From assembly GCA_002256765.1 (NCBI GenBank), contig NCHJ01000008.1, forward strand, positions 1-46,895: 46,895 bases of DNA, written 5' to 3'. The DNA is from Bacteroidetes bacterium 24-39-8. GTDB lineage: Bacteria > Bacteroidota > Bacteroidia > Chitinophagales > Chitinophagaceae. A program made the translations under genes and the position numbers. The notes beneath the pieces are model-generated. The model had not been told where the DNA came from. It ran no database searches and saw only the letters and a program-made list of their open reading frames with translations. Numbering within the stretch: the first letter of the stretch is position 1; every line of letters starts with the position of its first letter. Below, in pieces: positions 1-46,895 of this stretch.

Positions 1-149
1 ATTCTGCACCATGGATTTTAGGAAATTTAAATTCTGAAAGAAAGATTACATATACTAATTATAGAGAAATAAAATGGTCTCAAAATTCAAGACCCATAAT
101 AAATCAGGAATATGGAAATATAAATATTGAAGCAAAAATTTCTTACTGA
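1..149 (+). CDS. C-terminal end of an unidentified protein (partial)
   Basis: Reading from base 3, one frame stays open from the left edge to a TGA at 147-149. It gives 48 residues rich in Asn, Tyr, Ile and Lys, ending in EAKISY. The gene begins outside the window. No family is recognised from this tail. The stretch is visibly more AT-rich than the genes that follow. It converges on the serine hydrolase gene, whose stop codon lies only 17 bases further on. The call rests on the open frame alone, so it could be chance in AT-rich DNA. Confidence 0.45.
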   Translation, partial: SAPWILGNLNSERKITYTNYREIKWSQNSRPIINQEYGNINIEAKISY

Positions 150-166
150 TTTTTAAAAAATTAAAC

Positions 167-1732
167 CTACCCCTTTACTTTAAAATGATACTCTTGAATC
201 AGGGCGGGGTTTTCGGGGGTGAGAGTGAAATAGATTTGGACCTGGCCTTTTTCAAAGTCTAGGTTAAAATAGCCGCGGAGTTGGTTCTCGGGAACAACGG
301 GTCCTACCTTGGTAATCTTGCCTAGTTTGGAGAAGGCATCGGTGGCTTCTTTGGCTAGGGTTTGGGTATCATAATCATCAAAGAAATTTTCAGCGAAGAT
401 TTTGGAGGCTTTTGCATTGCTGTAGGATGGGAGTAGTTGCACAATTTGATCGCGGCGTTGGGTAAGGATTTTGGATGGGGGCAATTGTCTGGCTTGCAAT
501 CCCGCTGCGCGGATCAGGGTATCCATTACTTGCACATTGGCCAGTGAGGTTGGCGCATAAGTCACGTTGGCAAAAAACATCACACCTATTCCAAACTCAG
601 GAGCAATAACCCAATTACTTCCAAAACCAGGTAGGCCTCCAGTATGTCCTACAGTTTCTCTGCCTGTTCCATCTTTTGACCAACGCAATCCATAAGCATA
701 GGCACTGGCCATAGGTGTTGCTCTGCCTGAGGGATATTTGTATCCAGCGTTGAGCGCTGCAAAACGCCATGGCTGGTGCATTTCACGAATGCTGGATCTT
801 TTCACGGGACCTTTCTCTACATCGTTACGGGGAGGCCATGCATCTTGGTGTAGGGCCATGTATTTGGCAAAGGATTCAATGTTGACAATCATACCACCCA
901 TGGCACCATAAATGCCATCGTGCAACAAAGCTTCTTCTCTCCAATTGTTGTTGATGTATCGGTAGCCATGTGCTAATTCTGCGTCTGGAATTTTGGTGTA
1001 TTCCCATTCTGCCTTGTCCATTGCCAGCGGCTTCCAAATATATTTGGCAATATAATCGGCATAAGACATGCCCGTTACTTTCTTGATAATATAACCCTGC
1101 ATGGCAAAGCCCATATTGCTGTACTCATAAGTCAGACCCGCGTCATTGGAAAAAGAAATGCCTTTTTTTATCATGGCAATCAGGTCTGCATCGGTCTTGG
1201 CCAATTGCCTATCGCCCCAGGGATTGTCTTCCGGAAAACCCGCGGAATGACTCATCAAATTCCTGATGGTAATTTCTGGTGCGTCCTTTGTGAGTCCTTG
1301 TCCCTTGATTTCAGGAATATATTTCCAAACGGGATCATCCAATTGTATTTTACCTTCATCGCGCAGCTTTAAAATAGCCATGCTGGTAAAGCTTTTGCTC
1401 ATACTGGCAATGCGGAACAAGGTCTTAGGAGAAGCTGGAATTTTCTTATCCAAATTGGCAAATCCGCCAGCACCGCTATAGACCAATTTACCATCTAATA
1501 CAATGCCAAAACTATATCCTGGAAAATGATTTTTCTCTGCGTATTCCTTGTAGATTTTTTCAACTACTGGAAATAATTTCTGCAAATTTTCTAACCGATT
1601 ATTTTGCTCAAAGACTGGTGGTTGGTAAGCCGCATTGGGATTATTCACCAAATTTGTTTGTGCTATGACACCAACAGATACTAGAACCATTGCCCAGAAG
1701 GCCATGTGCTTGAACAGAAGTTTTGCTTGCAT
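167..1732 (-). CDS. Exported beta-lactamase-family serine hydrolase (class C / PBP-like)
   Basis: A 521-residue protein of the serine beta-lactamase-like fold (class C beta-lactamase, esterase and D-Ala-D-Ala peptidase relatives). With the chosen start, the N terminus MQAKLLFKHMAFW with the hydrophobic run to about residue 23 is a signal peptide, so the enzyme should act in the periplasm. The three active-site motifs are present: SxxK as SMSK (Ser110, Lys113), YxN as YSN (204-206) and HTG (363-365) in place of KTG. The frame stays open upstream to 1819, overlapping the end of the E1 gene, and another Met lies at 1762; the start at 1732 gives the best signal peptide. A roughly 100-residue extension follows the catalytic domain. 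It is last in a same-strand run behind the E1 gene. The true substrate (peptide, ester or lactam) cannot be told from sequence. Confidence 0.85.
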   Translation of the reverse strand: MQAKLLFKHMAFWAMVLVSVGVIAQTNLVNNPNAAYQPPVFEQNNRLENLQKLFPVVEKIYKEYAEKNHFPGYSFGIVLDGKLVYSGAGGFANLDKKIPASPKTLFRIASMSKSFTSMAILKLRDEGKIQLDDPVWKYIPEIKGQGLTKDAPEITIRNLMSHSAGFPEDNPWGDRQLAKTDADLIAMIKKGISFSNDAGLTYEYSNMGFAMQGYIIKKVTGMSYADYIAKYIWKPLAMDKAEWEYTKIPDAELAHGYRYINNNWREEALLHDGIYGAMGGMIVNIESFAKYMALHQDAWPPRNDVEKGPVKRSSIREMHQPWRFAALNAGYKYPSGRATPMASAYAYGLRWSKDGTGRETVGHTGGLPGFGSNWVIAPEFGIGVMFFANVTYAPTSLANVQVMDTLIRAAGLQARQLPPSKILTQRRDQIVQLLPSYSNAKASKIFAENFFDDYDTQTLAKEATDAFSKLGKITKVGPVVPENQLRGYFNLDFEKGQVQIYFTLTPENPALIQEYHFKVKG

Positions 1733-1787
1733 ACTTTCAATTGAAGTTTTAAGATACTCCATTTCAGTCAGAGCCAATAATTTGAAC

Positions 1788-3803
1788 TCAATAATCCAAC
1801 AACTTTTGAATAGTTGCATCCAGCCTGCTATTGGCTAGATAATTTTTTTCTAGAGATAAGTTAAAGGGAATGGGGGTGTCAAGAGATGCGCAACGTAGAA
1901 TGGGTGCGTCTAGTAATTCAAAACAGTGTTCGCTGATCCAGGCACTGAGCTCGCCGCCAATGCCACCGGTAAGATTGTCTTCATGCAAGATGAGTACTTT
2001 TCCTGTAGCGGATACGCAGGCTTTGATAGCATCGTAGTCAAGTGGTGCTAGACTGCGGAGGTCTAGGATTTCCAATGAAATGTCTGGGTGGTTTTGTTGA
2101 TAGTCTTTGGCCCAGTGTACACCAGCGCCATATGTGATGATGCTAAGATCGGTTCCTGTTTGAATGGTGTTGGCTTTACCTATGGGCAGGGTATAATAAG
2201 CGCTGGGTAAGGGTCCTGATACGGATCTATACAAAGCTTTGTGTTCAAAAAATAAAACAGGGTTGGGATCATTGATGGCTGCAATGAGTAAACCCTTTGC
2301 GTCTTGTGGATTGGAGGGATAGACCACTTTTAATCCGGGTACATGGGTAAACCAGGCTTCATTGCTTTGTGAGTGAAAAGGTCCTGCACCAACACCGGCA
2401 CCTGTGGGCATGCGCACTACCACATCGGCGTTTTGTCCCCACCTGTAATGCATCTTGGCTAGGTTGTTCACTATTTGGTTAAAGCCCACGGTTACAAAGT
2501 CTGCAAACTGCATTTCCATTACACTCTTAATTCCTTCTAAACTCAGTCCCATGGCGGCTCCAACAATGGCACTTTCGCAAATGGGGGTGTTGCGAACGCG
2601 GCGCTTGCCAAATTTTTCTACAAAGCCTTCGGTGATTTTGAAAGCGCCGCCGTATTCGGCAATGTCCTGACCCATGATAATGAGCTCTGGGTGCTGTTCC
2701 ATACTTTGCACCAAGGCTTCTTGTATGGCGTCTACCATTCTTTTTTCTGGAATGGCAGCAAGTTCATCTGAACTTTCAACAGCTGATAAAATACTTTCTA
2801 GTGTGGGTGTTGCATCTGCTGGAACAGGGGCAAACACATCGCGCAGCTCGGTTTCCGTATCTGGAATTAAGTCTGCTGATTGATAAGCTATTTGTAATTC
2901 GGATTCTATTTGTTCGCGATAGCCATTTCTAAGATCGGCCACTTGCATTTCTGTGATCACGCCGGTTTCTACCAAGAACTGTTCGTAGTTTTTAATAGGG
3001 TCTTTTCTACCCCATTCTTCAAAGAGTTCTTTGGGTACATACTTGGTACCGCTGGCTTCTTCGTGTCCGCGCATGCGAAAAGTCATGCACTCTATTAAAT
3101 AAGGTTTCTGATGATTAATGCAAAATTCTCTCACCCCTTTAATGGTATCATATACCGCCAAGACATCATTGCCATCAATGCGCACGCCTTCCATGCCATA
3201 ACCTTTGGCGCGGTCTACCAATCGCTGACACCTATATTGTTCATTAGTTGGCGTACTGAGTCCGTAGCCATTATTCTCAATTATAAAAATGACTGGCAGA
3301 TCCCAAACGGCAGCCACATTGAGTGCTTCATGAAAATCGCCCTCGCTGGTGCCACCATCACCTGTAAATGCCAAAGCTACTTTTCCTTGGTTACGCAATT
3401 TATGTGCTAGAGCGGCCCCATCGGCCAGCGCCAACTGGGGGCCCAAGTGTGAGATCATACCACAGATATGATGCTCCTTGGTGCCAAAATGAAAACTGCG
3501 CTCCCTACCCTTGCTATAGCCATCTTTATTACCCTGCCATTGCTGAAAGAGTTTATGCAAGGGCATGTTGCGGCTGGTAAAGACGCCCAAATTTCTATGG
3601 AGTGGAAAGATCCATTCGTCTTGTTGCAAGGCCATAGTAGCCCCTACAGAAATAGCTTCCTGTCCAATTCCACTAAACCATTTACTGATTTTTCCCTGAC
3701 GCAGTAAGACCAACATTTTCTCCTCAATCATTCTTGGGAGTAATAATTGGCGATAAATCTCCAATAGGGTTTCGTTACTTAGGTCTTTTTTGTTCAGGTG
3801 CAT
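1788..3803 (-). CDS. Fused 2-oxoacid dehydrogenase E1 component, alpha and beta domains in one chain
   Basis: A 671-residue thiamine-diphosphate enzyme carrying out the first, decarboxylating step of a 2-oxoacid dehydrogenase complex in the cytoplasm. The N-terminal half is the alpha subunit; the ThDP/Mg motif runs from GDG (148-150) to NN (177-178). The C-terminal half from about residue 355 is the transketolase-like beta subunit (pyrimidine-binding region with CESAIVGAAMGLSLEG, then the C-terminal domain). In many bacteria these are two genes; the fusion is familiar in Bacteroidota. Similarity is closest to branched-chain (2-oxoisovalerate) E1, but pyruvate cannot be excluded. No E2 or E3 gene is in the window. 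The gene starts 15 bases after the Bax-inhibitor gene stops, so the two are probably cotranscribed. Confidence 0.88.
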   Translation of the reverse strand: MHLNKKDLSNETLLEIYRQLLLPRMIEEKMLVLLRQGKISKWFSGIGQEAISVGATMALQQDEWIFPLHRNLGVFTSRNMPLHKLFQQWQGNKDGYSKGRERSFHFGTKEHHICGMISHLGPQLALADGAALAHKLRNQGKVALAFTGDGGTSEGDFHEALNVAAVWDLPVIFIIENNGYGLSTPTNEQYRCQRLVDRAKGYGMEGVRIDGNDVLAVYDTIKGVREFCINHQKPYLIECMTFRMRGHEEASGTKYVPKELFEEWGRKDPIKNYEQFLVETGVITEMQVADLRNGYREQIESELQIAYQSADLIPDTETELRDVFAPVPADATPTLESILSAVESSDELAAIPEKRMVDAIQEALVQSMEQHPELIIMGQDIAEYGGAFKITEGFVEKFGKRRVRNTPICESAIVGAAMGLSLEGIKSVMEMQFADFVTVGFNQIVNNLAKMHYRWGQNADVVVRMPTGAGVGAGPFHSQSNEAWFTHVPGLKVVYPSNPQDAKGLLIAAINDPNPVLFFEHKALYRSVSGPLPSAYYTLPIGKANTIQTGTDLSIITYGAGVHWAKDYQQNHPDISLEILDLRSLAPLDYDAIKACVSATGKVLILHEDNLTGGIGGELSAWISEHCFELLDAPILRCASLDTPIPFNLSLEKNYLANSRLDATIQKLLDY

Positions 3804-3818
3804 AGCGGGCTTCTGAGT

Positions 3819-4586
3819 TTAGTCTCTGCTACCCAATTTACTCAATAGTTTTAGCATTTCTATGTACAACCAAACAATGGTAACTAATAGGCCAAATGCG
3901 CCATACCATTCCATGAATTTGGGAGCACCACGCTCTGCACCTTGTTCAATCATATCAAAATCCATGATCAGGTTCAAAGCGGCAATAGCTGTAACAAACA
4001 AACTAATACCAATGCTCAACAAACTGTTGTCATACATGAAACTAATGTTCACGCCAAACAGGTTCAACACCATGGTAATCAAATAGAAAATACCAATGCC
4101 TACTGTAGAAGCAATAATCACTGCTTTGAATTTTTCTGTAGCGCGTACAATTCTAAAATTATACAATAAGAACATGGCCAATGCCACGCCAAATGTGAGA
4201 CCTACTGCTTGCATTACCAGACCTGGGTACTTGGTAGCAAATGCGGCATTAAAGATGGCAGAAATACCACCAATAAATAAACCTTCTAGCAAGCCATACA
4301 AGGGTGCTAAGAATGGCGCCCAATTGGGTTTGAACGTGATAGCTATTGCAGTGATTAAACCACCAAAAATACCTACCATCATTAAAATATTCATGGTATC
4401 CTGTTTGAAAGACGCATACAGGTTCCAGTTAAATGCGGCACCTGCAATGAGCATAATCATAAGAAAACCAAATTTGTTAATCGCACCACGAACACTCATC
4501 ACACCTTGATTGGACGCTTCAATTGCGCTACCCTTATCAAACATTTTCTCCGTTAAGGTTGGATTACCAGATTTAAAAATTGCCAT
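3819..4586 (-). CDS. Bax inhibitor-1 / YccA family membrane protein
   Basis: A 255-residue integral inner-membrane protein with about seven hydrophobic segments. The N-terminal stretch MAIFKSGNPTLTEKMFDKG and the later NLIMDFDMIEQGAERGAPKF segment are typical of the bacterial Bax-inhibitor-1-like family, where the acidic residues near the end of the membrane domain are linked to a pH-gated calcium leak in the structurally studied member BsYetJ. The exact role in this organism is unknown. It is first in a minus-strand run followed closely by the fused E1 dehydrogenase; a functional link is not obvious. A good -7 promoter element lies about 24 bases upstream. Confidence 0.9.
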   Translation of the reverse strand: MAIFKSGNPTLTEKMFDKGSAIEASNQGVMSVRGAINKFGFLMIMLIAGAAFNWNLYASFKQDTMNILMMVGIFGGLITAIAITFKPNWAPFLAPLYGLLEGLFIGGISAIFNAAFATKYPGLVMQAVGLTFGVALAMFLLYNFRIVRATEKFKAVIIASTVGIGIFYLITMVLNLFGVNISFMYDNSLLSIGISLFVTAIAALNLIMDFDMIEQGAERGAPKFMEWYGAFGLLVTIVWLYIEMLKLLSKLGSRD

Positions 4587-4609
4587 AGTTCAAATAGTTT
4601 TTTCTATAA

Positions 4610-4617
4610 CAAATATA
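4610..4617 (-). promoter_or_regulatory. Candidate -7 promoter element for the Bax-inhibitor operon
   Basis: On the minus strand the bases read TATATTTG, a perfect match to the Bacteroidota -7 consensus TAnnTTTG, 23 bases before the start codon. No good TTTG box is seen about 19 bases further upstream, so the call rests on the -7 element and its position. Confidence 0.45.
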
Positions 4618-4681
4618 ACGATTGGAAAGCTCATAGATTGTATGCTTACCTCAATGAAATGATAAAATTGACAATCGGCAC

Positions 4682-5296
4682 TTATTTCTTTAGGCCAGGA
4701 TAGTGATTTACCGTTTCAAAAACATAGTTGGGGTTGCGCTTGACCAGTTGAATAAATTGTAACAGGGCCAGACGGTCTGGACTAGGGTGAAACATGCGGT
4801 CATAGTTCATAATTCCATCCCTAACCCAGGCATTATTGCCCGGTAGACGGATGATTTAAGTGCTGGTGCCAGCGAATCTTGGGTTCTTAAAAAATCGGCC
4901 AGCGCCATTTGGGGATGCTGGTAGAAATACTTGTACTTACCCTTAGCATGGTTATAACTATGGTTGGCCAACAGTGTTTGAGGATAATTGTTGGCAAATA
5001 TTAATACAATTCACGGTTCCATGTTGGGGACCATCGTCAAAAGTCAGGTAGATATAGGTTTTGTTGCTGTCAATGGCATAAACACTGTCTACCACAGCTG
5101 TGACTGGTTCTGGGCTGATATTGCTGCTAATAGTATCTTCTTTATCAGATTTCAGTTCAGCTTCTGCTGAGGGCTGATTGTTACAAGCAAAAAGGGCTAA
5201 CAAACAAAAAATAACGCAAGAAAGATGCAATCCTGCCTCGGAAATAGGAACATGAATCAATTTTATCTGGGGCGCAAATCTATTCAAATAGCCCAT
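4682..5296 (-). pseudogene. Decayed polysaccharide deacetylase (NodB-type) lipoprotein
   Basis: The start at 5296 opens a protein with a hydrophobic segment ending LLALFACNN, a plausible lipobox, followed by the NodB metal-site signature YLTFDDGPQHGT. Soon after, the frame runs into a stop at 4958. Downstream in other frames of the same strand the rest of the enzyme can be read: NHSYNH (the second metal-binding motif, HSxxH) with YQHPQMALADFLRTQDSL in one frame, then IIRLPGNNAWVRDG through to VFETVNHYPGLKK and a TAA at 4682-4684 in another. So at least two frame changes are present. The distance between the first and second motifs is also far shorter than usual for NodB domains, pointing to an internal deletion. 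The catalytic core is lost, so this is a pseudogene and not a sequencing slip at a single site. Confidence 0.85.
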
Positions 5297-5375
5297 TTAA
5301 TTACTGTTTAAACGTTTTACGCAATCGTTTGACCAATCTCTGTCAAAAATTAGGCTTGAATAAGTGTAGTTGTAG

Positions 5376-5383
5376 TATCTTAG
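5376..5383 (+). promoter_or_regulatory. Possible -7 promoter element for korA
   Basis: TATCTTAG matches TAnnTTTG at six of eight positions counting the two free ones. A CTTG lies at 5355-5358, close to but not exactly at the expected spacing. It sits about 90 bases before the start codon. Weak call. Confidence 0.25.
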
Positions 5384-5474
5384 CGGGGCTCAAAAAACAG
5401 CCTGGCTACTGGGCCAAACGGATAAAACTTCATGATTTGCTAGCCATGGCTTCACTTATTTTTGAATTCTACCA

Positions 5475-7322
5475 ATGAACAGACAAGAAGAACTTCTACA
5501 AGACGTAGTGATCAAGTTCGCCGGCGATAGCGGCGATGGAATGCAATTGACAGGTCAACAGTTCACCAACAATACCGCCATGTTAGGTATTGATTTGGCT
5601 ACTTTTCCAGATTTTCCAGCTGAGATCAGGGCCCCAATAGGTACTGTACCCGGTGTATCTGGTTTCCAGTTGCACTTTTCTAGTGAAAGAATTTATACAC
5701 CAGGTGACAACTGTGATGTATTAGTAGCTATGAATGCTGCCGCCCTAAAAGTGAATTTAAAGAGCATCAAAAAAGGCGGAAAGATCATTGCCAATATTGA
5801 TGGTTTTGATAGCAAAAACCTGCGCTTGGCCAACTATCCAGAAGGGGTAAACCCATTGGAAGACGGTAGCTTGGATGGTTTTGTATTAACCAAGGTAGAC
5901 GTAACCAAATTAACCCGCGAATCTTTGAAAGATTTTACGGACTTGGGCGTGAAAGAGCGTGACCGCGCTAAGAACATGTTTGTACTGGGTCTAATTTACT
6001 GGATGTATAATCGCAGTTTGGAAACTACCATTGAATTCTTGAAAGAGAAATTTGGTAAGAAACCCACCATTTTTGAATCCAACGTGAAAGTTTTGAAAGC
6101 TGGATACAACTATGGCGATACTACTGAAACTTTTACCACCCGTTATAAGGTTGAAAAAGCCAAAATGGTTCCTGGTGTTTATAGAAGCATCATGGGTAAC
6201 CAAGCATTGAGCTATGGTTTGGTGGCGGCTTCTGAAAAAAGTGGCTTGCCCATTTTCTTAGGAACCTATCCTATTACTCCAGCTACTGATATTCTACATG
6301 AATTGAGCAAATACAAATCATTTGGTGTTCGCACTTTCCAAGCAGAAGATGAGATTGCAGGTATTGGTGCTGCTATTGGTGCCAGCTATGGTGGTGCATT
6401 GGGTATTACTACTACTTCTGGTCCTGGTATGGCTTTGAAAACAGAAGCCATGGGTCTGGCTATGATGCTAGAAATTCCTTTGGTGATTGTAAATATTCAA
6501 CGCGGTGGACCATCAACGGGTTTGCCTACCAAAACAGAACAGTCTGATTTAATGCAGGCTTATTATGGTAGAAATGGTGAAGCACCTATTCCAATTATTG
6601 CTTCTTCTACGCCAAGCGATTGTTTTGACGTAGCATTTGAAGCAGTGCGTATTGCGGTGCAACACATGACTCCAGTGATTTTGCTGAGCGATGGATATAT
6701 TGCCAATGGTGCTGAGCCTTGGAAATTCCCTAAAGCAGCAGATTTGCCAAAGATTGAAGTAAGCTTCAAGGAAACCAAAGACGAAGGAGACGATAAATAC
6801 AAACCATACAAGCGTGACGAAAAATTAGTTAGACCTTGGGCCGTTCCTGGCACACCAGGTTTGGAGCACCGTATTGGTGGTTTGGAAAAGCAGGATGTAA
6901 CTGGTAACGTAAACTACGAACCAGAGAACCACCAGCACATGATCAATGTTCGTCAAGCCAAAGTAGACAAGATTGCAGATTATATTCCATTACAAACTAT
7001 TGACAGCGGAGCCGATAAAGGCAAGGTCTTGATCCTTGGTTGGGGTTCTACTTATGGTGCTATCAAAAGCGCCTGTCATGAACTGCAAGCAGAAGGTCAT
7101 GCCGTGAGTCACGCGCATATTCGCTACCTGCGTCCTTTCCCTAAAAACTTGGGAGAGATCTTGAAAAACTTTGACAAAGTATTGGTACCTGAAATCAATA
7201 ATGGCCAGCTGGTAAGAATTATCCGCGATGCCTATTTTGTTGACGCCATTCCTTATAACAAAGTGATGGGTATTCCTATCACCAAGTCTGAATTGGTAGA
7301 TCAGGTGCATAAACTCTTATAG
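5475..7322 (+). CDS. korA: 2-oxoacid:ferredoxin oxidoreductase, alpha subunit (2-oxoglutarate type)
   Basis: A 615-residue fused gamma/alpha subunit of a 2-oxoacid:ferredoxin oxidoreductase, which makes acyl-CoA and reduced ferredoxin from a 2-oxoacid and CoA. The N-terminal gamma domain carries VIKFAGDSGDGMQLTG at about residues 12-27. The alpha domain starts near residue 235 with GNQALSYGLVAASE and includes GTYPITPATDILHEL and the motif PSTGLPTKTEQSDL, a hallmark of the 2-oxoglutarate (KorA) branch. The C-terminal Rossmann-like domain near 515 has VLILGWGSTYGAI. The catalytic ThDP and Fe-S binding beta subunit (KorB, about 340 residues) should be next door but is not in the window. The gene is closed by a strong terminator 26 bases after the stop, so it is transcribed alone. 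Confidence 0.9.
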   Translation: MNRQEELLQDVVIKFAGDSGDGMQLTGQQFTNNTAMLGIDLATFPDFPAEIRAPIGTVPGVSGFQLHFSSERIYTPGDNCDVLVAMNAAALKVNLKSIKKGGKIIANIDGFDSKNLRLANYPEGVNPLEDGSLDGFVLTKVDVTKLTRESLKDFTDLGVKERDRAKNMFVLGLIYWMYNRSLETTIEFLKEKFGKKPTIFESNVKVLKAGYNYGDTTETFTTRYKVEKAKMVPGVYRSIMGNQALSYGLVAASEKSGLPIFLGTYPITPATDILHELSKYKSFGVRTFQAEDEIAGIGAAIGASYGGALGITTTSGPGMALKTEAMGLAMMLEIPLVIVNIQRGGPSTGLPTKTEQSDLMQAYYGRNGEAPIPIIASSTPSDCFDVAFEAVRIAVQHMTPVILLSDGYIANGAEPWKFPKAADLPKIEVSFKETKDEGDDKYKPYKRDEKLVRPWAVPGTPGLEHRIGGLEKQDVTGNVNYEPENHQHMINVRQAKVDKIADYIPLQTIDSGADKGKVLILGWGSTYGAIKSACHELQAEGHAVSHAHIRYLRPFPKNLGEILKNFDKVLVPEINNGQLVRIIRDAYFVDAIPYNKVMGIPITKSELVDQVHKLL

Positions 7323-7347
7323 CCCTTATACTTGAATACATTCAGCC

Positions 7348-7381
7348 AGAAGCAACTCCTAATAGGGTTGCTTCTTTGTTT
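7348..7381 (+). terminator. Rho-independent terminator of korA
   Basis: Perfect 9-bp arms AGAAGCAAC (7348-7356) and GTTGCTTCT (7367-7375) with an inner CCT/AGG pairing in the loop, followed by TTTGTTTT. It begins 26 bases after the korA stop codon. Confidence 0.85.
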
Positions 7382-7397
7382 TAAAGAAGCGATTGAA

Positions 7398-7416
7398 AAA
7401 TGCTGAATCGGCATTT
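7398..7416 (+). other. Weak hairpin downstream of korA
   Basis: Arms AAATGC (7398-7403) and GCATTT (7411-7416) around a 7-base loop, followed by CATTTTTTG. It could be a back-up terminator. The 10-mer AAATGCTGAA at 7398-7407 recurs at 7639-7648, on the other side of the palindrome array. Confidence 0.35.
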
Positions 7417-7495
7417 CATTTTTTGAAATTTGTTTTTCACTTAACAACCGATTCGGAATAGTAGTTACTTTTTGGATTTTTAAAAAAGGGCTGTT

Positions 7496-7623
7496 TTTAT
7501 ACTTGTTCTAGTATAAAAACGGGGTTTCTATTTTATACTCGTTCTAGTATAAATCCAAAAAGAAATTTATACTTGTTCTAGTATAAAAAAAAGAGGCTCT
7601 ATTTATACTAGTTCTAGTATAAA
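7496..7623. repeat. Array of four 22-bp near-palindromes in a non-coding region
   Basis: Four copies at 7496-7517, 7532-7553, 7566-7587 and 7602-7623. Each has the left arm TTTATACT, a variable ninth base (T, C, T, A), the centre GTT and the right arm CTAGTATAAA. Copy 4 is a perfect inverted repeat except for its two central bases. Start-to-start distances are 36, 34 and 36 bases. The spacers (14, 12 and 14 bases) are unrelated in sequence. No gene overlaps it; the 489-base region between korA and the lipoprotein gene holds this array, the heptamer array and hairpins only. It could be a cluster of operator sites for a dimeric regulator, or a string of RNA hairpins. Spacers are too short for a CRISPR array. 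Confidence 0.9.
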
Positions 7624-7663
7624 AATGGAGGGTTTTTGAAATGCTGAAAAAAAGCATATTGGG

Positions 7664-7770
7664 AAAGTGAAGAAAGTGAAGAGTGAAAAATGAAGAGTGA
7701 AGAGTGAAAAGTGAAGAGTGAAGAATGAAGAGTGAAGAGTGAAGAGTGAAGAGTGAAGAGTGAAGAGTGT
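7664..7770. repeat. Heptamer tandem repeat, unit AGAGTGA
   Basis: About 15 head-to-tail units of seven bases, one of them lengthened to nine. The left units vary (AAAGTGA, AAAATGA, AGAATGA). The five full units from 7729 to 7763 are identical AGAGTGA, with a partly matching AGAGTGT closing the array. The units contain TGA and a 7-base period visits all frames, so the array cannot code. It ends 41 bases before the lipoprotein start codon. Confidence 0.92.
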
Positions 7771-7811
7771 TTGAAATAAATTTTAATTATATTTATTAAA
7801 ATTATCCCTAC

Positions 7812-8270
7812 ATGCTTACCAGAAAAACTTTCGCCTTTGCAAGTGTTTTAGCAATGTTTCTAATTGCTTGTCAGCAACCTGCAACACCGGTTAAGTTACC
7901 CCTAGAAGGAACCTGGCAATTGGTAGCGGCTACCAGTACAGAAAAAGATAGTACCAAGTCCACATTCATCCCAGACCTGAAAATGATCAAGATTATTAAC
8001 GCATCGCATTTTGCGTTTTTCTCTCATGACTTGAATCAGGGTAAAGACAGCCTCAAAGCACAGTTTAGTGCTGGAGGCGGAACCTATGAATTAAAAGACA
8101 GTACTTATACCGAGCATTTGGAATATTTTAATACGCGTCAATGGGAAGGTGGCAATTTCACTTTCACTGTTCGTATTAAAGCAGATACATTAGTTCAAGA
8201 AGGGATTGAAAAAGTAGAGAAGCTGGGCATTGACCATATTATTCGTGAGACCTATGTGAGGATAAAATAA
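7812..8270 (+). CDS. Small lipoprotein with a lipocalin-like domain
   Basis: A 152-residue protein with a short basic N terminus (MLTRKTFAF), a hydrophobic core and a lipobox LIAC that makes Cys20 the likely lipidated residue. The mature part begins with a Gln/Pro/Thr linker and then LEGTWQLVAATS, the opening of small lipocalin-like domains common in Bacteroidota lipoproteins; it is rich in beta-strand patterns and has no catalytic motif. It is probably anchored in the outer membrane or on the cell surface. Ligand and role are unknown. The heptamer array lies just upstream, where its length could alter promoter spacing. No convincing promoter box is seen. Confidence 0.8.
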   Translation: MLTRKTFAFASVLAMFLIACQQPATPVKLPLEGTWQLVAATSTEKDSTKSTFIPDLKMIKIINASHFAFFSHDLNQGKDSLKAQFSAGGGTYELKDSTYTEHLEYFNTRQWEGGNFTFTVRIKADTLVQEGIEKVEKLGIDHIIRETYVRIK

Positions 8271-8381
8271 ATTAATTTAAAATCAAACCACTCATCCTTA
8301 TTCCTTAATTAGCTCTTGTAAAAACGAAAGGATTGTTTATTTTGTTGGAGTAAACCATTCAAAAAAGTTAAACCATCCCAC

Positions 8382-8819
8382 ATGGCTAGCACCGGCACTT
8401 ATCTCAATTTTGCGAATAATACAGAAGAGGCATTTCTGTTTTACCAATCCGTTTTTGGAGGAGAATTTATTGGAGGTATTTCTAGGTTTGATGGCATGCC
8501 CGCCATGGAAGGACAACCGCCTCTACCCGATTCATTAAAGGACAAAGTAATGCATGTGGCATTAGCCATTACAGGAGGCCATTTGTTAATGGGTACTGAT
8601 GCGCCTGCAGAGTTTGGTTTTACCGTGACCATGGGCAATAATGTGCATATTAGTTTGGACCCAGATACAAAAGAAGAATGTGATACACTATTTGCAGCAT
8701 TATCTGCTGGTGGTAAGGTTACGCAACCTTTGGCCGATATGTTTTGGGGTGCTTATTTTGGTTCCTGCACGGACAAATTTGGCGTTCATTGGATGGTTAA
8801 CTTTCGCAACCCTCAGTAA
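8382..8819 (+). CDS. VOC-superfamily protein, PhnB-like
   Basis: A 145-residue cytoplasmic protein of the vicinal-oxygen-chelate (glyoxalase/bleomycin resistance) superfamily, PhnB-like branch. It shows TYLNFANNTEEAFLFYQSVFGG at the start of the first beta-alpha-beta module, VMHVALAITGGHLLMGTD in the middle, and GAYFGSCTDKFGVHWMVNF at the end, the usual closing motif of the branch. PhnB-like proteins are mostly uncharacterised; the name does not imply a role in phosphonate use. It heads a plus-strand group with an SRPBCC protein and a YjbR protein. Confidence 0.85.
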   Translation: MASTGTYLNFANNTEEAFLFYQSVFGGEFIGGISRFDGMPAMEGQPPLPDSLKDKVMHVALAITGGHLLMGTDAPAEFGFTVTMGNNVHISLDPDTKEECDTLFAALSAGGKVTQPLADMFWGAYFGSCTDKFGVHWMVNFRNPQ

Positions 8820-8886
8820 TTAATGCATCCAATTCATTTTAAAATAATTGTATCATTCACTAAATGAAACAATCACACTCAACACC

Positions 8887-9315
8887 ATGATCAACCAAGA
8901 AAATAATACCATTACCGTAGAAGCCATAGTTGATGCACCATTAAAAAAAGTATGGGAATTCTGGACCCAACCAGATCATATTTGTCAGTGGAATAATGCT
9001 AGCCCAGATTGGCATACACCTTCTGCTACCAATGACTTGCAAGTGGGTGGTGAATTTCATTATTTGATGGCCGCAAAAGATGGTAGTTTTTCATTTGACT
9101 TTAATGGAACTTATGAAAATATATTAGTGGAATCATTGATTGTCTATCATATTGAAGGTGGCAGAAAAGTAATCATCAATTTCAAGGAAACGGGGGCGGG
9201 TGTGCAGATTACGGAAACCTTTGAAGCAGAAGAAGTAAACTCTTTAGACCTTCAAGAAATGGGATGGCAGGCCATCTTGAATAATTTTAAACAATACACA
9301 GAGGCAAAAGCTTAG
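8887..9315 (+). CDS. SRPBCC (AHSA1-like) domain protein
   Basis: A 142-residue protein filling a single START/Bet v1-like (SRPBCC) domain of the AHSA1 branch: N-terminal VEAIVDAPLKKVWEFWTQPD, then HICQWNNASPDWHTP, the strand-rich middle and the C-terminal helix EMGWQAILNNFKQYTEA. These proteins form a hydrophobic pocket and bind small lipophilic ligands; none is known here. The frame is open from an ATG at 8848, but the domain begins right after the Met at 8887, so that start is chosen. The next gene begins two bases after its stop, which strongly suggests translational coupling. Confidence 0.85.
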   Translation: MINQENNTITVEAIVDAPLKKVWEFWTQPDHICQWNNASPDWHTPSATNDLQVGGEFHYLMAAKDGSFSFDFNGTYENILVESLIVYHIEGGRKVIINFKETGAGVQITETFEAEEVNSLDLQEMGWQAILNNFKQYTEAKA

Positions 9316-9317
9316 CT

Positions 9318-9677
9318 ATGGATCTGGAACAATTAAGGGAATATGTATTGGGCTTGGCAGATGTGGAAGAGACCCTTCCTTTTGGACCGGACAACTTAGT
9401 TTATAAAGTATTTGGCAAAATGTTTTTGCTGGTGGGAATGGACAATCATCCACTACAATTCAATGTAAAATGTGATCCTGATTTGGCGTTGGAATTGCGC
9501 GAGGAATTTGCGGCAGTAATACCCGGATACCATATGAATAAAAAACACTGGAACACGGTGGTAGTGGATGGAAGTATTTCCGCAAAAAGGTTGTACCAGT
9601 TTATAGACCATTCTTATTCTCTTGTTTGCGGAAAAAATTCAAAAGTCAAAAGTCAAAAGTCAAAAAAGAAGGATTAA
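9318..9677 (+). CDS. MmcQ/YjbR family protein with a repeat-derived tail
   Basis: A 119-residue protein of the MmcQ/YjbR family (CyaY-like fold, possible DNA binding; function unsettled). Characteristic parts are the opening LEQLREYVLGLADVEET, LPFGPDNLVYKVFGKMFLLV and MNKKHWNTVVVDGSI. The family domain ends near SYSLV at about residue 103. The last 14 residues, NSKVKSQKSKKKD and the preceding Lys, are encoded by heptamer repeats (AAAAGTC units, 9636-9666), so the C terminus appears to have been extended by a repeat element. It is the third gene of the VOC-SRPBCC-YjbR group and converges on endonuclease III. Confidence 0.85.
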   Translation: MDLEQLREYVLGLADVEETLPFGPDNLVYKVFGKMFLLVGMDNHPLQFNVKCDPDLALELREEFAAVIPGYHMNKKHWNTVVVDGSISAKRLYQFIDHSYSLVCGKNSKVKSQKSKKKD

Positions 9678-9776
9678 GATTTTGATTACATGTAAAAAAA
9701 ATATTGTTATTAATTTGAGGTTTATGTGGTTTATTTTTTTTAGAATTCCCTTAAAATGTTTTTGACTTTTGAATTT
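9636..9776. repeat. Inverted heptamer-repeat element at a convergent gene junction (copy A)
   Basis: The left arm AATTCAAAAGTCAAAA (9636-9651) is followed by two further AAAAGTC-type units. Its exact reverse complement lies at 9760-9775, followed by more units (TTTTTAC, TTTTGAA) running into the endonuclease III gene up to about 9804. The 108 bases between the arms are AT-rich and non-coding from 9678 on. The same 16-bp arms in the same orientation recur at 17702-17851. Transcribed from either side it could fold into a long hairpin and act as a two-way transcription end point. Confidence 0.85.
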
Positions 9777-10430
9777 TTACTTTTGAATTTTTACTTTTGA
9801 CTTTGCAAAATGCTTGCAAACATTTTGCAAACCGCATTCTGTACACTTGGGCGATCGCGCTAAGCAAGTATACCTTCCATGCAGGATAAGCCAATGATGG
9901 GCTTTGTGCACTAGTTCAGCGGGTATATTTTTGATGAGTTGTTTCTCCGCGGCTAGTGGTGTGGTAGCATTACTAGTAAGTCCCAGTCTGGCCGATACTC
10001 TAAACACATGGGTATCCACGGCCATATTGGGTTGCTTGTCTATTACGCTAGTAATCACGTTGGCTGTTTTTCTTCCCACTCCTGGCAATTGCACCAACTC
10101 CTCTACCGTCATGGGTACTTCTCCTTCAAATTTTTCCAAGAGCATGACAGCCATGCCCAATAAATGTTTGGTCTTATTATTGGGATAAGAAATGCTTCTA
10201 ATCAAAGGAAACAAATCATCAAAACTGGCCTGGGCCATGGTTTGGGGATCTGGGTATTTTTGAAAGATATAGGGCGTGGTCAAATTCACGCGCTTGTCTG
10301 TACACTGTGCAGACAGAATTACAGCTACCAATAACTGAAAGGGATTGTCATAGATCAATTCCGTTTCCGCAATGGGAATCTGTTCTTCAAAATAGGCAAT
10401 GGCTGTTTGATACCTTTCTTTCTTTGTCAT
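9777..10430 (-). CDS. nth: Endonuclease III (DNA glycosylase / AP lyase)
   Basis: A 217-residue base-excision-repair enzyme that removes oxidised pyrimidines and cuts the strand at abasic sites. The helix-hairpin-helix motif LPGVGRKTA holds the catalytic Lys121; the catalytic Asp is Asp139 in VDTHVFRVS. Cys189, Cys196, Cys199 and Cys205 have the C-x6-C-x2-C-x5-C spacing of the [4Fe-4S] cluster. Length matches the family. The last eight residues (KSKVKIQK) are encoded by the heptamer repeats of the adjacent element, mirroring the tail of the YjbR protein on the other side. A small unknown gene lies 12 bases upstream on the same strand. Confidence 0.95.
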   Translation of the reverse strand: MTKKERYQTAIAYFEEQIPIAETELIYDNPFQLLVAVILSAQCTDKRVNLTTPYIFQKYPDPQTMAQASFDDLFPLIRSISYPNNKTKHLLGMAVMLLEKFEGEVPMTVEELVQLPGVGRKTANVITSVIDKQPNMAVDTHVFRVSARLGLTSNATTPLAAEKQLIKNIPAELVHKAHHWLILHGRYTCLARSPKCTECGLQNVCKHFAKSKVKIQK

Positions 10431-10442
10431 GGGTTGACAAAA

Positions 10443-10673
10443 TTACGCCTCTTTGTTCTTGTCAGATGCGTATTTCATGATGGCTTTTAAAGATGCTTTG
10501 CTGGGCGATTTTAGTTTTACTTTATCCAAAGCCTTCATGCTAATCTTCAGCAAGTCTAATTGATTCTTTAGTGATGGGTCTTCTTGTAAGGCCTGTTCTA
10601 TAGCTTCCACCACTGCTGGCGAAGCCTCATTATATAAGTAGCTCATTAAATCCTCCTCTTTTATCTTTTTCAT
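10443..10673 (-). CDS. Small unknown protein, possibly anti-sigma-like
   Basis: A 76-residue acidic-then-basic protein, MKKIKEEDLMSYLYNEASPAVVEAIEQAL and so on. The opening (a Met-Ser-Tyr-Leu-Tyr helix, then a segment like EAIEQALQEDPSLKNQLDLLK) resembles the N-terminal part of small Bacteroidota anti-sigma-like proteins, but there is no membrane segment and no zinc motif. The frame extends upstream to 10724, but the Met at 10673 precedes the recognisable part. It sits 12 bases before endonuclease III on the same strand and is probably cotranscribed. Function is unknown. Confidence 0.6.
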   Translation of the reverse strand: MKKIKEEDLMSYLYNEASPAVVEAIEQALQEDPSLKNQLDLLKISMKALDKVKLKSPSKASLKAIMKYASDKNKEA

Positions 10674-10798
10674 AAACTGGCAAAATGTGTAAGAGGATAC
10701 GGTAAGTTTAAAACGGCAATGCATAGATTATATTGCCAACAAACCGGATTCCCTTAGGGAAATATTAAAAAAAGTTGCCGAACGAAAATTGGGGGGAT

Positions 10799-11104
10799 TT
10801 ATTTTGAAACAGCTACCGAATCTTCTAAAGTGAAGATGTCTTCGCCGTCTTTTTTCATTAGGTAGCGCTCACGGGCAAACTGTTCTAGTGCTGCCGGATT
10901 GCTTTGTAAATCGTTGAGGGTTTTGCGGGCCTTGCTTATCTCTTCTTGGTAATATTTTTTCTTTTCCTGCAGTTTGGCTAGTTCCGCTTTTCTTTCTCTT
11001 TGCTGAAAAAAATCGCGCTGGTCAATAAATAACATCCATACCAAGAAAAAAGCTCCTGCTAGAAAATACTTATTGGTTAATATGTTGGTGACTTGTTTTA
11101 GCAT
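10799..11104 (-). CDS. FtsB/DivIC-like cell-division protein (septum formation initiator family)
   Basis: A 101-residue single-pass membrane protein: a short cytoplasmic head, a membrane segment at about residues 13-27 (FLAGAFFLVWMLFI), then a coiled coil (FFQQRERKAELAKLQEKKKYYQEEISKARKTLNDLQ) and a conserved end with ALEQFARERYLMKKDGEDIF. This is the layout of FtsB/DivIC, which pairs with FtsL and FtsQ in the divisome. The family motif ARE+Y-MKK is clear. It lies downstream of enolase on the same strand, as in many Bacteroidota, but a strong terminator separates the two. Confidence 0.88.
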   Translation of the reverse strand: MLKQVTNILTNKYFLAGAFFLVWMLFIDQRDFFQQRERKAELAKLQEKKKYYQEEISKARKTLNDLQSNPAALEQFARERYLMKKDGEDIFTLEDSVAVSK

Positions 11105-11113
11105 CTTTAAAAA

Positions 11114-11160
11114 GACAACCCGGATTAAAAATAGTCATTCCTACTTTAATCCGGGTTGTC
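11114..11160 (-). terminator. Strong terminator of enolase
   Basis: A perfect 16-bp inverted repeat, GACAACCCGGATTAAA (11114-11129) and its reverse complement (11145-11160), around a 15-base loop, 17 bases past the enolase stop. On the minus strand it is followed by TTTTTAAAG. The FtsB-like gene begins 10 bases later, so its transcription is read-through or has its own start. Confidence 0.88.
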
Positions 11161-11177
11161 AAATAATCCACAGTTGT

Positions 11178-12488
<1,311 letters not shown>

Positions 12489-12528
12489 TTATAAAATATT
12501 GTTCAATTTTAGTTTCAGCGTGTGCAAT

Positions 12529-13029
12529 TTACACATTTGATAGCTTTTTTGCCCTGAAATCATTGATAGAACCCAAGGTTTTGCGCAATAAATGCTCAGA
12601 AAAGCCATTTTCCAAGTAATTATCAAGTGTTCCTAACAGTTGGTAGCCTCTAGATTCGTATAATTTTCTGGCGCGATGGTTAAAAGAAGAAACACAAATA
12701 AAAGCGTTGGGGCTATTTTGAAAGATAATAGCTTCTACATAGTCTAATAATAAGGAGCCAATTCCCTTTCCCCTTGCCTGCGGCGATACGGCAATTACTT
12801 GAATATATCCCACAAATGCACCCTTCAATTTAATCACTACAAAACCCAGGGGCGATGATGCTTCCATGGCAATAAATGCTTGTATTTCATCGACTGGTTG
12901 TTGCATCAATATCATCCCATCTTCAAAACTTCTATTGAGTGAGATCCAAGGTTCAGACTCTGCCATCAAACGCGCGCACCACTGCTGTTCTTCAATAGTG
13001 GTAATGGGTTGGATGGAGATATTTGACAT
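12529..13029 (-). CDS. GNAT-family N-acetyltransferase
   Basis: A 166-residue acetyl-CoA-dependent acetyltransferase. The pyrophosphate-binding motif A reads VIAVSPQARGKGIGSLLLDYVE (Q/RxxGxG/A as QARGKG at about 85-90), followed by FICVSSFNHRARKLYESRGYQ, the usual motif B region. The substrate cannot be predicted. It begins three bases after the stop of the GldA-like ATPase gene and is almost certainly in the same transcript. The adjacency may be chance. Confidence 0.88.
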   Translation of the reverse strand: MSNISIQPITTIEEQQWCARLMAESEPWISLNRSFEDGMILMQQPVDEIQAFIAMEASSPLGFVVIKLKGAFVGYIQVIAVSPQARGKGIGSLLLDYVEAIIFQNSPNAFICVSSFNHRARKLYESRGYQLLGTLDNYLENGFSEHLLRKTLGSINDFRAKKLSNV

Positions 13030-13032
13030 GGC

Positions 13033-13737
13033 TTATTGATTGGTCAGGGAGCGGAACACAGACTCCAAAGATTGTCCCCCTGATTGAAGATTAGCAAGGC
13101 TATCATTGGCCACTAGTTGACCCTTGTTGATGATGATCACCCTATCACAGATGGCAGTAACTTCTTGTAAAATATGGGAAGAAAATAAAACGGTTTTGTT
13201 TTTTCCTTGCTCTTTAATCACGTTTCTAATTTCAATAATCTGGTTGGGATCCAAACCAGAAGTGGGTTCATCCAATACCAATACTTCGGGATCATGAATC
13301 AGCGCTGCAGCAAGACCTACACGCTGTTTATAGCCCTTTGATAATTGTCCAATTTTTTTGGTAGACTCTGGTGTTAAACCTGTTAATTGAATCACCGATT
13401 CAATGGCAGATTTTTTATTTTGAATGCCGTGAACACCTGCAATAAAATCTAAGTACTCACGCACATACATGTCATGATAAAGCGGATTGGCTTCTGGTAA
13501 ATAGCCAATTTTTTGTTTGGCCGCAATGGGGTCAATTAAAATATCAATGCCGCAAACCTTGGCTGAACCTGCATCTGGGGTCAAATAACCCGTAATCATT
13601 TTCATGGTAGTACTCTTACCTGCACCATTGGGTCCAAGAAATCCTACAATCTCTCCCTTGTTTAATGTAAAGGAAAGATTGTTTACCGCTTTTTGCGCGC
13701 CATAATTTTTTCCCAATCCACTGACTTCAATACTCAT
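13033..13737 (-). CDS. ABC transporter ATP-binding protein, GldA-like
   Basis: A 234-residue ABC ATPase: Walker A GPNGAGKS near residue 35, signature motif LSKGYKQR around 133, Walker B VLVLDEPTSGLDP, and the switch His in LFSSHILQE. The region YLPEANPLYHDMYVREYLDFIAG closely resembles GldA, the gliding-motility ABC subunit of Bacteroidota, though known GldA proteins are longer and work with GldF and GldG. No permease gene is adjacent; neighbours are an acetyltransferase downstream and a small two-helix membrane protein upstream. The partner must be elsewhere. Confidence 0.8.
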   Translation of the reverse strand: MSIEVSGLGKNYGAQKAVNNLSFTLNKGEIVGFLGPNGAGKSTTMKMITGYLTPDAGSAKVCGIDILIDPIAAKQKIGYLPEANPLYHDMYVREYLDFIAGVHGIQNKKSAIESVIQLTGLTPESTKKIGQLSKGYKQRVGLAAALIHDPEVLVLDEPTSGLDPNQIIEIRNVIKEQGKNKTVLFSSHILQEVTAICDRVIIINKGQLVANDSLANLQSGGQSLESVFRSLTNQ

Positions 13738-13811
13738 GCCCTAGGTTTGCGCAAATTTAAGCATTGCTGATTACTTGCTGTAAGGTTGATGGTTAAGGCT
13801 TTGGTAAATGC

Positions 13812-14060
13812 CTAGTCTTCTTCAATCTCTGCCGAGCTTTCTGGTAAATGATCATATTCTCCCTTCCAAGCAAAATAGCCAAAAAGCAACATGCCTAGTG
13901 CAATTGGAATAAAGACCACAATAAAAACACCCCACTGAATATAGGTATCCATTACGGGTTTCTTGGCCACTTCTGCCATGGCTGTTCTTACCAAATAAAT
14001 GGCAGCTAAAGGACCCAATAAGATCCAAATAATGCCAGCATATCTTTTTAATTGATTCAT
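13812..14060 (-). CDS. Small two-helix membrane protein, probable transporter partner (DUF6814-like)
   Basis: An 82-residue protein with membrane segments at about residues 7-25 (YAGIIWILLGPLAAIYLV) and 43-66 (WGVFIVVFIPIALGMLLFGYF), and an acidic tail ending EIEED. It resembles the small membrane proteins (I believe the DUF6814 family) that accompany MFS carriers in Bacteroidota. It starts 33 bases after the stop of the MHS transporter gene, so the two are very likely cotranscribed. By analogy with the small YjcH/DUF485 partner of the acetate permease ActP it may be an accessory subunit; this is inference. Confidence 0.65.
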   Translation of the reverse strand: MNQLKRYAGIIWILLGPLAAIYLVRTAMAEVAKKPVMDTYIQWGVFIVVFIPIALGMLLFGYFAWKGEYDHLPESSAEIEED

Positions 14061-14093
14061 GATTTGTCTTTGATAGCGTTAATAATGTTTTGA

Positions 14094-15623
14094 TTAGTCA
14101 TTCACGTCTGGATCAATCTTGTTATTAATATAAAGTGTTCCAATAACCAAGCATATTGCCGCAATAATAATGGGATAAGCTAGTCCTGCTAATTTATCAT
14201 TGGCATAAATGGTGGTGAGCAAAGTGGCAATAAAAGGTGTTAATCCACCAAATACACCATTACCAATATGATAAGGCAGGGACATGGATGTGTAGCGAAT
14301 CTTGGTTGGGAATAGTTCTACCAAGAAAGCTGCAATAGGTCCATAGACCATGGTTACATAAAGAATCATCAAGAATACATAGAAGACCATTTTCCAGTAA
14401 TCAGTGGTGCCCAATAGTTTCACCACTTTCACATCGGCTTTAACAGTATGCATCACAGGGTCTCCGTAAAGTGTGTCTTTTTTGGTTTCTGCAACACTCA
14501 TTCCATCAGCATAAAAGACTTTATGGGTAATGGTTCTAAGGGTATCCTTGCCATTGTCTAATTGCACTAAACTGGAATTAATGATTTTCTTGTCTACCAA
14601 TTCTACCTTGCCTTCATTGCTGGAGAGGTTTAATAATTGATTGAATAGAAATTGATAGCTAACAATGGCTAAGAACATACCACTAAGCATGATCCATTTT
14701 CTGCCCACTTTGTCACTCCAGGCGCCAAAGACCACAAAGAATGGGGTACCTAATAGTATGGCCCAAATAAGAATGGTACGCGATTGGTCAAAATCAATTT
14801 TACAAACATTCTCTATAAAAGACTGCGCATAGAATTGTCCCGTATACCAAACCACACCCTGACCCATGGTGGCCCCAAATAAGGCCAACAAAACCATTTT
14901 CAAATTGGTCTTGTGTCCAAAACTTTCTTTGAGTGGATTTATAGAAACCTTGCCTTCCGATTTGAGTTTTTCAAACAGCGGAGATTCGTTCATCTTCATC
15001 CTAATATAAATAGAAACAAAGACTAGGATAATAGACACCAAGAATGGCACCCTCCAACCCCAATCGTTGAACTTAGCAATTGACTTGGCGGCATCGGCAT
15101 CTAAGCTATGACGGGTAATCAGGATTACACCCAAAGAAATAAATAACCCAAGTGTAGCAGTGGTTTGAATCCAAGAAGTAAAATAACCCCTTCTATTGGC
15201 TGGTGCGTGTTCGGCCACATAAGTGGCAGCGCCACCATATTCACCACCCAGTGCCAACCCTTGTAATAATCGTAAGAGCAAGACCAAGATGGGGGCAAGA
15301 AATCCAATACTTTCATAGTTGGGAATACAACCAATCAAGAAAGTAGAACCTCCCATCAACACCAAGGTTAAAAGGAATGTGTGTTTGCGTCCTATTAAAT
15401 CGCCCAAGCGGCCAAAGAATAAAGCGCCAAAAGGTCTTACAATAAATCCTGCTGCAAATGTTGCCAGTGTTGAGAGCAAAGCTGCGGTGGGATTGGTTTT
15501 GGGGAAAAATTGATTGGCTAATACAGTGGCCAGTGAGCCAAAAATATAGAAGTCGTACCATTCAATCAGGGTTCCAAGTGAAGAGGCGCCAATAATCTTC
15601 CAAATGCTTTTTGTTTCTTTCAT
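14094..15623 (-). CDS. MFS transporter, metabolite:H+ symporter (MHS) family, with a large extra loop
   Basis: A 509-residue membrane transporter of the MHS family (relatives carry proline/betaine, citrate, 2-oxoglutarate or short carboxylates with protons). Typical parts: LGTLIEWYDFYIFGSLA in helix 1, GRLGDLIGRKHTFL between helices 2 and 3, LRLLQGLALGGEYGGAATYVAEH in helix 4, and WSDKVGRKW between helices 8 and 9. The Met at 15623 is chosen because the family domain begins right there; the frame is open to 15692. An unusual hydrophilic segment of about 80 residues (roughly 328-408) sits between helices 9 and 10. It is divergent from acetyl-CoA synthetase with overlapping promoters, suggesting a short-chain acid such as acetate as substrate. 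Confidence 0.85.
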   Translation of the reverse strand: MKETKSIWKIIGASSLGTLIEWYDFYIFGSLATVLANQFFPKTNPTAALLSTLATFAAGFIVRPFGALFFGRLGDLIGRKHTFLLTLVLMGGSTFLIGCIPNYESIGFLAPILVLLLRLLQGLALGGEYGGAATYVAEHAPANRRGYFTSWIQTTATLGLFISLGVILITRHSLDADAAKSIAKFNDWGWRVPFLVSIILVFVSIYIRMKMNESPLFEKLKSEGKVSINPLKESFGHKTNLKMVLLALFGATMGQGVVWYTGQFYAQSFIENVCKIDFDQSRTILIWAILLGTPFFVVFGAWSDKVGRKWIMLSGMFLAIVSYQFLFNQLLNLSSNEGKVELVDKKIINSSLVQLDNGKDTLRTITHKVFYADGMSVAETKKDTLYGDPVMHTVKADVKVVKLLGTTDYWKMVFYVFLMILYVTMVYGPIAAFLVELFPTKIRYTSMSLPYHIGNGVFGGLTPFIATLLTTIYANDKLAGLAYPIIIAAICLVIGTLYINNKIDPDVND

Positions 15624-15661
15624 GTGGGTTGCTTGTGCTGAAATTGTTCTAGAATTAGGTT

Positions 15662-15714
15662 GAAACTTACATGATTCCAACGGTTTTACCAAGCAAAGGA
15701 TTAGCGTATATTTA
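15662..15714. promoter_or_regulatory. Back-to-back divergent promoters between the MHS transporter and acs
   Basis: For acs on the plus strand: TTTT (15684-15687), 19 bases, TATATTTA (15707-15714), 33 bases before the start codon. For the transporter on the minus strand: TTGG (15689-15692), 19 bases, TAAGTTTC (15662-15669), 38 bases before its start. Both fit TTTG-N19-TAnnTTTG with one mismatch in each box. The two -33 boxes are one base apart on opposite strands, so both promoters could not be occupied at once. Confidence 0.45.
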
Positions 15715-15747
15715 CAATCCTAACAATTGCATTAAAAAAACTGGATC

Positions 15748-17685
15748 ATGCCTTATCCTTATCAGATCAAATCTTACGATCAGTACAAAGCCGATTACAA
15801 AAGAAGTATGGAAGACCCTGCCGGATTCTGGGGAGAAATTGCCGAGAATTTTACATGGCGTAAAAAATGGGACGAGGTATTGAATTGGAATTTTACCGAG
15901 CCCAAAGTAGAATGGTTCAAGGGTGGCAAATTAAATATCACAGAGAACTGCTTAGATAGACATTTGGAAAAACATGGAGACATGCCTGCCATGATTTGGG
16001 AGCCAAATGATCCGGAAGAACACCATAGGATTATTACTTATAAAAAATTGTATGAGAAGGTTTGTCAGTTCTCTCATGTACTCAAAAACAATGGCGTAAA
16101 AAAAGGAGACCGTGTTTGTATTTATATGGGTATGATTCCGGAACTAGCTATTGCTGTTCTGGCCTGTGCCCGCGTAGGAGCCATACATAGCGTAGTTTTT
16201 GGCGGTTTCTCTGCTCAAAGTATTGCAGACCGTTTGTACGATGCGCAAGCTGAATATATTGTTACCTGTGATGGTGCATTTAGGGGCGCTAAAGACATTC
16301 CACTCAAGAGCGTGATTGATGATGCATTGATTGGAAACAGAACCGTAAAAAAAGTAATTGTTTGTACCAGAACAAGAACTCCAGTTTCTATGATCAAGGG
16401 TCGTGACCTTTGGTGGGAAGACGAGATTAAAAAAGTAGAGACCATGGGTCTGCACGATTTTCCTGCAGAAGAAATGGACGCAGAAGATCCCCTATTTATT
16501 TTATATACTTCTGGTTCTACTGGCAAACCAAAAGGTGTGGTACATACCTGCGGTGGTTATATGGTCTACACCAATTATACATTTGTCAACGTATTCCAAT
16601 ACCAACCCGGAGACATTCATTTCTGCACGGCAGATATTGGTTGGATTACGGGTCATAGTTATATTGTTTATGGACCACTTAGTGCGGGTGCTACTACCCT
16701 ATTATTTGAAGGGGTACCCACATTCCCAGACGCTAGTAGGTTCTGGGATATAGTAGACAAATTCAAAGTAAATATTCTCTACACGGCGCCAACAGCTATT
16801 CGTAGTCTCATGGGCTATGGCCTAGGACCCCTACAGGGCAAGCATTTGACCAGTTTAAAAGTTTTGGGCACCGTGGGTGAGCCCATTAATGAAGAAGCTT
16901 GGCATTGGTATAGTGAGCACGTGGGCAAGAACAATTGTCCTGTGGTAGATACTTGGTGGCAAACAGAAACCGGTGGTACTTTAATTAGCAATATGGCAGG
17001 GATAACGCCTGCTGTTCCAAGTTGGGCAACCTTACCTATGCCAGGACTAGAAATGGTTTTAGTAGATGAAAAGGGTGAAGAAATTATTCAAGAAGGTGAA
17101 GAAACCGTTTCAGGAAATCTATGCATCAAGAGCCCTTGGCCTGGTATTTTAAGAACCACTTATGGTGATCATGAAAGATGCCGCACCAATTATTTTGCTA
17201 CTTATCCCGGTTTGTATTTTACGGGAGATGGTGCACTTAAAGACAAGAACGGATTCTTCCGCATAACCGGAAGAGTGGACGATGTATTGAACGTGAGCGG
17301 ACACCGTATTGGTACTGCAGAATTAGAGAATGCCATTAACATGCACAGTGGTGTTGTAGAAAGTGCGGTGGTGGGTTATCCGCATGACATTAAGGGTCAG
17401 GGCATTTATGCTTATGTTATCTACCAAGGTTCACATGGTCAAGATACCCATGGCACGGCGGAAATGATTAGAAAGGATTTGAACCAAACCATTACCCGAA
17501 TCATTGGCGCCATTGCCAAACCAGATAAAATTCAGTTTGTAAGTGGTCTTCCCAAAACTAGGAGCGGCAAGATCATGCGCAGAATTTTACGCAAAATTGC
17601 CGAGGGCGATTTAGACAATGTGGGCGATATCTCTACCCTACTTGACCCAACCGTAGTAGAAGAAATTAAACGCGGGAAAATCTAG
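15748..17685 (+). CDS. acs: Acetyl-CoA synthetase (AMP-forming)
   Basis: A 645-residue adenylate-forming enzyme that activates acetate to acetyl-CoA through acetyl-AMP. The N-terminal cap (AENFTWRKKWDEVLNWNF) is followed by the ATP-binding loop YTSGSTGKPKGVVHT at about 253-267, the acetate-pocket motif VVDTWWQTETGG near 405-415, the hinge region GRVDDVLNVSGHRIGTAE and the C-terminal SGKIMRRILRKIAEGD, whose Lys is the catalytic, acetylation-controlled residue in this family. Length is typical. It is divergent from a putative organic-acid transporter, fitting uptake plus activation of acetate. Heptamer repeats follow its stop. Confidence 0.96.
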   Translation: MPYPYQIKSYDQYKADYKRSMEDPAGFWGEIAENFTWRKKWDEVLNWNFTEPKVEWFKGGKLNITENCLDRHLEKHGDMPAMIWEPNDPEEHHRIITYKKLYEKVCQFSHVLKNNGVKKGDRVCIYMGMIPELAIAVLACARVGAIHSVVFGGFSAQSIADRLYDAQAEYIVTCDGAFRGAKDIPLKSVIDDALIGNRTVKKVIVCTRTRTPVSMIKGRDLWWEDEIKKVETMGLHDFPAEEMDAEDPLFILYTSGSTGKPKGVVHTCGGYMVYTNYTFVNVFQYQPGDIHFCTADIGWITGHSYIVYGPLSAGATTLLFEGVPTFPDASRFWDIVDKFKVNILYTAPTAIRSLMGYGLGPLQGKHLTSLKVLGTVGEPINEEAWHWYSEHVGKNNCPVVDTWWQTETGGTLISNMAGITPAVPSWATLPMPGLEMVLVDEKGEEIIQEGEETVSGNLCIKSPWPGILRTTYGDHERCRTNYFATYPGLYFTGDGALKDKNGFFRITGRVDDVLNVSGHRIGTAELENAINMHSGVVESAVVGYPHDIKGQGIYAYVIYQGSHGQDTHGTAEMIRKDLNQTITRIIGAIAKPDKIQFVSGLPKTRSGKIMRRILRKIAEGDLDNVGDISTLLDPTVVEEIKRGKI

Positions 17686-17701
17686 ACAAGTCAAAAGTAA
17701 A

Positions 17702-17851
17702 AATTCAAAAGTCAAAAAAAATGTAGTAGAAAAAAAGACAAAAGACAAAAAAATAGTAGTAGAAAAAGCAAATAATAAATAGTAAAAATAATTATATTAC
17801 CCTGTTCTTATTTTATTTTTTACCCTTGGGCTACGTTTTGACTTTTGAATT
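17702..17851. repeat. Inverted heptamer-repeat element at a convergent gene junction (copy B)
   Basis: AATTCAAAAGTCAAAA (17702-17717) and its exact reverse complement (17836-17851) are separated by 118 bases. Further related units (AAGTCAAAAGTAAA) lie to the left from about 17687, and TTTTGAATT continues to the stop codon of the terC-like gene on the right. The middle is A-rich with the repeated word TAGTAGAAAAA. The arms are identical to those at 9636-9775, and that junction is also convergent. Confidence 0.85.
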
Positions 17852-17856
17852 TTGAA

Positions 17857-18648
17857 TTACCTAGCTTGGTCACTTGGTTCAGAAGGTTCAGGCATTTGGG
17901 GTTCACGCAATTGAACAGGTCTGCGTTTCACGCGCTCTTTCATGTTCATGATCTCTACAATAAAGCTAAATGCCATAGCAAAATAGATATAGTTCTTGAG
18001 CTGCATTTCATGCGCTCGCTCACTATCCCAACCTTCTATCAATAGTACCAAGCCAATCATCACCAAGAAAGAAAGGGCCAACATTTTTAAGGTAGGATGC
18101 TTATGAATAAATGCAGAAATAAAGGGACTGAAAAGAAACATCACAATCATGGCAATGACTACAGCCGCAATCATGATTTCTACGTGTTTGGCAGTACCTC
18201 CAGCGGTAATAATACTATCAAAACTAAAGACCATGTCTATGAGCATGATCTGAACCACCGCTGCTCCAAATGTTAGGGGTTTGGTACTGATACCTGCTTC
18301 AAGATCTGCATCACCTTCCAATTTGTGGTGAATTTCTTTGACCGTTTTATATATCAAAAACAATCCTCCAGCAATCATCACCAAACTGGCAATGTCAAAG
18401 GGTTTGTTCATGATGGTAAACAAGGGTTTACCCTTTTGAGCTATTAACCAACTAAGACCAAATAGCAAAATGGAACGCATGATAATCCCGGTCACCATCC
18501 AAGCCAATCTTCCTCTTTTATGGTCTTTCTGAGGTAATCTATTGAGAATAATGGATACAAAGATCACATTGTCAATTCCCAGAACTACTTCCAGGACCAC
18601 TAGTACCAAAAAACTGATTAGACTGTCTACGGTTAATAAATGCTCCAT
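17857..18648 (-). CDS. TerC-family membrane protein
   Basis: A 263-residue integral membrane protein with about seven hydrophobic helices. It contains the TerC-family signature EVVLGIDNVIFVSIILNRLP near residue 19 and the second acidic motif MVFSFDSIITAGG in the middle; the intramembrane Asp and Glu residues probably bind a metal ion. Relatives include Alx/MntZ-type manganese exporters and tellurium-resistance TerC, so metal ion export across the inner membrane is the likely role; tellurite resistance should not be assumed. The C-terminal tail (RVKRRPVQLREPQMPEPSEPSDQAR) is cytoplasmic and Pro-rich. Its stop codon abuts a repeat element shared with the acs end. Confidence 0.85.
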   Translation of the reverse strand: MEHLLTVDSLISFLVLVVLEVVLGIDNVIFVSIILNRLPQKDHKRGRLAWMVTGIIMRSILLFGLSWLIAQKGKPLFTIMNKPFDIASLVMIAGGLFLIYKTVKEIHHKLEGDADLEAGISTKPLTFGAAVVQIMLIDMVFSFDSIITAGGTAKHVEIMIAAVVIAMIVMFLFSPFISAFIHKHPTLKMLALSFLVMIGLVLLIEGWDSERAHEMQLKNYIYFAMAFSFIVEIMNMKERVKRRPVQLREPQMPEPSEPSDQAR

Positions 18649-18690
18649 GCTTGCAATTTGTGCAAATATAGGGAGCAGAACATAACTAGC

Positions 18691-19950
18691 TTAACCGCGC
18701 ATCAAATCAAGGGGTTTGCCATTCCAATCTGGGAATAAACCCTTGCTATTTTGCAGCTTTAAATGAGACTGGGCCACATTGCTGAAAACAGCCCTAAAAT
18801 CAGTAGATACAGGCAGGTCACGCCTGTCTTCCAAGTCTTCTTTGGCCAAGGATTTGATATTTTGATATACTTGACCACCTTTTACATCATTACCCAATAC
18901 AAATAAGCAACTAGCCCTTCCATGATCCGTACCACCGGTTCCATTTTGGTGGGCAGTTCTACCAAATTCTGTCATGGTCATCACGGTCACTTCATCTTGA
19001 TAAGCGCTTAGGTCTTTCCAGAAAGCGGCAATAGAATCACTAAAGTCTTTGAGGTTTCTGGCAAAAGCACCGTTGGTGGTACCTTGGTTTACGTGTGTAT
19101 CCCATCCACCAGACTCTGCAAATGCCAGTTCCAAACCCACTTGCATTTTAATCAAAATTGCAATTTGTTTGAGGGAATTACCCAAGGCTGTTTGTGGATA
19201 TACCACGTCTTTGGCGGGTTGGTAATTTTTGAGTTCGTTTACATTGAGCATTTTCATGGCGTCAAAACTCTCTTTACCCGTTTTATTCAAAAGACTACTA
19301 GAAGTTTGGTCATAGAGGTCTTCAAAAGATTTAGAAACTGTTTTGCCTCCCATAGGATTATTGCGCATTTGAATGGCAAAATTTTGCAAATTACTAATGG
19401 CCAATGCTTCATTGTCACCATAAAAACTACGGGGCAATGCATTGGTCAAACTAACCGCTCTAAATGGCGTAGCGTCATGACCCATTAGTCCAGCAACACG
19501 GTTTAACCATCCGCTGGCAGTGCCTTTGTTAAAGGGGGTTCCTGCTTCCATATAATCCTGTGCGTCAAAATGGCTACGCGTATTATTGGGGCTACCCACA
19601 CCATGAACAATGGCCATTCTTTTTTCTCCAAAAAAAGGATGCAAAGAAGCCATGGATGGGTGTAGACCAAAATGATCATCCAGATTAAATAGTGATCCTT
19701 CTTTTTCCAAAGGACTCATGTATAAACCCGGACGCAAGGTTTTTAAATTAGGATCCGCAAATGGACTCACCGCCATTAAACCATCCATGGCGCCTCTTTG
19801 AAAAATACAGACCATGACCTTATTTTTTTTATAAGGCTGTAGTATTTTTTGGCCGCTGGCTGCCGATGCTATAAAGTTGGGTAGTCCACCAAAGCCGGTT
19901 GCAAAAAGTGCCATTGCACCAGACTTCATAAATGCTCTGCGATGTATCAT
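18691..19950 (-). CDS. DUF1501 protein, Tat-exported
   Basis: A 419-residue protein of the DUF1501 family, related to the sulfatase/alkaline-phosphatase fold. The N terminus MIHRRAFMKSGAMALFATGF fits a twin-arginine signal (RRAFMK), so it is probably exported folded, perhaps with a metal. Conserved pieces are VMTMTEFGRTAHQNGTGGTDHGRA, ESGGWDTHVNQGT and NNTRSHFDAQDYME, with several His/Asp residues that could hold metal. Biochemical function is unknown. It starts nine bases after the DUF1800 gene stops; the two families occur side by side in very many bacteria and are presumed to act together. Confidence 0.9.
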   Translation of the reverse strand: MIHRRAFMKSGAMALFATGFGGLPNFIASAASGQKILQPYKKNKVMVCIFQRGAMDGLMAVSPFADPNLKTLRPGLYMSPLEKEGSLFNLDDHFGLHPSMASLHPFFGEKRMAIVHGVGSPNNTRSHFDAQDYMEAGTPFNKGTASGWLNRVAGLMGHDATPFRAVSLTNALPRSFYGDNEALAISNLQNFAIQMRNNPMGGKTVSKSFEDLYDQTSSSLLNKTGKESFDAMKMLNVNELKNYQPAKDVVYPQTALGNSLKQIAILIKMQVGLELAFAESGGWDTHVNQGTTNGAFARNLKDFSDSIAAFWKDLSAYQDEVTVMTMTEFGRTAHQNGTGGTDHGRASCLFVLGNDVKGGQVYQNIKSLAKEDLEDRRDLPVSTDFRAVFSNVAQSHLKLQNSKGLFPDWNGKPLDLMRG

Positions 19951-19959
19951 AGAATCAGT

Positions 19960-21945
19960 TTATTTTCTTTGAAATTCAGGTGAACCTATAATCACACCAG
20001 CCACTTGTGATACTGTATTATTATTGCCATTTTGATAGGCCATAGTAAAGGGCTTGTCTTTACGGTTCATAGCATTACGATCATTTTTCTGCTGCTGTTT
20101 GTTGTTTAAATTTTTGTTCATGCTCATGGCATCTGTATCATCCATGGCAAGATCACCAGGGTGCTTGGCACTGGCTGCTTCAATTTTGTCTGCCACCGAT
20201 TTATCGGCCAGCATGGCCGATAGCCTTTTTATATTTTCTTCCTGATTTCTTTCAGGCAATAATAATTGACTATAGGTTTTCAGCGCTGCTTCTGCGCTTT
20301 CTGGTTCATGGTTTTGATTCAAGGCCAATAGATTCACATTGATCCCAGGTATTTTTCCTGTGGCAAATGCCAACCCAAAATTCATTCTATTCAATAAAGA
20401 ACCTGTATTGATCCAGAAACTAGCTTTATCTGGGAAACCAGTAGGGGCTTGATAATAGTAAAATCTTTGTCCCATTCTACTGCACCAATTAAATACTTGA
20501 AAGGGTTGTTTTAAGTCTGCATTGGTAGACCTAACAGCACTGATGACTAATTCAAAAGGAGACTTAATTTTTTCACGCAAAGCATCTGTTTGCCAAAACT
20601 CTACACTCTCTACCATGGTAATCAAGACTTCTTTGATATTACCTTCTGACTTTAAAAAACGATCGGCCATTTTTTGTACCAAGGCTTCAGAAGGTTGATC
20701 ACTCACAAAACGGGTAGCTAATTTTTTTGAGATAAATTTAGCTGTGGCTTTTTGACGGCTCAACATATCTAACACCTCCATCCCTTCTTGGTATCCACCC
20801 TTTCCGTCAAAGGTTTTACCCAAAATCAACTTCTCCCCTGCGTCGTGTTTGTCAGCTCTGAAAATAAAATCATTTTCCAACACAAATCCTCTTTTTTGCA
20901 TTTGATCTATATTGGTTTTATCCAAGAGTCTTTTTCCAGGACCATCGTCTAGCAAAGGTTTTACTGCCCATCCAGTTAAAGCACGCGCCACTTCTGTCAC
21001 GTCTTTTTGGGTATAGCCACCATCTACACCAAGGGTATGCAATTCCATGACTTCACGTGCATAGTTTTCATTTAATCCTTGAACGCGTTTGGCATTGACC
21101 AATTGTTGGGCAATGGCATTGTTCTTCATGGAACTATCACCCATACGGGCTTCTAAAGCTTTGTTCAAATTTTGTTGTTGCTGAATTCTTCTGGGATTTT
21201 TTGCAAGCGCATTGTTATCAGAAACGCTGGAAGCATTGTCCAAATATTCCAACATGGCTGGGTGTTTGGCAGTTGCTACCAACATGTCTTTGAAATTGCC
21301 AGTTACATTTGGCCTTATCGCATCACGTTCAAAAGTCAAAATAAACTGTTGACACTGTGGTTTGGTGAGTGATACATTAAAGTGGTTGAACCAAAAATCA
21401 GTTAATACTTCGTGTAATTGATTAGACCCATAGGCAGCACGAATAATTTTTTGATTGATCAATTGGGTCTGTAATTCTACAAATGGTTTCAGTCCTTGCT
21501 GTACCATTAATTGCCTGATCTGTTCCCGGTACTCAGGTTTGTCTTGACCTCTAACTGAATCCCTAACTACCAATTTATTTTTTACTGCCAAACGCAAAAC
21601 CTGCGGAGGTGTTAGATAGGTATTGGCAATGGTTTCATTACTGAGTTGAAGGGTATTCATACTCTTCAATCTTTCGTTAGCAGCATTATCTTCAAGACCA
21701 CCTTCTAATTGTTGTTCTAACCATGCTTCTAAACCCATTTCAGCCACAGCATCTACTTCACCAGGCTTTGCCCCAAAACTAAACCTGCTCAATAAATGAG
21801 CTGCGGCTTGACGGGTATTGAGTCCCGCTTTTTTATAAGGCATTTTAATCTTGGCTTGACTAATCTGGTTTGCATCTGAAAATGCAAAAAGCAGGGTAAG
21901 ACCGGCGCCAATGGAAAAAGTCTTAAAAATCTGTTTGGGGTTCAT
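19960..21945 (-). CDS. DUF1800 protein, exported
   Basis: A 661-residue protein of the DUF1800 family, function unknown. It has a signal peptide (MNPKQIFKTFSIGAGLTLLFAFSDA). The family body begins at about residue 45 with AAAHLLSRFSFGAKPGEVDAVAEMG; further family motifs are DFWFNHFNVS, NENYAREVMELHTLGVDGGYTQKDVTEVARALTGW and APTGFPDKASFWINTGSLLNRMNF. A low-complexity region rich in Asn, Gln, Lys and Met (near residues 610-650) interrupts the C-terminal part. It is the first gene of a pair with DUF1501, nine bases apart, and follows the OPT transporter terminator. Confidence 0.9.
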   Translation of the reverse strand: MNPKQIFKTFSIGAGLTLLFAFSDANQISQAKIKMPYKKAGLNTRQAAAHLLSRFSFGAKPGEVDAVAEMGLEAWLEQQLEGGLEDNAANERLKSMNTLQLSNETIANTYLTPPQVLRLAVKNKLVVRDSVRGQDKPEYREQIRQLMVQQGLKPFVELQTQLINQKIIRAAYGSNQLHEVLTDFWFNHFNVSLTKPQCQQFILTFERDAIRPNVTGNFKDMLVATAKHPAMLEYLDNASSVSDNNALAKNPRRIQQQQNLNKALEARMGDSSMKNNAIAQQLVNAKRVQGLNENYAREVMELHTLGVDGGYTQKDVTEVARALTGWAVKPLLDDGPGKRLLDKTNIDQMQKRGFVLENDFIFRADKHDAGEKLILGKTFDGKGGYQEGMEVLDMLSRQKATAKFISKKLATRFVSDQPSEALVQKMADRFLKSEGNIKEVLITMVESVEFWQTDALREKIKSPFELVISAVRSTNADLKQPFQVFNWCSRMGQRFYYYQAPTGFPDKASFWINTGSLLNRMNFGLAFATGKIPGINVNLLALNQNHEPESAEAALKTYSQLLLPERNQEENIKRLSAMLADKSVADKIEAASAKHPGDLAMDDTDAMSMNKNLNNKQQQKNDRNAMNRKDKPFTMAYQNGNNNTVSQVAGVIIGSPEFQRK

Positions 21946-22005
21946 GTGTCTGGCTTTGTTTTTGGATGGGTATTGTTACTAAAGGTTTAACCAATCAAAA
22001 AGAAA

Positions 22006-22028
22006 TCCCGCAGTTTTGGGCTGCGGGA
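22006..22028 (-). terminator. Terminator of the OPT transporter gene
   Basis: Arms TCCCGCAG (22006-22013) and CTGCGGGA (22021-22028) around a 7-base loop, 31 bases past the OPT stop. On the minus strand they are followed by TTTCTTTTTG. Confidence 0.82.
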
Positions 22029-22058
22029 CTGCTATTTAATAGATTCTTAACATGGAAT

Positions 22059-24104
22059 TTATTTTTTCTGGGCCACTTTATAGAGAATGGTACCCATGGC
22101 AGCAAACATAAGCGTGCCTAATACAAAATAGCCCCCATGCGTCAAAGCATTGCTGATACTAGATTCTAGGCTCACCGCATTGAGGAACTTTTCTCCCCCA
22201 TCTGAGCCAGCTACAAAGGCAATGACAACCCCGGCTACGGCACCTCCAGCAACCAGGCCGGTTGCAAACAAATTACCCTTGCCCAATTCCTCTTCTTCTG
22301 CAGACTTAGACTCACCCGCTTTGGCTTGTTTCATTTCTACAATACCCCTAATAGCACCACCAATAAAGATGGGTAAAGTGGTAGCCAAAGGCAGGTATGC
22401 ACCAACGGCAAAGCTCAAAGACTTGATACCACAGAGTTCCATGGTTACTGCTAAAAACACACCCGCAAACACATACTGCCAATCTAAGTTTTGAGAAAGA
22501 ATCCCTTTAATCAAAGTGGCCATAAGCGTAGCTTGAGGGGCAGGATATTTTTCTGTACCAATAGCATGATGAATGCCCTGGCTCAACATTTCTGAAGAAG
22601 GTTTGTCCAAGAATTTCACGGTTAAACCAATGACTATAGAAGAAACAATAGCACCCACAAATAAAGCTATCTGTTGGTTGCGTGGTGTGGCTCCAACAAT
22701 ATAGCCGCTTTTTAAATCCTGAGAAGTAGCCCCAGCATTTGCTGCCGCAATACAGATCATACCCCCCACTACTAACACCAGTGGTTCATATGATTGACCT
22801 GTCCAACCCACACTCAAGAAAATCAAACTGGTACCCATCACCGTAGCAATGGTCATACCACTGATTGGATTATTAGAAGAACCAATCAATCCCACAATTC
22901 TAGAAGAAACGGTTACAAATAAAGCTCCAAAAATAATTACCAATACCCCAATCAATAATTTCTGAATCAAACTATCACCTGGTACTTGAGGCAAAACCGT
23001 GATCAGGGCAATCAAACCCAGACTTCCCCAACCTACCCATTTTAAACTTAGGTCTTTGTCTGTACGCAATACAGAAGCAGCACCTTCTGCTTTTTCTGAT
23101 TTCAAAGAAGCCACACTACCCTTTACAGATTTGACAATGGTAGGAATGGTTTTAATCAAAGTAATAATACCACCTGCTGCTACCGTACCTGCTCCAATTT
23201 GTCTGATAAATGCATAATAAACAGCCGCAGAATAATCTGCAAATTGGTGGGCAATAGGATCCCAATTACCCTTGCCGCCAGCTTTGGTTACATCGGTCAA
23301 ATAGCCCAGTTTTACTAGCTGTGAAGCAATCACATCTGGTGGAACTAGGGATGACATGAGTGGAATAAATACCAACCAACTCAAAACACCACCTGCTACC
23401 AAAACACCGCCAATTTTTGGACCAATAATATAACCCACACCCAAGTACTCCGGTGTAATCTCACCACTTACTTTGGCCGATGGAAAAAACTTATTGGTTT
23501 GTTGGGTTGCCCAATAAGGGGTCTCCGCAATCACGTGTAATACTTTTTGCAATATGGCATAAACAAATGCCACACCCAATCCCCAGAATGCAGTCTTGGC
23601 AAAATCGCCTCCCTTCTCTCCTGCTTTTAATACATCGCCGCAGGCAGTACCTTCTGGATAAGGTAGGTTGTCGTGTTCGTTTACAATTAATGCTTTTCTC
23701 AAAGGCACCATGAGCAAGGTTCCTAATAAACCTCCTACAATGGCTAGGATTAATATGGTGAGGTAATTAAAATATTCTGCGCTATCGGGCGATGATAAAA
23801 ACAAAAATCCCGGCAGTGTAAATGCCACACCTGCTGCTATGCTCTCACCAGCAGAACCCGTGGTTTGAATAATATTGTTTTCAAGGATGGTGGTCTTTAA
23901 AAATTTTCTTCCGAGTGTAATGGCAATGACCGCAATGGGTATGGAGGCCGATACGGTCAAACCCGCTTTCAGCGCTAGATACACGGTGGCAGCACCAAAG
24001 ATGACACCAAACAAACTACCCATTAAAATAGACTTAACGGTTAGTTCCTTCATCTGTGTTTCAGGGGCCACAAATGGTTTGAATACTTTTTTTGCTTCTG
24101 ACAT
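22059..24104 (-). CDS. OPT-family oligopeptide transporter
   Basis: A 681-residue membrane transporter of the OPT superfamily with about 16 hydrophobic segments. Family features are the N-terminal PFVAPETQMKELTVKSILMG, GSLFGVIFGAATVYLALKAGLTVSASIPIAV, NIIQTTGSAGESIAAGVAFTLPG and LPYPEGTACGDVLKAGE. Bacterial members are thought to take up oligopeptides or metal-peptide complexes by proton symport; substrate is not evident from sequence. It lies just downstream of a POT-family peptide transporter on the same strand, but a strong terminator separates them. Confidence 0.92.
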   Translation of the reverse strand: MSEAKKVFKPFVAPETQMKELTVKSILMGSLFGVIFGAATVYLALKAGLTVSASIPIAVIAITLGRKFLKTTILENNIIQTTGSAGESIAAGVAFTLPGFLFLSSPDSAEYFNYLTILILAIVGGLLGTLLMVPLRKALIVNEHDNLPYPEGTACGDVLKAGEKGGDFAKTAFWGLGVAFVYAILQKVLHVIAETPYWATQQTNKFFPSAKVSGEITPEYLGVGYIIGPKIGGVLVAGGVLSWLVFIPLMSSLVPPDVIASQLVKLGYLTDVTKAGGKGNWDPIAHQFADYSAAVYYAFIRQIGAGTVAAGGIITLIKTIPTIVKSVKGSVASLKSEKAEGAASVLRTDKDLSLKWVGWGSLGLIALITVLPQVPGDSLIQKLLIGVLVIIFGALFVTVSSRIVGLIGSSNNPISGMTIATVMGTSLIFLSVGWTGQSYEPLVLVVGGMICIAAANAGATSQDLKSGYIVGATPRNQQIALFVGAIVSSIVIGLTVKFLDKPSSEMLSQGIHHAIGTEKYPAPQATLMATLIKGILSQNLDWQYVFAGVFLAVTMELCGIKSLSFAVGAYLPLATTLPIFIGGAIRGIVEMKQAKAGESKSAEEEELGKGNLFATGLVAGGAVAGVVIAFVAGSDGGEKFLNAVSLESSISNALTHGGYFVLGTLMFAAMGTILYKVAQKK

Positions 24105-24143
24105 GAAATGGTTTTAATCAGGTATAAATATAAGCATAAAAAA

Positions 24144-24164
24144 AGGCGGTGATGAACACCGCCT
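24144..24164 (-). terminator. Terminator of the POT transporter gene
   Basis: Arms AGGCGGTG (24144-24151) and CACCGCCT (24157-24164) around a 5-base loop, eight bases past the POT stop; the minus strand continues with a run of T residues. Confidence 0.88.
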
Positions 24165-24171
24165 TCTCTAT

Positions 24172-25668
24172 TTACATCATTTTTTTCAACTTACTTGAGA
24201 GGAAGAATAGCACTAGTGATGCTACCCCTGCCATGCCCAAAAAGAGCATGAAAAAGTCATATAGATTGGCAATTTGATAGCCTAAGAAAGAAGTGGTTTT
24301 TCCATCTGGATAATAACCACTCAATACTCCCGCTAATTTGTTGGCAAAAGCATTGGCTGTAAACCATACTGCCATGAGCAAGGAGGCAAATTTAATGGGG
24401 GCTAGTTTATTCACGAGACTTAGCCCAATGGGCGATAAACAAAGCTCTCCCATGCTATGCATCATATACATGCCAATCAGCCAGATCATGCTCACTTTTA
24501 CATTGGCTTGCACGTCTTTTACACCAAAAGCAATCCACAAATAACCTAGTGCCAATAAGAATAATCCAATAGCCATTTTATAAGGTGAAGCTGGTTCGCG
24601 CTTACCCAATTTGATCCATAACCAAGCAAATAAAGGTGCTAGACCAACCACAAATAGGCTGTTTAAAGACTGGAAAAAACTGGCTGGAACATTAAAGAAA
24701 CCTAGGTCACGCTGGGTTTGCTCTTCTGCAAAGAATGTGAGTGAAGCTCCTGCTTGTTCAAAAGCAGACCAGAAAAAGATGACAAAAAAGGATACCGTGA
24801 AAATCACAGAGACCCTTGTTTTCTCTGTACTGGTTAATGTTTTATCAGAATAAATAATCACTGCAATTAAAACAATGCAACCAATTAAGAAATAGAACAA
24901 GTAGTTCACCACTTTGGCATCAATATATAAGAGTCCAATGGTAGTCAATGACAGCAACGCCATTCCAACCACCATTACAACAGGGTTTAGGAATTTCTTT
25001 GGCGCACCATCGGGCGTTAGCCCAATAATTTTTTTATCTGGATCTATCACGTATTTGTTGTTCAAAAAATGCAGGGTGAGTACACTAATGATCATTCCAA
25101 TTCCACCTGCTAAAAATGCCCATTTAAAATCGGCAGGATTGCCCGTGTCTCCAAAAAAGCCGCAAACAAAGGGTCCTAGCGCTCCACCGGTATTAATTCC
25201 CATATAAAAAATGGTATAGGCAGAGTCAATTCTATTATCGCCCTTGGGGTATAACTGACCCACCATGGAAGAGATATTGGGTTTGAAAAAACCGTTACCC
25301 GCAATCATAAATCCAAGACCAGAGAAAAACAATAAGGATGCCGTATCCGGCGATGTGGCATAGAGTGAACCACAGAAAAACAGGATAAATTCTCCAATGG
25401 CCATGACAATACCACCCACAATAATGCTTCGGCGATTGCCCCAATAACGGTCGGCAATATAGCCCCCAATCAAGGGTGTCAAATAAATCAAAGAAGTATA
25501 ACTACCATAGAGGTTGGAGGCAAAGACCTTGTCAAATAGTAGGGCCTTGGTCATAAACAATACCAATATGGCGCGCATGCCATAATAGTTGAAACGCTCC
25601 CACATTTCCGTTGCAAATAATACATACAATCCTTTGGGATGCCCTTTTTGCAGGTTTTCCTGAGTCAT
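24172..25668 (-). CDS. POT/PTR-family peptide MFS transporter
   Basis: A 498-residue proton-dependent oligopeptide transporter of the inner membrane with about 14 hydrophobic helices. The signature ATEMWERFNYYGMRAILVLFM in helix 1 contains the ExxERFxYY motif (WERFNYYG) used for proton coupling; GGYIADRYWGNRRSIIVGG and AGNGFFKPNISSMVGQLYP are the second and third POT hallmarks, and FFWSAFEQAGASLTFFAEEQT is the helix-7 region. Substrates are expected to be di- and tripeptides. It is divergent from purD and precedes the OPT transporter. Confidence 0.94.
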   Translation of the reverse strand: MTQENLQKGHPKGLYVLFATEMWERFNYYGMRAILVLFMTKALLFDKVFASNLYGSYTSLIYLTPLIGGYIADRYWGNRRSIIVGGIVMAIGEFILFFCGSLYATSPDTASLLFFSGLGFMIAGNGFFKPNISSMVGQLYPKGDNRIDSAYTIFYMGINTGGALGPFVCGFFGDTGNPADFKWAFLAGGIGMIISVLTLHFLNNKYVIDPDKKIIGLTPDGAPKKFLNPVVMVVGMALLSLTTIGLLYIDAKVVNYLFYFLIGCIVLIAVIIYSDKTLTSTEKTRVSVIFTVSFFVIFFWSAFEQAGASLTFFAEEQTQRDLGFFNVPASFFQSLNSLFVVGLAPLFAWLWIKLGKREPASPYKMAIGLFLLALGYLWIAFGVKDVQANVKVSMIWLIGMYMMHSMGELCLSPIGLSLVNKLAPIKFASLLMAVWFTANAFANKLAGVLSGYYPDGKTTSFLGYQIANLYDFFMLFLGMAGVASLVLFFLSSKLKKMM

Positions 25669-25767
25669 ACAGCTGGTTTTGGTTGTCTAATTTCCCGGTT
25701 GGGTGGGCCAAAATAGTGATTAAATCAATATCCGGTTCTGAAAGCTACAATTGAGCGGTTAAAAATC

Positions 25768-25775
25768 TACTTTTG
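25768..25775 (+). promoter_or_regulatory. Candidate -7 promoter element for purD
   Basis: TACTTTTG is a perfect match to TAnnTTTG, 18 bases before the chosen purD start. No clear -33 box is seen at the usual spacing. It supports the start at 25794, because an upstream in-frame ATG at 25773 would overlap the promoter element. Confidence 0.45.
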
Positions 25776-25793
25776 CGCAAGCAAAATAGCATT

Positions 25794-27086
25794 ATGAACA
25801 TATTATTGTTGGGATCAGGAGGAAGGGAACACGCATTGGCATGGAAAATGAGTCAGAGTCACCATTGTGACCAATTATTGATTGCACCGGGTAATCCCGG
25901 AACAGCCCAATTTGGTAAGAATATCCCAGTAGGGGTCAATGATTTTGAAGCCATCAGAACCATTTGTTTGGAAGAGAAGATTGGCATGTTGGTGGTGGGA
26001 CCAGAAGATCCATTAGTAAACGGGGTCTATGATTTTTTCCAAAACCACCAAGACCTGCGACATATTACGGTTGTAGCCCCATCGGCCCAAGCCGCACAAC
26101 TAGAGGGCAGCAAGGCTTTTAGCAAGAAATTCATGCAACGCCATGGCATTCCCACGGCAGCTTATGCAGAATTTACAAAGGATGATTTTGAGGCTGGTAA
26201 AGCTTATATAGCAGCCCATAGCCTACCCGTGGTGCTCAAAGCAGACGGCCTGGCGGCTGGAAAAGGGGTGATTATTGCCCAAACCACGCAGGAGGCTCTG
26301 GACAGTTTTGAAGAAATGATTATTCACCAACAATTTGGTGCAGCCAGCAGCAAAGTAGTGGTGGAAGAATTTTTACACGGCATTGAAGTCAGCGTTTTTG
26401 TGCTTACCGATGGTAAAGACTACCAAATTATTGGACACGCCAAAGACTATAAAAGAATTGGTGAGGGAGATACCGGATTGAATACCGGAGGCATGGGTTG
26501 TGTAAGCCCAGTTCCCTTTATGGACGCGGTTTTCATGGAAAAAGTGACCAAGAAAATTATTGAACCAACCGTAGCTGGATTGGATAAGGAGAACCTAGTT
26601 TATCATGGTTTTATCTTCTTTGGACTCATGAATATGGGAGGAGAACCTTGGGTGATTGAATACAATTGCCGCATGGGCGATCCTGAGACAGAAGTGGTGA
26701 TGCCCTTACTGGATACGGATTTGGTGAGTTTGTTTGCCGCCATGGACAATGGCACACTGGCCGATACCAATATCAATTTTGATTCCCGTTGCTGCGCCAC
26801 AGTCATGGCTGTGAGTGGCGGATATCCGGGCGATTATCAAAAAGGGATTCCTATTACCGGATTGGCAGGTCTGAATGCCCAGAAAGGTGCAGAAACACTG
26901 GTTTTCCATGCTGGCACCAAATTTGCAAGTGATAACTTAGAAACGAATGGTGGAAGGGTTTTGGCCGTGAGTTCCTATGGAAATAGTCTTACAGAAGCGG
27001 TTCAAAAATCCAAAGATGTTTTGGAAAAAATTCATTTTGATGGCATGTATTACCGCAGGGATATTGGTTACGAATTCCCGGGCTAA
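25794..27086 (+). CDS. purD: Phosphoribosylamine-glycine ligase (GAR synthetase)
   Basis: A 430-residue ATP-grasp enzyme of purine biosynthesis that joins glycine to phosphoribosylamine. It opens with MNILLLGSGGREHALAWKM and has VVGPEDPLVNG, SKAFSKKFMQRHGIPTA, the ATP-binding loop VVLKADGLAAGKGVIIA and the metal-site region GFIFFGLMNMGGEPWVIEYNCRMGDPETEVVMPLL, all as expected. The Met at 25794 directly opens the family domain, seven codons inside a longer open frame. It stands alone, followed by the rod-shape cluster. Confidence 0.97.
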   Translation: MNILLLGSGGREHALAWKMSQSHHCDQLLIAPGNPGTAQFGKNIPVGVNDFEAIRTICLEEKIGMLVVGPEDPLVNGVYDFFQNHQDLRHITVVAPSAQAAQLEGSKAFSKKFMQRHGIPTAAYAEFTKDDFEAGKAYIAAHSLPVVLKADGLAAGKGVIIAQTTQEALDSFEEMIIHQQFGAASSKVVVEEFLHGIEVSVFVLTDGKDYQIIGHAKDYKRIGEGDTGLNTGGMGCVSPVPFMDAVFMEKVTKKIIEPTVAGLDKENLVYHGFIFFGLMNMGGEPWVIEYNCRMGDPETEVVMPLLDTDLVSLFAAMDNGTLADTNINFDSRCCATVMAVSGGYPGDYQKGIPITGLAGLNAQKGAETLVFHAGTKFASDNLETNGGRVLAVSSYGNSLTEAVQKSKDVLEKIHFDGMYYRRDIGYEFPG

Positions 27087-27197
27087 TCCACATTAATCAG
27101 TATGGCTTGTTAATAACCTTGAAGTACTTGATAAATCAAGCATTTCGGCTTTGTTAATTCCATTTATTTAAGACACCTTTGCTTGCACTGATTTACT

Positions 27198-27205
27198 TAT
27201 ATTCG
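27198..27205 (+). promoter_or_regulatory. Possible -7 promoter element for the mre cluster
   Basis: TATATTCG matches TAnnTTTG except for one base, 15 bases before the mreB start. TTTG at 27178-27181 is 16 bases upstream, shorter than the usual 19. Weak call. Confidence 0.3.
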
Positions 27206-27220
27206 AACTAATTATATACA

Positions 27221-28246
27221 ATGGGATTGTTTAGCTTTTTTACTCAAGAGATTGCCATAGACTTAGGGACCGCCAACACCCTAATTATCCATAACGATGA
27301 AGTGGTGGTGAACGAGCCATCTATTGTGGCCCTAAACCGCAATAATCCAAAGGAAGTTTTGGCTGTTGGTAAGCGTGCCTTGATGATGCACGAAAAAACC
27401 CACGAAAGTATCCGTACCGTACGTCCTTTGAAAGACGGGGTAATTGCGGACTTTAACGCGGCAGAACTGATGATCAGGGAATTGATCAAAATGATCTACC
27501 CTAAGAAACCTTTGTTCCCACCTAGCTGGAGAATGGTGATTTGTATTCCTTCTTCTATTACGGAAGTAGAAAAACGTGCGGTGCGCGATAGTGCAGAACA
27601 AGCAGGTGCCAAAGAAGTATACATGATTCATGAACCCATGGCTGCGGCCCTAGGTATTGGGATAGACGTAGAAGAACCCGTTGGTAATATGATCATTGAT
27701 ATTGGTGGTGGTACTACTGGTATTACGGTGATTGCCTTGGCGGGGATTGTTTGTGACCAGAGTATCCGTATTGCTGGTGACGAGTTTACCGCAGATATTA
27801 TGGAAGCACTTAGACGTTACCATAGCTTATTGATTGGTGAGCGTACTGCAGAACAAATTAAGACTACCGTTGGTGCTGCTATGAAGGATTTGGATAACCC
27901 ACCCGATGATATGCCCGTAAATGGACGTGACTTGGTAACTGGTATTCCTAAGCAGATCATGGTGAGCTACCAAGAAATTGCCGAAGCACTAGACAAGAGC
28001 ATTTTCAAAATAGAAGAAGCTATCTTAAAAGCATTGGAAACTACTCCTCCAGAATTGGCTGCCGATATCTATCGCAGAGGATTGTACCTAACTGGTGGTG
28101 GAGCACTATTGCGCGGTTTGGATAAACGTTTGAGTGCCAAGATTAAATTGCCTGTTCATATTGCCGATGACCCATTGAAAAGTGTGGTACGCGGTACAGG
28201 TTTGGCATTGAAGAATTATCAGCGCTTTCCATTTATCATGAGATAA
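27221..28246 (+). CDS. mreB: Rod-shape-determining protein MreB
   Basis: A 341-residue bacterial actin that forms membrane-attached filaments and steers side-wall peptidoglycan synthesis. The phosphate-1 loop is AIDLGTANTLI near residue 12, phosphate-2 is IIDIGGGTTGITVIAL near 155, and the adenosine motif LYLTGGGALLRGLDKRL lies near 288. The N-terminal MGLFSFFTQE is a likely amphipathic membrane anchor. It heads the classical order mreB-mreC-mreD-PBP2-rodA, all on the plus strand. Confidence 0.97.
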   Translation: MGLFSFFTQEIAIDLGTANTLIIHNDEVVVNEPSIVALNRNNPKEVLAVGKRALMMHEKTHESIRTVRPLKDGVIADFNAAELMIRELIKMIYPKKPLFPPSWRMVICIPSSITEVEKRAVRDSAEQAGAKEVYMIHEPMAAALGIGIDVEEPVGNMIIDIGGGTTGITVIALAGIVCDQSIRIAGDEFTADIMEALRRYHSLLIGERTAEQIKTTVGAAMKDLDNPPDDMPVNGRDLVTGIPKQIMVSYQEIAEALDKSIFKIEEAILKALETTPPELAADIYRRGLYLTGGGALLRGLDKRLSAKIKLPVHIADDPLKSVVRGTGLALKNYQRFPFIMR

Positions 28247-28264
28247 ATTGGTTCAAACGCAATA

Positions 28265-28302
28265 GCCGGTTCATTATTACGTTACAGGTAACTATAACTG
28301 GC
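28265..28302 (+). other. Hairpin between mreB and mreC
   Basis: GCCGGTT (28265-28271) pairs with AACTGGC (28296-28302) with one G-U pair, enclosing a smaller GTTA/TAAC stem (28281-28292). It is not followed by a T run. It ends 13 bases before the GTG start of mreC and could slow translation or mark processing between the two genes. Confidence 0.35.
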
Positions 28303-28315
28303 CCGAAATACCGCT

Positions 28316-29167
28316 GTGAAAAACATTTTCCTATTCATACAACGCAATTTCAATTTCCTTGGATTTCTGATCCTGGAAATTGTGTGCATAGTATTGTTGA
28401 ACAATAGCAGCAAAACCCACCAAGTATTCTTCTCAGAAATGGCCGAAGAATCTACGGGTAAATTCAATAAGCAATACAATAACTGGCGCTACTATTTTTC
28501 CTTGAAAGAAACCAACCAACAATTGGTAGAAGAAAATGCGCGTTTGCGCAACCTACTTCCTAGCAATTTTCAGTCACCAGATAGTAGCACCCAACAAATA
28601 GTAGACTCTTTAATGAGAGATAGTTTGGGTAGAAGCCGCAAATACACGGTATTGCCCGCCAAAGTCATTGGTAATACCCTCACTTTACAGAACAATTATA
28701 TTACTATTGAAAGAGGCAGTTTGCAAGGTGTGAAAAAAGGGATGGCGGTGATGGGCTCAACTGGGATTGTGGGTGTAGTAGTTGCCGTGAGTGAGAACAA
28801 TGCCAAAGTCATGAGTTTGTTACACCGTAGCAGCAAGGTAAGTGCTATGCTCAAAAAAGACAATAGTGCGGGAAGTATTGAATGGGATGGCGCAGACCCT
28901 TCTTTTTTGATTTTGAAAAATATTCCAAAGAGTTCCAAGGTTAATAAAGGCGATACCGTTTTGACCAGTACCTATAGTGCTAATTTTCCATCGCATTTAA
29001 TGGTTGGAACTGTTTATAGCGTGGTAGCAGATGCGTCCAGTAATTTCTTTACGCTAAAAATTAAAACGGGTACTAATTTCTTTGCCTTACAATATGTGTA
29101 CTTGGTTAACAACGCGGGATACGCAGAACAAATGAACATTGAAAACAGCACAGAAAAGAATCCATGA
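28316..29167 (+). CDS. mreC: Rod-shape-determining protein MreC
   Basis: A 283-residue bitopic protein linking MreB to the periplasmic wall machinery. A short cytoplasmic head and one membrane helix (about residues 11-28, FNFLGFLILEIVCIVLL) lead into a coiled coil with YYFSLKETNQQLVEENARLRNLLP and then the two beta domains (AKVIGNTLTLQNNYITIERGSLQGVKKGMAV). The start codon is GTG; the upstream hairpin and this codon may lower its yield relative to MreB. Its TGA overlaps the mreD ATG (ATGA), showing translational coupling. Confidence 0.94.
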   Translation: MKNIFLFIQRNFNFLGFLILEIVCIVLLNNSSKTHQVFFSEMAEESTGKFNKQYNNWRYYFSLKETNQQLVEENARLRNLLPSNFQSPDSSTQQIVDSLMRDSLGRSRKYTVLPAKVIGNTLTLQNNYITIERGSLQGVKKGMAVMGSTGIVGVVVAVSENNAKVMSLLHRSSKVSAMLKKDNSAGSIEWDGADPSFLILKNIPKSSKVNKGDTVLTSTYSANFPSHLMVGTVYSVVADASSNFFTLKIKTGTNFFALQYVYLVNNAGYAEQMNIENSTEKNP

Positions 29168-29697
29168 GTGACCTTATTAAAAATATAGTCCGCTTTGCCC
29201 TGTTCATTCTGTTTCAGGTGTTCATCCTCAATGAGGTACCACCCCTGCACCAGTTTATCATACCTTATATTTATTTTCTCTACATTCTTTGGCTACCATT
29301 TAATATCAACCGTTTTGCGTTGTTGTTAATCAGTTTTGCCTTTGGTATTACCTTGGATTATTTCACAGGCTCTGCTGGCTTACACGCAGCTCCCTGTGTG
29401 TTGATTGCTTATCTACGCCCTTTCTTACTCAACTTATTAATTCCACAAGACACTACAGAACATAGTTATTTGGAGCCAAGTATCAAGAGTATGGGTTGGG
29501 CACCTTATAGTTTGTATGTAGCCCTGCTTACATTTATCCACCATTTTTTATTGGTATTGATTGAATGGTTGCAGTTTGGGAATTTTGTGTATTTCTTAGG
29601 CAAAGTAGCTGCTACAACAGCTGTGAGCCTACTGTTGATTTTTATAACGGAAATGTTGTTTTTCAGAAAGGCCAAGTTCCGTACCAACAAAGCATAA
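29164..29697 (+). CDS. mreD: Rod-shape-determining protein MreD
   Basis: A 177-residue inner-membrane protein with about five hydrophobic helices, the size and composition of MreD, which supports MreC and the elongasome. Sequence similarity in this family is low, so the identification rests mainly on membrane topology and on its place, overlapping mreC by four bases and followed 29 bases later by PBP2. YFTGSAGLHAAPCVLIAYLRPFLL in the middle is the best-conserved stretch among Bacteroidota homologues. Confidence 0.88.
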   Translation: MSDLIKNIVRFALFILFQVFILNEVPPLHQFIIPYIYFLYILWLPFNINRFALLLISFAFGITLDYFTGSAGLHAAPCVLIAYLRPFLLNLLIPQDTTEHSYLEPSIKSMGWAPYSLYVALLTFIHHFLLVLIEWLQFGNFVYFLGKVAATTAVSLLLIFITEMLFFRKAKFRTNKA

Positions 29698-29726
29698 CTA
29701 TCTACCTAATTGTATAATATTTCTCT

Positions 29727-31814
29727 ATGTCTGTATTCAATCAAAGCAGGGGCCGGGTGGTGCAAATTATCTTTGGTGCCGTATTTGTGATCATACTTAT
29801 CCAGTTAATAAACCTGCAGGTATTCTCCGCCAAATACAAATTGGCTGCAGAGAACAATGCCATTTATAGAAAAATCATTTATCCAGATAGGGGCATCATC
29901 TTTGACCGAAAGCGCAGGGCTATGTTGGAAAATACCATTAGCTATGACTTAGTGGTAACCCCCGTAGAATCAAAGGGGACAGATACTTTGGCGCTTTGTC
30001 AACTATTAAATATTGATACGGTAGAATATAAAAAGCGCATGCGCGAAATTGTATTCAAGAACACCAGTGTAAAACCTTCCGTGTTTGAAGCCCTACTCTC
30101 ACAGGAATTATTTGCCAAGCTCTATGAGAACATGTACAAGTTTCCGGGCTTTAATTTGATTGATAGGTCTGTAAGAACCTATCCTTATAATACCGGTGCA
30201 CAGGTACTAGGTTATATTGCAGAAGTAGATACTGGCTTTTTGAGGAGACACCGTGAAGAAGGTTATGAGATGGGTGACTATGCGGGTATGAATGGGTTAG
30301 AGCGTACTTATGAAAAAGTATTGATGGGTGTACGTGGTATTAAGCGTTATATCAGAGATAATAAAAGCCGGATTCAAGGACCCTATGAAAATGGGATGTT
30401 TGATACTACAGCGGTAGCTGGTAGAAATTTGTATACCAGCGTTGACGTAGAAGTGCAGCAATTAGCAGAGAAATTATTGGCCAATAAGATTGGATCGGCG
30501 GTAGCCATTAATCCAAAAACCGGGGGCATTATTGCCATGGTGTCCAGCCCCAACTACAACCCCAATGATCTCACAGGTTCCGCGCGAAGAAAGAACCTAG
30601 GCAGGATGTTGCTTGACACCTCCCGCCCCATGTTCAACCGCGCCATCAAGGGTCAGTATCCACCCGGATCTACCTTTAAACCACTTGGCGCTGTAATTGC
30701 ATTAGACGAGGGTTTGATTACACCAAATTATGGCGTATCCTGTTTTGGGTCTTATACCAACTGTGGTGTACTGGTTAGGTGCGAACACAATAATGCTGGT
30801 CACGCCGCAAACCTACGTTTGGCACTAGCCAATTCTTGTAACTCTTATTTCTCCGATATTTTTAGAAAAGCCATTGACAACCCAGATTATAAGAACCCAA
30901 CTGGGGGCTATTTAAAATGGAAGGAATACATGAACGCTTTTGGCATGGGAACCAAACTAGACGTGGATTTGCCATCAGAAGACAGGGCCAGTGTACCTGA
31001 TACCGCAGTTTATAATCGGGCTTATGGAAAAAATAGGTGGAATAGCTGTACCATTTTAACCCTTGGTATTGGACAGGATAAAATGACGTCTACACCCATG
31101 CAGCTAGCCAATATGATGTGCGTGATTGCCAATAAGGGATCTTATTATACGCCGCATTTTGTAGATAGTATTGAACACGAAGAGGCAGAAGACAAAGCTG
31201 TTTTAGCCAAATACCGCGAGAAGCATATAGTAACGCATACATCTGATACCGTGTTCCGTGCAGTACACGATGGCATGCACGATGTAACTGTTTATGGAAC
31301 CGCAGCAGCCATTAAAGTACCAGGCGTTGAATACTGCGCAAAAACCGGAACTGCGCAAAACCCTCACGGAAAGAACCATAGTATTTTTGTTTGCTTTGCG
31401 CCAAAAGACAATCCCACCATTGCCGTAGCCGTGGTTGTAGAAAATGCAGGATATGGATCTACTTGGGCCGGACCCATTGGTGCATTCATGATGGAAAAAT
31501 ATTTGAACGATACCATTGCCACAGATAGATTGGCAGAAGTAGAAAGAATTTCTAATACGGATCTTGTACCCTCTGCTATTAAAGAATGGTATGTGCGCAA
31601 AGACAATCAAAGACAAGCCAGACTAGCATTGGAAGCGGCTAACAAAGCGGCTCAAATGAATGAGGAAGAGGAAAATGCAGACAAGCTTCCCAATGCTGTT
31701 CCAAAAACAGAGGAACCCAAAAAAGAAAAAGATTCCAAGAAATCAACCAAAGCCAATATAGCTTTATACCTACACGCAGATGATAGGTTTAAAGTAAAAA
31801 AATCAAAGGCCTAA
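29727..31814 (+). CDS. mrdA: Penicillin-binding protein 2 (elongation transpeptidase)
   Basis: A 695-residue class B penicillin-binding protein that cross-links peptidoglycan during side-wall growth. One N-terminal membrane helix (about 11-32) precedes the dimerisation domain with YPDRGIIFDRKRRAML and the transpeptidase domain. Active-site motifs are STFK (Ser315, Lys318), an SxN-type site in LANSCNSYF and KTGTAQNPHG. The C terminus carries a charged, repeat-poor tail of about 60 residues rich in Lys, Glu and Ala, not part of the enzyme fold. rodA begins one base after its stop. Confidence 0.95.
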   Translation: MSVFNQSRGRVVQIIFGAVFVIILIQLINLQVFSAKYKLAAENNAIYRKIIYPDRGIIFDRKRRAMLENTISYDLVVTPVESKGTDTLALCQLLNIDTVEYKKRMREIVFKNTSVKPSVFEALLSQELFAKLYENMYKFPGFNLIDRSVRTYPYNTGAQVLGYIAEVDTGFLRRHREEGYEMGDYAGMNGLERTYEKVLMGVRGIKRYIRDNKSRIQGPYENGMFDTTAVAGRNLYTSVDVEVQQLAEKLLANKIGSAVAINPKTGGIIAMVSSPNYNPNDLTGSARRKNLGRMLLDTSRPMFNRAIKGQYPPGSTFKPLGAVIALDEGLITPNYGVSCFGSYTNCGVLVRCEHNNAGHAANLRLALANSCNSYFSDIFRKAIDNPDYKNPTGGYLKWKEYMNAFGMGTKLDVDLPSEDRASVPDTAVYNRAYGKNRWNSCTILTLGIGQDKMTSTPMQLANMMCVIANKGSYYTPHFVDSIEHEEAEDKAVLAKYREKHIVTHTSDTVFRAVHDGMHDVTVYGTAAAIKVPGVEYCAKTGTAQNPHGKNHSIFVCFAPKDNPTIAVAVVVENAGYGSTWAGPIGAFMMEKYLNDTIATDRLAEVERISNTDLVPSAIKEWYVRKDNQRQARLALEAANKAAQMNEEEENADKLPNAVPKTEEPKKEKDSKKSTKANIALYLHADDRFKVKKSKA

Positions 31815-31815
31815 C

Positions 31816-33162
31816 ATGAGTAGTAGAAATAGTTCTGTATCCAAAGGTGTTGACTGGACCGTAGTGGCACTCTATGCCATCTTGGTAGCCATTGGCATCC
31901 TTTGCATTTTCATGGTAGAATATAGAAGTGGTAGTAATTGGTTGCAACTGTTTCTAGGAGGTAAAACCAACTATAGCAAGCAGGTCATTTTTGCTGGCTT
32001 CTGTACCTTGGTTGCTGCATTTATTCTCATGGCCGATAGTAAACTCTTTACCGCATTTGCCAACCTAGCTTATGCATTGGGGATCTTATTAATGTTGGCA
32101 ACTTTTGTCATAGGAAAAGACATCAAGGGCTCTAGGTCTTGGATTGCCATGGGTGGAGGCTTTAACCTACAACCTGCAGAACTCTGTAAAATCTTTGTGT
32201 CCTTGGCCTTGGCCAAATACCTGAGTATGCAGAACACAGATTTTTCCAAACTCAAATCGCAATTGATTGCTGGGGGGATTGTGTTATTGCCAGCAGTCTT
32301 GTCTAGACTACAACACGAGACCGGATTGGCCCTAGTGTATCTTAGTTTTTTTATTGCCATGTATCGTGAGGGATTGCCTGCGGGGATCTTGGTGACTGGT
32401 ATTTCCTTTGGGGCATTGGTGGTAGCCACGCTCATTGTAGACCCCAACGTACTTGCTATCACGCTCACTATTATTGCCATACTCATTATCTATTTTACCC
32501 GAAGACAGATTAAAAGGAATAGCAAACTCTTACTCATCATCATTGCCACATGGGCGGTCTGTGTGGGTGTACAGCGTTTTGCTGTGCCTTATATATTCAA
32601 CAATGTATTTGAGTGTTATCAGAGCCAACGTATTTATTCAGCCGTGGGTAAGGATTATGATTGTAGTCAGAACAAACACAACAAAATAGAATCGGCCACG
32701 CCGGGCGCCAAAGCTTATAAACCAGATGACTATAATGTGCGTCAAAGCAAGATTGCTATTGGTTCAGGTGGATTCTGGGGAAGGGGATTTTTAAAAGGCA
32801 CACAGACCAGGGGAAAATATGTACCAGAGCAACACTCAGACTTTATTTTTACTTCTCTTGGTGAAGCATTTGGCTTTGTGGGTTGCGCCATTTTCCTACT
32901 CCTCTATTTCTTTTTACTGATTCGTATTACGGTGATTGCAGAAAGACAGAGAAGTACTTTTAGTAGGGTCTATGCCTATGGTGTTGCCAGCGTTATGTTT
33001 TTTCACTTAGCTGTGAATGTGTGCATGACCATTGGTTTATTCCCCATTATTGGAATTGCACTTCCGCTAATTAGTTATGGCGGATCTTCCCTACTTACTT
33101 TCACCGTGTTGATTTTTATACTCTTGCGTCTAGACGCAGACAGACAGATGGTTTTACGCTAA
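31816..33162 (+). CDS. rodA: Peptidoglycan glycosyltransferase RodA
   Basis: A 448-residue SEDS-family membrane enzyme with about ten helices that polymerises glycan strands together with PBP2. The family motif FILVPEQ-type segment reads KYVPEQHSDFIFTSLGEAFGFVG, and the conserved end is IIGIALPLISYGGSSLLTFTVLIFILL. The large periplasmic loop contains KIAIGSGGFWGRGFLKGTQT with the catalytic region. A Cys-containing insertion (FECYQSQRIYSAVGKDYDCSQNKHNK) is in the loop. Its start is one base from the PBP2 stop, so the two are coupled. Confidence 0.95.
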   Translation: MSSRNSSVSKGVDWTVVALYAILVAIGILCIFMVEYRSGSNWLQLFLGGKTNYSKQVIFAGFCTLVAAFILMADSKLFTAFANLAYALGILLMLATFVIGKDIKGSRSWIAMGGGFNLQPAELCKIFVSLALAKYLSMQNTDFSKLKSQLIAGGIVLLPAVLSRLQHETGLALVYLSFFIAMYREGLPAGILVTGISFGALVVATLIVDPNVLAITLTIIAILIIYFTRRQIKRNSKLLLIIIATWAVCVGVQRFAVPYIFNNVFECYQSQRIYSAVGKDYDCSQNKHNKIESATPGAKAYKPDDYNVRQSKIAIGSGGFWGRGFLKGTQTRGKYVPEQHSDFIFTSLGEAFGFVGCAIFLLLYFFLLIRITVIAERQRSTFSRVYAYGVASVMFFHLAVNVCMTIGLFPIIGIALPLISYGGSSLLTFTVLIFILLRLDADRQMVLR

Positions 33163-33178
33163 TAGATAAATAGGGCTC

Positions 33179-33928
33179 ATGCAAATTATACCGCTTTCAG
33201 AAGGATCCTTTACCATTGACAAGACCAAAGTGTTTGTGCCCTTTGATGTTGATACAGAAGCATTGAACAATCGCCCTGTGGGCAGTTTGCTGGTAGAGAT
33301 TCAACCCTTTGTGGTGGTCACTGCCAGAGACGTGATTTTATTAGATACGGGGCTGGGTTATAGAGACGCTGAGGGCAATGCGCAATTACACGCCAACTTA
33401 CTCAAAGTGGGAATCAATCCATCGCAAGTAACCAAGGTCTTGATGAGTCATTTGCACAAGGATCATGCTGGCGGAGTAACCATACAAGGAGCTAATTCAG
33501 AAGAAAGATTTATCAGTTTTCCCTATGCCCAATACTATGTGCAAAGAAGAGAATTTGACCATGCTTTGCAGGTTGGCACCGCCTCTTATATTGTAAAAGA
33601 TTTTCAATTACTGGAGGAGTTTAGCAAAGTGGTATGGTTAGAGGAAGACGAGGGTTGGATTGATGAATATATACAGTTTGAATTAACTGGTGGGCATAGC
33701 TTGTACCACCAAGCATTCTGGATTCATGAAGAAGGTGAGACCGCTTTTTTTGGGGGCGATGTAGCACCACAATTGCAACAGATGAAGAGCCGCTTTGTAG
33801 CCAAATATGATTATGACGGCAAGAAATGCATGGAGCTCAGACAACGCTGGTGGGTAGAGGGGCAGGCCAAACAATGGACTTTTTTATTCTACCACGATAT
33901 TCAGTCTCCTATTTGGCGCGTGGGTTAA
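33179..33928 (+). CDS. MBL-fold metallo-hydrolase
   Basis: A 249-residue metallo-beta-lactamase-fold protein. The zinc motif HxHxDH reads SHLHKDHAGG at about residue 90, with downstream ligands suggested by GGHSLYHQAFW, GGDVAPQ and FLFYHDIQ. No signal peptide is seen, so it is cytoplasmic. Substrate unknown; lactonase-like and general hydrolase activities are both possible. It begins 16 bases after rodA and may be transcribed from the mre promoter, but a functional link to wall growth is not established. Confidence 0.85.
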   Translation: MQIIPLSEGSFTIDKTKVFVPFDVDTEALNNRPVGSLLVEIQPFVVVTARDVILLDTGLGYRDAEGNAQLHANLLKVGINPSQVTKVLMSHLHKDHAGGVTIQGANSEERFISFPYAQYYVQRREFDHALQVGTASYIVKDFQLLEEFSKVVWLEEDEGWIDEYIQFELTGGHSLYHQAFWIHEEGETAFFGGDVAPQLQQMKSRFVAKYDYDGKKCMELRQRWWVEGQAKQWTFLFYHDIQSPIWRVG

Positions 33929-33961
33929 TGTCCCATACCAGCCGGTTTTACCCATAAAAAA

Positions 33962-33985
33962 AGGCAATACTATTACGTATTGCCT
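33962..33985 (-). terminator. Terminator of the sigma/anti-sigma/Spy-like operon
   Basis: Arms AGGCAATAC (33962-33970) and GTATTGCCT (33977-33985), 6-base loop, 22 bases past the Spy-like stop. On the minus strand it is followed by TTTTTT. The plus side has no T run, so it serves the minus-strand operon best. Confidence 0.82.
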
Positions 33986-34007
33986 ATACAATAAAAGTTC
34001 CCCCCTT

Positions 34008-34421
34008 TTATTGTTTATTCAATCCTTTTTGCAAACGCATATCGCGTCTAGCTTCTAATTCTTTTTTGATCACATTATTAAAATCACGGTCCAGTGTTAG
34101 TGATTTATTCACTCTATCATCAGCCCCTAGAATTTTCTTCATTTCTACTTTAAACTTTTTGCGCTCGGCCAACATTTTTTCTTCAAAAGCTATTTCATCC
34201 GCCTTTTCTTCCTGTCTGATTTTTCTGGCTTTATCGCTAAAATCATAATACACAGGCCAGAATTTTTGTGCTTCTTCAGAACTCAAGGATAATTGCTTGG
34301 TAATAAATGCAATCTTCAACCCCTGAATATTGGGTCTGTCTGCTAGAGGTCTTTCTGTTTGAGCTTGGGTGCTGATCTGCAAGAAAATCAGCAAGCATAG
34401 CATTGTAACTATTTTGTTCAT
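34008..34421 (-). CDS. Small periplasmic Spy/CpxP-like protein
   Basis: A 137-residue protein with a signal peptide (MNKIVTMLCLLIFLQISTQAQT) and a mature, mostly helical, highly charged body. The segments AFITKQLSLSSEEAQKFWPVYYDFSDKARKIRQEE and VEMKKILGADDRVNKSLTLDRDFNNVIKKE resemble the LTxxQ-type repeats of Spy/CpxP/ZraP-like periplasmic proteins, which act as chaperones or sensors of envelope stress; SLSSEEAQKFWPVY is the typical Bacteroidota version. It is last in an operon with an ECF sigma factor and a membrane anti-sigma factor, fitting an envelope-stress role. This function is inferred. Confidence 0.75.
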   Translation of the reverse strand: MNKIVTMLCLLIFLQISTQAQTERPLADRPNIQGLKIAFITKQLSLSSEEAQKFWPVYYDFSDKARKIRQEEKADEIAFEEKMLAERKKFKVEMKKILGADDRVNKSLTLDRDFNNVIKKELEARRDMRLQKGLNKQ

Positions 34422-34432
34422 GATAACTATGT

Positions 34433-35065
34433 TTATTCAGCAATAGCTGATTCTAAATGGCTGTTTTCTTCTAAATAATCATTCAGGTTTTCATTGCTGA
34501 TAGATTGAATTTGATCACTTAGTTCTGGTAATTTTTGACTGGGTGTAGACAATACTTCGTCTACGGCAATGGTCTGGTTTTCTTCTAGGTATTGTGCTAA
34601 AACAGCATCAGGCACTGCTTCCAAAGCAGCTCCCAAATCTTGCAACTGGTATTGCTGTTTCATTTGATCCACTGGTTTATCAGAGAACAAAAAAGCACCC
34701 GTAACCAAGATGCCGGTTAGCATGGCAGCTGCTGCATACATCATCCATTTACGCGCTTTACGCATTTGAACCACCGGAGTAGGATGCTGAACCAGCTTAG
34801 GCAGTTCCAAAATGGTAGCTGCTTCCTCTTGAGACTTAATCCTACTCATCAATGCTTGAGGCAGGGTCTCAAAATAACCAGTAGGTGCTTGAAAAGGTAG
34901 TTGGGAATCCGTCAAAAAAGTGGTCTCCTGCAATACGGCAAGTGGTTCTAATGCTTCAAAATATCCCTTGGGCGCCTGAAAAGGCAGCTCCGCACTGGCA
35001 TTTGCCAAGGCTGGTGCTATCTCTTTTAATTCTTCAATAATGGGGTTACGTGAATACATTGCCAT
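34433..35065 (-). CDS. Probable membrane anti-sigma factor
   Basis: A 210-residue protein with one membrane helix at about residues 108-127 (MMYAAAAMLTGILVTGAFLF). The cytoplasmic N-terminal half contains two copies of a motif, PFQAPKGYFEALEPL and PFQAPTGYFETLPQAL (about 24-38 and 57-72), known from Bacteroidota proteins coded beside ECF sigma factors. The periplasmic part is acidic (QYLEENQTIAVDEVLSTPSQ, NDYLEENSHLESAIAE). It lies 27 bases after the sigma factor and 11 bases before the Spy-like gene. It does not show the zinc-binding anti-sigma motif; the role is inferred from context. Confidence 0.75.
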   Translation of the reverse strand: MAMYSRNPIIEELKEIAPALANASAELPFQAPKGYFEALEPLAVLQETTFLTDSQLPFQAPTGYFETLPQALMSRIKSQEEAATILELPKLVQHPTPVVQMRKARKWMMYAAAAMLTGILVTGAFLFSDKPVDQMKQQYQLQDLGAALEAVPDAVLAQYLEENQTIAVDEVLSTPSQKLPELSDQIQSISNENLNDYLEENSHLESAIAE

Positions 35066-35092
35066 TCTTTGACCAATTATTATTGGTCTGGT

Positions 35093-35638
35093 TTAATAGT
35101 TTTTAATAAAAGCCTCAATTTTTTTTGCCGCGTGGTGGTAACTGGCTTTTAAAGCACCCTCACTGGTATCCAACACCTTACTCATTTCTTCATAAGGCAT
35201 GGCGTCATAATATCGCAAATGAAAGACCAATCGTTGCTTTTCCGGCAGTTCCTGAATTGCTAACTGTAAGCGCCATTCTAGCTGGTTGGCATTAAAATGC
35301 AGGTCTGCTTTTACCTTATTGGCCAAGGATTCGGTCATGTCATCAAGGCTTTGGGTGGCTTTTCTTTGTTGTTGGGCCAAAAAACTCAAAGTCTCATTGG
35401 TAGCAATTCGGTAGAGCCAGGTAAAAAGCTGGCTTTCCTCCCTAAAATGCTCCAAACCCTTCCAGATCTTGATCAGTGTATTTTGCAAAACGTCATCGGC
35501 GTCAGCGTGGTCAACCACCATTCTGCGGATATGCCAATAAATTTTTTCCTGATATTTTTTGACCAATTGCGTAAAACCCTGCTCCCTAGTAGCGGCATTG
35601 GAATAAAGGGCTAACAATTCTTGGTCCGAAGCGTGCAT
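35093..35638 (-). CDS. ECF-type RNA polymerase sigma factor
   Basis: A 181-residue sigma-70 family protein of the ECF group. Region 2 is recognised by IYWHIRRMVVDHADADDVLQNTLIKIWKGLEHFREESQLFTWLYRIATNETLSFL, and region 4 by LQLAIQELPEKQRLVFHLRYYDAMPYEEMSKVLDTSEGALKASYHHAAKKIE, the DNA-binding helix-turn-helix. It heads an operon with a membrane anti-sigma factor and a Spy-like periplasmic protein, so it probably responds to an envelope signal and, like many ECF factors, may drive its own operon. It is divergent from ppc across 256 bases. Confidence 0.92.
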   Translation of the reverse strand: MHASDQELLALYSNAATREQGFTQLVKKYQEKIYWHIRRMVVDHADADDVLQNTLIKIWKGLEHFREESQLFTWLYRIATNETLSFLAQQQRKATQSLDDMTESLANKVKADLHFNANQLEWRLQLAIQELPEKQRLVFHLRYYDAMPYEEMSKVLDTSEGALKASYHHAAKKIEAFIKNY

Positions 35639-35666
35639 GGGTTCACTTGAAGCATTAAGACTAGTG

Positions 35667-35674
35667 GAAAAGTA
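35667..35674 (-). promoter_or_regulatory. Possible -7 element for the sigma-factor operon
   Basis: The minus strand reads TACTTTTC, one mismatch to TAnnTTTG, 28 bases before the sigma-factor start. No convincing -33 box. An autoregulatory ECF promoter would look different and could be elsewhere in the 256-base gap. Confidence 0.3.
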
Positions 35675-35894
35675 GAAAGTTTAATCCAGTTGGGCAGATT
35701 TTTTTGAAGTCGGTAAACCCATTTTAAACAAATAAAATATGAATCAATTACTGCTAAAATGTAGCTAGTGCTCATATAAAATTTATTGCCATAACTAACA
35801 ATCATTAGCCCCAAAATCAATCCTGACAAGGTTTTCACGGCAATAGTAGAGGAATTTAGGGGGGATTTAATTATCTTGAGCCCTCAATTAGTAT

Positions 35895-38480
35895 ATGCCT
35901 TCATCAGAATATAGCCTCAATTTCAAGCGCAACGTAACGGACAAATATATTATTTATAATAGTTTGTTTTCTGCCCTGCCCTTCTCCGGAATAGCCAATG
36001 TGGGTGCTTTATTACCCATTTTATTACAGGCCTGTATAGATGGCTACGCCGATGGCAAGAGCCCCATGCAGATCATTGACCGTTTTTACGAGCAGCATAC
36101 CAATGCCGTTTCAGAAGCGGACAAGCTAGACCGATTGTTCAAATTTGTACAATATATAGAGCGCCAGATAGTATTGTTTGACGCCATTGAAGACGCGGCA
36201 TTTGATACCGTAAACAATATTGAAGGACCGGGAAGTTTAAAAGCCCTGATTAATGAAGCGGGTATTTTGGGCAAGTCAACTTTACTCAAACAAAAGCTAA
36301 AAAAATTCAAAGTACGTGTGGTGCTTACTGCCCACCCAACTCAGTTTTATCCGGGTTCAGTCTTGGGCATTATCCATGACATGAATGAAGCCATTAGAAA
36401 GAATGATTTTCATACCATCAATGCCTATATACAGCAGTTGGGCATCACTCCCTTTTTTAATAAGAAACAACCCACGCCCTTAGACGAGGCCGTGAACCTG
36501 ATGTGGTATTTGGAGAATATTCTCTACCCCTCTATTGGCAATATTTACAACTATATTAATCGCGAGGTTTTTGATAGTGCTTATGATGGAGAGAACCCCT
36601 TTATTGAACTAGGTTTTTGGCCTGGCGGCGATAGGGATGGCAACCCATTTGTGAATGGACCCACTACCCTAAAAGTAGCCGACGCCTTGCGTAGCGCCAT
36701 TGTGGTTTGTTATTATAGAGATATTCGCAAACTCAAACGCAGACTCACTTTTACAGGGGTTGATACCATTATTGCACAATTGGAACAACAGCTGTATGAG
36801 AATGTGTTTATCCCAGAGCAAAGCAAACGCATTAGCAAGGAAGATCTCTTAACGGCTTTGTATGAAGCCAGAAAATTGTTGATGGAACAGCACCATTTTT
36901 TGTTCCTCAATAGACTGGATAGTTTGATTCATAAAGTGAAGATTTTTGGAACCCATTTTGCTTCACTGGATATTCGTCAAGATAGCCGGATTCATACCAC
37001 TGTGCTTTTGCAGATCAACCAAGAATTAGTAACTGCAGGAGAAGCACCCATCTTGCCAGAAAACTATAGCAGTTTAGATTTGACGGGTAAATTATCCGCA
37101 CTAGCCGCTATTGAACGTGTGATCAATCCAAGCATGATTCAGGATACCATTTCAAGGGATACTTTAGAGAGCATGTATGCTATCAGAACCATACAGGCAG
37201 AGAATGGCATAGAGGGTTGTAATAGGTATATTATCAGCAATTGTCAGGGACCCGTGAATATGATGGAAGTATATGCGCTCTTACGCTTATGCGGATGGAA
37301 AAAGGAAAACATGCCCATTGATATTGTACCCCTGTTTGAAACCATTGATGACTTGGAACAGGCAGAAACCACTATGGACTTTTTGTACCAGTTACCGGAA
37401 TACAGAAACCATTTGACATTAAGGGGTAAACACCAGACCATCATGTTGGGCTTTAGCGATGGCACCAAGGATGGTGGCTATTTACAAGCCAACTGGAGTA
37501 TCTATACTGCCAAAGAAAATCTAACCGCCATTTCTCGTAAATATGATGTGAAAGCCAAATTCTTTGACGGCCGTGGTGGACCACCATCCAGAGGTGGTGG
37601 AAAGACGCATAAGTTCTATGCTTCCTTGGGTAATAATATTGAAAATGAAGAGATTCAATTAACCATTCAAGGTCAAACCATTACTTCTAATTTTGGCACC
37701 ATCCAGTCTTCTCAATACAACCTGGAACAGTTGCTGAGTGCTGGTTTGAGCAATGAATTATTTTCTGATACTAGGGTACAATTATCACAGCATGATAGGT
37801 ACTTAATGGAAGAGCTAGGCAAGATTAGCCACCAGAGTTATCAGGATTTTAAAACCCATCCTTTGTTCCTGGCTTATATGCAACAGTTTAGTCCGCTGAA
37901 CTATTATAGCAAGAGTAATATTGCCAGCCGTCCTGCCAAACGTGGCAGCGGTGGGGGCTTACGTTTTGAAGACCTACGCGCCATTCCTTTTGTGGGATCT
38001 TGGAGTCAGTTAAAACAAAATGTACCCGGTTTTTTTGGCGTGGGCACTGCTTTACAAGCCATGAAGGACCAGGGTTTGTGGAACGATACCAAAGCCATGT
38101 TCCGCAATGTGTTGTTCTTCCGTACACTGATTGACAATAGCATGATGAGCATGCTCAAATCCTTTTTCCCACTCACCGAATACGTGAAAAAAGACCCACA
38201 GTTTGGACCGGTTTGGGAACTGATTAAAAAAGAATTTGACCTGACTGCCACACTGGTGATGGAATTAGCAGACGCTAGCCTACTTATGGAAGAAGACAAA
38301 GCCGGAAGGGCTTCTATTCAAATGAGAGACAAGATTGTATTGCCATTACTAACCATACAGCAATATGCATTGAATCAATTACATGGAAGAGACATTGAAC
38401 CAGAGCTCAAAGCAGTTTATGAAAAACTCTTGACCAGAACCATGTTTGGGGTCATCAACGCGGCCAGAAATTCAGCTTAA
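35895..38480 (+). CDS. ppc: Phosphoenolpyruvate carboxylase, divergent active-site motifs
   Basis: An 861-residue enzyme that adds bicarbonate to phosphoenolpyruvate to make oxaloacetate, replenishing the citric acid cycle. The catalytic-His motif reads VVLTAHPTQFYPG (His147), where most enzymes have TAHPTE. GFSDGTKDGG matches the conserved SDSxKDxG Lys motif. The glycine-rich catalytic loop reads FDGRGGPPSRGGG (Arg560) in place of the usual FHGRGG. RPAKRGSGG is conserved, but GSWSQLK (Lys707) stands where FAWTQxR is usual. The conserved C-terminal Asn is present (INAARNSA). Overall length and order fit the bacterial family. The substitutions are probably a lineage trait, and activity is expected but not proven from sequence. 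Confidence 0.9.
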   Translation: MPSSEYSLNFKRNVTDKYIIYNSLFSALPFSGIANVGALLPILLQACIDGYADGKSPMQIIDRFYEQHTNAVSEADKLDRLFKFVQYIERQIVLFDAIEDAAFDTVNNIEGPGSLKALINEAGILGKSTLLKQKLKKFKVRVVLTAHPTQFYPGSVLGIIHDMNEAIRKNDFHTINAYIQQLGITPFFNKKQPTPLDEAVNLMWYLENILYPSIGNIYNYINREVFDSAYDGENPFIELGFWPGGDRDGNPFVNGPTTLKVADALRSAIVVCYYRDIRKLKRRLTFTGVDTIIAQLEQQLYENVFIPEQSKRISKEDLLTALYEARKLLMEQHHFLFLNRLDSLIHKVKIFGTHFASLDIRQDSRIHTTVLLQINQELVTAGEAPILPENYSSLDLTGKLSALAAIERVINPSMIQDTISRDTLESMYAIRTIQAENGIEGCNRYIISNCQGPVNMMEVYALLRLCGWKKENMPIDIVPLFETIDDLEQAETTMDFLYQLPEYRNHLTLRGKHQTIMLGFSDGTKDGGYLQANWSIYTAKENLTAISRKYDVKAKFFDGRGGPPSRGGGKTHKFYASLGNNIENEEIQLTIQGQTITSNFGTIQSSQYNLEQLLSAGLSNELFSDTRVQLSQHDRYLMEELGKISHQSYQDFKTHPLFLAYMQQFSPLNYYSKSNIASRPAKRGSGGGLRFEDLRAIPFVGSWSQLKQNVPGFFGVGTALQAMKDQGLWNDTKAMFRNVLFFRTLIDNSMMSMLKSFFPLTEYVKKDPQFGPVWELIKKEFDLTATLVMELADASLLMEEDKAGRASIQMRDKIVLPLLTIQQYALNQLHGRDIEPELKAVYEKLLTRTMFGVINAARNSA

Positions 38481-38507
38481 TTATTTGAACAGATTAAATC
38501 ATCAATA

Positions 38508-38528
38508 ATAATGTCTTTTAAACATTAT
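38508..38528 (+). other. Weak AT hairpin between convergent ppc and abiEii
   Basis: ATAATGT (38508-38514) pairs with ACATTAT (38522-38528), 7-base loop, followed by ATTTTCTC. It overlaps the end of the abiEii frame and could end ppc transcription. Confidence 0.3.
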
Positions 38529-39307
38529 ATTTTCTCTAGTATCTGGGATCTTACAATTTGATAGGAGGCATGAATATCATAAACTAAGCTAGGTTTCAAA
38601 AGGGCTGAGATATCTTGAATAAAATCTGAATCGTTCATTTTTAAATCCATGTTTTGTAAAAACTGTTTTTGAGTAATTACATGACCTTCATTTGCCAAAT
38701 ATACTTTCCAGGTTTTAATCATTTTTTGAATGTCAAAATTTTCAATAGTAGCAAGGGTGTACCAAATATCAAAAAGATCTCTGCCTTTTTTCCTTTGAAA
38801 CATAGCTCTTAATTTGGTAGCAAGCAGTTCTTCAATGCAAAATGTTGGAATTAATGCTTCTCCGGAAAACCAATCTGAATGAAGACTTACGAGTATTTCA
38901 TCCAATGGATCAACAGAAAAATGTTCTCTGCAATTAATCTCAACTTTAAGCCTCATTGGAACACCAGCTTCTGACATAAAGCGGAAAAGCAGTGTGTTAT
39001 TATTGGCTTTTTGTTTGATAACTGGCACCCCTAAAAAACTAAGACTGTCTTGAATTGCTAGAATTATTTGTTTTATAGGACCAGCAATCATTTGAACTAG
39101 GTCTATATCTTCCGAATATCTTGCTTGCTGTTGCAAATGAAGTTTATGTAGTGCTGTTCCTCCTCTAAAAGCAAGATGTTTTTTTAAAAGAGGGTGATTA
39201 AAAATTTCAACTAATGACCTTTCAATGATTAAATCTTGTTCTACCTGAAAATCATCTTGCCAAGGGGCATGATTTCTCCATTGTGTTATGAACGCTTGTG
39301 GAATCAT
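38525..39307 (-). CDS. abiEii: AbiEii/AbiGii-family nucleotidyltransferase toxin
   Basis: A 260-residue toxin of the type IV toxin-antitoxin/abortive-infection system AbiE, expected to block growth of phage-infected cells by nucleotidyl transfer. Family motifs are intact: FRGGTALHKL (47-56, motif I), RYSEDIDLV (63-71, motif II with paired acidic metal ligands), and KLRAMFQRKKGRDLFDIWY (165-183, motifs III and IV). The length is near that of other stand-alone members. Its start overlaps the abiEi stop by four bases, so antitoxin is translated first. The operon is more AT-rich than its neighbours. Confidence 0.9.
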   Translation of the reverse strand: MIPQAFITQWRNHAPWQDDFQVEQDLIIERSLVEIFNHPLLKKHLAFRGGTALHKLHLQQQARYSEDIDLVQMIAGPIKQIILAIQDSLSFLGVPVIKQKANNNTLLFRFMSEAGVPMRLKVEINCREHFSVDPLDEILVSLHSDWFSGEALIPTFCIEELLATKLRAMFQRKKGRDLFDIWYTLATIENFDIQKMIKTWKVYLANEGHVITQKQFLQNMDLKMNDSDFIQDISALLKPSLVYDIHASYQIVRSQILEKI

Positions 39308-40119
39308 AAATCAGTTTCTATTTCAATATTGGGAACTACTTTCCAGCAATTACCCACTTTCATACTTGAAGGCTTTTGTTTATCGGGTCTTAATAAAATT
39401 GGATAGGTCTTCACAGTTTTTAAATATTTTTCTAGCCCTAAAGTCAAATCCTTTCTTCCCAAATTTATTTCCAGTAAATATCCTAGTCTTTGAACTGTTG
39501 CAACTTGTGCATATCGTTGCGCAACGTTTGCTAATTCTACTCCATCTAGTTCTTCCGCTAACTCTTGTAAAATAGTTGCAACACTATTAAATCCTCCACA
39601 TTTATCATAATAACTAATCAAGTCCAATGCCGTTAAAGCCGCTGATGAAACCTTTACATAACCAACTTCAATTTTCCTATCTACAATATCCTCATTTTCC
39701 CAATGTTTTTTGTAACAAAAAATTATTTTAATTCGTTTGCTTTGAATAGGCAACAGAACTGGCTTCTTTGTCATTACAAAAAAAGTCTGGGACTGCTGAT
39801 GTGCAGCACCATATAATGAAGCCGCACTCAATAAAGACACGTAATAATCTCTTTTTACATACTTCATTAATGCAGCTACAAAATGTAAGGGAGGAAGCAT
39901 TTCTTTACTTCTGAATTCAGGTGGAATTACTACATAAAATCCCTTTCTAATAATGGCAATTGCTTTTTTATTCCTCAGCCTTTGTAAAGATTTTTTTATA
40001 GCATTCTCTGATAAATTAAATTTTGAATGCAAGTCTTCTATTGTAAACGAATATCTCCCTTGAGAACGAAGTTCATCAGTATAAGTAGCTAAATAATTAT
40101 AGTCAAATGTATGATTCAT
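39304..40119 (-). CDS. abiEi: AbiEi-family antitoxin / transcriptional regulator
   Basis: A 271-residue protein paired with the AbiEii toxin. The N-terminal winged helix-turn-helix reads FTIEDLHSKFNLSENAIKKSLQRLRNKKAIAIIRKGFYVVIPPEFR (about 26-70), and the middle contains YYVSLLSAASLYGAAHQQSQTFFVMTKKP, typical of the AbiEi family. AbiEi proteins neutralise the toxin without direct contact and repress their own operon. The chosen Met is at 40119; an upstream in-frame Met at 40137 adds six residues. A 14-bp direct repeat upstream is a candidate operator. Confidence 0.88.
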   Translation of the reverse strand: MNHTFDYNYLATYTDELRSQGRYSFTIEDLHSKFNLSENAIKKSLQRLRNKKAIAIIRKGFYVVIPPEFRSKEMLPPLHFVAALMKYVKRDYYVSLLSAASLYGAAHQQSQTFFVMTKKPVLLPIQSKRIKIIFCYKKHWENEDIVDRKIEVGYVKVSSAALTALDLISYYDKCGGFNSVATILQELAEELDGVELANVAQRYAQVATVQRLGYLLEINLGRKDLTLGLEKYLKTVKTYPILLRPDKQKPSSMKVGNCWKVVPNIEIETDL

Positions 40120-40133
40120 GTTCAAGTTGTTGT

Positions 40134-40233
40134 ACAAGATAAAAGCCTAACTTCAACCCATTACGCTTCTCTAAACTAATTAATTTTATTTGAAATAATC
40201 AACAATTTTAAGTTTTACGACAATATAAAAGCC
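40134..40233 (-). promoter_or_regulatory. Direct repeats upstream of the abiE operon, candidate operator
   Basis: ACAAGATAAAAGCC (40134-40147) and ACAATATAAAAGCC (40220-40233) differ at one of 14 positions and lie 86 bases apart. The near copy ends 15 bases from the abiEi start codon. Known AbiEi proteins bind repeated sites near their promoter, although those described are inverted. On the minus strand the far copy contains TATATTG-like -7 sequence. Confidence 0.4.
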
Positions 40234-40317
40234 AATATATGACCTTATTCTTGTCTTAAAACTAGAAAATGCAGGATTTAACAGTGAGGAGAGTAATCGA
40301 GAAATTTAAAGCCGGTT

Positions 40318-40914
40318 TTATTTATCGTCCTTGTATTGCCATAGATGCAAACAGGCATAGGTTCTATAGGGGCTCCATTTGGCAGAGAGTTCTAGCATTT
40401 TTTGCTTGAGTTCCTTTTTGTCTAAATGCTCCAATTTATAGAGTTTGGTCATGGCTTGTTGAATACCCAAATCATCTACTGCAAAAACGTCTTCTCTGCC
40501 CAAGGAAAACATGAGCAGCATTTCTACCGTCCATTTTCCTACGCCCTTGATCTGTACCAGCAAATCAACAATGGCTTCATTGTCCATTTTTTGTAGGGTC
40601 TTATCTGTGATCTTATGTTCAATACAAAAAGCTGCAACATTGTGTATATATCCCACTTTGGCATAACTCAGTCCAATGCCTCGTAATGTTTCAATAGGCG
40701 TGTCCAAAACCTGTTGGGGCTTGGGTTCTTTGCCATTATATAATTCTAAGAATCGTTTAAAAATTACTTTGGCCACTGCCGTACTCAATTGCTGGCTCAT
40801 GATGCTGGCCATTAAACGCAAGGGGATATTCTTACGCATTTCTAATGCAGGCAATGCTTCTACCAAGGCCTTGGATAATTTGCGGTCTTTTTCTAAATGG
40901 GCTATATATTCCAT
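40318..40914 (-). CDS. DNA-3-methyladenine glycosylase, AlkA-like (HhH-GPD)
   Basis: A 198-residue HhH-GPD superfamily DNA glycosylase that removes alkylated bases. The hairpin motif is LLVQIKGVGKWTVEMLLMF and the catalytic Asp lies in FAVDDLGIQQAM; LMASIMSQQLSTAVAKVIFKRF is the substrate-pocket helix of AlkA relatives. It lacks the iron-sulfur cysteines of endonuclease III and is much shorter than E. coli AlkA, like many bacterial AlkA-2 type enzymes. The Met at 40914 is chosen, with others at 40932 and 40959. It is divergent from the DUF4440 gene with about 80 bases between starts. Confidence 0.88.
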   Translation of the reverse strand: MEYIAHLEKDRKLSKALVEALPALEMRKNIPLRLMASIMSQQLSTAVAKVIFKRFLELYNGKEPKPQQVLDTPIETLRGIGLSYAKVGYIHNVAAFCIEHKITDKTLQKMDNEAIVDLLVQIKGVGKWTVEMLLMFSLGREDVFAVDDLGIQQAMTKLYKLEHLDKKELKQKMLELSAKWSPYRTYACLHLWQYKDDK

Positions 40915-40994
40915 AAGATTAAGATACAGCATTTGTTTATGCCAGAAAGATGCTGCCAAAAAATCCTATAGAATTCAGTAGCTTTCCTAAAAAA

Positions 40995-41441
40995 ATGATT
41001 AGCCCCAGCAAGGCCATAATAGCCACCCTACTAATTTTCTGCAGCAGTTTTATCAGCCATCCAATTCAAGCTCAGGACAAAGACGAGTTAGCCATTCGTA
41101 AAATCTTGGCTTCCCAAACCGAGCAATGGAACAAGGGCAATATTGCCGCTTTTATGAACGGCTATTGGAAAAGTGACAGTTTGTTGTTTGTGGGTAAATC
41201 CGGTGCCAATTTTGGGTATCAAAAAACCTTGGACAATTATTACAAAGGTTACCCCGATACCGCTGCCATGGGTAAACTCAATTTTGACTTAATTCAAGTT
41301 AAGAGACTGAGCCCCGAATATTTTTTTGTCTTGGGCAAATGGCATTTGAAAAGAAGTATTGGCGATGTGGGTGGTGCTTATACCCTACTCTTTAGAAAAA
41401 TCAAGGGAGAATGGGTGATTGTGGTAGACCATAGCAGCTAA
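40995..41441 (+). CDS. Exported DUF4440 / SnoaL-like protein
   Basis: A 148-residue protein with a signal peptide (MISPSKAIIATLLIFCSSFISHPIQAQ) and a NTF2-like domain of the DUF4440 type: DELAIRKILASQTEQWNKGNIAAFMNGYWKSDSLLFVG at the start and YTLLFRKIKGEWVIVVDHSS at the end. Domains of this type may be catalytic or ligand-binding; no function is known for the exported Bacteroidota group. The chosen Met begins the signal peptide, inside a frame open from 40950. The prohibitin-like gene starts 51 bases later on the same strand. Confidence 0.82.
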   Translation: MISPSKAIIATLLIFCSSFISHPIQAQDKDELAIRKILASQTEQWNKGNIAAFMNGYWKSDSLLFVGKSGANFGYQKTLDNYYKGYPDTAAMGKLNFDLIQVKRLSPEYFFVLGKWHLKRSIGDVGGAYTLLFRKIKGEWVIVVDHSS

Positions 41442-41492
41442 CTGTAAGAAATAGCAACAATTTGCTACTCATCAATTACTAAAACAAAAAAC

Positions 41493-42407
41493 ATGATTCT
41501 GATTATTTTGGGCTTGCTTGTATTCATAGCAGCCTTTTCATTAAAAAAAGCCAACCATCCCCTTCCCCAATACGCCAATGCCGCAAGGATCACGGGTATT
41601 TCACTTATGGTTATTGGTTTTCTTACTTCTAGTATCAAACAAATTGACGCGGGTCAGATTGGTGTTAAGTCTATGTTTGGTAAGGTACAAGATGATGTAC
41701 TCACTAGTGGCTTAACCATGGTTAATCCCTTGATAGACGTTAAAAAAATTGATATCAAAACCCTTAACTATACCATGAGTGGGATTCATGACGAGGGAGA
41801 ACAACAAGGGGATGACGCCATTCGCGTTTTGACTGCCGATGGTTTGGAAGTGGTGATTGACCTAACTGTTTTATACCGGGTCATGGCTACTGAAGCACCA
41901 AAGCTTGTCAAAGAAACCGGGTTGGATTTTAAGGACAAAATTGTTAGACCCATAACTCGTACTAAGATCAGGGATAATGCGGTGTTCTATACTGCCGTTG
42001 ATTTGTATAGCACCAAGCGTGACTTGTTCCAGACTAGGATTTTCAAAACCATTGAAGACAATTTTAAACAACGCGGATTGGTTTTGGAGCAATTATTGGT
42101 ACGCAATATTACTTTACCCGCCAGTGTTAAAGGTTCTATTGAAGAAAAAATCAAGGCGGAGCAAGACGCACAGAAAATGGAATTTGTACTCCAAAAAGAA
42201 AAACAGGAAGCTGAGCGTAAGCGCGTAGAAGCCCAAGGTATTGCAGACTATCAACGCATCATGAGTTCTGGTCTAACGGACAAGCAATTGCAGTATGAGC
42301 AGATTCAGATGATGAAGGGGCTAGTTACATCGCCCAATGCCAAAGTGATTATCATGGGTAAGGGAAATACACCTGTAATTCTTGATACCAAGGATGATAA
42401 AAAATAA
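41493..42407 (+). CDS. Prohibitin-like SPFH-domain membrane protein
   Basis: A 304-residue protein with two hydrophobic N-terminal segments (2-17 and 30-46), then the SPFH/prohibitin domain (IDAGQIGVKSMFGKVQDDVLTSGLTMVNPLIDVKKIDIKTLNY) and a Lys/Glu/Ala/Gln-rich coiled coil around EEKIKAEQDAQKMEFVLQKEKQEAERKRVEAQ. Prohibitin-like proteins form large ring assemblies at the membrane and influence microdomains or membrane proteases. No NfeD gene is nearby, which favours prohibitin over slipin. A good terminator follows it. Confidence 0.88.
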   Translation: MILIILGLLVFIAAFSLKKANHPLPQYANAARITGISLMVIGFLTSSIKQIDAGQIGVKSMFGKVQDDVLTSGLTMVNPLIDVKKIDIKTLNYTMSGIHDEGEQQGDDAIRVLTADGLEVVIDLTVLYRVMATEAPKLVKETGLDFKDKIVRPITRTKIRDNAVFYTAVDLYSTKRDLFQTRIFKTIEDNFKQRGLVLEQLLVRNITLPASVKGSIEEKIKAEQDAQKMEFVLQKEKQEAERKRVEAQGIADYQRIMSSGLTDKQLQYEQIQMMKGLVTSPNAKVIIMGKGNTPVILDTKDDKK

Positions 42408-42443
42408 ACTCTGAAAAATAACTAGCAAAAAAAGATAGTTAAG

Positions 42444-42470
42444 AGCATCGGCCCAGCCGGTGCTTTTTTA
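42444..42470 (+). terminator. Terminator of the prohibitin-like gene
   Basis: AGCATCGGC (42444-42452) pairs with GCCGGTGCT (42456-42464) with one G-U pair, loop CCA, followed by TTTTTA. Its end meets the stop codon of the convergent small membrane protein gene. Confidence 0.85.
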
Positions 42471-42728
42471 TTGGGGTTGATCCAACTCAGAATAGCCGGG
42501 GTCTTCAAAGTCTATCGGCTTTAGCCATAGTTTTTTTAAATACCTAAATAGGAGTACAAAACTGACAATCATCCAAGTGTAGAAGAGGATTTGAGCCAAG
42601 TGAATGCCTTGGTCTAAAAAACCAAATTGGTACATGATACCCAGGGTAGAATTAATGGCCATCCAAAAAATGGCTAGTGCAATGGTATTGACTATGCGCA
42701 ATAAGTATTCCCTAACGCCTGGTTCCAT
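42468..42728 (-). CDS. Small two-helix membrane protein of unknown function
   Basis: An 86-residue protein with two hydrophobic helices, VNTIALAIFWMAINSTLGIMYQ (about 13-34) and LAQILFYTWMIVSFVLLFRYL (about 44-64), and a short acidic tail with PIDFEDPGYSELDQPQ. Family unknown. The frame extends to 42785, overlapping the M23 peptidase stop; the Met at 42728 avoids the overlap and starts just before the first helix. It follows the M23 peptidase gene on the same strand, 49 bases downstream. Confidence 0.65.
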   Translation of the reverse strand: MEPGVREYLLRIVNTIALAIFWMAINSTLGIMYQFGFLDQGIHLAQILFYTWMIVSFVLLFRYLKKLWLKPIDFEDPGYSELDQPQ

Positions 42729-42777
42729 AATGTTGATTGTATGATAAATGACAAGTAGTTGCCCTAATTGTTCAAAC

Positions 42778-43749
42778 CTAGTCAAAACTTTGGATGCTCA
42801 CGGCTGCCAGTTTCAAGATCCGGTCAAACTGAGCTGGGGTCAGGTCATTGTAGAAATAGTAAATGGGATCAACCTGACGGCCACTTCTATGTACTTCATA
42901 GTGGCAGTGCGGACCCGTACTTTTTCCGGTGCTACCCACATAACCTATCACTTCTCCTCTTTTCACTTTCTCTCCCACTCTAGCTTTGATCTTAGACATA
43001 TGGCCATAAAGGGTTTGATAACCAAAACCGTGGTTGATCACCACGCGGTTGCCATAACCCCCAGTATGAAAACCCGCGTCACCAACCGTACCATCGGCAG
43101 TGGCATAAATGGGTGTTCCGGATGGGGCCGTAAAATCCAAACCAGCATGCAGTCTTCTGTCTTTGTACACGGGGTCAATTCTATAGCCAAAACCGGAGGC
43201 AATTCTGTCTAGGTTCTTATTGCTTACGGGTTGAATAGAAGGGGTGGCATTGATCAATTTTTCTTTGTTCTTCACCAAATTGGTAATCTCAACATAAGAC
43301 TTGTCCTGAGATTTTTGTCTAATGGCCAATAGGTTTAATTGGTCAGTCATGCTATTCACCAATTCGGTTTCTCCCATGCGGGCCACCATTTTCACCTCGT
43401 TCTTTTTTTCTACCACTTTGGTTCTTACACTGTCCGGAATAGGCTTAGAACCAAAGATTTCACGGTACACATTATTGTCCCTGTTTTCCAGTTCATCCAT
43501 CTGCAATTCCAGCTCATTCATCCGCTCACTGAGAATGCTATAGCGCTGTTTCATGTCTTCATTTTCCTGACGCAGGAATTTCTCCTTGGGGCTATCAATA
43601 TACTTGAACACAATAAACACAATGAGTAAACCAGTAACAATACAAGCCGTTACAAAGGCAAAGACCTGTAAGAGTCTTACCCGCAGCGGCACTTCCAGTT
43701 TTTCAAACCGGAGTGTATGAGTATTGTAATAGTATTTGATTTTCTTCAT
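42778..43749 (-). CDS. Membrane-anchored M23-family peptidase (LytM domain)
   Basis: A 323-residue protein with one membrane helix at about residues 25-48 (LLQVFAFVTACIVTGLLIVFIVF), a periplasmic coiled coil (KFLRQENEDMKQRYSILSERMNELELQMDELENRD) and a C-terminal M23 metallopeptidase domain. Zinc ligands are visible in LHAGLDFTAPSG (HxxxD) and HCHYEVHRSG (HxH). Such proteins either cut peptidoglycan cross-links or act as activators like EnvC; with all ligands present, activity is expected. The gene is divergent from alaS. Confidence 0.92.
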   Translation of the reverse strand: MKKIKYYYNTHTLRFEKLEVPLRVRLLQVFAFVTACIVTGLLIVFIVFKYIDSPKEKFLRQENEDMKQRYSILSERMNELELQMDELENRDNNVYREIFGSKPIPDSVRTKVVEKKNEVKMVARMGETELVNSMTDQLNLLAIRQKSQDKSYVEITNLVKNKEKLINATPSIQPVSNKNLDRIASGFGYRIDPVYKDRRLHAGLDFTAPSGTPIYATADGTVGDAGFHTGGYGNRVVINHGFGYQTLYGHMSKIKARVGEKVKRGEVIGYVGSTGKSTGPHCHYEVHRSGRQVDPIYYFYNDLTPAQFDRILKLAAVSIQSFD

Positions 43750-43831
43750 CGCGCTAGCCTAATAGCTTTTGGAATTCCATTTTTAGGTCCTATTCCCGGG
43801 TTCAATACCATGTATTCCCCCTAGTAATCCT

Positions 43832-43839
43832 TACCTTTG
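43832..43839 (+). promoter_or_regulatory. Candidate -7 promoter element for alaS
   Basis: TACCTTTG is a perfect match to TAnnTTTG, 67 bases before the alaS start. The -33 region shows no clear TTTG. Confidence 0.45.
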
Positions 43840-43906
43840 CAACCCCTGAAAAGCCATCAAAGATAGTTTCAAAGGGCTAAAACAGTGATTTAAATTTCTA
43901 TAGAAC

Positions 43907-46552
43907 ATGAACAGCAGTTCCCAGATTCGTCAGCAATTCCTTGATTTTTTTGCATCCAAAGGGCATCAGATTGTTCCATCGGCCCCCATTGTGGTGAAGA
44001 ATGACCCTACCCTACTTTTTACCAATGCGGGTATGAACCAGTTCAAGGATTATTTTCTGGGTAACAAACAAGCACCTTCTCCACGAGTGGCCGATACCCA
44101 AAAATGTTTGCGCGTCAGTGGTAAGCACAATGACTTAGAAGAGGTTGGTGTAGATACCTATCACCATACCATGTTTGAGATGTTGGGTAACTGGAGCTTT
44201 GGGAATTATTTTAAAGCTGAAGCCATTGCCTGGAGTTGGGAACTACTCACAGAAGTATATAAGATTGACAAGAACAGACTCTACGTAACCATTTTTGAAG
44301 GCGATGAAAAAGAGCATTTAGACAAAGACCTAGAAGCTTTTGAAGAATGGAAAAAATGGATTGCCCCAGAGCGCATTTTGTTGGGTAATAAAAAAGACAA
44401 TTTCTGGGAAATGGGTGATACCGGACCCTGTGGACCCTGCTCTGAGATTCATGTAGACTGTAGACCAGACGCAGAACGCGCACTAGTAGATGGAAAAACA
44501 TTGGTGAACAATGACCATCCGCAGGTGATAGAAATTTGGAACAATGTATTCATGCAGTTTAACCGTCTCAAAGACGGAAGTCTGGAACCACTACCCGCCA
44601 AACACGTAGATACGGGTATGGGTTTTGAAAGATTGGTGCGTGTAATTCAGGGCAAGACCAGCAACTATGATACCGATGTATTTACCGGCACCATTGCGCA
44701 CGTAGAGAAAATAACGGGTCTGAGCTATGATTTTAGCGCCAGCAAACAAGCCATTGCTTTTAGGGTAATTGCTGACCATATAAGGGCCATCAGTTTTACC
44801 ATTGCAGACGGACAATTGCCTTCCAATACTGGAGCGGGCTATGTGATCCGCCGCATTTTGCGCAGGGCCGTTAGATATTATTATTCTTACCTGAATTATA
44901 AGCAACCCCTTTTGCATCAATTACTACCCCAATTGGCAGAGCAGTTTGCTACCGTATTCCCTGAGCTCAAACAGCAATTGGAATTTGTGGGCAAGGTGGT
45001 AAAGGAAGAAGAAGACGCTTTTTTAAGAACCTTGGACAAGGGACTAAAACGCATAGATGATTTGTTGGTGGCAAGTTCTCAATCAGTAGAAAAACAGATT
45101 GGTGGTAAAGCAGCTTTTGAACTCTTTGACACATTTGGTTTTCCAATTGACCTAACCAGGTTAATTGCATCAGAGAATAGCATTAGTGTAGACGAGACTG
45201 GTTTTGAAGCAGAAATGCAACAACAGAAAAACAGGAGCCGTGCCGCATCTGTATTGGATACACAAGACTGGGTGGTTTTATCAGAAACAGCTGGGGAAGG
45301 TTTTGTAGGATATCAAGATATTTTGGTGCATACTCAGGTAACCAAGTATCGCAAAATCAGTTCCAAGGGCAAGGAGCAATACCAATTGGTCTTGGCTACT
45401 ACCCCATTCTATGCAGAGAGCGGTGGCCAGGTGGGCGATACGGGTTGGTTGGAATTTAATGGAGAAACCATTGAAGTAACCGATACCAAAAAAGAGAATG
45501 ACTTGATTGTTCATTTTGTGAACAACCTACCGGCTAATATTCAAGCAGAATGCAAGGCCAGCATTAATGTAGAAAAAAGATTGTTTGTTTCTTATAACCA
45601 TACTGCTACGCACTTAATGCACGCAGCACTCAGAACAGTTTTGGGTACACATGTGGCGCAAAAAGGTTCTTTGGTGAATGAAGAAGAACTGCGTTTTGAC
45701 TTCTCGCATTTTGCGCGCGTGAGCGATGAGGAACTGCGTCAGGTAGAACGCATGGTGAACGATAAGATCAGAGAAAATATTCCGGTGGTGGTACGTGAAT
45801 TACCCAAGGAAGAAGCCCTGAAACTAGGTGCCATGGCCCTGTTTGGAGAAAAATATGGCAATACCGTACGCGTAGTAACCATTGATCCCAATTATTCTAT
45901 TGAGCTCTGTGGTGGTACACACGTGTATCATACCGGCATGATTGGACTATTCAAGATTACGGCAGAAGCTGCTGTTGCAGCGGGTGTTAGAAGAATTGAA
46001 GCATTGACTGGAAGCAAGGCTTTCAATTATCTCTATGATCAATTTGCCGGTCTGCGTGAAGTAGGTACCCTACTCAAAACAAAAGACCCACTCAAAGCCG
46101 TAGAAAAAATTATCCTAGAAAAACAGGAACTAGAAAAAAAATTAGAAAGCCTAGAAGCCAAACAATTGCTAGTGATTCGCGAGCAATTGATTGCTAGCAA
46201 AGAAGCCTTCACCTTGAATAGTGGTGCTACTGGATTTTTTGTAGGACAAGAAGTAAGCGTAAGCAGTGCTGACCATTTAAAGAAACTTTGCTTTGAGCTA
46301 AAAACCGCATTGGGCAATGATTACCTGGTAGTCTTGGTAGCCAATTTGGCTGGCAAACCATCGGTCTGCATTTTGTTATCAGACAGTATGGTTACTGACA
46401 AAAATTTAGAAGCGCCAAAGATGATTAAAGAAATAGTGACCCCGCTGATCAAGGGCGGTGGCGGCGGACAGAAAACACTGGCTACTGCTGGTGGACAAGA
46501 CGCTAGCAATCTGGGTCAAGTGGTGGCGCAGATTAAGGCATTGGTCATCTAA
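43907..46552 (+). CDS. alaS: Alanine-tRNA ligase
   Basis: An 881-residue class II tRNA synthetase that charges tRNA-Ala. The catalytic domain opens with SSQIRQQFLDFFASKGHQIVPSAPIVV and has DTYHHTMFEMLGNWSFGNYFK and NNVFMQFNRLKDGSLEPLPAKHVDTGMGFERL (class II motif 3 region). The editing domain contains the zinc motif HTATHLMHA (His565) and CGGTHV (Cys668, His672). The C-terminal oligomerisation domain ends GGGGGQKTLATAGGQD. Full length and intact. Its TAA stop abuts the stop codon of a convergent gene with no base between. Confidence 0.98.
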   Translation: MNSSSQIRQQFLDFFASKGHQIVPSAPIVVKNDPTLLFTNAGMNQFKDYFLGNKQAPSPRVADTQKCLRVSGKHNDLEEVGVDTYHHTMFEMLGNWSFGNYFKAEAIAWSWELLTEVYKIDKNRLYVTIFEGDEKEHLDKDLEAFEEWKKWIAPERILLGNKKDNFWEMGDTGPCGPCSEIHVDCRPDAERALVDGKTLVNNDHPQVIEIWNNVFMQFNRLKDGSLEPLPAKHVDTGMGFERLVRVIQGKTSNYDTDVFTGTIAHVEKITGLSYDFSASKQAIAFRVIADHIRAISFTIADGQLPSNTGAGYVIRRILRRAVRYYYSYLNYKQPLLHQLLPQLAEQFATVFPELKQQLEFVGKVVKEEEDAFLRTLDKGLKRIDDLLVASSQSVEKQIGGKAAFELFDTFGFPIDLTRLIASENSISVDETGFEAEMQQQKNRSRAASVLDTQDWVVLSETAGEGFVGYQDILVHTQVTKYRKISSKGKEQYQLVLATTPFYAESGGQVGDTGWLEFNGETIEVTDTKKENDLIVHFVNNLPANIQAECKASINVEKRLFVSYNHTATHLMHAALRTVLGTHVAQKGSLVNEEELRFDFSHFARVSDEELRQVERMVNDKIRENIPVVVRELPKEEALKLGAMALFGEKYGNTVRVVTIDPNYSIELCGGTHVYHTGMIGLFKITAEAAVAAGVRRIEALTGSKAFNYLYDQFAGLREVGTLLKTKDPLKAVEKIILEKQELEKKLESLEAKQLLVIREQLIASKEAFTLNSGATGFFVGQEVSVSSADHLKKLCFELKTALGNDYLVVLVANLAGKPSVCILLSDSMVTDKNLEAPKMIKEIVTPLIKGGGGGQKTLATAGGQDASNLGQVVAQIKALVI

Positions 46553-46895
46553 TTATCTAATCAAAACAAAAGTGCCCTTTCTAATATGTTGGCGGCCAGA
46601 CTTGTCCCGGCCTTCTACCACATATACATACGTGGCCATGGATTGTTGTATGCCATTGAGTTTGCCATTCCAGCCCTTGCCGTCTTCTCTGGTCTCAAAG
46701 ATCATTTGTCCATAGCGGTTATAGATCCTAAAATAGACCAGGTCTATGCCTGCACAAATAGGGCGGATAATGTCATTTCTACCATCGCCATCTGGCGTAA
46801 AACCCGTGGGTACATAGATTTCAGGGCAGCTCAATTCTCCAATATTGATGCTGGTTTCTGCGTAGCAGCCACGGTCTATTCCTGATAAGCTATAC
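46553..46895 (-). CDS. C-terminal end of a large cell-surface protein with gliding-motility/T9SS domain (partial)
   Basis: The visible 113 residues run open into the right edge. They end in a typical gliding-motility-associated C-terminal domain (CHU_C type): CPEIYVPTGFTPDGDGRNDIIRP, VYFRIYNRYGQMIFET and GWNGKLNGIQQSMATYVYVVEGRD, then GKGTFVLIR-like ending. This domain is the signal for export and surface attachment by the type IX secretion system in Bacteroidota. The segment before it (SGIDRGCYAETSINI) suits a beta-rich repeat domain of a large adhesin. The rest of the gene, and its role, lie outside the window. Confidence 0.88.
   Translation of the reverse strand, partial: YSLSGIDRGCYAETSINIGELSCPEIYVPTGFTPDGDGRNDIIRPICAGIDLVYFRIYNRYGQMIFETREDGKGWNGKLNGIQQSMATYVYVVEGRDKSGRQHIRKGTFVLIR

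Follow-up and report, generated by a model that had tools for sequence, protein, structure and literature searches.

The array of four short repeats at positions 7496 to 7623 of the window (the whole 46,895-nucleotide stretch of contig NCHJ01000008.1 from Bacteroidetes bacterium 24-39-8 that was analysed) belongs to a genuine family of dispersed, clade-limited arrays with the look of HipB-type operators. Our preferred interpretation, which we consider probable, is that each unit is an operator to which a HipB-like XRE protein binds as a dimer, and that the rows are operator arrays spread in a MITE-like element. Briefly, the unit TATAC-N8-GTATA, with outer TT and AA, would be bound by a HipB-like XRE repressor dimer. 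Several sites in a row would form one operator array, probably with cooperative binding. In relatives, such a row is located immediately ahead of hipBA toxin-antitoxin operons. One small clade has a HipB-like gene lacking an adjacent hipA, with array units beside the gene. Copies of the row, within a small inverted-repeat element resembling a MITE, occupy about 14 or 15 places in the two genomes that were fully counted. The array in the window is one such copy.

The window array consists of four 22-bp near-palindromes, TTTATACT-x-GTTCTAGTATAAA, in which x is T, C, T and A in turn and the spacing is 36, 34 and 36 bp. All are given on the forward strand: unit 1, TTTATACTTGTTCTAGTATAAA, at 7496–7517 (18-bp core 7498–7515); unit 2, TTTATACTCGTTCTAGTATAAA, at 7532–7553 (core 7534–7551); unit 3, again TTTATACTTGTTCTAGTATAAA, at 7566–7587 (core 7568–7585); and unit 4, TTTATACTAGTTCTAGTATAAA, at 7602–7623 (core 7604–7621). 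On rescanning the window with up to three mismatches, those four places alone matched (8 strand hits). No match to the 22-bp unit arose in 100 dinucleotide shuffles of the window. The positions, bases and spacing given by the first-pass annotation are borne out by both tests. Its remark that the spacers share no sequence needs amending: spacers 1 and 3 have terminal TCTATT(T) in common, and the window spacers are still recognisable in orthologous arrays of two other species. The four units are also not the whole element, which extends over approximately 7462–7657. Here, 36-bp ends flank the array and are alike in inverse orientation. The left end (TAGTTACTTTTTGGATTTTTAAAAAAGGGC..., 7462–7497, forward strand) is the inverted partner of the right end (7622–7657, reverse strand), where the match to the shared end is weaker than in other copies. 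Both ends are common to copies from five genomes. As expected of a palindromic element, the predicted RNA fold is one long hairpin (−61.5 kcal/mol, z −9.1). Rfam returned no gathering matches across the window and, of 15 matches up to E 10 at 7300–7830, none was close to the gathering score.

The flanking genes, korA and a lipoprotein gene, keep their first-pass names. By inspection, a terminator-like hairpin with a T-rich tail lies 3' of korA and ahead of the array (7349–7383, forward strand), and is kept in relatives. Right after the element is a heptamer tandem repeat, (GTGAAGA)n, at 7664–7769 (no strand assigned). As far as seen it lies outside the element; it is also found in array-less genus members, and similar repeats flank several other element copies. 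The repeat falls within the ~190 bp separating the end of the array from the lipoprotein gene, the product of which gave lipocalin-like matches only, all below cut-off. The first-pass annotation had suggested a multi-site operator for a dimeric regulator of one of these two genes. A dimeric regulator is the best-supported option, with HipB-like XRE proteins as the candidate family. A role specific to korA or the lipoprotein gene is unsupported, as similar arrays adjoin many unrelated genes. Furthermore, korA has its own terminator-like hairpin and, at a relative's locus (L055), another gene separates korA from the array.

We searched for further copies in the source genome, which is in 212 contigs and 86% complete. 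The core TATACTNGTTCTAGTATA gave 52 hits with up to two mismatches. Two were set aside, one because it was window unit 4 read on the opposite strand and the other because it fell within a long reading frame on contig C211. The remaining 50 units occupy 15 places, as 13 arrays of three to six units and two single units. Thus, the tandem arrangement of a HipB-type operator, with at least three units, is present at 13 of the 15 places. The hundreds of scattered single motifs that, according to the first-pass annotation, would speak against a local array were not what we found. Most units are spaced by 36 bp and some by 34 or 35; two arrays have spacings of 54 to 58 bp.

Exact matches to TTTATACWNGTTCTAGTATAAA in the species-genome collection fall in 31 stretches, all within four MAGs. 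Besides the source genome, the array-bearing MAGs are Chitinophagaceae bacterium BSSC1 (G100), an uncultured Sphingobacteriia bin (G101), Bacteroidetes RE-23may17-862 (G102) and Loc090721-4m_bin-0913 (G103). BSSC1 has 68 units at 14 places. The exact form TTTATACT-N6-AGTATAAA, with a free centre, occurs in 4 of 101 genus genomes: the source genome, G101, G103 (the latter two recognised among the genus genomes, as G138 and G142, by identical contigs and coordinates) and, as a single site, G035. The last was rejected as an array because there is one site only. It lies at 1501–1522 of locus L226, just ahead of the start of another, putatively XRE-like gene. That gene is followed by a putative RES-like gene, both named from their sequences. 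No array was found in the 98 other same-genus genomes searched and, with one mismatch allowed in 100 relatives, only lone stray hits appeared in four others, all outside the genus. Four single matches in viral contigs, three of them in near-identical surroundings, were taken as unrelated. Within the limited collection of literature searched, there was no occurrence of the exact 18-mer, no report of the array family and no mention of the name BSSC1.

Across genomes, the element has a 36-bp end on either side, the second inverted, and between them 1 to 8 TATAC-N8-GTATA units, most at 36-bp intervals. Left ends resemble the reverse complement of right ends. They are ~36 bp long, with consensus TAnTTGTTTTTnGGnnTTTTAAAAAnnGCCnnTTT, and lie directly ahead of the core; in places the ends match loosely (mean column identity 73% after redundancy thinning). 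Some copies have a different left end (L040, L042, L058, L064) and single-unit elements exist (L157, L159, L161). The arms are unchanged but the centre differs in G102 and in part of the G101 arrays, e.g. TATACTCGATATAGTATA. Lone units are inverted inside arrays L056, L066, L079 and L084, where adjacent units and most spacings are unaltered. A second, GC-rich dispersed repeat (~GGGAGGGGTGGCCGAAGGCCGGGGTGGG) was seen near array sites in L121 and L037. A CRISPR was rejected: the spacers, mostly 16–18 bp, are recognisable at orthologous sites and so are not unrelated acquisitions.

Arrays in the source genome often have a counterpart, of 1 to 8 units, at the orthologous place in other species. 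We compared nine such loci (16 pairs), with base classes set on the source-genome copy. In the arms, TATAC and GTATA, 0 of 580 compared bases had changed; the other 50 of the 630 arm bases fell in alignment gaps at missing units, and MAFFT gaps can hide lost units. The TT and AA neighbours of the arms had 3 changes in 232 bases. Corresponding figures are 42 of 464 for unit centres, 133 of 636 (21%) for spacers, 159 of 1081 for element ends and 1257 of 3628 for outside DNA, poorly alignable DNA included. In the five pairs with equal unit number, changes numbered 0 of 190 in arms, 17 of 152 in centres and 31 of 188 in spacers (Fisher p 1e-10, arms vs spacers). For reference, third codon positions of korA differ by 22% between the source genome and L071, and likewise L081. 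Each arm letter is found in at least 163 of 165 distinct units, a uniformity that stems partly from selecting units at up to two mismatches. We conclude from the orthologous comparison that the arms are under constraint. Gene conversion between units appears a poor alternative, because tracts would need to stop exactly at the units.

Arms without a single change offer no compensatory pairs. Outside the arms, pairing exceeded every shuffle only at offset 4, and was below the shuffle mean by more than 2 sd at offsets 3, 6, 9 and 10. An A-A mismatch adjoins the arms in 54 of 165 distinct units. Constant arms, with pairing not kept beyond them, point to sequence recognition, most simply by a dimeric DNA-binding protein. 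Protein binding would keep the arms unchanged.

The published description of E. coli HipB offers a precedent (PMC3376134). HipB binds TATCCN8GGATA, with four cooperative sites in the hipBA promoter. The units described here are likewise 18-bp 5-N8-5 inverted repeats in tandem copies, and HipB is an XRE-family protein like the candidate proposed here. There are also differences. The arms are TATAC/GTATA rather than TATCC/GGATA, although operator letters vary between hipB homologues too. The array step is mostly 36 bp, compared with 28 bp in the E. coli O1O2 oligo (counted from the printed sequence). Finally, the arrays are dispersed in the genome within an element, and no hipA lies beside the gene of the array clade.

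That gene is a small XRE gene adjoining an array on contig C142 of the source genome, with no adjacent hipA. Orthologues are present in 5 of 5 array genomes (67–100% identical to the query). In the rest of the genus (98 genomes), identity does not exceed 51% in the 13 genomes with homologues, and the remaining 85 gave no match at E 0.001. The product is 84 aa long in the source genome and 86 aa in BSSC1. Two orthologues scanned scored 63.4 and 62.8 bits against couple_hipB (NCBIfam TIGR03070), below the curated cut-off of 71.65. By sequence, the best solved structure was HipB(Lp) (8ezt, E 2e-5); the predicted fold was of too low confidence to be informative (mean pLDDT 63.8, two-sequence alignment). 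HipB has a conserved terminal tryptophan (PMC3376134); four of the toxin-less proteins also end in tryptophan, and the fifth has it in the penultimate position. The five genomes gave 9 HipA_C matches, none adjacent to the gene. The next downstream gene, common by synteny, encodes another protein, and two genes found upstream in the source genome are absent in G102. The nearest array units upstream of the gene are at 258 bp in the source genome, 287 in G103, 409 in G100, 145 in G101 and 416 in G102. Since the five array genomes appear to be one clade, a single event could underlie both the co-occurrence of gene and arrays and their adjacency.

The 150 bp upstream of the start codon were scanned at 18 loci: seven loci of the toxin-less orthologue (some genomes twice) and 11 distant homologues. 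The latter, those with retrievable loci among 16 such homologues known, were L198–L206 and two paralogues in array genomes (L211 and L212). A site was the 18-bp TATAC-N8-GTATA form with up to two arm mismatches. All 11 homologues had at least two sites upstream and 9 of 11 had at least three (at most four). In 10 of 11 there was a site pair 34–42 bp apart, and sites were mostly near −100, −60 and −20. Shuffled upstream regions of all 18 loci gave ~0.3 sites per locus. Among 383 control windows upstream of ORFs in BSSC1 samples, two sites were present in 2 and a spaced pair in 0 (Fisher p 1e-19 for two sites, 11/11 vs 2/383; p 5e-19 for the spaced pair, 10/11 vs 0/383). In 435 kb of those samples, the exact form was confined to the inside of one array. 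The arm letters of the homologue sites are partly ascertained, having been chosen by likeness to TATAC/GTATA; the tandem register is unaffected. Upstream of the toxin-less gene, sites were lacking at six of the seven loci, and the seventh had a lone weak one. The array of this gene is further out than the sites of the hipBA operons at −20, −60 and −100.

The couple_hipB cut-off was exceeded by 5 of the 6 homologues scanned, the sixth scoring 67.4 bits. A HipA N-terminal domain was encoded in the next frame for 10 of 10 homologues scanned; for L212 none was found. Judged by these matches, the distant homologues are hipBA antitoxins. Like the arrays, their rows consist of tandem palindromes, of TATAC- or TATAT-N8 type, usually numbering three and set about 40 bp apart. 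They differ in having C at position 6 or T at position 5, and in lying directly ahead of the operon. Operator type, in turn, tracks the type of recognition helix. A GVGLR helix accompanies TATACC (20 sites, 7 loci; C at positions 5 and 6 in 40/40 half-sites). GVALT goes with TATAT (12 sites, 4 loci; 22/24 half-sites), and the toxin-less GVGLH with TATACT or TATACA (26 distinct units; position 6 in 51/52). With three groups only, the match is suggestive and not statistical proof. It is consistent with binding of the units by the toxin-less HipB-like protein, which we infer.

Terminal inverted repeats, several copies and, by inspection, no coding capacity are all features of MITEs, and the ends, copy number and dispersal fit such an element, presumably spread by transposition. 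The first-pass suggestion of mobile-repeat remnants was therefore partly right, since the array lies within a dispersed inverted-repeat element. At the C87 locus, two relatives have other DNA instead of the array and BSSC1 keeps only a right-end remnant; no clean empty site of the element was found. The plan also resembles that of the BOX elements of Streptococcus pneumoniae (PMC3049150). These too are short and intergenic, with variable tandem inner modules between two ends, and are over-represented between convergent genes. The likeness is of plan only; the inner module of the arrays is a protein-site-like palindrome with constant arms. REP/BIME elements with RAYT similarly comprise clustered short extragenic palindromes (PMC3733652). 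However, the five array genomes contain no RAYT/Y1 domain (PF01797, RAYT/IS200, 0 of 5; control search positive in 5 of 14 known genomes) and, by inspection, there is no GTAG or CGTC tag at the unit.

The siting of the arrays bears on what they do. Counting by hand, one per orthologous locus with both neighbours known, we found 8 convergent, 7 same-direction and 2 divergent gene pairs (n = 17; gene calls from an ad hoc ORF finder, frames within heptamer repeats skipped). As background, convergent pairs account for 11 to 14% of gene pairs in BSSC1 samples and for 17 to 18% of those in the window; set against backgrounds between 11 and 17%, the convergent excess has p 0.0002 to 0.004. Few arrays are thus sited like promoter operators, and the convergent siting of 8 of 17 is odd for an operator. 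HigA-like, HigB-like and Gp49/XRE toxin-antitoxin genes adjoin two arrays (L037 5178–5477, L072 6224–6604, L031 5920–6649). Such genes were rejected as defining the arrays at C12 and C97: the orthologous arrays in G102 (L075) and G101 (L085) have other genes, so the toxin-antitoxin genes are probably later arrivals.

A rival reading is a plain MITE- or BOX-like parasite. In that case the inner units would serve the element's own movement, for example as transposase sites, with no host role. Inverted ends, absence of visible coding capacity, many copies, variable unit number and frequent convergent-gene siting all fit. Pneumococcal BOX, RUP and SPRITE also favour convergent genes and have been read as parasitic (PMC3049150). 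We nonetheless consider this unlikely. Array positions are common to species, and the arms stay constant while ends and spacers drift; idle copies should decay throughout. In addition, the unit agrees with the operators that precede hipB homologues, and the one transposase domain searched for, Y1, is absent from all five genomes.

Still less probable, in our estimation, is that the units are operators of another dimeric regulator or architectural protein that prefers TATAC-N8-GTATA. Constant arms without compensatory changes suggest sequence recognition, but by no particular protein. Adjacency to the HipB-like gene amounts to one shared locus, and the lone similar site in G035 precedes a different XRE-like gene. 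Against this stand the comparable tandem rows that precede all 11 hipB homologues examined, and the correspondence between helix and operator. Least credible is that the element acts as transcribed RNA, for example by guarding mRNA 3' ends: the window element folds strongly and about half of the arrays are downstream of two genes, but the small-RNA hairpin chain envisaged by the first-pass annotation finds no compensatory changes, no pairing kept beyond the arms and no Rfam gathering match.

If, as we prefer, the rows are operator arrays for a HipB-like XRE dimer, then they may titrate the protein, bridge distant DNA, insulate genes or repress nearby promoters. In BSSC1, none of the 14 array places is on contigs C1, C3 and C6 (1.495 of 4.337 Mb), a gap with p 0.003 against an even spread, for contigs picked after the result was seen. 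A chromosomal macrodomain was considered and rejected, sampled GC skew giving no clear picture. We suggest, tentatively, that an ex-antitoxin has become a genome-wide DNA-organising or regulatory protein. The toxin would have been lost and the tandem operator kept, then multiplied by the inverted-repeat element. The protein may now bind, bridge or insulate about 15 conserved places.

Antitoxins of type II toxin-antitoxin systems are known chiefly as local self-repressors. Here, an antitoxin-type operator has seemingly spread over the chromosome and then been held constant, and the matching protein has no adjacent toxin. If true, it would offer a testable example from nature of how an antitoxin can become a regulator of wider reach, and of how a repeat can disperse the binding site of a protein. 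The three helix and operator pairs of these related genomes would also make up a small, directly testable specificity code.
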